From positions 1-34,283 of the forward strand of contig JAPCJK010000010.1 of assembly GCA_027886975.1 (NCBI GenBank): DNA of 34,283 bases. The letters are read 5' to 3'. Each line of letters starts with the position of its first letter. The first letter of the stretch is position 1. Source of the stretch: Nitrososphaerota archaeon (GTDB lineage Archaea; Thermoproteota; Nitrososphaeria; Nitrososphaerales; Gagatemarchaeaceae). A program made the position numbers and the translations under genes. The notes below the pieces were generated by a model, which was not told where the DNA came from, searched no databases, and worked only from the letters and a program-made list of their open reading frames with translations. This document shows positions 1 through 34,283 of the stretch, piece after piece.

Positions 1-1
1 C

Positions 2-229
2 ATGACCGAGCCAAGGAAAGTAGTGGCGGGTTGGGGCAGAGATACACCGATAGTCGAAGTCAAGTACAGAGACAAGCGATATACCCTCTATCTATCCTGG
101 GTGGATTTGCTCAACCGTCTGGCCATACTTGAGCAGCAGTGCGACGATAAGGGCGAGTCGATGAAGGGCCAGACAATCGTCCTAGAACGCACTAAGAAGT
201 ACCGATTTAGCGTCCGACTGGCCTACTAA
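2..229 (+). CDS. Unrecognised small protein, possibly 5'-truncated by the window edge
   Basis: A 75-residue ORF begins with ATG at the second base of the window and stops at TAA. It is mixed in composition, with basic patches at both ends, no membrane segment, no cysteine motif and no domain I recognise. The true start may lie outside the window. It ends 38 bases before the next plus-strand ORF, so the two could be co-transcribed. The evenly charged, aromatic-containing sequence looks more like a real protein than a random frame, but nothing shows its function. Confidence 0.4.
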   Translation: MTEPRKVVAGWGRDTPIVEVKYRDKRYTLYLSWVDLLNRLAILEQQCDDKGESMKGQTIVLERTKKYRFSVRLAY

Positions 230-267
230 ATTTTCCAGTTCGCCGCGCCTCACGGAGAAACGAGGTA

Positions 268-624
268 GTGGGATTCAAAAGTCGAACAGGCTTCCTGAGA
301 GTCAAGATATTCGCAGTGTCCGCAGGCTCCATCTCCAACGCCGTCCTTGGGCTGGATTTCATGTTACTTTTCCTGATGCCTGCTTCGATGACAGGCGATA
401 CCATCGTGAGATTTCAGAAGGGAGGTGCCGTGTGGGCTCGGAGCGAACAGTACATGGACTCGGGGGCGGGAGTCACATGGTATCTGGCGGCGGCTTTGGC
501 GGCAGGAGGCATACTTCATTTCGGCCAGGCCCTACTGTCGGGGTACCTAGTAGAATACCTCCCTGTTCTGCCAATGGTGAATGTCGGGGAGCGGCTCGCC
601 AACAAAACTGCTAGGACGTTCTAA
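268..624 (+). CDS. Unrecognised small membrane protein
   Basis: A 118-residue ORF starts with GTG, preceded by a purine-rich stretch (ggagaaacgaggta) that could bind the ribosome. Two hydrophobic stretches, roughly residues 22-40 and 70-99, suggest two membrane segments separated by a short polar loop. I recognise no family. It follows the 75-residue ORF on the same strand by 38 bases. Bases 625-753 after it hold no ORF or structure I can support. Competing short frames overlap it on both strands, so its reality is uncertain. Confidence 0.35.
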   Translation: MGFKSRTGFLRVKIFAVSAGSISNAVLGLDFMLLFLMPASMTGDTIVRFQKGGAVWARSEQYMDSGAGVTWYLAAALAAGGILHFGQALLSGYLVEYLPVLPMVNVGERLANKTARTF

Positions 625-753
625 TCGGCAGGCGTATATTCGGCCCAACACCCGCCACGCGAGTCTTAACCTGATTACGGCTTACATGTTGAAAAGTCAC
701 CACAACTTAGATAGTCTGAATTGGAAACCGCATCTTCCAAAAGAGTGCTTCCC

Positions 754-1191
754 CTAAACCAGTTGTTTGCCGCAATGCGAACAGAACCTGACTCCCGACG
801 CCACCACGAATCCGCAATTTGGACAAAATCTCAAGACTGGTGAAGGTTCGGCCGGGAGGATGGGACTCGGAGAGAGCGCCTCCTTCCTCCTGCCGAACAC
901 GTACCAAGGAAGTGCGATTATCGCCAAGAGAAATACGAAGAGGCTCCACCCAACTGGGTCAATCGCCTTCGTTCCAACTAGTTCGTTTATTGCCTTCGCG
1001 TCTTGGTAAACAAACTCAACGCCGAGAAGGGCGAGGCCGACGTCGAGTAGTACGGCTAACAAATAAATCAATGACAGAGCGGGGAATAGTGAAAGTACGA
1101 CTACAGACACAAAGGTTACAAAATAACCGTAGACCAGCGTCTTCAGAAGGCTCTCGTGAGTCTTTCCCCGCAACTGGCCGGCCCCCGCCAA
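754..1191 (-). CDS. Membrane protein with C-terminal double-CxxC zinc ribbon
   Basis: The C-terminus carries two CxxC knuckles (CPNCG and CSHCG) typical of the small zinc-ribbon domains archaea attach to membrane proteins. Before it are two strongly hydrophobic stretches separated by a short charged loop, then a Ser/Pro-rich linker. Without a start limit the frame runs back to 1380, but that part overlaps the upstream gene and reads like its shadow. I place the start at the TTG at 1191, about 20 bases after the upstream stop and 10 bases after GGAG, giving 145 residues. A TTG at 1173 is possible. It probably forms an operon with the similar gene at 1211-1684. Function is unknown; the ribbon could bind nucleic acid or a partner protein. 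Confidence 0.65.
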   Translation of the reverse strand: MAGAGQLRGKTHESLLKTLVYGYFVTFVSVVVLSLFPALSLIYLLAVLLDVGLALLGVEFVYQDAKAINELVGTKAIDPVGWSLFVFLLAIIALPWYVFGRRKEALSPSPILPAEPSPVLRFCPNCGFVVASGVRFCSHCGKQLV

Positions 1192-1210
1192 CTTTGACTT
1201 TCTCCGGCCT

Positions 1211-1684
1211 TCAGGGTAGCGATTTTCCGCAATTGGGGCAGAATTTTGTGTCTTCAGCCACCACCCTGCCACAGTTAGGGCAAATCCGGGTGATAGTTGG
1301 TTGCGCTGGAGGCATGACCATGGTCGATGGCTTCCAAGTGAAACCCAATACCGCGCCAATGATTGACATAATGCCGCCAATGATTAGACCAAAAAAAGTG
1401 AAGGGTATTCCCACCAGGGTAAAGACCAGCACGACGATGGAGCCTGTTCTCACCCTCGACTTGTCTTCCGAGTATTGCAGAACCGCTCCGACGATTATCA
1501 AGATGCCACAAATCAACCCTACGACCAGGAAAATGATTGCTGCTCCAATTGCCACGCTTAGGCTTGCAGTTCCAAGACCGAAAAGCCCAGCGGCGAAACC
1601 CGCTCCAGCGATTGAGCCAAGGATGAGCGTTATTATTCCACCAATCAACGAAAGAACGAACGCTGCCGTTGGCCTGTCGGCCAT
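1211..1684 (-). CDS. Multi-pass membrane protein with C-terminal zinc ribbon
   Basis: The 157-residue protein has about three to four hydrophobic segments (roughly residues 8-35, 40-68 and 82-115), rich in Gly, Ile and Ala. A Pro-containing linker and a zinc ribbon with cysteines 135, 138, 149 and 152 follow. This resembles the loosely defined archaeal/bacterial 'DUF4064-like plus zinc ribbon' membrane proteins, but I cannot assign a family firmly. The ATG start sits 24-31 bases from a TATA-like element, which suggests a nearly leaderless mRNA. The next gene downstream repeats the membrane-plus-ribbon layout. Role unknown. Confidence 0.75.
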   Translation of the reverse strand: MADRPTAAFVLSLIGGIITLILGSIAGAGFAAGLFGLGTASLSVAIGAAIIFLVVGLICGILIIVGAVLQYSEDKSRVRTGSIVVLVFTLVGIPFTFFGLIIGGIMSIIGAVLGFTWKPSTMVMPPAQPTITRICPNCGRVVAEDTKFCPNCGKSLP

Positions 1685-1707
1685 TACCGTTTGATACCCG
1701 AATTCAG

Positions 1708-1715
1708 TATTTAAG
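1708..1715 (-). promoter_or_regulatory. TATA box of the zinc-ribbon membrane gene pair
   Basis: On the minus strand the element reads CTTAAATA, centred about 27 bases before the ATG at 1684. That spacing fits an archaeal TATA box driving a leaderless or nearly leaderless transcript. A 6-bp inverted repeat (TTCCAT, 5-base loop, ATGGAA) at 1768-1784 lies further upstream and could be an operator; that is speculative. Confidence 0.5.
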
Positions 1716-1841
1716 CAGAGTTTCCAAAGGGTCCATCTGCAGTAGGTAATGCAATCGAACCAGGCTTTTCCATGAATAATGGAACCTCGAAGTCTAGCGT
1801 CTTGCCCTCCCCAGAATCACCCTTAAAGGCCAAAATAAAAG

Positions 1842-2047
1842 TATGATAATTCAAGTTAATTTGGGTATACACTTCGGCATATTTCGGGTTCCTTGCTTGT
1901 CCTAAGCCGGGGTTTCTGAACCCACGGATATGGCGAATCCCACCGAACTCGTCTGCTCGAAGTTGCTTTCAGGAATCCTACTGCTGCTTGGTTCTAGTGG
2001 CTATACGTTCGGGTGCCTGTTGACATCTCAGGCTACCGCACCCCTTT
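1842..2047 (-). ncRNA. Candidate structured non-coding RNA of unknown class
   Basis: The 430-base gap 1685-2116 has no convincing ORF but several stem-loops. At 2011-2043 a GGGTG/CACCC outer stem encloses CCTG/CAGG. At 1910-1923 a 5-bp stem has a TCTG-type loop. On the minus strand a TATA-like CTTTATATTC lies at 2071-2080, about 28 bases before a G-rich presumptive start. A T-rich tract (ACTTTTATTTTG) at 1832-1842 would suit termination. These signals together suggest a minus-strand RNA of about 205 bases. The plus strand cannot be excluded, because the 2011-2043 hairpin is followed by a T-rich run at 2045-2056 in that direction. It does not match tRNA, SRP RNA or a complete RNase P RNA. Confidence 0.3.
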
Positions 2048-2116
2048 CTTTTTCTTGCCTTTGGAACTCGGAATATAAAGGGCTCGATAAAACAGAAGAG
2101 TCTGCACGAAGAAATG

Positions 2117-2335
2117 CTACTTCAGCTTTCGGGCTTCTCGCTCCGTCTCCCTTAGCACGAGCACGTCCGCCAACCTTATCGGTCCTTTTACATTTCTCGT
2201 CAGGATTCTTCCTTTCTCTTTGCCTTCGAGGATTTTGACTCTGACTTGGGTTATTTCGCCTGCGACCCCCGTCCTGCCAACTATCTGCACGACTTCGGCT
2301 GGGGTTAGGGTCTCGACTTCTTTCTTGCTGCTCAT
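2117..2335 (-). CDS. rps28e: Ribosomal protein eS28 (S28e)
   Basis: The 72-residue protein is the archaeal/eukaryotic small-subunit protein S28e, a small OB-fold protein near the mRNA exit region. The diagnostic C-terminal motif with GPIR and LRETEREAR is present, and the length is normal for the family. Its ATG overlaps the L7Ae stop by four bases (ATGA), so the two are probably translationally coupled. In many archaea this pair is followed by rpl24e and ndk; neither is here, and the operon ends at this gene. Confidence 0.97.
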
Positions 2336-2718
2336 GCGGCCTTCTTCAGCCTCGCCAGCTCTTGGGTGACCTGTTCGAGGATTTGCGCCCCTTCGCCGGG
2401 ATCTAGGACCGCCGCGGCAGCTGTGGAGACGTCTATTCCTATGGCGGGCCCAATCTGGTCCTTCGAAGGCACGAAGACGTAGGGAATCTTCCTCTCCTCG
2501 CAGAGAATTGGAAGATGGGCGACCACTTCGGGGGGTATCACGTCCTCTGCTATCACTACCAACTTGGCCAAGCCCCTTTCGATGGCTTTCGTCGTTTCGT
2601 TCGTCCCTTTGCGCACCTTCCCTGTTCGGGAAGCCTGTCTTAGGACCTCGTAGGCTGCTTCAGAGACTTCCTTTGGGGTTTCGAACTTGATGTAGTACGG
2701 CTTCTGACCTGGGGTCAT
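2332..2718 (-). CDS. rpl7ae: Ribosomal protein eL8 / L7Ae (k-turn binding protein)
   Basis: The 128-residue L7Ae protein binds kink-turns in 23S rRNA, box C/D and H/ACA guide RNAs, and archaeal RNase P RNA. The family signature is visible: the [14 protein letters not shown] region at about residues 36-49, the AEDV segment, and the [15 protein letters not shown] segment. The start is an ATG with GGGAG nine bases upstream and a TATA box about 40 bases upstream. It is the first gene of a two-gene operon with rps28e. Confidence 0.97.
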
Positions 2719-2753
2719 CTTGCAAATCTCCCAAACCAGCCCTTCAGGACGAG

Positions 2754-2762
2754 GATATAAAC
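2754..2762 (-). promoter_or_regulatory. TATA box of rpl7ae-rps28e
   Basis: The minus strand reads GTTTATAT about 36-44 bases before the L7Ae start. That leaves a short leader containing the GGGAG ribosome-binding site at about 2728-2733. It lies in the only gap between gltX and rpl7ae, so these two genes probably have their own promoter. Confidence 0.5.
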
Positions 2763-2789
2763 GGTTGGGGCGTTTGCACCGAAAACCAT

Positions 2790-4511
2790 CTATCCCGATA
2801 GGATGAATTTCCCCGATTCGTCCAATCTGCAGAAGCCAAAACGAGGGAACTGAACTATGTCCCCGATTTTTGTGTCGGCCACCGCGACCTCGGAATATCC
2901 GCGGACTTCGCTCAAGCTCTGCTCATTGAACACGTCTCCTTCCAAGAAAAGAGGTCCGGGTACCAGGACATGTACCTCCTTGTTGGAGTGGGTCACCCAT
3001 TGGACTTTCTTGGATCCTTGGATCAGCTCGTCCCCGGCGTATCTCGCAGATGGATTCGGGTCCACTGAAGTGAGCTCGACGTTGTAGAGGTCCATGAGCC
3101 TGAAAACCGACCCATTCTTGATTGCCTTCAGGTCGGCCGCTGGGAGGTAGAAGCGGCCTTCGGTGGAAATAGACCGGCTCCCCAAGTTCTTCTGGGGATG
3201 GAAGGCCAGATTCACGGTGCGTTTTGGAGCGCCTTCGACCATCAGATCGACGGGGTCGGGCACAAAGAAAATCCGCTTGGAGACTGGGTCTAGGAGCTTC
3301 CTGTTTATCGAAAGGAGAATACTCCAGTCGTACTCGTGTTCGGTCTTTGTGTAGCCGACCTGCAGGGTGAACTCTCTAATCGCCTCGGGGAGGATTCCCC
3401 TGCGTCTGAGTCCATCGACTGTGGGCATCCTCGGGTCGTCCCAGCCAGTGACAAGTTTCTTTTCGACCAGTGGCCTCAGAAGGCGCTTCGCGACAGGGGT
3501 CCCCCTGAAGTTGAATCGCGAGAACTGGATGACTTCAAGGCGCCTGAATTTCAAGGCATCGCGAATCAGTTGCTGTAGCTCATTCCGGAATTCGGAGCTC
3601 CTTAGGACGTGGGTGATTCCGCACACTTCGTCCTCGACAGCGTTGGCGAGGTCGTAAGTCGGCCAGAGGTTGTACTTCTCGCCTGTGAGGGGGTGCGGGT
3701 AGTTGATTATCCTGAAGAGGTTGGTGTCTCTCAGGGAGTAGTTGGGGCTCTTCATGTCCCCTTTGAATCTGATGACGTAGGAGCCCTGTTCGTGTTTTTT
3801 CGACAACAATTCGCCCCATATGCGGAGATTGACTTCGACGGAGTTCTCTCTGTGCTCGCAGGCGGTTCCTTCGAACCTGAGCCTCTTGACTTTGGCTTCG
3901 TCGCAGGAGCAGGCGTAGGCGTTCCCCATTTCCAGAAGTTTCCGACCGTGCTCGTAGATCAGGTCCATGTCGTCGGAGACGTTCTTCTCGAAGTCGCAAA
4001 TGATGGAGAGCCAGCCAATGCCTCGCCTGAAGCTCTCGTAGTACTCGGGAGCGACTTTCCTCGGGTTCGTGTCCTCAAAGCGGAGCCAGAGCTTGCCGTC
4101 GTACTCCACTTTGTAGAGATAGTTGATGGTGAAGGCCATTGCGTGACCGACGGTCATGAAGCCGGAAGGCTCCGGCGGCAGACGGAAAGCTGTCTTTCCC
4201 TTCAAAGCGTTCGGGAGGGCTGGGAGTCCGACTCTCCCTTCTCTCTCCTGGGGCGCCGCTGATTCGGGGTATTTCTCTGAAAGAAGTCGCTCTTGCTCCG
4301 ATTGTGACATCGCGTTTAAGCGCTTCAACGCGGCTCGTACTTCGCCCGTTGCCCTGGCTGGGTCCGACCTGAGCTTCGGGAGTTCGGCCAGGACCCGCCC
4401 TATGACTGCGCCGGCGTCAGCTTTCCCTCCGTGCTTGGCGGCGTTGACCAGAGCTGCCTTCTCGATGATTGAGAGCTCCTTTTCGCTGAGCTTCTGCGAT
4501 TTTCCTACCAT
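2790..4511 (-). CDS. gltX: Glutamyl-tRNA synthetase (archaeal/eukaryotic type)
   Basis: This class I synthetase attaches glutamate to tRNA-Glu, and often also to tRNA-Gln in archaea that use the GatCAB/GatDE amidation route. The 573 residues begin with a helical N-terminal region of about 100 residues typical of archaeal GluRS. The catalytic core follows, with a HIGH-like motif TVGHAM at 120-125 and a KMSKS-like GTPVAKR at 337-343. The C-terminal half is the beta-barrel anticodon-binding region of the eukaryotic-like class. Both signature motifs are relaxed versions. The longer frame to 4577 lies in the prenyltransferase gene, so I chose the ATG at 4511, which overlaps that gene's stop by seven bases. 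It is the last gene of the rpoD-to-gltX run. Confidence 0.95.
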   Translation of the reverse strand: MVGKSQKLSEKELSIIEKAALVNAAKHGGKADAGAVIGRVLAELPKLRSDPARATGEVRAALKRLNAMSQSEQERLLSEKYPESAAPQEREGRVGLPALPNALKGKTAFRLPPEPSGFMTVGHAMAFTINYLYKVEYDGKLWLRFEDTNPRKVAPEYYESFRRGIGWLSIICDFEKNVSDDMDLIYEHGRKLLEMGNAYACSCDEAKVKRLRFEGTACEHRENSVEVNLRIWGELLSKKHEQGSYVIRFKGDMKSPNYSLRDTNLFRIINYPHPLTGEKYNLWPTYDLANAVEDEVCGITHVLRSSEFRNELQQLIRDALKFRRLEVIQFSRFNFRGTPVAKRLLRPLVEKKLVTGWDDPRMPTVDGLRRRGILPEAIREFTLQVGYTKTEHEYDWSILLSINRKLLDPVSKRIFFVPDPVDLMVEGAPKRTVNLAFHPQKNLGSRSISTEGRFYLPAADLKAIKNGSVFRLMDLYNVELTSVDPNPSARYAGDELIQGSKKVQWVTHSNKEVHVLVPGPLFLEGDVFNEQSLSEVRGYSEVAVADTKIGDIVQFPRFGFCRLDESGKFILSG

Positions 4512-5515
4512 TCTCGCTCTACTGCGAATCTTGCGAAAGCTTCGAGGAGTGCTACAGCGTCCCTGTCTCCCTCCCATTTGATTCCACGAAGTACTCCCAC
4601 GGCCTCCTTCATCAGCTCGGAAGCCCGTTTCCTCGCATAGCCTACGGCGTCGTATCGGTCGACCATCGAAAGGACGTACGAGACGTCAGCCTTGGATTTG
4701 TCGGTTCTTGACTTGTTCATGATCGAGAGCAGCTTATCCTTCTCTCCCGCGGCAGCGCTCTGAAGAAGGTGCAGGATGATAAGCGTCCTCTTCCCTTCGA
4801 GGATGTCATCCGACTTCGCCTTTCCGTACTTCTTCTGGTCGCCGACGAGGTTGAGGGCGTCGTCCTGTATCTGGAACCCGACACCGAGCTTGACACCGAA
4901 TTCGAGTAGGTCAGCCAACACGCTCTCTTTGGCCCCTGCGACTATGGCCCCCAATCTGCATGGGCTCGCCACCGTATACCATGAAGTCTTCCGCCTGCAC
5001 ATTTCGTAGTAGTCGTTCTCATTGAGGTTCCATCTTTTCGTAGCGACCCATCCGAGCTCCATGTGCTGACCTTCGGTCGTCTTGTTCACCATCGTCGAAA
5101 ACTCCTCCATCACACCAAAGGTTTTCTCAAGACCAAGCGTCTCCCTGTTCAGCAGGAGTGTCCCCCACATTCTGGCGTGAAGGGCGTCCCCTGCGTTCAG
5201 CGCCAGGGCTTCGCCATACTTCCGATGCAAAGCCGGCTCCCCCCTGCGGAGTTCGGACCCGTCCTCCATATCGTCATGTATGAGGATCCAGTTCTGGAAG
5301 AGCTCGATGCAGGCGGCAGTTAGGAGAGCATCTTTCTCGGTCCCACCCGCTGCCCTTGAAACGGTTACACAGAGAAAGGGCCTCATTCCCTTCGCGGGGC
5401 GCGCGGGGTAATCTCTCATCATTTTGTAAAGGAGGTCGACTTCCCTGACCTTGCTTGATTTCGGGAGGAGCTTGGTTAGTATGAGTTGGTCGACCCTGCC
5501 CTTGACGCGCATCAT
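4505..5515 (-). CDS. idsA: Polyprenyl (geranylgeranyl) diphosphate synthase
   Basis: The protein is a trans-isoprenyl diphosphate synthase that condenses DMAPP/IPP into the C15-C20 chains used for archaeal ether lipids. Both Asp-rich motifs are visible: DDMED with RRG at about residues 81-92, and DDAL at 218-221, after a GKRLRP-like GMRP region near residue 43. A bulky Trp five residues before the first motif resembles other archaeal enzymes with an aromatic residue there; product length cannot be read from this alone. The start is uncertain. I use the ATG at 5515 (336 residues, preceded by GGGAGAG); GTG at 5554, just after the ipk stop, is an alternative. The longer frame to 5962 is a shadow of ipk. 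Confidence 0.92.
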   Translation of the reverse strand: MMRVKGRVDQLILTKLLPKSSKVREVDLLYKMMRDYPARPAKGMRPFLCVTVSRAAGGTEKDALLTAACIELFQNWILIHDDMEDGSELRRGEPALHRKYGEALALNAGDALHARMWGTLLLNRETLGLEKTFGVMEEFSTMVNKTTEGQHMELGWVATKRWNLNENDYYEMCRRKTSWYTVASPCRLGAIVAGAKESVLADLLEFGVKLGVGFQIQDDALNLVGDQKKYGKAKSDDILEGKRTLIILHLLQSAAAGEKDKLLSIMNKSRTDKSKADVSYVLSMVDRYDAVGYARKRASELMKEAVGVLRGIKWEGDRDAVALLEAFARFAVEREW

Positions 5516-5565
5516 CTCTCCCTGAAGGTCGGACAAACTCCGATTTGGCACCACTTTTTGGTATT

Positions 5566-6312
5566 CTACGACCTTACGACTGTCCCGTAGAACTCGAGCC
5601 CTCTCAAAGCCTTCGAGAATTCGTTTCTCCGGTATCCGGAGACAAAGCTGACCTTGGTCCCCCCGGTTGCGATCCTCGCAGCTGCTTCCAGCTTCAGCTT
5701 CATCCCGCCAGTCGCGTCCCCGCCGCTCTGCACACTCATCCTCTTGATTTTGGACGGCGTGAGCTCGGGGATTATCACTCTGCTGTTCTCCTCGTAGACC
5801 CCGTCTACGTCGAGGGCGAACACACATCTTTCGGGTGAGAGAATCTTGGCCAATTCCTGCATTATAAGGTCCCCGGAGATAACCTTGAACCCGCCTGGTG
5901 AAAGACCGACGTCGCCGAAAGTCACGGGCGTCAGATTCTCCTTCAGCAGACCTCGGAGCCACTGAGCGACCGGCTCCTTGCCCGCTCGGCTGATAGCGTC
6001 AAAGGGAGAAAACGGGTACGGGTTGAGCTTGAACTCCATCATTGTCTTGCAAACCAGCCGGTTTAGCTCGTACATGGCTCCCCTGGTCTGCGCCACTCCC
6101 GATGCGGGCGCAGGACCTGGGTTCGAATTAATTCCGTGCTGCCTTGCCACGACGTGGCCATATGAGCCACCGCCGTGTACAACGATAACCTTCTCGTCGC
6201 ATGACGCGATTTCCTCCGAAAGGGCCGACACGACGTCCGGCCGATAGGAGAAGGGCTTTGACTTGTCAGTTATGACCGACCCTCCGAGCTTTGTGACTAC
6301 CGTTCTAGCCAG
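5566..6312 (-). CDS. ipk: Isopentenyl phosphate kinase, probable CTG start
   Basis: This amino-acid-kinase-fold enzyme phosphorylates isopentenyl phosphate to IPP in the archaeal versions of the mevalonate pathway. HGGGSYGH at about residues 46-53 includes the histidine characteristic of IPK. The conserved N-terminal strand and glycine loop (KLGGSVITDK) are encoded in frame at about 6262-6291, upstream of the first usual start codon (GTG at 6231). No ATG, GTG or TTG occurs between those codons and the in-frame stop upstream. CTG at 6312 lies seven bases after GGAG and gives 248 residues, normal for IPK, so I infer a CTG start inside the 3' end of mvk. A -1 frameshift from mvk is an alternative explanation. 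Confidence 0.88.
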   Translation of the reverse strand: MARTVVTKLGGSVITDKSKPFSYRPDVVSALSEEIASCDEKVIVVHGGGSYGHVVARQHGINSNPGPAPASGVAQTRGAMYELNRLVCKTMMEFKLNPYPFSPFDAISRAGKEPVAQWLRGLLKENLTPVTFGDVGLSPGGFKVISGDLIMQELAKILSPERCVFALDVDGVYEENSRVIIPELTPSKIKRMSVQSGGDATGGMKLKLEAAARIATGGTKVSFVSGYRRNEFSKALRGLEFYGTVVRS

Positions 6313-7223
6313 CTTCTCACTCCCTTGGCTGGGACCCGGGCGATGAACGTCTCGAACCCTCGCGCCTTGAGCCCCGATACAATGCTTTTTTCCTTTGCCT
6401 CAGGCGCGACGGCAACCACGCTCCCTCCGCCTCCTGCGCCCGTCAGTTTCGCCCCGTAGCTACCTGCGGACCCAAGGTAGTCGACCATCGTGTCCAAAGC
6501 GGCGTTGGAGACTCCTAGGAAGCCGAGGACGGCCTGGTTCAAGCTTAGGATCCTTCCTAAACCCTCCATATGCCCAGCAGCAAGCTTCTCTGATGCCTGA
6601 AGGCTGAGGTCGCTGACGGACTCGGAGAGGACGGAGAACAGGCCCGGGAGGGTTCTCTTGAACGCGGAGACGCGCCCGATCTGTCTCTTCGTGCTTCTGC
6701 TCCTCCCGGAGTAGGAGACAATGAGCGACCTGTACCCCCTGAAGGATACTTCTTTCGGCCTGTGAACGCTACTGAAAAGAAGCACGCCGCCATGGGCGCA
6801 GATTGCAGAGTCGATTCCCGACGGCTTCCCGTGAATCTCCCGCTCTCCCACCATTGAGAACCTGGCGACCTCTTCGGGCCCAAGCCCGAGGGAATTGAGC
6901 TTCGAAAAAGCCGAGGCCACGGCGACCATTGTGGATGCTGAAGAGCCGAGTCCGGCTCCCTCGGGAATCGCGGAGGACACTGCGACACTCACTTTGGGCT
7001 TGACCGAGAATTCCCTGGCCATTTCTTCGACGACGAGGCCCACCGGCCTGAGCTGTGGGTCGTTGCCGGAGAAGCGGTCCGAGGAGGCTTCGAATCGAGA
7101 AGAATTCGACATCTCGACCCTCACCCCACGGGACAGGGCAGCGGCCAGGGCCCACGCCCCGTGCACCACGAAGTGCTCGCCAGTGATGATTACCTTGGAC
7201 GGCGCTTCAGCGATTGCTTTCAA
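6297..7223 (-). CDS. mvk: Mevalonate kinase (GHMP family)
   Basis: The enzyme phosphorylates mevalonate with ATP, the first kinase step towards isoprenoids. Its 308 residues show the GHMP order: the N-terminal GEHFVVHG motif (15-22), the ATP loop PEGAGLGSSAS (87-97), the KPSGIDSA motif with the catalytic Asp at 138, and the C-terminal glycine-rich TGAGGGGS (261-268). The length is typical of archaeal enzymes. It starts at ATG three bases after the MEMO gene stop. The downstream ipk reading frame begins inside its last codons. The neighbours ipk and idsA make this an isoprenoid sub-operon. Confidence 0.96.
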   Translation of the reverse strand: MKAIAEAPSKVIITGEHFVVHGAWALAAALSRGVRVEMSNSSRFEASSDRFSGNDPQLRPVGLVVEEMAREFSVKPKVSVAVSSAIPEGAGLGSSASTMVAVASAFSKLNSLGLGPEEVARFSMVGEREIHGKPSGIDSAICAHGGVLLFSSVHRPKEVSFRGYRSLIVSYSGRSRSTKRQIGRVSAFKRTLPGLFSVLSESVSDLSLQASEKLAAGHMEGLGRILSLNQAVLGFLGVSNAALDTMVDYLGSAGSYGAKLTGAGGGGSVVAVAPEAKEKSIVSGLKARGFETFIARVPAKGVRSWLER

Positions 7224-7226
7224 AGC

Positions 7227-8069
7227 TCACACGAATCTCAGGGCCCCGTACCCCACGACTTGAAGATTATCTCCTGTGATGTCGCCGCTAGAGGCATACT
7301 TTAGAAGCTCACCCCTCCCCAGGCCTAGCTGACTCGCAGTCTCCATAATAGTGGCTATGGCGCCGAAACCGCAAGCTGTGACCTGGAGCCTCTCGAGGGT
7401 CGAGTAGAAGCCTTCGACATCCATTCTGACGACCTGCTGGAGCAGGGCCGCGTCTTTCTCCTTGGCGGCTTCTGCCGGCTCATAGTGGGTCAGGTCGGAC
7501 GAGGCGACGAGGACCGCCTTTCTTCCACGGACGATTTCGACCAGGGCCTTGGAGACAGCAGAGGCTGTCTCGATGTCCTGGAAGAGCAGAGAAACGGGAA
7601 GGAAGGGGACAGCGCTCCCGTAGATTTTCTGGAGGAAGGGCAACTGGACCTCGAGCGAATGCTCCAGCCGGTGAGCGTCGGGGTCGAACGCCACGACCCC
7701 GGCCAGGTCGACAAGCTGCTTCGAAGCAAGAGAGTCAACCCGCATCCTCCCAAGGGGAGTCTCCCACTCCCCGCTTTGGAATGTGGACACCCCGCTCCCG
7801 ACTCCATAGTGATTTGGTGCTACCACTACGATCAGGTCAGGGTCTCGGAGGGACGAAAGATGCAGGTAGCTGTGGGCAGCGACTGGGCCTGAATAGACGT
7901 AGCCTGCGTGAGGGCAGACCGCTGCGGCCAGCTTCGCGGCCCCTGCGGGCGCGGGGGGCATCTTTCCAGGGCCGAGCGGATGTGAATAGCACTGGTCAAC
8001 TGTGGCCGAAAGCTCATCCGGGTCGGAAGGATAGAACTGGCCAGCGACAGCCGGCTTCCTAACAAGCAA
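7227..8069 (-). CDS. MEMO1 family protein
   Basis: The 280-residue protein belongs to the MEMO family, which has a fold related to class III extradiol dioxygenases. The archaeal members have no settled biochemical role. Family features are the N-terminal RKPAVAGQFYPSDP (4-17), a CPHAGYVYSG motif, the ASSDLTHYEP segment and a conserved C-terminal GDITGD. The start is a TTG nine bases after the rps2 stop. Its position between rps2 and mvk recurs in archaea as I recall it, which led others to propose a link to the mevalonate pathway. That link is not shown by this sequence. Confidence 0.93.
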   Translation of the reverse strand: MLVRKPAVAGQFYPSDPDELSATVDQCYSHPLGPGKMPPAPAGAAKLAAAVCPHAGYVYSGPVAAHSYLHLSSLRDPDLIVVVAPNHYGVGSGVSTFQSGEWETPLGRMRVDSLASKQLVDLAGVVAFDPDAHRLEHSLEVQLPFLQKIYGSAVPFLPVSLLFQDIETASAVSKALVEIVRGRKAVLVASSDLTHYEPAEAAKEKDAALLQQVVRMDVEGFYSTLERLQVTACGFGAIATIMETASQLGLGRGELLKYASSGDITGDNLQVVGYGALRFV

Positions 8070-8078
8070 CGGCTTGCG

Positions 8079-8771
8079 CTATTCGCGTCGGTCGGATATA
8101 CGTTCTTCAAGCATCTCGGACTTCTGCTCCTCATCAATCTTGGTCTCGAAGTCCTCGATGGTATACTTCATCGGCTGGTCCGCGGCCAGGAGTCCGGCAT
8201 GAGTCAGGGTGGACCTTGCCAAGAGCCAGAAGATGGCCGCTATGGCCTTGCGGCCCCTGTTGTTTCCAGGGATGACGAGGTCGATGTCATCTGTTACATT
8301 GTCGGTGTCGCAGACGGATATGACTGGAACGCCAAGCTTCCCTGCCTCTACCATGGCCTGCTGGTCGGACATCGGGTCGGCGACGACGACGAGCTCGGCA
8401 TCAAGGTGCCCGGGGAAGAGAGGATTTGTGAACGTCCCTGGCATGAATCTCCCAATTCTTGGCAGGGCCCCGGTTAGTTCGCAGAACTTCTCGACGGCAA
8501 CTGCTCCGTGCTCTCTGCTGGTGTACACGACTGTGTTCTTCGCGCCCGTGGCCGCGATGAACTTCCCTGCGACGTCGATCCTCTCGAGGGTTTTTGCGTA
8601 GTCTATCATGTGAAGCCCGTCTGGCCTGGGCCTCGCGGTGAACTTCTCCATCGTCTTTGTGCGAACGGGCGTTCCAATGCGGATTCCTGTTGCCAGGAGA
8701 GCCTTCTCGGAGAGCCCGTGGACCACCATCTTGTCTGCGGAGCCAGCCTCGTCGTCTTGGAATTCTGACAT
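8079..8771 (-). CDS. rps2: Ribosomal protein uS2
   Basis: The 230-residue small-subunit protein uS2 matches the archaeal/eukaryotic form. It has the GIRIGTPV start of the core, the DYAKTLERID segment, the REHGAVAVEKF helix and the FMPGTFTNP and ADPMSDQQAM motifs. A charged C-terminal tail of about 30 residues follows. It is preceded by rpoN; the rpoK and enolase genes often found here in archaea are absent. Confidence 0.97.
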   Translation of the reverse strand: MSEFQDDEAGSADKMVVHGLSEKALLATGIRIGTPVRTKTMEKFTARPRPDGLHMIDYAKTLERIDVAGKFIAATGAKNTVVYTSREHGAVAVEKFCELTGALPRIGRFMPGTFTNPLFPGHLDAELVVVADPMSDQQAMVEAGKLGVPVISVCDTDNVTDDIDLVIPGNNRGRKAIAAIFWLLARSTLTHAGLLAADQPMKYTIEDFETKIDEEQKSEMLEERISDRRE

Positions 8772-8789
8772 CTTCCGTCTTCCTACCAG

Positions 8790-9002
8790 CTACTGCTGCT
8801 CTGCCTTCCTACTGAAGAAGGGCAGGACTTGGTCGATTACATCTACGGATGAGATAAGCATGCGCCGGCAGCAGTATCGCTTGAGGCCCAGGTCGTCCAG
8901 GACCCTCCCCGGGTCTTCGCCTCCCTTTGTTCTGGACTGGAAAATAACGAACTTGTCCCCGATGAGGTTGCCGCAGGTAAAACAGCGGATTGGGATCATC
9001 AT
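8790..9002 (-). CDS. rpoN: RNA polymerase subunit N (Rpb10)
   Basis: The 70-residue zinc-binding subunit N of archaeal RNA polymerase helps assemble subunits D, L and B. CFTCG (cysteines 7 and 10) and the CCRRM motif (cysteines 44 and 45) form the unusual zinc site of the Rpb10 family. The length is normal. It lies four bases after rps9 in the rpoD-rpl18e-rpl13-rps9-rpoN-rps2 order familiar from archaea. Confidence 0.97.
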
Positions 9003-9005
9003 GGT

Positions 9006-9437
9006 CTATCTGTAACTCTTTTGTCGTTTCCTTCTTGCGCCGGGTCCTCCAAACTTATTGGGCTCTGCCTGTCGCGGGTCGCCTGATAGCAGGTATTTAT
9101 TGTATGCATTCATCTTCTCTCTAAGTTCATTTCCTCGGACCTGGTCGACGTATGCCCTGGCAATTGCCATTGCAGCGGCGTCGGCCTGCCCCATGAAGCC
9201 CCCTCCTCCAACGCTCACGTCGAGGTCATACTTCTCTCTCAATTCTCCCACCACATAGACCGGGGCCAAGAGATGGAGCCTCGCAGGTTCAGGTTCCCAC
9301 AGTTCGACCGGAGTGCCGTTGACGCGGATGCGGCCCCCGCCGGGAATGATTGCAGCCGTTGCCCTTGCTGTCTTCCTCGCCCCCGAGTAGAGCTTGGGGG
9401 CTTTCTTCACAGGCGTCTTGGGAGAAGGGCTTGGCAA
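9006..9437 (-). CDS. rps9: Ribosomal protein uS9
   Basis: The 143-residue uS9 has the core GARKTARATA motif, the GxGGGFMGQADA region and the basic tail ending in RRKRQKSYR that reaches the P-site tRNA. The open frame extends to 9722, but that part is a shadow of rpl13. I take the TTG at 9437, three bases after the rpl13 stop, giving a short Pro/Lys-rich leader before the conserved core. GTG at 9452 is an alternative. Confidence 0.95.
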   Translation of the reverse strand: MPSPSPKTPVKKAPKLYSGARKTARATAAIIPGGGRIRVNGTPVELWEPEPARLHLLAPVYVVGELREKYDLDVSVGGGGFMGQADAAAMAIARAYVDQVRGNELREKMNAYNKYLLSGDPRQAEPNKFGGPGARRKRQKSYR

Positions 9438-9439
9438 GT

Positions 9440-9880
9440 TTACTCGTTCCACCCGAGGGTCTTCGACAGGTCGGCCATGGTCACGTACACCGGGATTGGA
9501 CGCGATGCCGCTGTGTCCTCGAACTTCGTCATCTTCGAGCCTGAGACTTCGGACGGCACGCCAATGTATACCCTTAGCCTTTTCATCGCCAGCGCTCCCT
9601 TGGGCTTCTTCCTTGGGACCATCCCCCTGACCATCCTGCGGAGAATGTTGTCGGGACGCCGGGGATGAAACGGGCCGTAGATTGGGTTGACCCTGCTGGA
9701 CAACTCTAGTTTCTTGGTCCATTCTGTGACCACGGAGGACCTCGATCCTGAGATCAGCGCCTTCTCAGCGTTCACAACCACGACTCTCTTTCCTAAGAGG
9801 ATTAGTTTGGCGACCTTCGATGAAAGTCTACCGGCGATCTGGTTAGAGGCGTCGACGTAAACCGTACTCTCACTTGACAA
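9440..9880 (-). CDS. rpl13: Ribosomal protein uL13
   Basis: The 146-residue large-subunit protein uL13 has the N-terminal DASNQIAGRLSS motif, the GPFHPRRPDNILRRMVRGM segment and a conserved Lys/Arg-rich loop near MVPRKKPKG. Its length matches archaeal uL13. Its first bases overlap the end of rpl18e by eleven bases, consistent with translational coupling. Confidence 0.97.
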   Translation of the reverse strand: MSSESTVYVDASNQIAGRLSSKVAKLILLGKRVVVVNAEKALISGSRSSVVTEWTKKLELSSRVNPIYGPFHPRRPDNILRRMVRGMVPRKKPKGALAMKRLRVYIGVPSEVSGSKMTKFEDTAASRPIPVYVTMADLSKTLGWNE

Positions 9881-10223
9881 GCTTTACTCCGCTTCCTTTG
9901 GGAAACTTCTTTAGGAATTCCTCCACTGATAGAGCTGAACCCCCTGAGGCCTCGATCTTCGACTTTGCGGTCGACGAAAAAGAAAACGCCCCGATGATGA
10001 TTTTTTTGTCAATCACTCCCGTCCCAAGGACTTTACCGGGGACAAATATCGGATGATTGTCCTTTGCGACCCTCGATATCCTGCCAAGATTCACTTCAAC
10101 ACGATTGATTGCCGGGTTCGATAGGAGGAGAGATGCTACGTGCCAGATTGGAGCCTTCTCCTGTTTCCCAGCCCTTTCGAGCATGACTGAAGTCTGCCTC
10201 AGCACGGGGTTCGAGGCCGTCAC
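9870..10223 (-). CDS. rpl18e: Ribosomal protein eL18 (L18e)
   Basis: This archaeal/eukaryotic L18e is related in fold to bacterial L15. The 117-residue form starts at a GTG that overlaps the rpoD stop (GTGA), giving the usual N-terminus with NPVLRQ. The frame running to 10391 is an antiphase shadow of rpoD. Conserved segments are VNLGRISRVAKD, the PGKVLGTGVIDK motif near the middle, and the C-terminal KFPKGSGVKLV. Confidence 0.95.
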   Translation of the reverse strand: MTASNPVLRQTSVMLERAGKQEKAPIWHVASLLLSNPAINRVEVNLGRISRVAKDNHPIFVPGKVLGTGVIDKKIIIGAFSFSSTAKSKIEASGGSALSVEEFLKKFPKGSGVKLVK

Positions 10224-10855
10224 TTGGCAGCACCGACCGCGACTTGGATTTCGTTGAGCTTCTTCTCCAATAGCTCGATCGCCTTCAGGACTACCTGTCG
10301 CGCAGGGAACCCGCCAGCCGATTCGACCATGAGGTTGAACGTCCCCTCCGTCTTGCCGTCCGTGAGCGCCGCGACCGTGCAAGGCTGCCACTTTGCGTGT
10401 TCTTTCCCCCGTCCCAGACGGGCATAAGCCTCGAGCTTTACCGATTGACCGAAGGCGAGTTTCACAAGCGGTATCGTCTCGCTGACGGGCCTGACCTCCC
10501 TATCCTCGGAAACGAGGTCCCCCGAGGTCACGACCGTGACCTTTTCCTTTCCCTTGGCATCCAGTACAAAGAGGACTCTGCACTTGTGGCAGCCGAGTGG
10601 GTTACCGCAGTCGCATTCCTCCGGAAGGTTGTACCTTTCAAGGTCAGTCTTGATGGGTACCATTCCCAGCCTGTGGGCAAGAATTTCATCGTAGAGGACC
10701 GAGGAGTTCTCGAGTATTACCACATCGTCAATGGCCATTGAAGGAACTTCGGAGATGCAAAACCTCCGGACAGCGTTTGCGTACGACCTGTCTATCCCTT
10801 CGAGCTGGAGCGTCACGGAATTCCCAGTATCCTCTAGGACCTTCACCTTAATCAA
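10220..10855 (-). CDS. rpoD: RNA polymerase subunit D (Rpb3 homologue)
   Basis: Subunit D pairs with L to form the alpha-like platform of archaeal RNA polymerase. The 211-residue protein shows the SYANAVRRFCISEVPSMAID signature (24-43) and a cysteine cluster at 81, 83, 89 and 92. It lacks the long iron-sulfur domain insert found in larger archaeal D subunits, which explains its short length. It starts with TTG. It heads the minus-strand ribosomal block and is divergent from rps13, whereas in most archaea it follows rps11 on the same strand. Confidence 0.97.
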   Translation of the reverse strand: MIKVKVLEDTGNSVTLQLEGIDRSYANAVRRFCISEVPSMAIDDVVILENSSVLYDEILAHRLGMVPIKTDLERYNLPEECDCGNPLGCHKCRVLFVLDAKGKEKVTVVTSGDLVSEDREVRPVSETIPLVKLAFGQSVKLEAYARLGRGKEHAKWQPCTVAALTDGKTEGTFNLMVESAGGFPARQVVLKAIELLEKKLNEIQVAVGAAK

Positions 10856-10923
10856 CGACTACACCCGCTAGGTCTGGAGAAACCATGAGACGACCCGTTT
10901 CAGCGGTTGGGAATAAGTTCTGG

Positions 10924-10931
10924 TTAAAAAG
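10924..10931 (-). promoter_or_regulatory. Probable TATA box of the rpoD operon
   Basis: The minus strand reads CTTTTTAA about 70-76 bases before the rpoD start, in the 183-base gap shared with rps13. This would leave a leader of about 45 bases. It is the most TATA-like element facing rpoD; I see no closer one. Confidence 0.4.
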
Positions 10932-11003
10932 TTTTGGAAGCTCGATCTGGGATATTGATGGAATGGATTGGTGCAGCCAAGAAGTGACTTGAGAGCCTTC
11001 AAA

Positions 11004-11011
11004 ACTTATAA
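11004..11011 (+). promoter_or_regulatory. TATA box of rps13-rps4-rps11
   Basis: ACTTATAA lies 28-35 bases before the rps13 ATG, which fits an archaeal core promoter with a leader of a few bases. It serves the short plus-strand ribosomal operon that was separated from rpoD. Confidence 0.5.
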
Positions 11012-11038
11012 CAGCAGATAGATGGGCAGTTTCGGAAT

Positions 11039-11536
11039 ATGTCGGAAGCGACCGAATTCAGGCATTTGGTAAGGATATCGGGGAGGGACCTCGATGGAGG
11101 AAAGAAGCTGATTGTGGCCCTGTCCGACCTGAAAGGAGTAGGATACAACTTCGCCCAGGTCATAACCACTAAGCTGAGCCTCGACCCCAGGGTCAGGCTC
11201 GGTACGCTTACCGAGGACCAGGTCCGCGTAGTGGAGGAGGCAATCCAGAGCACCGCAAAGGCTTCGCTTCCACCGTGGTTCTACAACAGAAGGAAGGACC
11301 CTCAGACGGGCGAAGCGAAACAGCTCCTTGGCTCCGACCTCGATTTCGTTCAAAAAAATGACATCCAGGCTGAAAAGGATATCCAGAGTTGGAAGGGGAT
11401 CAGGCACGGACTCGGGCTCAAGGTAAGGGGTCAAAGGACGAGGACTACCGGGAGGAAGGGGAGGACGGTCGGGGTCAGAAAGGCGACCCTGGTCGCTGCA
11501 GCAAGGGAAGCCGCAGCCAAGAAGGAAGAGAAGTGA
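11039..11536 (+). CDS. rps13: Ribosomal protein uS13
   Basis: The 165-residue uS13 sits at the top of the small subunit head. It has the EFRHLVRISGRDLDGGKK N-terminus, the LKGVGYNFA helix-hairpin region, the WKGIRHGLGLKVRGQRT motif near residues 118-134 and a basic Ala/Lys tail. It is the first gene of a three-gene plus-strand operon with rps4 three bases downstream. Confidence 0.97.
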   Translation: MSEATEFRHLVRISGRDLDGGKKLIVALSDLKGVGYNFAQVITTKLSLDPRVRLGTLTEDQVRVVEEAIQSTAKASLPPWFYNRRKDPQTGEAKQLLGSDLDFVQKNDIQAEKDIQSWKGIRHGLGLKVRGQRTRTTGRKGRTVGVRKATLVAAAREAAAKKEEK

Positions 11537-11539
11537 CAC

Positions 11540-12094
11540 TTGGGAGACCCGAAGAAGGCAAGGAAACAGTATAGCAGGCCCCGGAGCCCATGGCGGGCTG
11601 ACCAGCTGGCTCAGGAGCTGTACCTCCTTGGCACATTCGGACTTAGGAACAAGAGGGAGCTTTGGAGAGCCCAGACTCAGCTGAGTTCTGTAAGGAAGCA
11701 GGCGAGGACCCTTCTCGCGGCCACGCAGGCAGTCAGGCTTAGGGAGGAGAAGAAGCTCCTTGATAGCTTGAAAAGGAGAGGGTTGGTGGGCGAGGCTGCG
11801 TCTCTTGACGATATCCTGAGCCTTACGGTGGAGGACGTGCTGTCGAGAAGGTTGCAGACGATGGTCTTCAAGAAGGGGATGGCGCTCTCGCCCCTTCACT
11901 CTAGGCAGCTGATTGTGCACGGTCATGTCACTGTCGGAGACAGGGTAATCACGATACCAGGCTACGAAGTCGGTAACCAAGAAGAGGGAGGGGTCAAACT
12001 CACCGGCCGCGAGGAGACCCCAACGGCTCCAGCACAGATGAAGGAGGAGAGTCCGCAGGCCCCGGCTGAAGAGCAGCCGGCCCAGGCGAAGTGA
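11540..12094 (+). CDS. rps4: Ribosomal protein uS4
   Basis: The 184-residue uS4 has the archaeal N-terminus with KARKQYSRPRSPW, the EYxLLG-like LYLLGTFGLRNKRELW segment, and an S4 RNA-binding domain around residues 106-150 containing the SRRLQTMVFKKG and HSRQLIVHGHVTVG motifs. A Pro/Glu/Ala-rich tail of about 30 residues follows. The start is a TTG three bases after rps13. Confidence 0.97.
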   Translation: MGDPKKARKQYSRPRSPWRADQLAQELYLLGTFGLRNKRELWRAQTQLSSVRKQARTLLAATQAVRLREEKKLLDSLKRRGLVGEAASLDDILSLTVEDVLSRRLQTMVFKKGMALSPLHSRQLIVHGHVTVGDRVITIPGYEVGNQEEGGVKLTGREETPTAPAQMKEESPQAPAEEQPAQAK

Positions 12095-12100
12095 AGGTGA

Positions 12101-12568
12101 ATGGCTGAGGAAGAAGTCCTAGCCGACAGGTGGGGGGTCGTGCACATCTACTCCTCGTACAACAACACGATCGTCCACATCACCGACCTGACCGGCGCAG
12201 AGACGATATCATTCTCTTCGGGAGGAAGGCATGTCAAGGCGGACAGGTTCGAGTCTTCGCCGTACGCCGCGATGAGGAGCGCTTCGGCTGCTTCTGACGT
12301 TGCAAAATCGAAGGGGATAACGGCAGTACACATCAAAGTGAGGGCAGTGGGCGGCACAGGGCCAAGGACGCCGGGGCCAGGAGCGCAGGCGGCGATACGA
12401 GCCATAGCAAGGGCGGGCTTCAAGATCGGGAGGATAGAGGACGCGACCCCTATACCCCATGACACGACAAGGAAGAAGGGCCTAGAACCTCAAAACTGCC
12501 TTAGCACGTCAACAGAGTCCACCTTGCCGTCCCCGTCCCTGTCGGCCCCTCGCAGGAGCGCCGCGTAG
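12101..12568 (+). CDS. rps11: Ribosomal protein uS11 with an aberrant C-terminus
   Basis: The first 127 residues are ordinary archaeal uS11: [22 protein letters not shown], the GGRHVKADR loop, [22 protein letters not shown] and [12 protein letters not shown]. After TRKKG the usual glycine/arginine tail (GGRRGRRV-like) is missing. The frame instead continues for 28 residues rich in Ser, Pro and Thr. This extension is encoded opposite the 3' end of the winged-helix gene, with a 79-base convergent overlap. It looks like a rearrangement breakpoint or an assembly error rather than a selected sequence. rpoD, the normal next gene, is instead upstream and divergent. The core assignment is certain; the tail is not. 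Confidence 0.93.
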
Positions 12569-13452
12569 TCCCCTGACCTGTACCTCTGGAAGAGGACCTC
12601 GGCGAAGTTGCAGATTCCAATTATCGCGGCTTTCGTCCCCGCCCCCGTAAGCCCAGCTGCAATTACGCAAGTCTTTTGGGGGTCCCAGGGGTTACGCGCT
12701 TTTTCCACGATGCAGTCGAGCTCTGAAGCATAGGACCTTCCTGTCTCGTCAACGACTGATCCCCAGAACCCGCTCTGGCTGAATCTGATCTTCAGATGTG
12801 GGTTCAAATCCTCCGCTATCACGTTGGTCCTCGGACCGCCGACGACAATCAGGTTGGAAGCGAGGAGTTTCTCCGCTCTGAGGTCGACGTCGAGCTTTAC
12901 GGGGAACCTCGAAGGAAGGTTCACGAATTGGCCAAGGGCGAAGCCTAACTGGACCGCGTAGTGTCCGTCCCTGGCTTGGGTTCCGGCCTCGCCGTGCTGG
13001 AGGGGGGAACCGACCACTACCCATCCGTCGAACTCCCCTTTTTCGAGGAACTCCTTGAAGAAGCGCCCGAGGGCCTTTGAACGGCTCGAGGACCGCAGGG
13101 TGGGCATCGGCTCACCCTTGCCTGGGAACTCCACCGCGTACCCGTCCGAGGCGAGGGCGAAGAGGTTGGCTTCCCCTCCTCGTATGTGCTCGCTCCGCAC
13201 CCGGGAGATCAGGCCTGCCTTCTCGAGCCTTCCCACATGGTAATAGATTGTCTGGTGATGGATGTTCAAAGTCCGGGCCATCTCTGCCGGATACTTCGGC
13301 CCCGAGGAAAGAAGGGCAAGCACCTTCTGGCCTACCTTCCCGGATGCGGGCCTGAAGCCGTCGGGCTTGTCTGAGACGAGGACTCTCTTTGCAAGTCCCG
13401 CTTCCGACTTCGGGTCGAAAAGGATCTTCTCTTTGGTCACGGGACGCGACAC
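12490..13452 (-). CDS. Winged-helix regulator fused to an S-layer-like domain and EF-hand
   Basis: The 320-residue protein begins with an ArsR-like winged helix (about residues 38-105) whose recognition region reads [18 protein letters not shown]. The middle, about 140-280, has a Rossmann-like pattern with [10 protein letters not shown] (201-210) and [12 protein letters not shown] (265-276). To me it resembles a domain seen in archaeal S-layer-like proteins; this is recognition by eye, not a search. The C-terminus carries one calcium-loop motif, [12 protein letters not shown] (304-315), as in EF-hands and half dockerins. No signal peptide or membrane segment is visible, so it should be cytoplasmic. 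GTG at 13452 is used here. A TATA-like element only about 15 bases away favours GTG at 13440 instead. It is divergent from glmS. Confidence 0.8.
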
Positions 13453-13462
13453 ATACGACCAC

Positions 13463-13470
13463 TAATAAAC
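13463..13470 (-). promoter_or_regulatory. TATA-like element of the winged-helix gene
   Basis: GTTTATTA on the minus strand lies 11-18 bases before the GTG at 13452 but 23-30 before the in-frame GTG at 13440. The second spacing is normal for a leaderless archaeal mRNA, so this element argues for the later start. Confidence 0.4.
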
Positions 13471-13559
13471 CGTTTTGCATGGTACTGAGAATCCGAAGGG
13501 CTCCGCCGCTCTAAGCATGCCAATCCGATTATGCAGGGTATTGTAAAATGTTGTATGGG

Positions 13560-13567
13560 ACTTAAAG
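13560..13567 (+). promoter_or_regulatory. TATA box and Shine-Dalgarno site of glmS
   Basis: ACTTAAAG lies 26-33 bases before the glmS ATG. A GGAGGTT ribosome-binding site follows at 13579-13585, seven bases before the start, so both elements crowd the short leader. The 140-base divergent region is shared with the winged-helix gene, a natural place for autoregulation or cross-regulation. Confidence 0.45.
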
Positions 13568-13592
13568 AGGGAACGGGCGGAGGTTCCGTGAA

Positions 13593-15359
13593 ATGTGCGG
13601 GATCGTGGGTTGCGTGGCTGACGAGCCGGTGGCTGGCATCCTCCTCGAAGGTCTGAGGAGGGTTGAGTACCGGGGGTATGATTCGGCCGGGATGGCAACA
13701 ATCAACGATGGATCGTTGAAGCTGAGAAAAGGGGTGGGGAGGGTAGACGAAATCGAGGATGAGCAGGGGCTATCGAAGCTCAAGGGAAACATCGGGATGG
13801 CCCACACGAGGTGGGCGACTCACGGAGGAGTCACAAACGAAAACGCGCATCCCCACGCGTCCTGTAAGGGGCTCGTGGCGGTAATCCACAACGGGATAAT
13901 CGAGAACTACGTCCCGCTGAAGAAATCGCTCATCGCAAAAGGACACAGGTTCCGAAGCGAGACCGACACCGAGGTGATCGCTCATCTTGTTGAGGACGAG
14001 TACAAGCGCACGAGAGATCCGACCAAGGCGACCATCGCAGCTACGAAGAGACTCAAGGGGCAATACGCAATCGCCTTGATGTTCCAGGACAGACCCGACG
14101 TCATCGTCGGGGCGAGGAAGGACGCCCCCTTGATAGTCGGGGTGGGGGAAGGCAAGATGTTCATCGCCAGCGACGTGCTCGCCTTCATCGGGCACACAGA
14201 TAGGACGATATTTCTGGACAACTTCGAGGTCGTGGAAATCAGCAGGGACAGAGTCAAGATATTAGGGCCCGGAGGGAAAGAGGTCAAACGCAAGCCAACC
14301 CAGGTTGCGTGGGAGCTTTCGGACCTCTCAAAGAGCGATTTCGCACACTACACACTGAAGGAGATCAATGAGCAGCCAAAGACGGTCATCACAGCGTCCG
14401 TCCAGGAGCCAGGCAAGGTGGAGCAATTCGCCAGGGCGATTAGGAGGGCGAAGTCCCTCTACATCACAGCGTCCGGGACTTCATACCATGCTGGGCTCTT
14501 GATGAAGTTCCGGCTGAACAAGGAGGCTAGTATCAGGGCGGACACGGTTGTCGCGGGGGAGCTGAAGGAGCACGCCGGATTCCTGAGGAAGGGTTCGGTG
14601 GTGGTGGCTTTCTCTCAAAGTGGAGAGACGGCGGACGTGTTGGAGGCCGTGAAGGGCGCGAAGAGCAAGGGAGCGAAGGTGTATTCCATCGTCAACGCGG
14701 CTGGCTCCACGCTGGCGCGCGAGAGCGACGGAGTCCTTCTGCTGAACTGCGGGCCCGAGGTCGGGGTCGCTGCGACGAAGAGCTTCACCGCCCAGGTGGT
14801 TGTGGCGAGCATGGTGGTAGACGCGGTCCTCGGTAAGAAACGTTCGAACGGAATAAAGGAGCTCTCGGAAGCTGTGGCTGAAGCCCTGAAGTGCGACGAG
14901 CAGATTCGCGACCTTGTGCACGAATACAAGGACAGGCCAGACTTCTACTTCGTCGCCAGGGGGTATGAGAGCCCCGTGGCGTTGGAAGGCGCGCTCAAGT
15001 TGAAGGAGCTCTCTTACATCCACGCGGAGGGTATGCCCGCGAGCGAACTCAAACACGGCACCCTGGCGCTCATAGAGAAGGGAACCCCGGTGGTCGTTTT
15101 GAACCCCAGCGGGGACGCCCACGCGGACTCGCTTTCGAGCGCGGAGGAGCTGAAGGCCAGAGGAGCGGAAGTGATTGGGATCTCCGATATCGAAGACAGC
15201 GTGTACACGCATTTTGTCCGTCTCCCAAAGGTTCAGGCGAAGTTCACCCCGATAGTCGAGGCGATACCTCTCCAGCTCCTTGCGTATCACATGGCAGTCG
15301 CAAAACGAAATGACCCTGATTATCCAAGGAACCTTGCGAAATCTGTGACTGTCAAGTAA
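13593..15359 (+). CDS. glmS: Glutamine-fructose-6-phosphate aminotransferase (isomerizing)
   Basis: GlmS makes glucosamine-6-phosphate from fructose-6-phosphate and glutamine, the entry to UDP-GlcNAc and surface glycans. The 588-residue protein has the class II glutamine amidotransferase N-terminus with the catalytic Cys directly after the initiator Met (MCGIVG), HTRWATHG and NGIIENY. Two SIS sugar-isomerase domains follow, with ASGTSYHA, FSQSGETADV, and the C-terminal YPRNLAKSVTVK ending. The length is normal. It is monocistronic or joined to dys, with 92 bases between them. Confidence 0.97.
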   Translation: MCGIVGCVADEPVAGILLEGLRRVEYRGYDSAGMATINDGSLKLRKGVGRVDEIEDEQGLSKLKGNIGMAHTRWATHGGVTNENAHPHASCKGLVAVIHNGIIENYVPLKKSLIAKGHRFRSETDTEVIAHLVEDEYKRTRDPTKATIAATKRLKGQYAIALMFQDRPDVIVGARKDAPLIVGVGEGKMFIASDVLAFIGHTDRTIFLDNFEVVEISRDRVKILGPGGKEVKRKPTQVAWELSDLSKSDFAHYTLKEINEQPKTVITASVQEPGKVEQFARAIRRAKSLYITASGTSYHAGLLMKFRLNKEASIRADTVVAGELKEHAGFLRKGSVVVAFSQSGETADVLEAVKGAKSKGAKVYSIVNAAGSTLARESDGVLLLNCGPEVGVAATKSFTAQVVVASMVVDAVLGKKRSNGIKELSEAVAEALKCDEQIRDLVHEYKDRPDFYFVARGYESPVALEGALKLKELSYIHAEGMPASELKHGTLALIEKGTPVVVLNPSGDAHADSLSSAEELKARGAEVIGISDIEDSVYTHFVRLPKVQAKFTPIVEAIPLQLLAYHMAVAKRNDPDYPRNLAKSVTVK

Positions 15360-15392
15360 GAAATTCAAACGGGAAATACAACATCAGGTCAC

Positions 15393-15414
15393 AGCGGTCG
15401 GAAGAAAAACCGCT
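15393..15414. repeat. Inverted repeat between glmS and dys
   Basis: AGCGGT and ACCGCT, separated by ten bases, form a perfect 6-bp inverted repeat just before the dys TATA-like element. It is not followed by a T run, so it is a weak terminator candidate. It could be an operator; its role is unproven. Confidence 0.3.
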
Positions 15415-15420
15415 CACAAG

Positions 15421-15429
15421 ATAATTAAG
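15421..15429 (+). promoter_or_regulatory. TATA-like element of dys
   Basis: ATAATTAAG lies 23-31 bases before the GTG start of the deoxyhypusine synthase gene, the spacing expected for a leaderless or nearly leaderless archaeal transcript. Confidence 0.45.
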
Positions 15430-15451
15430 TGAACCAAGCGGAAGGCTCGGC

Positions 15452-16471
15452 GTGGTATCTAAGAAGGAAGTACTATCGAAGCCAGTTGCGACCATAGAGG
15501 TCGGCAAGAAGAGCGTCTCTGTCCTGCTGGACGAGATGTCTCAGACAGGATTCCAGGGGAAGAAGCTCGGGGAGGTAGCGAAAATCTGGGCCGACATGGC
15601 GAAACAGAAGGACCTAACTATCTTTCTCGGCCTGACAGGCTCTCTGAGCACGACCGGGCAATGGAAAATCATCCGGTGGCTCGTGGAAAAGAGGTATGTC
15701 GACGTCGTCGTGAGCACGGGGGCCAACATTTCCGAGGATATTCTTGAAGCGCTGGGATACCACTATTACCAGGGGACCTGGCTCGCAGACGACGAGGAAC
15801 TCCTGAGGCTCAAGGTCGACAGGTTCTACGACGTGTATGCTGACGAGATGCAGTATCGCAAGTTGGAGAACACGATTTACAAGTTCGCAGCGACTCTGGA
15901 CGAACGCGGCATCTACTCTACTAGGGAGTTCCTCCACGGGTTCGGGGAGTTCCTTTCCAAAAAAGGAGTTCCGAGCATAGTCGCGGCCGCCTACAAAGCA
16001 GGGGTACCCATCTACTCCCCCGGGCTGATAGACAGTGGATACGGCGTGGCCCTTAGCCTCCTGAAGAGGCAGAAGGGGAAGCTGATCAGGCTAGACCAGA
16101 CGAAAGACATGGAGGAGCTGGCGCAGATCGCAGAAAAGACCAAGAGGACCGGGGTTGTATATCTCGGAGGAGGGGTCCCGAAAGACACCATACAGCTTTC
16201 GACAATCATAAAGTCGCTCGGCAAGGGGGGTGAACAAGAAACCCCCCACGAATACGCTATCCAGATCACAGCGGACAGTCCCCAGTGGGGGGGCCTTTCG
16301 GGCTGCACCCTGGAAGAGGCGATAAGCTGGGGGAAGATTTCTTCAAAGGCGAAGAAGGCGACACTGTATGCGGACATCACCCTCGCTCTCCCCCTCGTTG
16401 CCCACGCACTCAACGAGATGGTAGATAGGAGGAGCTTCCCGCCCGACCTCGGCTGGGTGTTCGAGAACTAG
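15452..16471 (+). CDS. dys: Deoxyhypusine synthase
   Basis: The enzyme transfers an aminobutyl group from spermidine to a lysine of archaeal IF5A, using NAD, the first step of hypusine formation. The 339-residue protein has the NAD-binding STGANISED segment (88-96), SPGLIDSGYG near residues 189-198, and GLSGCTLEEAISWGKI (281-296) in which Lys 295 matches the lysine that carries the covalent intermediate. Presence of that lysine argues for a true synthase rather than a homospermidine-type relative. The start is GTG. It converges with purB, overlapping by four bases at the ends. Confidence 0.95.
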   Translation: MVSKKEVLSKPVATIEVGKKSVSVLLDEMSQTGFQGKKLGEVAKIWADMAKQKDLTIFLGLTGSLSTTGQWKIIRWLVEKRYVDVVVSTGANISEDILEALGYHYYQGTWLADDEELLRLKVDRFYDVYADEMQYRKLENTIYKFAATLDERGIYSTREFLHGFGEFLSKKGVPSIVAAAYKAGVPIYSPGLIDSGYGVALSLLKRQKGKLIRLDQTKDMEELAQIAEKTKRTGVVYLGGGVPKDTIQLSTIIKSLGKGGEQETPHEYAIQITADSPQWGGLSGCTLEEAISWGKISSKAKKATLYADITLALPLVAHALNEMVDRRSFPPDLGWVFEN

Positions 16472-17745
16472 GCAGCCAGCAGGCGCTTGACTACTGACGG
16501 ACACTTTCTCGCCAGGGCGGGGGCAGCGCCCAGATAGGAGTCTCGCCTTTTTTCCCTAGGGGAGAACTTTCCGAGCTCGATGGCCGCCTTCACCTTCTCG
16601 TACCCACGTTCGTCCCCCCTTAGCCTCAGCGAAACCTGCTCACGCTCCGCGTAGACCTCGGGATGCTCATTGAGGTCTCGGGCCATCGCCGACCTTACGA
16701 CTCTCATGGAAGAGAGAGACGACTTGATCCTTGAAGTGGCTACGAGCGAGTGGGCCAGGGATTGGCCGAGCATCCTTCGGACCACCGAATCAGATAGGTC
16801 GCGCTGGAGGCGGGTAACCTGAAGGCGGTATGCGAGAAGAGTGAGCAGAGAATTGGAGATCTCCACCTGGCCCTCGGCGTTCTCTAGGTCAACTGGGTTG
16901 ACCTTCTGCGGCATTGTTGACGAGCTGACCTTACCCGGGCGGACGAAACGGACCATGTCGAGTGTCTGGTATAGCCAAAGGTCCCGGGAGAGTGATACCA
17001 TAAGCTGGTTGATGTTGATGACGTGGTGCAAAATATCGGAGAGTCGCTCTCCGGGGACCACCTGGCTGGAGTATGTTGCCGGCTCGACTCCAAGGCCGGC
17101 CACGAACCGCTCAAGCTCAGAAGGCCAGTCTCTGTCTCCGAAAAGAGAGAATGAGGCATAGGTCCCAACCGCCCCTGAGAATTTGGCCATTGGTCGGAGT
17201 TTTCGCAGGGCGGATACCCGTTCGGCGATTCTGACCGCGAAGACGGCCATCTCTTTGCCGAAGGTGGTGGGGACTGCGGGCCTGCCGTGGGTCCTGGCCA
17301 CCATCGCGGTAGACGCTTCCCTTCTGGCTATCTCCGCCAGGTCTGTAGCCAGTGAGGAGTAGGCGGGAACCAGGATCTTCCTCAGTGCGGACTTCAGGAG
17401 GAGGGCGTAGGCGAGGCTGTTCGTGTCCTCACTGGTTAGGCCGAGGTGGACATAGGGTGCGAGTCGAGCCGCCCCCAGGCGCTTCACGGACCCGCGGAGG
17501 AAGACCTCGACGGCCTTGACGTCGTGTCCGAGATCGCCCTCGAGCCTCTTCACTTCTTCCATGGAGAGTTCGACTTGTGGGACTCTTACCCGCGGGGCAA
17601 TCCCGAGCTTCATCAAGAGACGTAGATAGGCGAGTTCAACCCGGACCCGCTCTCGTGTCAGCGCTCGCTCGGAGAAATAAGCGGACAGAGCCTCTGCTTC
17701 AGCTCTATACCTGCCGTCGATCGGGGAGATCGCATCAAAGCTCAA
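16468..17745 (-). CDS. purB: Adenylosuccinate lyase
   Basis: PurB removes fumarate from SAICAR and from adenylosuccinate in purine synthesis. The protein belongs to the fumarase/aspartase superfamily, with the signature SSTMPQKVNP and an N-terminal SFDAISPIDGRY. HLGLTSEDTNS and RTHGRPAVPTTFG mark the other two conserved active-site regions. The start is ambiguous. TTG at 17745 has GAGAGGT nine bases upstream and gives 425 residues; GTG at 17766 adds seven residues but has no ribosome site. The start lies within the last codons of purA, so the two are translationally coupled. Confidence 0.95.
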   Translation of the reverse strand: MSFDAISPIDGRYRAEAEALSAYFSERALTRERVRVELAYLRLLMKLGIAPRVRVPQVELSMEEVKRLEGDLGHDVKAVEVFLRGSVKRLGAARLAPYVHLGLTSEDTNSLAYALLLKSALRKILVPAYSSLATDLAEIARREASTAMVARTHGRPAVPTTFGKEMAVFAVRIAERVSALRKLRPMAKFSGAVGTYASFSLFGDRDWPSELERFVAGLGVEPATYSSQVVPGERLSDILHHVININQLMVSLSRDLWLYQTLDMVRFVRPGKVSSSTMPQKVNPVDLENAEGQVEISNSLLTLLAYRLQVTRLQRDLSDSVVRRMLGQSLAHSLVATSRIKSSLSSMRVVRSAMARDLNEHPEVYAEREQVSLRLRGDERGYEKVKAAIELGKFSPREKRRDSYLGAAPALARKCPSVVKRLLAA

Positions 17746-18934
17746 TGGTCTTGGACCTCTCTTCACCGTGCGAAACCAGGCTTACGTTGACTCGTAGCTC
17801 CTCCTCCAGGTACCCTACAAGCTTCTTGCCCTCTTCGGGGAGACCGTTGTCATACCTGGAACCGTGCAGGGACAATGGCGACTCGTAGACCGGTTCCACC
17901 TCCTCAAGGTGAGCCAGGGACCCCTGGAAATCCGCGGACTCCGACCCCTGGTACTTGTATGCCACGCATGCCTTGAATTCTTTGACCTGAGAGAGCACGT
18001 CCAGCTTTGAGACTGCGACCTTTTTGACGCCGTTGAGGGCGATGCTATACCTTAGGGCTACGAGGTCCAGCCAGCCGATACGCCTGGGACGGCCGGTGGT
18101 CGCCCCGTATTCATTCCCTATGGAGCGAATGTTATCCGCGACTGGCCCGGTGACTTCAGTGGGGAAGGGGCCGCTCCCGACCCTTGTCGCGTAGCACTTC
18201 ATGACTCCTAGTGGCTCTCCTGCAGCCGAGGGTGGGATTCCAAGCGAGGCTGGGATATAGCTCGCAATTGTGTGTGTTCCGGTGACGAAGGGGTAAGAGC
18301 CGTGAAGAAGGTCGAGGAGGGTTCCCTGAGAGCCCTCGAAGAGAACGTTGCCCCCCCTTTCATTTATTTCGGTGATTCGGTCGCTGGCGCTTCCCAGAAG
18401 ACTGCCTAGGAGCCGCTTCGACTCCTCGGACCAGGCTATCAGGCCTTGCGGGTTTACGGAGAGCTTCTCATAGAATCGAACCATGGCCGCAAAATCGAAC
18501 CCTCGCATAAGGTCGGACACCCTGGGCGATAGTCGCAGAGCCCTGGCCGCGTAGGCCGGTCCTATCCCCCGCTTGGTTGTCCCGATTGCCGACGATCCTT
18601 TCATCTCCTCAAGAACCGCGTCGAGCTGTTTGTCCATCGGTGAGACTAGACTGCACCTGCCGTCGACCATGAGCTTGCGTTTGACGCCATCGGGGAGCAG
18701 CGAGAGTTCCTCCCCAAGGACGACAGGGTCAACGACGACCCCTGCCCCGATCAAAAGATCCTTCCCCTTGAGGGCTCCCGAAGGGATAAGGTGGAAAGTG
18801 TGTCTCCTCTCCCCGATAACGACCGTGTGGCCGGCGTTGCTCCCGCCGTTGAACCGAGCGACCGCATCGTATTGACCCGCCAGATAGTCGACCACCTTCC
18901 CTTTTCCTTCGTCCCCCCACTGGAGCCCGACCAC
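17735..18934 (-). CDS. purA: Adenylosuccinate synthetase
   Basis: PurA joins IMP and aspartate using GTP, the step before PurB on the way to AMP. The 399-residue protein has the P-loop-like QWGDEGKGKVVD near the N-terminus, NGGSNAGHTV, the GTTKRGIGPAYA motif and the IMP/GTP-binding GATTGRPRRIGWLD. It is slightly shorter than the bacterial enzyme, as archaeal forms often are. The GTG start lies 16 bases after the guaB stop. With guaB and purB it forms a purine branch-point operon serving both GMP and AMP arms. Confidence 0.96.
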   Translation of the reverse strand: MVGLQWGDEGKGKVVDYLAGQYDAVARFNGGSNAGHTVVIGERRHTFHLIPSGALKGKDLLIGAGVVVDPVVLGEELSLLPDGVKRKLMVDGRCSLVSPMDKQLDAVLEEMKGSSAIGTTKRGIGPAYAARALRLSPRVSDLMRGFDFAAMVRFYEKLSVNPQGLIAWSEESKRLLGSLLGSASDRITEINERGGNVLFEGSQGTLLDLLHGSYPFVTGTHTIASYIPASLGIPPSAAGEPLGVMKCYATRVGSGPFPTEVTGPVADNIRSIGNEYGATTGRPRRIGWLDLVALRYSIALNGVKKVAVSKLDVLSQVKEFKACVAYKYQGSESADFQGSLAHLEEVEPVYESPLSLHGSRYDNGLPEEGKKLVGYLEEELRVNVSLVSHGEERSKTIEL

Positions 18935-18950
18935 CGACAGGTTCCCCGTG

Positions 18951-20426
18951 TCAGACTACCTTCTGGATGTCGTGGGGGAGGCTCTCCCTGTGACCCGCCG
19001 CTGTTATCCTCATGAACTCTGCGTTCCGTCTGAGCTCATCGAGTGTGTGGGCCCCTGAGTAGCTCATGCCTGACCTCAGTCCCCCGACCAGCTGTTTGAC
19101 CACCTCGTCGACCCTGCCTTTGTAGGGGATCAGGCCCTCGACTCCCTCCGGGACGCTCTCCTCGATTAGCTCCTCTATGAGCTCATCCTCCGTGAGCACG
19201 CCGGGTCCGCCCTCCCTGACGCGGCGGTCGAGAGTGGCCGCCAGCGAAGCCATCCCCCTTGTTAGCTTGTACCTGACCCCGTCCCTGAGTATGGTCGGGC
19301 CCGGGCTTTCTTCCGTTCCAGCGAACAGGCTCCCTATCATCACGGTGGAAGCCCCGGCTGCGAGCGCCTTCGTGACATCTCCTGGATTCCTTATGCCGCC
19401 GTCGCCGATGATCGGGACGTCGCTGTCGCTTGCCCCGGCAGCGCTGTCCATTATCGCAGTCAGTTGCGGGACTCCCGAGCCCGTGACTACCCTCGTCACG
19501 CAGATGCTCCCTGAGCCTACCCCTACCTTTACCGAGTCGGCCCCTGCTTTGATCAGGTCGAGGGCGCCCCTGGCTGTCGCGACGTTGCCGGCTACGACCT
19601 CCACGTCCCCTAATTCCTTCTTGATCCCTCGGACGGTGTCGATGGCGTAAGATGAATGGCCGTGCGCGATGTCCACAACGAGGGCGTCCACCCCCGCATC
19701 CAAGAGCCTACGAGATCGCGCCATATGGTCCCCCTTTACGCCAACGGCCGCTGCCACTCTCAGCCTCCCCTTGGCGTCCTTGGTCGCAGAAGGAAACTGC
19801 CTTCTCTTCATGATGTCCTTGGAAGTTATTAGGCCGGCAAGCTTCCCGTTCCTATCGACAAGGGGGAGCTTCTCGACTTTGTTTTCATGCAGGATCCTTC
19901 TGGCCTGCTCCAGGGTCACCCCTTTAGGGGCGGTGACCAGTTCTCGCCTTGGCGTCATCACCGTCTTTACTTTCCTGTCCAAGTCCTCTTCCAAGGTGAT
20001 GTCCCGTCTAGTCAGTAGTCCCAAGATTCTGCGGTCTTGGCCGACCACGACTATCCCTCCGATGTCGCGTTCTCTGATGATATCCCAAGCCTCTTTGACG
20101 GTACCGTCAGGGCCGAGCGTGATCGGGTCTTCGATGACGACCCCTTCGGACCTTTTTACCTTGATGACTTCGGCAACCTCATCGTCGACAGAAAGGAACC
20201 TGTGGATGACACCTATGCCGCCGAGACGGGCCATGGCTATCGCCATGGACGATTCTGTCACAGTGTCCATGTTGGCGCTGACCACTGGGATGGTCAACCG
20301 GATCCGCCGCGAAAACCTGGCCTGGGTGTCTGCGTCCTTCCTGGACCGAACGTCGGAGAACTTTGGCACGAGGAGGACGTCGTCAAAAGTGAGGCCGACC
20401 TTGAGGTCGGGAGCGGAACCCTTCAC
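18951..20426 (-). CDS. guaB: Inosine-5'-monophosphate dehydrogenase with CBS pair
   Basis: IMPDH oxidises IMP to XMP with NAD, the committed step to GMP. The 491-residue TIM-barrel protein has the N-terminal [11 protein letters not shown], two CBS domains inserted at about residues 93-210, and the catalytic loop with Cys 309 (GSGSICVTR). The region after it is unusual. KLTRGMAS at 387-394 replaces the common YRGMGS, and the flap reads LDRR (399-402) where an Arg-Tyr pair is expected, followed by an acidic insertion before VPEGVEG. Catalytic details may therefore differ. The start is GTG with a TATA box 23-30 bases upstream, so the mRNA is probably leaderless. Confidence 0.93.
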
Positions 20427-20448
20427 TTGACTTCGGCTTGCTTCCTCG

Positions 20449-20456
20449 CTTTATAG
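20449..20456 (-). promoter_or_regulatory. TATA box of guaB-purA-purB
   Basis: The minus strand reads CTATAAAG 23-30 bases before the guaB GTG. This is the clearest TATA box in the window and predicts a leaderless purine operon mRNA. Bases 20457-20554, between it and the tRNA, hold nothing else I can support. Confidence 0.55.
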
Positions 20457-20602
20457 TGTTTGTGGGCAACCATATTCTTGGCTTGATAGGCGAATGGACC
20501 AGCGGGGAATAATTACGCGTAAGGGGACACCATAGGAAATCGGGTTGACTAGGGCGCCGGGAGTGGGATTTGAACCCACAACGCGGTTTCCCACGACAGG
20601 CT

Positions 20603-20617
20603 GGCTGGCCTGCGGGA
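20603..20617 (-). other. Canonical tRNA intron at position 37/38
   Basis: The 15-base intron in tRNA-Ser forms a strict bulge-helix-bulge. The central helix CTGG/CCAG is four base pairs, with three-base bulges AAT and CCA on either side. Cutting after the second base of each bulge joins A37 to A38 and restores a normal seven-base anticodon loop. Archaeal tRNA-splicing endonuclease recognises this motif. Confidence 0.9.
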
Positions 20618-20625
20618 TTCCAGGC

Positions 20626-20640
20626 TTGCGCGATGATAAT
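20626..20640 (-). other. Noncanonical tRNA intron at position 29/30
   Basis: The second 15-base intron interrupts the anticodon stem. A four-pair central helix GCGC/GCGC is flanked by bulges AGA and AAG, with an outer helix TAGG/CCTG and an eight-base terminal loop. Cutting after the second base of each bulge yields stem CAGGC, which pairs perfectly with GCCTG. Introns at 29/30 are known in archaea, where heteromeric endonucleases process such relaxed sites. Confidence 0.88.
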
Positions 20641-20692
20641 CTGCGCCCTACCAGATTAGGCGACCCCGGCGACCCGTGCCGAAATCCCGAGG

Positions 20693-20700
20693 CTTAAAAC
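20693..20700 (-). promoter_or_regulatory. TATA box of tRNA-Ser
   Basis: The minus strand reads GTTTTAAG 23-30 bases before the mature 5' end. This spacing indicates transcription starting close to the tRNA itself. Bases 20701-20757 between it and truB hold no other feature I can see. Confidence 0.5.
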
Positions 20701-20757
20701 CTCTACCGATGAATTTCGGGGGGACGTCAAAAAATGTCGATATCTCGACCCCATTTG

Positions 20758-21747
20758 TCATGAAGCCTTCTTTTTCGCTGAATGACTCTTCCAGAGTTTC
20801 GGATACGTCCCTTGGTTCATGATTACACGTTCAGTCGTCGATGCCAGCCCCTTCTGATGCGACCGTACCTCGTCGGAGGAGAGGAGTGCCTTCCCAATTG
20901 CGACAAGCTCGTGCTTCGAGCTGAGCAGGACAACCGTATCGTCTTTCTTGATCCCCTCCGAAAGAGAGAGTATCCCGGGGATTCCCAGGCGGGCGCCGTG
21001 GCAAATTGCGTCGACCGCTGAATCACGAATCACAATCCTGGGGATGTCGCCCAGCGTGTCCTCAATAGGACGCACTATGTTTCGGAGAAGGGCCTCATCG
21101 CCGTTCTTCAGCCTGTACATCGCATCATTGACTTGGTGGAGCGTCACGAGTCCGCTCGCTTCGGAAAGCGGGCCGACCCGGGTCCGACGAAGTTCGACCA
21201 TGGTGGCACCTACTCCCAGGACTTCGCCAATGTCATAGACTAGTTTACGAATGTACGTCCCCGATTGGCAGAGACATCTGAACAGGAACAGGTTTCCGGT
21301 AGCCTCCGTGACTTCTAGCTCGTAGACATTCCTGCTCCTCGTCCGCCTGCTTACCGAAGATCGCTGGGGGGGCCTCTGGAAGATTTCGCCGGTGAACTCG
21401 CCTATGACAGCGTCGAGCTGCTTCCTGGGGACTGATGAGTGTAGCCTCATCACTCCGCGATACTCCTTGGGGAAAAGGAGCAGGAGGCTGAGCGCTCGGG
21501 TGGCTCTTCCAACGCCGATGGGAAGGAGCCCTGACACAGGAGGGTCGAGGGTGCCGCTGTGTCCCGCCCTTTGGACACCCAGCAGCCTCTTCGTCCAGGC
21601 TACTATCTCGTGGCTTGTAGGCCCCCTGGGCTTGTCGAGTGGAACAAGTCCGTATTCCAACATAGTCGGGACGGGGCGCGCAGAAGGGGGATTGCCATGC
21701 TCGGGGTCATTGGGCTCTTCGTCGAGAACGATCATCTTTGGTGGCAA
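20758..21747 (-). CDS. truB: tRNA/rRNA pseudouridine synthase Cbf5 (TruB family)
   Basis: Cbf5 is the catalytic protein of archaeal H/ACA guide RNPs and can also modify U55 of tRNA directly. The 329-residue protein has the catalytic-loop GHSGTLDPPVSGLLPI containing the active Asp, the LDKPRGPTSHEIVAW segment, and a C-terminal PUA domain from about residue 245. The start used is TTG at 21747, overlapping the end of the kinase gene; ATG at 21735 is an alternative. It is the last gene of the long minus-strand operon. Confidence 0.95.
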   Translation of the reverse strand: MPPKMIVLDEEPNDPEHGNPPSARPVPTMLEYGLVPLDKPRGPTSHEIVAWTKRLLGVQRAGHSGTLDPPVSGLLPIGVGRATRALSLLLLFPKEYRGVMRLHSSVPRKQLDAVIGEFTGEIFQRPPQRSSVSRRTRSRNVYELEVTEATGNLFLFRCLCQSGTYIRKLVYDIGEVLGVGATMVELRRTRVGPLSEASGLVTLHQVNDAMYRLKNGDEALLRNIVRPIEDTLGDIPRIVIRDSAVDAICHGARLGIPGILSLSEGIKKDDTVVLLSSKHELVAIGKALLSSDEVRSHQKGLASTTERVIMNQGTYPKLWKSHSAKKKAS

Positions 21748-21748
21748 A

Positions 21749-22309
21749 TCAATCCTTCCGGCTCTTCACGTAGTGCAGAACTATTTTAGCTACCCGAGAC
21801 TCGTCTATCGAATCGGTCTCGATGACGAGGTCGAAGGGAGTCAGGTCCTTCCCGAACTCGATGCCGTAGATTTTCTTGTATAGCTTGTAGTTCTCGACAT
21901 CTCTCACCGAAAGCACCTGCAGGCACCTGGAGACCGGGATACCGTCTCTCTTCGCCATCCTGGCTGCCCTGCTTTTCACGCTTCCGGAGAGCCAGACATT
22001 GAGTCCGTCCTTTGTGAGCCAGGGGACAGGGTAACTGGTGATGACCACGTGTCCCTTTTTGGCTTTCTGAAGCAGCCTCGAATCGACCTCCTTGTCAAAC
22101 CCGGAGGATCGCTTCCTTTCCTGAAGAAACTTCATCCCCTCTCCTTTGTCCCACCAGTCTTCTCCGCCAGGGGTGTATCCCTCCTCGATTGCCATCTCTT
22201 TGAGGACATCTCCCCCACCCACCATCGGGGTCGACAGCGCTTCTGCGACAGCCTTCGAGACGGTCGTCTTTCCCACCGCAGGCATCCCCGAAATGATGAT
22301 GGCCTTCAA
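21749..22309 (-). CDS. cmk: Cytidylate kinase-like nucleoside monophosphate kinase
   Basis: The 186-residue P-loop kinase begins IIISGMPAVGKTTVSKA and has a GGGDVLKEMA motif matching the NMP-binding start of archaeal cytidylate kinases. The family phosphorylates CMP/dCMP. Its place between the EMC3-like gene and truB matches the archaeal cmk locus as I recall it. Substrate cannot be proved from sequence; the insertion around GEDWWDKGEG is unusual to my eye. The start is TTG at 22309, 14 bases after the preceding stop; the frame further upstream is a shadow. Confidence 0.8.
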   Translation of the reverse strand: MKAIIISGMPAVGKTTVSKAVAEALSTPMVGGGDVLKEMAIEEGYTPGGEDWWDKGEGMKFLQERKRSSGFDKEVDSRLLQKAKKGHVVITSYPVPWLTKDGLNVWLSGSVKSRAARMAKRDGIPVSRCLQVLSVRDVENYKLYKKIYGIEFGKDLTPFDLVIETDSIDESRVAKIVLHYVKSRKD

Positions 22310-22323
22310 GGGAACAATATCCG

Positions 22324-22854
22324 CTAGGTAGTTGTGTGTAGGAGTTTGGTTAGCATTGTCGAGAATGTGAAAGAGCTCAGGAAGTACCACCAGAAGAGGC
22401 TGACGGTTCCATTGGCGTTGACAAGGTATGGTATCGGGATCGGAGAGTGGGCCACTATCACCCCGAAACCTCCGAGGAACGACGCCATTAGATAATAGAC
22501 GCCGAGCAACGGAATGAAGGTGATGGCTGTAACCTTGAACCTGGCAGTGGAGACCTTGGCCTGGGCTTGCCTTACCTGCAACTCTCTTTTCTTGAGCTTC
22601 TCCAGTTTCGCCTTGTCGCCTGCCGCTGTTGCGTCCCTCTTCTCTTTGTTGAAGGCCCCAACCTCCGCCTTCATCCTCCTTTCCGCGTTGAGGTCGACCA
22701 CATATCTGGTCACGAACTGGGTTATGAGCCCAAGCCCTATGGACGTAAGCGTCACAAGGAGGGTGGACTCAGGAATAGGGAAGGTCGATGTTGCGCCAGC
22801 AACTGTGGTTGTCGTGGTGGTCGAATTGACCGCGAGGAAGATGTCCAGAATCAC
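22324..22854 (-). CDS. EMC3/TMCO1-like membrane insertase (DUF106)
   Basis: The 176-residue membrane protein has a Thr-rich N-terminus, a first membrane segment at about 30-52, a long charged coiled-coil-like hairpin at about 55-102 (rich in Lys, Glu and Ala), and two further membrane segments. That is the layout of the archaeal DUF106 proteins related to YidC, Oxa1 and EMC3, proposed to insert membrane proteins. The GTG start overlaps the adkA stop (GTGA). Its neighbours adkA and secY support a role at the translocon. Confidence 0.9.
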   Translation of the reverse strand: MILDIFLAVNSTTTTTTVAGATSTFPIPESTLLVTLTSIGLGLITQFVTRYVVDLNAERRMKAEVGAFNKEKRDATAAGDKAKLEKLKKRELQVRQAQAKVSTARFKVTAITFIPLLGVYYLMASFLGGFGVIVAHSPIPIPYLVNANGTVSLFWWYFLSSFTFSTMLTKLLHTTT

Positions 22855-23423
22855 GCTACCGCGCCTCTTAGCATAGAAGCGATTTCCGACGCAACATCTG
22901 CGGCTTTGCCCTCGCTGTTGTTCACCATCAGCATCGGAGCACCGGTAAGCGTAGAAGATACAGCAAGGAAGCTCCGAGCGAGCCCGAGTTCCTCGGCGAG
23001 GTCATCCATCGTCACTGAGTCTCGGTACCTCCTACTGTCTGCGGCCCTCCTTTTGGCGACCTCCTCGGGGCTGGCTTGAACGAGGACAAGGTGCGTGGGC
23101 CTCAGCGCTCTCACCACATCGAAAGGAAGCCCTGGCCAGAAACCTTCTTTCGTCCTAATGAAGAGATGTGTGTCGACCACCACGGTCCGGTCCTTCATCT
23201 TTGAAATCTTGGAGGCCGCCACTTTTTGCAGGCGCCTCTGCCTCTCGACGGTGAGTTTTCGGATGTCGTCTCTGTTCTTGATCCACTTTAGCGAAAGCCC
23301 TGTCTTCAGCATCATTGTGCCGAAGTTGACCAACTTCGCCCCGCTGTACTCAGAAACGAGGCCTTCCACGACCGTGGTCTTCCCCACGCCCGGAACTCCG
23401 ACGACAACAACACGCAGTCCCAC
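22851..23423 (-). CDS. adkA: Archaeal adenylate kinase
   Basis: The 190-residue protein is the archaeal type of adenylate kinase (AMP + ATP to 2 ADP), distinct from the bacterial zinc/lid type. It has the P-loop GVPGVGKTTV (9-18), the NFGTMML segment and VVDTHLFIRTKEGFWPGLP. Length and motifs fit AdkA well. It lies three bases after secY and is translationally coupled to the EMC3-like gene. Confidence 0.95.
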   Translation of the reverse strand: MGLRVVVVGVPGVGKTTVVEGLVSEYSGAKLVNFGTMMLKTGLSLKWIKNRDDIRKLTVERQRRLQKVAASKISKMKDRTVVVDTHLFIRTKEGFWPGLPFDVVRALRPTHLVLVQASPEEVAKRRAADSRRYRDSVTMDDLAEELGLARSFLAVSSTLTGAPMLMVNNSEGKAADVASEIASMLRGAVA

Positions 23424-23426
23424 TAC

Positions 23427-24896
23427 CTACCCAGCTCCTATCAGGCCGGCCAGGGCAGGGGAGACTTCCTCCACCTGTTCCTTGAGCAACATCTGATAGT
23501 ACTGGAGTATGATGTCCACCATGAGCAGAATTCCTATGCCAGTGCCGAAGACCCCGAAGAGGTCGGAGACACCTGCGACCAGGCCGATCAATATTCCACC
23601 GATTATCGTGAGCGTAGGGATGTACCTGTTCAGCATCTGTTCGATCGAAAGTCCGGTCCTCCTGAACCCTGGGACCTGGACCTGGGCGTCCATCAGGTTC
23701 TTTGCGACTGCGTGTGGGTTCAATCCGCCGATCTCCACCCACAGTCTGGCGAAGAGCACCGCCATCCCAATCAGGTACAGAAGATAGATTGCGGCGTGGA
23801 TGGGGTCTGCGACCGTGTTGTTTACGCCCTGGGGTGCGGTCATGTAGTAGACGATCCCCCCAGTGGGGTAGGAACTGGAAGTAGTGGCGTTGGTCTGTGT
23901 GGGGAACATCGCGATATAGTGGAACCACCAAGGTGGGTTGCTCCCGACGTAATTGTAGAGCAGCCTGGAGAAGAAGGTGACGTTGGCGCCGAGGGCGGAG
24001 ACAAGGATTACGGGGATGTTGGAGACGTAGAGGAGCTTGATTGGATATACCCCCTGGAACCCCCGGTACTTTATCGACGTGATTGGGAGTTCGACCCTTA
24101 TGCCCTCGATGTAGATGAGGACGAGGAGCATTACGAGGGTGAGAACGAATGTCAAGAGGCTCGGGTACTTGATACCCCTGACGACGATGGTGGGCAGAGT
24201 GTTGGTGAAGAAAGAACTCACGAGCGCCGGGATGAATCCGAAGAGCTCAGTCTGTGTTGTACTCACTTGAAACGGTATGGGCGAGAAGGTGTACCACATC
24301 ACCGTCTGGCAGACTCCGGCGAGGATGAAGAGACTGACTCCGCTCCCGATTCCCCATCCCTTCTGGATCAACTCGTCGAGGAGAAGGACCATGAGGCTCG
24401 CGACGAATAATTGAACGAAGATGATCAGGTCTTGGTTAGCCGTCAGACAGTTTGCCGTCACTCCAGTTGCGCAGGCGGGACCGAGGGCCCCTCCCAGGAT
24501 GTACGCGAGAGACTCCCCTACGATGACTATCAGCGTAAGGAACTTGGTCGCCGAGCCGAAGATGGCCCTGTCGGCCGAGTCGCTCATTTTCAACTTGATT
24601 ATGTCACTCCCTACGAGCAGCTGAAGGATTAGCCCGGAAGTCACGATTGGGCCGATACCCAGCTCCATGAGGGTCCCCTGCGTCGATGCGAAGACGACCC
24701 TCAAGAAGGCGAGTTGGTCCTGTTGGTGGCCGGGTCCTCCGAACCCATAGAGCGGCGTTGTCGCCATGATCAGGTAGGCTATGAGGGCGAATCCGGTCCA
24801 GACGAATCGCTCGTTGAGGGTGGGCTTCTTCTCAGGCTTCGGGATCTCGGGAAGTATCGTGCCTACGCTCTTGATGAATTCGCGCATCGAAGCCAA
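23427..24896 (-). CDS. secY: Preprotein translocase subunit SecY
   Basis: SecY forms the protein-conducting channel of the archaeal membrane with SecE and Sec-beta. The 489-residue protein has about ten hydrophobic segments; a plug-region helix with LGIGPIVTSGLILQLLVGS follows the first. The cytoplasmic loop GIRVELPITSIKYRG and GFRRTGLSIEQMLNRYIPTLTIIGG are SecY family motifs. It follows rpl15 by 11 bases in the ribosomal operon, as in most prokaryotes. Confidence 0.97.
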   Translation of the reverse strand: MASMREFIKSVGTILPEIPKPEKKPTLNERFVWTGFALIAYLIMATTPLYGFGGPGHQQDQLAFLRVVFASTQGTLMELGIGPIVTSGLILQLLVGSDIIKLKMSDSADRAIFGSATKFLTLIVIVGESLAYILGGALGPACATGVTANCLTANQDLIIFVQLFVASLMVLLLDELIQKGWGIGSGVSLFILAGVCQTVMWYTFSPIPFQVSTTQTELFGFIPALVSSFFTNTLPTIVVRGIKYPSLLTFVLTLVMLLVLIYIEGIRVELPITSIKYRGFQGVYPIKLLYVSNIPVILVSALGANVTFFSRLLYNYVGSNPPWWFHYIAMFPTQTNATTSSSYPTGGIVYYMTAPQGVNNTVADPIHAAIYLLYLIGMAVLFARLWVEIGGLNPHAVAKNLMDAQVQVPGFRRTGLSIEQMLNRYIPTLTIIGGILIGLVAGVSDLFGVFGTGIGILLMVDIILQYYQMLLKEQVEEVSPALAGLIGAG

Positions 24897-24907
24897 TGGC
24901 TGGAGAC

Positions 24908-25312
24908 TTACTCCTTGACCAGGATCTTTCCGCCTGCGGCCTCTATTTTAGCCTGAGCTTTCTTCGTGAAGGAAGCTACCTTCACTTCGTAGGCGCCTCC
25001 GACCTCCCCGGACCCGAGCAGTTTCTCGACCCCCATCGAAGTCAGGTCGAGGGCCTTGTCCCCCTTCGATAGACCGTCCAGGTCTCCGACGTTGACCCAC
25101 GTGGATGGATGAACATAGTAACTGGGCGGCCTGAATGGGTCTCGGCCGAAGTGGTCGGGGTCGTTGAGAATCGTCCAGCTCCACTTGTGTTTGTGCAACC
25201 CGGCGTTGCCGTGCCCCCCCCTGCTTCCCGAGTGTCTGTGCTGGCCTATCTGGCCGTATCCGTGGGTCCTCATCCCCCTGTACCTCCTCGCCTTGCGGAG
25301 CCTTGTTGGCAG
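24908..25312 (-). CDS. rpl15: Ribosomal protein uL15, probable CTG start
   Basis: uL15 organises the large subunit core; the Gly/His-rich N-terminus (RTHGYGQIGQHRHSGSRGG) and the basic C-terminal domain are typical. The universal archaeal beginning PTRLRKARRYRG is encoded in frame upstream of the first ATG (25273). It can only be reached from CTG at 25312, which lies one base after the rpl30 stop with GGAGG ten bases before it. An in-frame TAA sits six codons further upstream, and there is no ATG, GTG or TTG between. Using CTG gives 134 residues. The internal ATG also has GGAGGT eight bases upstream, but would discard the conserved N-terminus. Confidence 0.9.
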   Translation of the reverse strand: MPTRLRKARRYRGMRTHGYGQIGQHRHSGSRGGHGNAGLHKHKWSWTILNDPDHFGRDPFRPPSYYVHPSTWVNVGDLDGLSKGDKALDLTSMGVEKLLGSGEVGGAYEVKVASFTKKAQAKIEAAGGKILVKE

Positions 25313-25313
25313 C

Positions 25314-25784
25314 CTAGACCATCCTCCTTACTATTTCCCCTAGGTTCGGGTTGCTCCCAAGCAGCCCTCTTTCGGAAAATTGCCGCCGCATCGAGCGCTT
25401 GAAGCCTCCCTTCGGCGGTGCGAGTCTGAAGAAGGGGAGGACCCCTCCGACTGCGGAGAGCCGGACCTGGTCCTTCAACATCTTCGCGGCCAGATCTTCG
25501 TGCTTCTTGTACCCCAGCTCTTTCAAAGCCGCTTGGTCGAGGGCCTTCGTAGAACTCACCATTCCCCGATTCTTCAGAAGGTCGGCAAGCAAGTCTTCCT
25601 TGACGGGGGACCAAGCAATGTAGTCCTTGCATAGCCTCAACATCCCCACGGTCGGAGCGTCGTCCGTCACGACCGAGGCGGAGAATCTCTTCGCCACCCA
25701 GAGTTCTGTCAGGGCCTTCCTTACAGGAGCCGACGAATTGATGACGCCGTGCAAGTTGACAACCAGTATTAGACCCAAGATCAT
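25314..25784 (-). CDS. rpl30: Ribosomal protein uL30
   Basis: The 156-residue uL30 is the long archaeal/eukaryotic form. The N-terminal strand is followed by the VRKALTELWVAKRFSA helix region and the VGMLRLCKDYIAW motif. The C-terminus carries PKGGFKRSMRRQFSERG. It sits between rps5 and rpl15 as usual. Its last codons contain the ribosome-binding site that seems to direct the CTG start of rpl15. Confidence 0.95.
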   Translation of the reverse strand: MILGLILVVNLHGVINSSAPVRKALTELWVAKRFSASVVTDDAPTVGMLRLCKDYIAWSPVKEDLLADLLKNRGMVSSTKALDQAALKELGYKKHEDLAAKMLKDQVRLSAVGGVLPFFRLAPPKGGFKRSMRRQFSERGLLGSNPNLGEIVRRMV

Positions 25785-25788
25785 TCAC

Positions 25789-26418
25789 CTATACGTTGAG
25801 CCCGTGGGACATCCTGAACGCATCGTAGACAGCGTTTGCCAAGGAGGACATTGTGTTAGTGGAGCCGAAGGTCCTGACCCATGCATCCTTCACTCCTGCA
25901 AGCTGAAGCAGACTCTTCAGGGCTGGTCCGGCGACCAAGCCCAGCGCCCTCGGGGCGGGAATGATTTCGACGGTGACGCTTCCTGCCTTGCCTCTGATCT
26001 TGTACGGGACGGAGTGAGGCCTGCCGTCTCGGCACTCCCACGAACCGCATCCGAGCTTGACCGGTATGATGTTCAGTAATGCGGCAGTCGTCGCCTTCTC
26101 GATGGCTTCCCTAGTCTGCATCGCCTTTCCTTTGCCGACGCCGAACCAGCCTGCGCCGTTGCCGACCGCGACGACGGCGAGGAATCTTGTGAGCTCCCCG
26201 GCGTCTGTCTGTTTCTGGACCACGCTGACGCCCACTACCTCGTTTCGGAGATCTGGGAGAAGCTTCTTGACGATTTCTGCCTCTCGAACCCTCTGTCCGC
26301 TCCTGAATATCTCGTCCAGAGAAGTTATCTTCCCTTCATTGACAAGCGTCCCTAGCTTGGTCCGGGGGACCCAGACCTGTTCCTCCTCCTGGCGGTCTCG
26401 CCTGCCGTAGGACGACAT
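25789..26418 (-). CDS. rps5: Ribosomal protein uS5
   Basis: The 209-residue archaeal uS5 has the double-stranded RNA-binding S5 domain with FLAVVAVGNGAGWFGVGKGK (about 76-98) and the second core motif IIPAPRALGLVAGPALKSLLQLAGVKD. The N-terminal extension of about 45 residues is usual in archaea. Its ATG overlaps the rpl18 stop by one base. Confidence 0.97.
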   Translation of the reverse strand: MSSYGRRDRQEEEQVWVPRTKLGTLVNEGKITSLDEIFRSGQRVREAEIVKKLLPDLRNEVVGVSVVQKQTDAGELTRFLAVVAVGNGAGWFGVGKGKAMQTREAIEKATTAALLNIIPVKLGCGSWECRDGRPHSVPYKIRGKAGSVTVEIIPAPRALGLVAGPALKSLLQLAGVKDAWVRTFGSTNTMSSLANAVYDAFRMSHGLNV

Positions 26419-27002
26419 TAACGCCTAGCCTCTGTTATCGCAGCCTTCACCTTCTCGAACTGCGCCGGGTATTCCTCAGGTTTGAATCCCTCTCTGAGGA
26501 GGGCGGAGTAACTTCGTTCATATGCCCCTTTGTTCTCGGAGGAGAGTTTCTTCGCGTACTCTGCGATTGACTTGCCTGTCAGCCTCTCCTCGCTCGGGAA
26601 GGCCTTTTCGCCGACAGGGACAATGACCCCGGCGTCAAGGACACCCTTTAGGAAGGCCGCTATCCTCGAACCCCTGATGAACGGCACAAGGCCATTATAG
26701 ACAACTGCTTCCTTCACCCCGGAAGAGAGGGCCTTCTTCCCAGCGAGTAGCCCGAGGAGGTAGCAGGCTGGGGTCGATTTCGCCGAACCCTTCCATCCCA
26801 GCTTCAAAAGCTCCTTCGAGTGAGCTGAGGACAGAACGACGTCCCCCTTTACCGTCGGCTTCACGAATTGTGAGGAGACGTTCTTGTTCGAGACCCGGAC
26901 GACGAGGAGAGGCCTCAGCGAGGTGATCGCCCTCTTCCTTGCTCTATAGTCAGTTACCCCTTCGCGCCTTCTCTTCAGAAGCGAGACATGAGTGGACATC
27001 AC
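26418..27002 (-). CDS. rpl18: Ribosomal protein uL18
   Basis: The 194-residue uL18 binds 5S rRNA. It has the archaeal N-terminal KRRREGVTDYRARKRAI, the LVVRVSNKNVSSQFV strand, the GSAKSTPACYLLGLLAGKKA region and VPFIRGSRIAAFLKGVLDAG. Length is normal for archaea. The rpl19e stop overlaps its start by four bases. Confidence 0.97.
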   Translation of the reverse strand: MMSTHVSLLKRRREGVTDYRARKRAITSLRPLLVVRVSNKNVSSQFVKPTVKGDVVLSSAHSKELLKLGWKGSAKSTPACYLLGLLAGKKALSSGVKEAVVYNGLVPFIRGSRIAAFLKGVLDAGVIVPVGEKAFPSEERLTGKSIAEYAKKLSSENKGAYERSYSALLREGFKPEEYPAQFEKVKAAITEARR

Positions 27003-27433
27003 TTCTTCGCCTCTTTAATGAGGTCGAGGAGGTGCTTCACCCCTCTGACCTGACCTCCTTTGGCCTGCTTGTAGAGCTTCTTGTAGGCGCTGTTGGTAAT
27101 TTCCTTCCTGTCCTTTGCCACCTTGAGCCTCCACCTGAGGGCGCGTACCTTGGCGATCCACCTGTCCTTTCTCGGGTTTCGCGCGAAGGCGCCTCCTTCT
27201 GTGGAACCTGCGCCTCTGCCGCGCTTGAGTTTCCTAGACCGCTCCCTGAACCTTCCTCGCGAGACTCCCTTCTCCGGGGCAACCTTGATTGCGCCGAAGC
27301 CGACGAGTCCGCGGATTGTACTTCGTGTTATCGCGTCCTGAATCAGGTCGGAATACTCGACGTCAAAGATAATCCTGTCCTTACCGACACCGAGGACCGA
27401 TGCCGCCAGACGTCGTTTACTCTTTAGATTCAA
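26999..27433 (-). CDS. rpl19e: Ribosomal protein eL19 (L19e)
   Basis: The 144-residue eL19 is entirely alpha-helical and basic. It has the family start LKSKRRLAASVLGVGKDRI and the central basic hook region with SRGRFRERSRKLKRGRGAGS. Its N-terminus overlaps the rpl32e end by 17 bases. L19e is found only in archaea and eukaryotes. Confidence 0.96.
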   Translation of the reverse strand: MNLKSKRRLAASVLGVGKDRIIFDVEYSDLIQDAITRSTIRGLVGFGAIKVAPEKGVSRGRFRERSRKLKRGRGAGSTEGGAFARNPRKDRWIAKVRALRWRLKVAKDRKEITNSAYKKLYKQAKGGQVRGVKHLLDLIKEAKK

Positions 27434-27845
27434 TTATCCTCAACCCCGTCGGATTAACGATCCGCAAACCAAGCTCCGTAGCTCTATGGAGGATTGCCTC
27501 CCTCTTCTTCGCGCCGACCGTTCCGCCAATCCTGGCCACGTCTCTTCCTGGGACCAATCGGTCGAGGTCGGTCACCCTTTGAACGAGTACCTCGAAGTGC
27601 CCGCTGGGGTGAAGCCCTCTTGCTTCCACCGGACCCCTATAGCCAATCCTCACGAGAGGGGGCCAACCCTTGTCCTGCCGTCTGACTTTGTTGTCGACGC
27701 CTTTGGGCTTCCTCCATTCCGGGTGAATCCTGACGTACCGCCAGCTCTCCTGCCTGACGAAGGCGGGCCTCGTGTCGGCTACCTCTTTCCTTTTGGCCAC
27801 CAGCGCCTTCAGCCTGTTCTCCTCCGAGACCTTCTGTTTGGCCAT
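27417..27845 (-). CDS. rpl32e: Ribosomal protein eL32 (L32e)
   Basis: The 142-residue eL32 starts with a charged extension MAKQKVSEENRLKAL, followed by the diagnostic FVRQESWRYVRIHPEWRKPKGVDNK and IGYRGPVEARGLHPSG, and ends with LRIVNPTGLRII. The open frame runs to 27974, but that portion is a shadow of rpl6. ATG at 27845, four bases after the rpl6 stop, gives the normal N-terminus. Confidence 0.96.
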   Translation of the reverse strand: MAKQKVSEENRLKALVAKRKEVADTRPAFVRQESWRYVRIHPEWRKPKGVDNKVRRQDKGWPPLVRIGYRGPVEARGLHPSGHFEVLVQRVTDLDRLVPGRDVARIGGTVGAKKREAILHRATELGLRIVNPTGLRIIESKE

Positions 27846-27849
27846 GTTT

Positions 27850-28395
27850 TCACCAGCCCTGCTCCTTATGGTATATGTAGACGCCGTCGAGGAAAACCCT
27901 CTGATCCTTCCGTTTGATCTTGGTGGCCGACTCCACATTGGCCGAGGTCTGACCCACGTCTTCGACCGAGACACCTTTCACGATGATGTCATCCCCTTCG
28001 ATCGACACCTTGCAATCGCCCACGATTTGAGCTACCCTGGGGGACCTTTCTCCCACAAAGTTTTCGACCAAAATCTGGTTCCCCTTCGTTTTTACGGTAA
28101 TGGGGAAGTGGGCGTAGACGACCTTCAGCTTGTAGGTGTAGCCCTTGGTCACGCCTGTTATCATGTTGTTGACCAGGCTGGTCACAGTGTTGATTATGAC
28201 GTTGTCCCTCTTCTTCCTCGAGAATGGGGAAATCATGACCTTGTTCTCCTGGACCGAGATGTTCACGTTAATCTTGTCGAAATGCTTCTTCCCCTCCCCG
28301 AGCTTTCCCTTGATGGAAAGGGTCCGACCGTGAAGGTCCGCAGTTACCCCTTCTGGCATCTCGATGAGTTGCTGTCGAAGCGGCTCAGTAGACAT
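27850..28395 (-). CDS. rpl6: Ribosomal protein uL6
   Basis: The 181-residue uL6 has two similar domains near the sarcin-ricin loop. Family features are IEMPEGVTADLHGRTLSIKG at the start, TSLVNNMITGVTKGYTYKLK in the middle and VKGVSVEDVGQTSANVE near the end. The ATG at 28395 has GGAGGT nine bases upstream; a TTG two codons earlier is possible. The start overlaps the rps8 3' end. Confidence 0.96.
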   Translation of the reverse strand: MSTEPLRQQLIEMPEGVTADLHGRTLSIKGKLGEGKKHFDKINVNISVQENKVMISPFSRKKRDNVIINTVTSLVNNMITGVTKGYTYKLKVVYAHFPITVKTKGNQILVENFVGERSPRVAQIVGDCKVSIEGDDIIVKGVSVEDVGQTSANVESATKIKRKDQRVFLDGVYIYHKEQGW

Positions 28396-28777
28396 ACCCA
28401 ATCAACCTCCCACCAATCTTCTTCTCCTGGGCTTCGAGGTGAGACATCACTCCCTGAGGAGTAGATACGATTAGCGTCCCAACACCGACAGCAGGGAGGT
28501 ACCTGTGCTCCCAATCCACGAGCTTCAGGGACCTGACAGGGAACCTCGGGGATATCACACTGCACTTGTTGATCTTGCCAAGCAATTCGACCCGGAGCTT
28601 GCCCCCGAGCCCGTCGTCGATGAACTCGAACTCGCCGATGTACTTGCGCTTCTGAAGGACTCTAAGGACCTCACTCGCAAGCTTCGAGGCAGGGATTATC
28701 ACGCATTCCTTCTTGTTCCTCAACTCGGCGTTTTGGAGGCTGGCGAACAGGTTTGCAAGGACGTTTGTTGCAGGCAT
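28385..28777 (-). CDS. rps8: Ribosomal protein uS8
   Basis: The 130-residue uS8 has the archaeal start NVLANLFASLQNAE, a central EFEFIDDGLGGKLRVELLG region, and the C-terminal VGTLIVSTPQGVMSHLEAQEKKIGGRLIGYVY motif that binds helix 21 of 16S rRNA. It follows rps14 in the usual order. Confidence 0.97.
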   Translation of the reverse strand: MPATNVLANLFASLQNAELRNKKECVIIPASKLASEVLRVLQKRKYIGEFEFIDDGLGGKLRVELLGKINKCSVISPRFPVRSLKLVDWEHRYLPAVGVGTLIVSTPQGVMSHLEAQEKKIGGRLIGYVY

Positions 28778-28789
28778 CCCATAACCACC

Positions 28790-28951
28790 CTAGTCGTATT
28801 TCCTGAAGCCCAGCTTCTCGGCGACTTCTCTAAAGCACTGGCGGCAAAGGACCAGGTCGTAGGACCTTATGACCGCACCGTACTGGCCGCATCTGCGGCA
28901 GTAATGGGTGGACTTGCCGTACTTCCTGACTTTTGGATGCCTTTCTTTCAC
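28790..28951 (-). CDS. rps14: Ribosomal protein uS14, zinc type
   Basis: This 53-residue gene is shorter than most ORF cut-offs. The frame reads [20 protein letters not shown] and onward, with four zinc-binding cysteines at 18, 21, 36 and 39. It ends with the LGFRKYD C-terminus of the zinc-containing archaeal/eukaryotic uS14. The start is a GTG overlapping the rpl5 stop (GTGA), and the gene lies 12 bases before rps8. Order rpl5-rps14-rps8 is universal in archaea. Confidence 0.96.
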
Positions 28952-29475
28952 TGGACTGTCACACCGAAATTGTCCCTGAAGTATTGCATTGCTTCGTCCC
29001 TCGATACCAGATGCGCCCTGCCCACCTTGGATGTGCGCCTACTGCGCCTGGCGACACCAAACCCTGGGCGCTCCAGGAGGATGGAAACGTTCATCCCGAG
29101 GATGCCGATTGCCGGGTCGTACCTGATCCCCGGTATCTCGATGTGCTCCTTTATGCCGAAGGAGACCGAGCCCCTCGAATCGAAACATGATTCATTTAAT
29201 TTCTTCTCCCTCGCGGCGAGGAGCTTCACAATCAGGGGCACGGCTTCTTCTCCGCGTACCGTAACGACGACCCCGATAGGTTCCCCCTTGTGGATACCGA
29301 AATCCCTGACCGATCGCTTCGCGCGCGTCTGAGCGGGCTTCTGGCCCGTCACCTGCTCGAGCACCAGCTTCCCTCTTTCGATGGCCTCCCCCGACTTGCC
29401 AAGTCCTATGTTCACCACTACCTTCCCCACCCTGATCTTGCGCATCGGGTTCTGTTGCATGGCCGCCTGACTCAC
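28948..29475 (-). CDS. rpl5: Ribosomal protein uL5
   Basis: The 175-residue uL5 contacts 5S rRNA and P-site tRNA. It has the family start [21 protein letters not shown], the [19 protein letters not shown] region and the C-terminal [20 protein letters not shown]. The GTG start overlaps the rps4e stop; ATG codons at residues 6 and 11 are possible alternatives. Confidence 0.97.
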
Positions 29476-30200
29476 GGCTGACCCACCCCAACTGTAATCA
29501 TCGGACGGTCCGATCCGACCGGGAAGACAAGGCGAGACGGGATTTCAGCGTCGCCGCTAGGAAGGGAAATCCTGACCATCTTCTCTCTGGAAATCGTCCC
29601 CTTCTTAACGTCGGCAATCTTCCCCAACTGGCCAGCTCTATCCCCGGTGAGCACAAGGCCCAGAGAACCCTTCGCCAGCTTCGCGTAGCCCAGCACCTTT
29701 TGGGACGGAACTTCGATTAGGACAGAGTCACCCGGGGAAAGGTTCAGGGCATCGTCCACCACCGACCTCCCGTCGTGCAAGCCATATTGTATGTGTCCTC
29801 CCTTCACTTTCGACTTGCTGTGAACGCTGCAAAGCTTGGTCTTCGCCTCATCTCCGCTCACCTTCGCCAGGGCCAAACCTTTGGGCGATGGAACAAGCCG
29901 ATAGTCGATTCCTTCGAGCGGGACGCTGACCACGTTGAACAGGCCGACTGGGAAACTGGACGTTTTACGTTGGCGGCCGTCGACCAACACCTTGCCGGTC
30001 TTCATCATGAACTTCAACTCCCTCGATAGGGTGGCCAAGGACGCCAAGTCCCTGACGACGACTCCAAGGGGGTAGGAGGCCTCGATCGGGTGCGGACCAG
30101 GGAGGGACTTGAACACGAACCTGTCCGCCTTCCTCGAGATGTCCCAGCTGCGAGGGGCGGCCAATCTCTTCAGCCTGTTTCTTCCTCCTTTCTTGGCCAT
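29472..30200 (-). CDS. rps4e: Ribosomal protein eS4 (S4e)
   Basis: The 242-residue archaeal/eukaryotic S4e has the KRLAAPRSWDISRK N-terminus, an S4-like RNA-binding domain with KFMMKTGKVLVDGRQRKT, a central domain, and a KOW-like C-terminal stretch with TGDRAGQLGKIADVKKGT. Length matches the family. It starts one base before the L24 stop codon region. Confidence 0.97.
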   Translation of the reverse strand: MAKKGGRNRLKRLAAPRSWDISRKADRFVFKSLPGPHPIEASYPLGVVVRDLASLATLSRELKFMMKTGKVLVDGRQRKTSSFPVGLFNVVSVPLEGIDYRLVPSPKGLALAKVSGDEAKTKLCSVHSKSKVKGGHIQYGLHDGRSVVDDALNLSPGDSVLIEVPSQKVLGYAKLAKGSLGLVLTGDRAGQLGKIADVKKGTISREKMVRISLPSGDAEIPSRLVFPVGSDRPMITVGVGQP

Positions 30201-30491
30201 CTAACCTGCCACCTCCAGTTTGCTCTTGCGCGCCTTGTCCTGCAGAGTGAGGGCGGTGACCACTACGTTTGAAGAATGAATTGGCACGGGGGCCGTCCCT
30301 CCTTTCAGCTTCTCGTGGGTCACGCCTTCGACATTGATTACACCGAGTTTCGTGTCAACGTTGGTGACCTTGCCCTCTATGTCCTTGTACTCCCCTCGAA
30401 CTATTCTCACCGTGTCGCCAACCCGGGGCCTTACGCTCCTCCTTCCATGCTTCACTCTTAATTCCGAAGACAACGACGAACCAAATTTCAT
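30201..30491 (-). CDS. rpl24: Ribosomal protein uL24
   Basis: The 96-residue uL24 has the archaeal start SSLSSELRVKHGRRSVRPRVGD and the KOW motif VRIVRGEYKDIEGKVTNVD. The C-terminus with PVPIHSSNVVVTAL is typical. It is slightly short compared with the 115-120 residues common in archaea, with the missing part at the N-terminus. Confidence 0.95.
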   Translation of the reverse strand: MKFGSSLSSELRVKHGRRSVRPRVGDTVRIVRGEYKDIEGKVTNVDTKLGVINVEGVTHEKLKGGTAPVPIHSSNVVVTALTLQDKARKSKLEVAG

Positions 30492-30503
30492 CTCAATTTC
30501 CTC

Positions 30504-30938
30504 CTAAACTATGATGGACGCCAGGTTGGCGATCCGTGGCCACTTCTCTGCGGCCTCGCTGGCGACCGGTCCCTTGATGTCTGTTCCTTTAAGGTCCCCC
30601 TCCGGGGTGATTATGACTGCCGCATTGTCTTCGAAGACGACCCTCTGGCCGCTCACTCGTCGGATCGGGTACTTCTGCCTCACTATGACCGCGCCAAAGA
30701 CCACCTTCTTCATTTCCGGTGGTCCCTTCTTCACGACGCAGATGATCGAGTCCCCCACCGAGGCTGCAGGCATCCGGCTGTGCCTCCCCTTCCACTTTGT
30801 GACCTGCACAACCCTCAGGGTCTTGGCTCCCGTGTTGTCGGCACACGTGATGACGGCATAGATTGGGATGGCTTTGGTGATGTAATTCTTGAATTCCTCG
30901 ACTCCCTTCGCCGAGACTGCGCGCGACTTTGTCGACAT
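30504..30938 (-). CDS. rpl14: Ribosomal protein uL14
   Basis: The 144-residue uL14 sits at the inter-subunit interface. Family motifs are VITCADNTGAKTLRVVQV, the VGDSIICVVKKGPPEMKK loop, AVIVRQKYPIRR and FEDNAAVIITPEGDLKGTDIKGPVA. It lies between rps17, whose stop overlaps its ATG by one base, and rpl24. Confidence 0.97.
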   Translation of the reverse strand: MSTKSRAVSAKGVEEFKNYITKAIPIYAVITCADNTGAKTLRVVQVTKWKGRHSRMPAASVGDSIICVVKKGPPEMKKVVFGAVIVRQKYPIRRVSGQRVVFEDNAAVIITPEGDLKGTDIKGPVASEAAEKWPRIANLASIIV

Positions 30939-31264
30939 TACGTTCCCCTCCTTGAAGCGACGACCACGAACGATATCGTCTTGGACAACGGCCTACATTC
31001 GCCTAGGGTCACGGTGTCTCCGTCCTTGACTTCAATGCACGGAGGGACGTGTGAGCTGACCCTGCTCCTCCGTCTTTCCCCCCTGTTGTACTTCGGCACC
31101 ATGTGGAGATATTCCATCTCCACGACGACGAAGGTCTTGCCGGCGGTCGAGACAGCCTTCCCGGTAAGCAATCTTCCCCTTACCTTCAGACTTCCATGGA
31201 AGGGGCACCGCTCGTCCTGACATTTCTTTCGAGGCATTGCGACCTCTAGTCCTGCCGCGCTCAT
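30938..31264 (-). CDS. rps17: Ribosomal protein uS17
   Basis: The 108-residue uS17 has the archaeal features CPFHGSLKVRGRLLTGKAVS, MEYLHMVPKYNRGERRRSRVSSHVPPCIE and GDTVTLGECRPLSKTISFVVV. The ATG at 31264 overlaps the rnp1 stop (ATGA). An upstream GTG at 31279 in the same frame is less likely. Confidence 0.96.
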   Translation of the reverse strand: MSAAGLEVAMPRKKCQDERCPFHGSLKVRGRLLTGKAVSTAGKTFVVVEMEYLHMVPKYNRGERRRSRVSSHVPPCIEVKDGDTVTLGECRPLSKTISFVVVASRRGT

Positions 31265-31494
31265 CGTCTGCGTCCCCACCTGTCCTGTAGCCTCCCTTCG
31301 ATGTCGGAGCCTGTAACCACTTTCTTTGAGCGGGATATTAGGAAAGCCGACCCGGATTTTTCCACCCGGACGACCTTCTTGCCAGTGTCAATAAGGAGAG
31401 TCTGGGCAGTCTCGAGGACCACTTGTCCGCTCTTCCCAGCCTTCGTGGGGTCGCTGGAGGTAAGCACCGTCAGACTCTCTCCGATGACGTTCAC
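31261..31494 (-). CDS. rnp1: RNase P protein component 1 (Rpp29/Pop4 homologue)
   Basis: Archaeal Rnp1 is one of the protein subunits that help RNase P RNA mature tRNA 5' ends. The 77-residue protein has the Sm-like barrel features: a GESLTVLTSSDP strand, GQVVLETAQTLLIDTGKKVV and FLISRSKKVVTGSDIEGR. Its position between rpl29 and rps17 is a conserved archaeal arrangement and supports the call. Confidence 0.94.
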   Translation of the reverse strand: MNVIGESLTVLTSSDPTKAGKSGQVVLETAQTLLIDTGKKVVRVEKSGSAFLISRSKKVVTGSDIEGRLQDRWGRRR

Positions 31495-31697
31495 TCGGCT
31501 ACCCCCTTCTCGTGCATGATGGTGATGACCGCAGCGATGTCCTTGCGAATCCGACCTATGTTGCCAACGTCTTTCTTGACTATGCCGCGCTGGGCGCCGC
31601 CCTTGAGCTTGGAGAGCTCCGACCTGAGGTCGAAGAGCGTCTGCCTAAGCTTTTCAGCGTCCTGCTTCCTCAGTTCCTTCGGTTTGAGCTGTGGCAT
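31491..31697 (-). CDS. rpl29: Ribosomal protein uL29
   Basis: The 68-residue uL29 is a two-helix protein at the tunnel exit. LKPKELRKQDAEKLRQTLFD and LRSELSKLKGG are the family core, and VGNIGRIRKDIAAVITIMHE follows. The ATG at 31697 lies inside the rps3 3' end (44-base overlap); an upstream start at 31718 would add seven basic residues and is less likely. Confidence 0.95.
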   Translation of the reverse strand: MPQLKPKELRKQDAEKLRQTLFDLRSELSKLKGGAQRGIVKKDVGNIGRIRKDIAAVITIMHEKGVAE

Positions 31698-32328
31698 CCT
31701 CTTTTTTCTCCTCCTCAATTGCGTCTTCCTTCAGCCGGAAGTCCGGCGGAAGGGCGTCCTTGTGAGCTATCTTGACCTTGATCCCGTATAGGCCCAGCTT
31801 GAGCAGGACGTCGGTGGTCGCTTGCGTGACCGACCTCTCCGCGGTGTCCCCGCTCTTCGGCACTATCCCGGCCCTATACTTTTCTCCGTGAGACCGATCG
31901 CTTCTGAGTTTCCCAGCGACCGATATCTCCACGCCCGCCGCCCCGGCGTTCATCACGTTGTTGACCGACCACTGGGCCGCGCGCCTGAATGCGGTCCCTC
32001 TGGAAACTATCTGTGCTATTCTCGCTGCCATTATCCTTGAGTTGAGCTCAGGGTTCTCGACTTCCGTGACCGCAATCTGAGGATTGGGAAAGTTGAATTT
32101 CGCGGCGACCTTGTCGGTGAGGTCCTTGATCCCAGTCCCGCGTCTGCCGATGGCCAATCCCGGCCTCGCAACGTAGACCTTCAGGGTCGTCCCCACCGGC
32201 GATTTCTGAACTTCGAGGCCCCCGTAGCCCGCGTCGCGGAGCTCCTTCTCGAAGAACTCGTCCAGGTCGGAGTAAGTCTGACTGGTGTTAAGAATCGACT
32301 TCACGGTAGTTCTCTGCTTGGCAGACAT
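31654..32328 (-). CDS. rps3: Ribosomal protein uS3
   Basis: The 224-residue uS3 has an N-terminal KH domain with VYVARPGLAIGRRGTGIKDL and the C-terminal S3 domain with RGTAFRRAAQWSVNNVMNAGAAGVEISVAGKLRSDRSHGEKYRAG. The tail is acidic and probably variable. The start is an ATG two bases after the rpl22 stop. Confidence 0.97.
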   Translation of the reverse strand: MSAKQRTTVKSILNTSQTYSDLDEFFEKELRDAGYGGLEVQKSPVGTTLKVYVARPGLAIGRRGTGIKDLTDKVAAKFNFPNPQIAVTEVENPELNSRIMAARIAQIVSRGTAFRRAAQWSVNNVMNAGAAGVEISVAGKLRSDRSHGEKYRAGIVPKSGDTAERSVTQATTDVLLKLGLYGIKVKIAHKDALPPDFRLKEDAIEEEKKEDATAQTEGTEEAGR

Positions 32329-32330
32329 AC

Positions 32331-32792
32331 TCAGACTTCCTTACCTACGACTTCAATGTGGACAAGCTGGTGGAAATTGGGGGAGCTCCGGCCGAAGGCC
32401 CTGGGTGTATAGTCCTTGAGAGTCCTCCCAGCGTATCCAGCGGCGTGTATGATACGGATCCTTTCGGGGTCAAGCCCCTTGAATTCTGAGTTACCTTGGA
32501 GGTTGTGGATGACGTCAAGGAAAGCGCGCGCGACCTTGACCGGATACGAGCCCGTGGGGAATCCCTGGAGCTCGCTTCTATGACCGACCTTCAATTTGTG
32601 GCGCCGGAAAGCGATGGGCATCTTCTTGCTTTCGACGAGTTCGAGGAGGTCTAAGGCCTTTGGTACTGACATTCCTTTGATGGTCAGTGCGACCTCTCGG
32701 GCAGCCTTCGGGGAAATGTTGACCTCTCTACCACTAGCCCTGACGTGTACCGTAGGGTCGAAACCCTCGAAACTGTAGCCGTAATGAGGCAC
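32331..32792 (-). CDS. rpl22: Ribosomal protein uL22
   Basis: The 153-residue uL22 has the archaeal start PHYGYSFEGFDPTVHVRAS, the KAAREVALTIKGMSVPKALDLLE helix region and the tunnel loop near RIIHAAGYAGRTLKDYTPRAFGRSSP. GTG is the start. It is the first gene of the operon. rps19, rpl2, rpl23, rpl4 and rpl3, which normally precede it, are not here; a divergent sdhA follows instead. Confidence 0.96.
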   Translation of the reverse strand: MPHYGYSFEGFDPTVHVRASGREVNISPKAAREVALTIKGMSVPKALDLLELVESKKMPIAFRRHKLKVGHRSELQGFPTGSYPVKVARAFLDVIHNLQGNSEFKGLDPERIRIIHAAGYAGRTLKDYTPRAFGRSSPNFHQLVHIEVVGKEV

Positions 32793-32831
32793 TTTACCCC
32801 TCTCGTGGACTCCGCCGCTTTCATGGTGGCG

Positions 32832-32838
32832 TTAAAAG
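32832..32838 (-). promoter_or_regulatory. TATA box of the rpl22-to-truB operon
   Basis: The minus strand reads CTTTTAA about 40-46 bases before the rpl22 GTG. The leader carries an AGGGGT close to the start. This would drive about 12 kb of tightly packed genes down to truB. Bases 32844-32935 hold nothing else I can support. Confidence 0.4.
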
Positions 32839-32935
32839 CTTTGTGAAACGGTTGCCGCAAAATGTCGGCTGTCAAAGTCGCTTGGGCAGAAATTTGTCAA
32901 TCTGTCGCCGACCATCCGTTAGACCCCGCGTCAGG

Positions 32936-32943
32936 CTTATTAT
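32936..32943 (+). promoter_or_regulatory. Possible TATA box of sdhA
   Basis: CTTATTAT lies 37-44 bases before the TTG proposed as the sdhA start. It is in the short divergent gap with rpl22. The spacing allows a leader of about 10-15 bases. Weak evidence. Confidence 0.3.
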
Positions 32944-32979
32944 CGCGGGAAAAACGGTTCTCAAGGCCGGGCTCAAATA

Positions 32980-34283
32980 TTGTGGACTTCCAAACCTCAA
33001 GCGAGTCGGGTCGAGACGAATGACAGGACCTATGTTGAGAAATCATGCGATGTTCTGATAATTGGAGCGGGGGGAGCTGGCCTCAGGGCTGCTATCGAGT
33101 CATTCGACAAGGGCGCCAAGACACTGGTCGTGTGCAAGACGCTATTAGGAAAGGCACACACTGTGATGGCCGAAGGAGGGATTGCGGCAGCCCTTGGTGA
33201 CGTCGACCCGAAGGACAGTTGGCAGGTCCACTTCTCGGATACAATAGTTGAAGGCCAGCGCCTCAGCAACTGGAGAATGGCTGAGATATTCGCGAAGGAG
33301 GCGATCGACCGAGTGTACGAACTAGAGAGATACGGGGCTCTCTTCGACAGGACAGCGGATGGGAAGATAAGCCAGCGGGCCTTCGGTGCCCACACCTACA
33401 GACGACTTTGCCATATCGGGGACAGGACCGGCCTCGAACTTATCAGGACTTTGCAAGACCAGGTGATCGAGAGGGGGGTACCGTTCATGGATGAAGTGGC
33501 GGTCACGGGCTTGTTCAGGGACCCCAAGAATGGCCGAGCGGCGGGCGCCCTTGGAATAGAGATCAAAGGAGGAGGGCTAGTTCTGTTCAGATGCAAGACT
33601 GTGATCCTGGCTACAGGTGGCTGCGGAAAGGTGTACCAAGTGACTTCGAATTCCTATGAGAGTACGGGAGACGGCATAGCAATGGCCTACAGGGCAGGGG
33701 CTGAATTGATGGACATGGAAATGATCCAGTTCCACCCCACAGGAATGATCTACCCCACTGGAGTCAGGGGCCTACTTGTGACCGAAGCGGTAAGGGGAGA
33801 AGGGGGGATATTGACAAACTCACAGGGAGAGCGCTTTATGTCCAAGTACGACCCAAAAAGGATGGAACTATCGGCCAGAGATGTTGTCGCTAGGGCGATC
33901 TACTCCGAGATAATCGCCGGGCGGGGCACAAGTAACGGCGCTGTCTACCTCGACGTCTCTCACAAAGGGGCGGAATTCATCAAGAAGAAGCTGCCAAGCA
34001 TGTACGACCAGTTCATGGAGTTCGCGGGGGTGGATATCACGAAGCAAAAAATGGAAGTCGCTCCGACGGTCCATTACCAAATGGGCGGGATCCGAGTCGA
34101 ACCGGAGACTGCCGAAAGCACGGTAAAGGGATTGTACGCAGCGGGAGAGGTGGCATGCGGACTTCATGGGGGGAACAGGCTAGGTGGGAACTCGCTTTCT
34201 GACATCCTCGTTTTTGGGAGACGGGCGGGAACTGCGGCTGCCCAATTCGCCCAGAACAACGAGATGCCAGACGTCGCCGATTC
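32980..34283 (+). CDS. sdhA: Succinate dehydrogenase/fumarate reductase flavoprotein (partial)
   Basis: The gene runs off the window after 434 codons. The flavoprotein has the Rossmann motif GAGGAG (29-34), then AHT (59-61) whose histidine normally carries covalent FAD, and MAEGGIAA. Further on are ATGGCGKV, FHPTG, RGEGG and GGNRLGGNSLSD, all core motifs of SdhA/FrdA. The direction of the reaction (succinate oxidation or fumarate reduction) cannot be told from this subunit alone. No ATG or GTG precedes the FAD motif in frame, so TTG at 32980 is proposed; the short N-terminus of about 20 residues before the core is plausible. The iron-sulfur and membrane subunits would lie beyond the window. 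Confidence 0.92.
   Translation, partial: MWTSKPQASRVETNDRTYVEKSCDVLIIGAGGAGLRAAIESFDKGAKTLVVCKTLLGKAHTVMAEGGIAAALGDVDPKDSWQVHFSDTIVEGQRLSNWRMAEIFAKEAIDRVYELERYGALFDRTADGKISQRAFGAHTYRRLCHIGDRTGLELIRTLQDQVIERGVPFMDEVAVTGLFRDPKNGRAAGALGIEIKGGGLVLFRCKTVILATGGCGKVYQVTSNSYESTGDGIAMAYRAGAELMDMEMIQFHPTGMIYPTGVRGLLVTEAVRGEGGILTNSQGERFMSKYDPKRMELSARDVVARAIYSEIIAGRGTSNGAVYLDVSHKGAEFIKKKLPSMYDQFMEFAGVDITKQKMEVAPTVHYQMGGIRVEPETAESTVKGLYAAGEVACGLHGGNRLGGNSLSDILVFGRRAGTAAAQFAQNNEMPDVAD

Follow-up and report, generated by a model that had tools for sequence, protein, structure and literature searches.

A serine tRNA gene with two predicted introns and overlapping splicing motifs in a Nitrososphaerota archaeon

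Can a 116-nt sequence that an intron-free tRNA search passes over be a working serine tRNA gene and, if so, what has to be removed from it, by which enzyme and in which order? This question is raised by a locus in a contig of a Nitrososphaerota archaeon (GCA_027886975.1, JAPCJK010000010.1), of which the whole stretch of 34,283 nucleotides that was analyzed is here called the window. The original prediction described a tRNA-Ser(GGA) gene interrupted by two 15-nt introns, one at the canonical position 37/38 and one in the anticodon stem at position 29/30.

Gene structure and splicing motifs

The unspliced gene had been called unfoldable, which was correct only in part. ARAGORN without introns called no tRNA in the window, but the 116-nt gene scored 35.5 bits as a tRNA against Rfam RF00005 (gathering threshold 29). 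In intron mode, ARAGORN interpreted the raw sequence as tRNA-Gly(GCC) with one 32-nt intron. The two-intron tRNA-Ser(GGA) was thus missed or miscalled by a standard tRNA finder. Removal of 20640-20626 and 20617-20603 resulted in an 86-nt type II tRNA, which ARAGORN identified as Ser(GGA) with a full cloverleaf. Its anticodon stem was CAGGC/GCCTG and its anticodon loop CTGGAAA, as had been foreseen. The locus is a working-looking serine tRNA gene, predicted from its sequence to be functional after removal of two introns. The features are as follows.

20555..20670, minus strand: two-intron tRNA-Ser(GGA) gene, with a precursor of 116 nt and a mature form of 86 nt (Rfam RF00005; ARAGORN on the spliced form)
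20641..20670, minus strand: exon 1, tRNA positions 1-29
20626..20640, minus strand: intron 29/30, 15 nt, ATTATCATCGCGCAA
20618..20625, minus strand: exon 2, positions 30-37, GCCTGGAA, containing the anticodon GGA
20603..20617, minus strand: intron 37/38, canonical position, 15 nt, TCCCGCAGGCCAGCC
20555..20602, minus strand: exon 3, positions 38-73, with variable arm, T arm, 3' acceptor strand and discriminator G
20643..20646, minus strand: 29/30 motif, central helix, 5' strand GCGC, in the exon
20628..20631, minus strand: 29/30 motif, central helix, 3' strand GCGC, in the intron
20647..20650, minus strand: 29/30 motif, outer helix, 5' strand TAGG, which belongs to the D arm once the tRNA is mature
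20621..20624, minus strand: 29/30 motif, outer helix, 3' strand CCTG, overlapping the 37/38 central helix
20620..20623, minus strand: 37/38 bulge-helix-bulge, central helix, 5' strand CTGG
20605..20608, minus strand: 37/38 bulge-helix-bulge, central helix, 3' strand CCAG, in the intron
20758..21747, minus strand: upstream neighbour outside the feature, an ORF for a TruB/Cbf5-like tRNA pseudouridine synthase (identity by reading the sequence)
18951..20426, minus strand: downstream neighbour outside the feature, an ORF for an IMP dehydrogenase (GuaB)-like protein (identity by reading the sequence)

No encoded CCA was seen at the 3' end of the tRNA gene.

The intron borders were searched for blindly among 2,137 candidates, comprising the unspliced gene and each form obtained by cutting out one or two segments bounded by 3-nt bulges and a central helix of 4 bp. 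Exactly the 29/30 and 37/38 pair ranked first, with an ARAGORN score of 119.1 compared to 111.9 for the next candidate. The two introns, their positions and boundaries and the anticodon GGA were in this way recovered to the base, in agreement with the relatives described below. When the middle part of the gene was shuffled 60 times, the best score was 116.7, and none reached 119.1. This margin is modest, and the evidential weight therefore lies on the comparison with relatives.

Each intron was found to lie within a motif of the bulge-helix-bulge or relaxed type, whose central helix has 4 bp and whose 3-nt bulges contain the predicted cuts. The 29/30 motif consists of a GCGC/GCGC central helix, the bulges AG-A and AA-G, an outer TAGG/CCTG helix and a terminal loop, all of which had been predicted. 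The 37/38 motif has a CTGG/CCAG central helix and the bulges AA-T and CC-A. It had been described as a strict bulge-helix-bulge, and the helix and its 3-base bulges were indeed present, but a clear inner helix was lacking and the outer helix was complete only with the 29/30 intron gone. As each intron has an 8-nt loop and no clear inner helix, both motifs are relaxed when compared to the strict hBHBh' form.

Orthologs across the order

Approximately 150 related genomes of the order were searched, and orthologous tRNA-Ser(GGA) genes were found throughout the genus, the family and the order. In many relatives the gene lies close to the TruB/Cbf5-like ortholog, and in many of those having a GuaB-like gene it adjoins that gene. 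Among 30 distinct gene sequences, the 37/38 intron (12-25 nt) was present in all 30 and the 29/30 intron (12-24 nt) in 25. The central-helix pairs of the 29/30 motif were kept in 98/100 cases (25 distinct introns), compared to 35 ± 4.6 for shuffled introns with a maximum of 51 in 2,000; the corresponding values for the 37/38 motif were 109/120 (30 distinct introns) and 53 ± 5.2 with a maximum of 72. The sequences are related by descent, and these pair counts are consequently not independent events. The intron loops were free to vary in sequence and length while the bases of the central helices were conserved in pairing, although in a few relatives the 37/38 central helix was down to 2-3 of its 4 pairs. 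Covariation between the exon and intron strands of the 29/30 helix was seen in two further families. Here the exon strand is GGGC in place of GCGC and the intron strand GCCT or GCTC, with 4/4 pairs kept; the coupled change affects base 25 of the exon and the intron base paired with it.

The 29/30 intron was missing in five distinct genes, three of them from the same genus. The same-genus genes without it agree with the predicted spliced junction; G011 (locus L052) reads GGGCGCAG followed directly by GCCTGGAA, which is exactly that junction. A third intron of 25-27 nt was found in the T loop of seven distinct genes, in part of the genus only (L038-L040, L044, L046, L048-L051, L057, L059 and L167). 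It forms a long hairpin with a strong inner stem, whose sequence differs among species. Gains and losses were placed on a midpoint-rooted GuaB+TruB tree with several weak nodes, in which the T-loop intron fell in a derived part of the genus. With the caution that these nodes demand, the 29/30 intron seems to have been present in the ancestor of the genus and to have been lost there at least twice, and it is probably old in the order. One locus with the same flanking genes in many relatives and one, two or three introns provides a clean ortholog series outside Crenarchaeota. The precise natural losses make the gain and loss of archaeal tRNA introns a testable question at this locus, and the series also makes it possible to test whether splicing motifs that overlap dictate the order of removal.

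The relatives also bear on two other explanations of the locus. A pseudogene, or a tRNA in decay that has taken up insertions by chance, would fit the low unspliced score of 35.5 bits. However, both insertions recur at identical positions in most relatives, with helix bases under selection. A second Ser(GGA) gene was not found in the host assembly (about 95% complete), so the gene is probably needed. The pseudogene interpretation was dropped on account of this conservation and of the sole Ser(GGA) copy, and is considered highly improbable. A tRNA of another identity, unspliced or otherwise spliced, is suggested by the Gly(GCC) call of ARAGORN on the raw sequence. That call is regarded as an artefact, since it fitted less well than the two-intron Ser(GGA), which ranked first. 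Moreover, the genome already holds a Gly(GCC) candidate (L030), and relatives without the 29/30 intron were plainly readable as Ser(GGA). A different identity is judged even less probable than a pseudogene. A functional tRNA-Ser(GGA), with two introns predicted to be cut by the host's own (alpha-beta)2-type endonuclease and exons presumably joined by RtcB, is very probably the correct explanation.

Splicing endonuclease and order of intron removal

Thaumarchaeota are assigned the alpha2-beta2 type of splicing endonuclease in reviews, according to which relaxed motifs are removed efficiently only by the alpha2-beta2 and epsilon2 types (PMC4090602, PMC6379350). Broad specificity is conferred by a loop with a conserved lysine, K44 in A. 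pernix (PMC6379350, PMC12397907). The original prediction had expected a heteromeric endonuclease and had proposed a search for two EndA-type genes. Two PF01974 genes (L031 and L032) were located in the host genome (95% complete), in accordance with this expectation at the gene level. The catalytic subunit aligned over its full length to the catalytic subunit of A. pernix (E 1e-43). It carries the Tyr/His/Lys triad and, in the broad-specificity loop, a lysine aligned to K44. In this it matches the (alpha-beta)2 EndA of Aeropyrum pernix (PDB 3p1z, 3ajv; triad Y125/H133/K164). The second, structural subunit is without the histidine and, unlike the Aeropyrum enzyme, is nearer in sequence to M. 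jannaschii 1a79. The host enzyme is accordingly predicted from its genes to be an (alpha-beta)2-type splicing endonuclease. Two EndA genes were present in most of the 150 relatives, and a gene for the RtcB ligase was present in the host.

The K44-equivalent lysine was found in the host and in 30/30 related alpha subunits that were aligned (L174-L203). A loop lysine described as crenarchaea-specific is thus conserved in the Nitrososphaerota examined, beside intron-rich tRNAs. A YYGKP.G..KP motif was seen beside this lysine in nearly all of the 30 subunits. The small size of the introns had been taken as the pointer to a broad-specificity enzyme, and this argument was not retained; it is the noncanonical position together with the relaxed motif that leads one to expect such an enzyme.

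The two motifs cannot be formed at the same time. C32, U33 and G34 (CTG) belong both to the 29/30 outer helix (positions 31-34) and to the 37/38 central helix (positions 32-35), and three bases claimed by both motifs make the motifs mutually exclusive. The 29/30 motif uses its own intron and exon bases only, and the 37/38 intron is dispensable for it. The 29/30 intron interrupts the anticodon stem, and with it the outer helix that the 37/38 motif requires, so that only 2 of the 5 stem pairs are contiguous before removal. The modelled 37/38 motif had an energy of -37.1 kcal/mol in the full precursor and -44.7 kcal/mol after removal of the 29/30 intron, a gain of 7.6 kcal/mol. The pairing probability of the 29/30 central helix in the precursor was 0.96. 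From the overlap of the motifs, and the restoration of the anticodon stem only after 29/30 excision, we infer that the 29/30 intron is removed first. This order is held to be somewhat more likely than not. The pre-tRNA would refold with TAGG of the D arm paired to CCTG of the anticodon region, and the 29/30 intron would be cut first from this refolded form. Its removal would restore the anticodon stem and so give the 37/38 motif its outer helix, the 37/38 intron would then be cut, and the exons would presumably be joined by RtcB. According to the tRNAscan-SE 2.0 report, that program handles introns lying so near each other that one has to leave before the next motif can form (PMC8450103).

Alternatively, both introns could be real and removed in no fixed order. 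This concerns the order only and is compatible with the explanation given above. Naked-RNA partition-function folding across the relatives favoured neither order clearly, as the mean pairing probability of the 37/38 helix was 0.145 before and 0.152 after removal of the 29/30 intron, and the 29/30 motif does not depend on the presence of the 37/38 intron. Against the absence of an order stands the modelled loss of stability of the 37/38 motif, whose outer helix is just 2 bp before 29/30 excision. In the host, naked-RNA folding even after 29/30 removal gave a GGCCTG/CAGGCC hairpin as the best structure (-51.5 compared to -44.7 for the 37/38 motif), and this preference for another fold counts against the proposed order. 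Removal without a fixed order is a serious but less probable alternative to removal of the 29/30 intron first. It is a tentative and rather unlikely extension that mutually exclusive motifs are kept by selection across the tRNA-Ser genes of the taxonomic order, with the 29/30 intron placing a decoy helix on the anticodon loop and so forcing the order of removal.

Known multi-intron tRNAs and other tRNA genes of the host

Archaeal tRNAs with several introns, and introns at noncanonical positions, have been described in Crenarchaeota, Caldiarchaeum and Thaumarchaeota (PMC3293823, PMC3218864, PMC8450103). Such tRNAs had been described as occurring mainly in crenarchaeal and related lineages. Their occurrence in archaea is well established, and the tRNAscan-SE 2.0 report already has such introns in the phylum of the host, with 107 noncanonical Thaumarchaeota tRNA introns modelled in that program, so that they are less rare than was implied. 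Thermoproteales (Pyrobaculum, Thermofilum) and Caldiarchaeum subterraneum resemble the present case in having 2-3 introns per tRNA, noncanonical positions and bulge-helix-bulge or relaxed motifs (same sources); in contrast, the present genes are from Nitrososphaerota and form a defined ortholog set with one, two or three introns at one locus. The Thaumarchaeota introns of tRNAscan-SE 2.0 are from the same phylum, and PMC8450103 likewise describes tRNA genes with 2-3 close introns of which one has to leave first, whereas the present host lineage was encountered in this analysis only as metagenome assemblies. A multi-intron, noncanonical tRNA as such is already known; what is added is the presence/absence series of orthologs, the overlap of motifs and the occurrence of the loop lysine beyond Crenarchaeota.

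In a census of the tRNA genes of the host genome, noncanonical introns were common, with many ties between boundary choices. The Glu(TTC), Arg(TCT), Ala(GGC), Gly(GCC) and Met genes folded only with noncanonical excisions, the exact borders of which often tied. Two different tRNA-Glu(TTC) genes, on contigs C71 and C107 (L146, L148), each needed noncanonical excisions of about 16-19 nt in the D-arm region. A tRNA-Ser(GCT) candidate (L206:148-314; contig C74, about 18347-18513) apparently has three inserts, of 17 nt (D arm), 14 nt (position 29/30; TCAAAACGGCGCAA) and 50 nt (T arm or its vicinity), the borders of the outer two being ambiguous. With just 19.2 bits as an Rfam tRNA, it is more extreme than tRNA-Ser(GGA). 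Its 29/30 insert has a GCGCAA end identical to that in tRNA-Ser(GGA).

Among the relatives, L161 and L164 from one family and L162 from another contain a tRNA-Ser with a long insert in or beside the 5' acceptor strand (e.g. GCCGG-AAAGG...), in some cases with further introns as well, and a D-arm insert was seen in L154/L155. Finally, host contig C99 carries near its end (15047-15070; L215) a perfect 24-nt duplicate of the tRNA-Ser(GGA) 5' end, with no remaining tRNA. This copy could be the leftover of an integration event.
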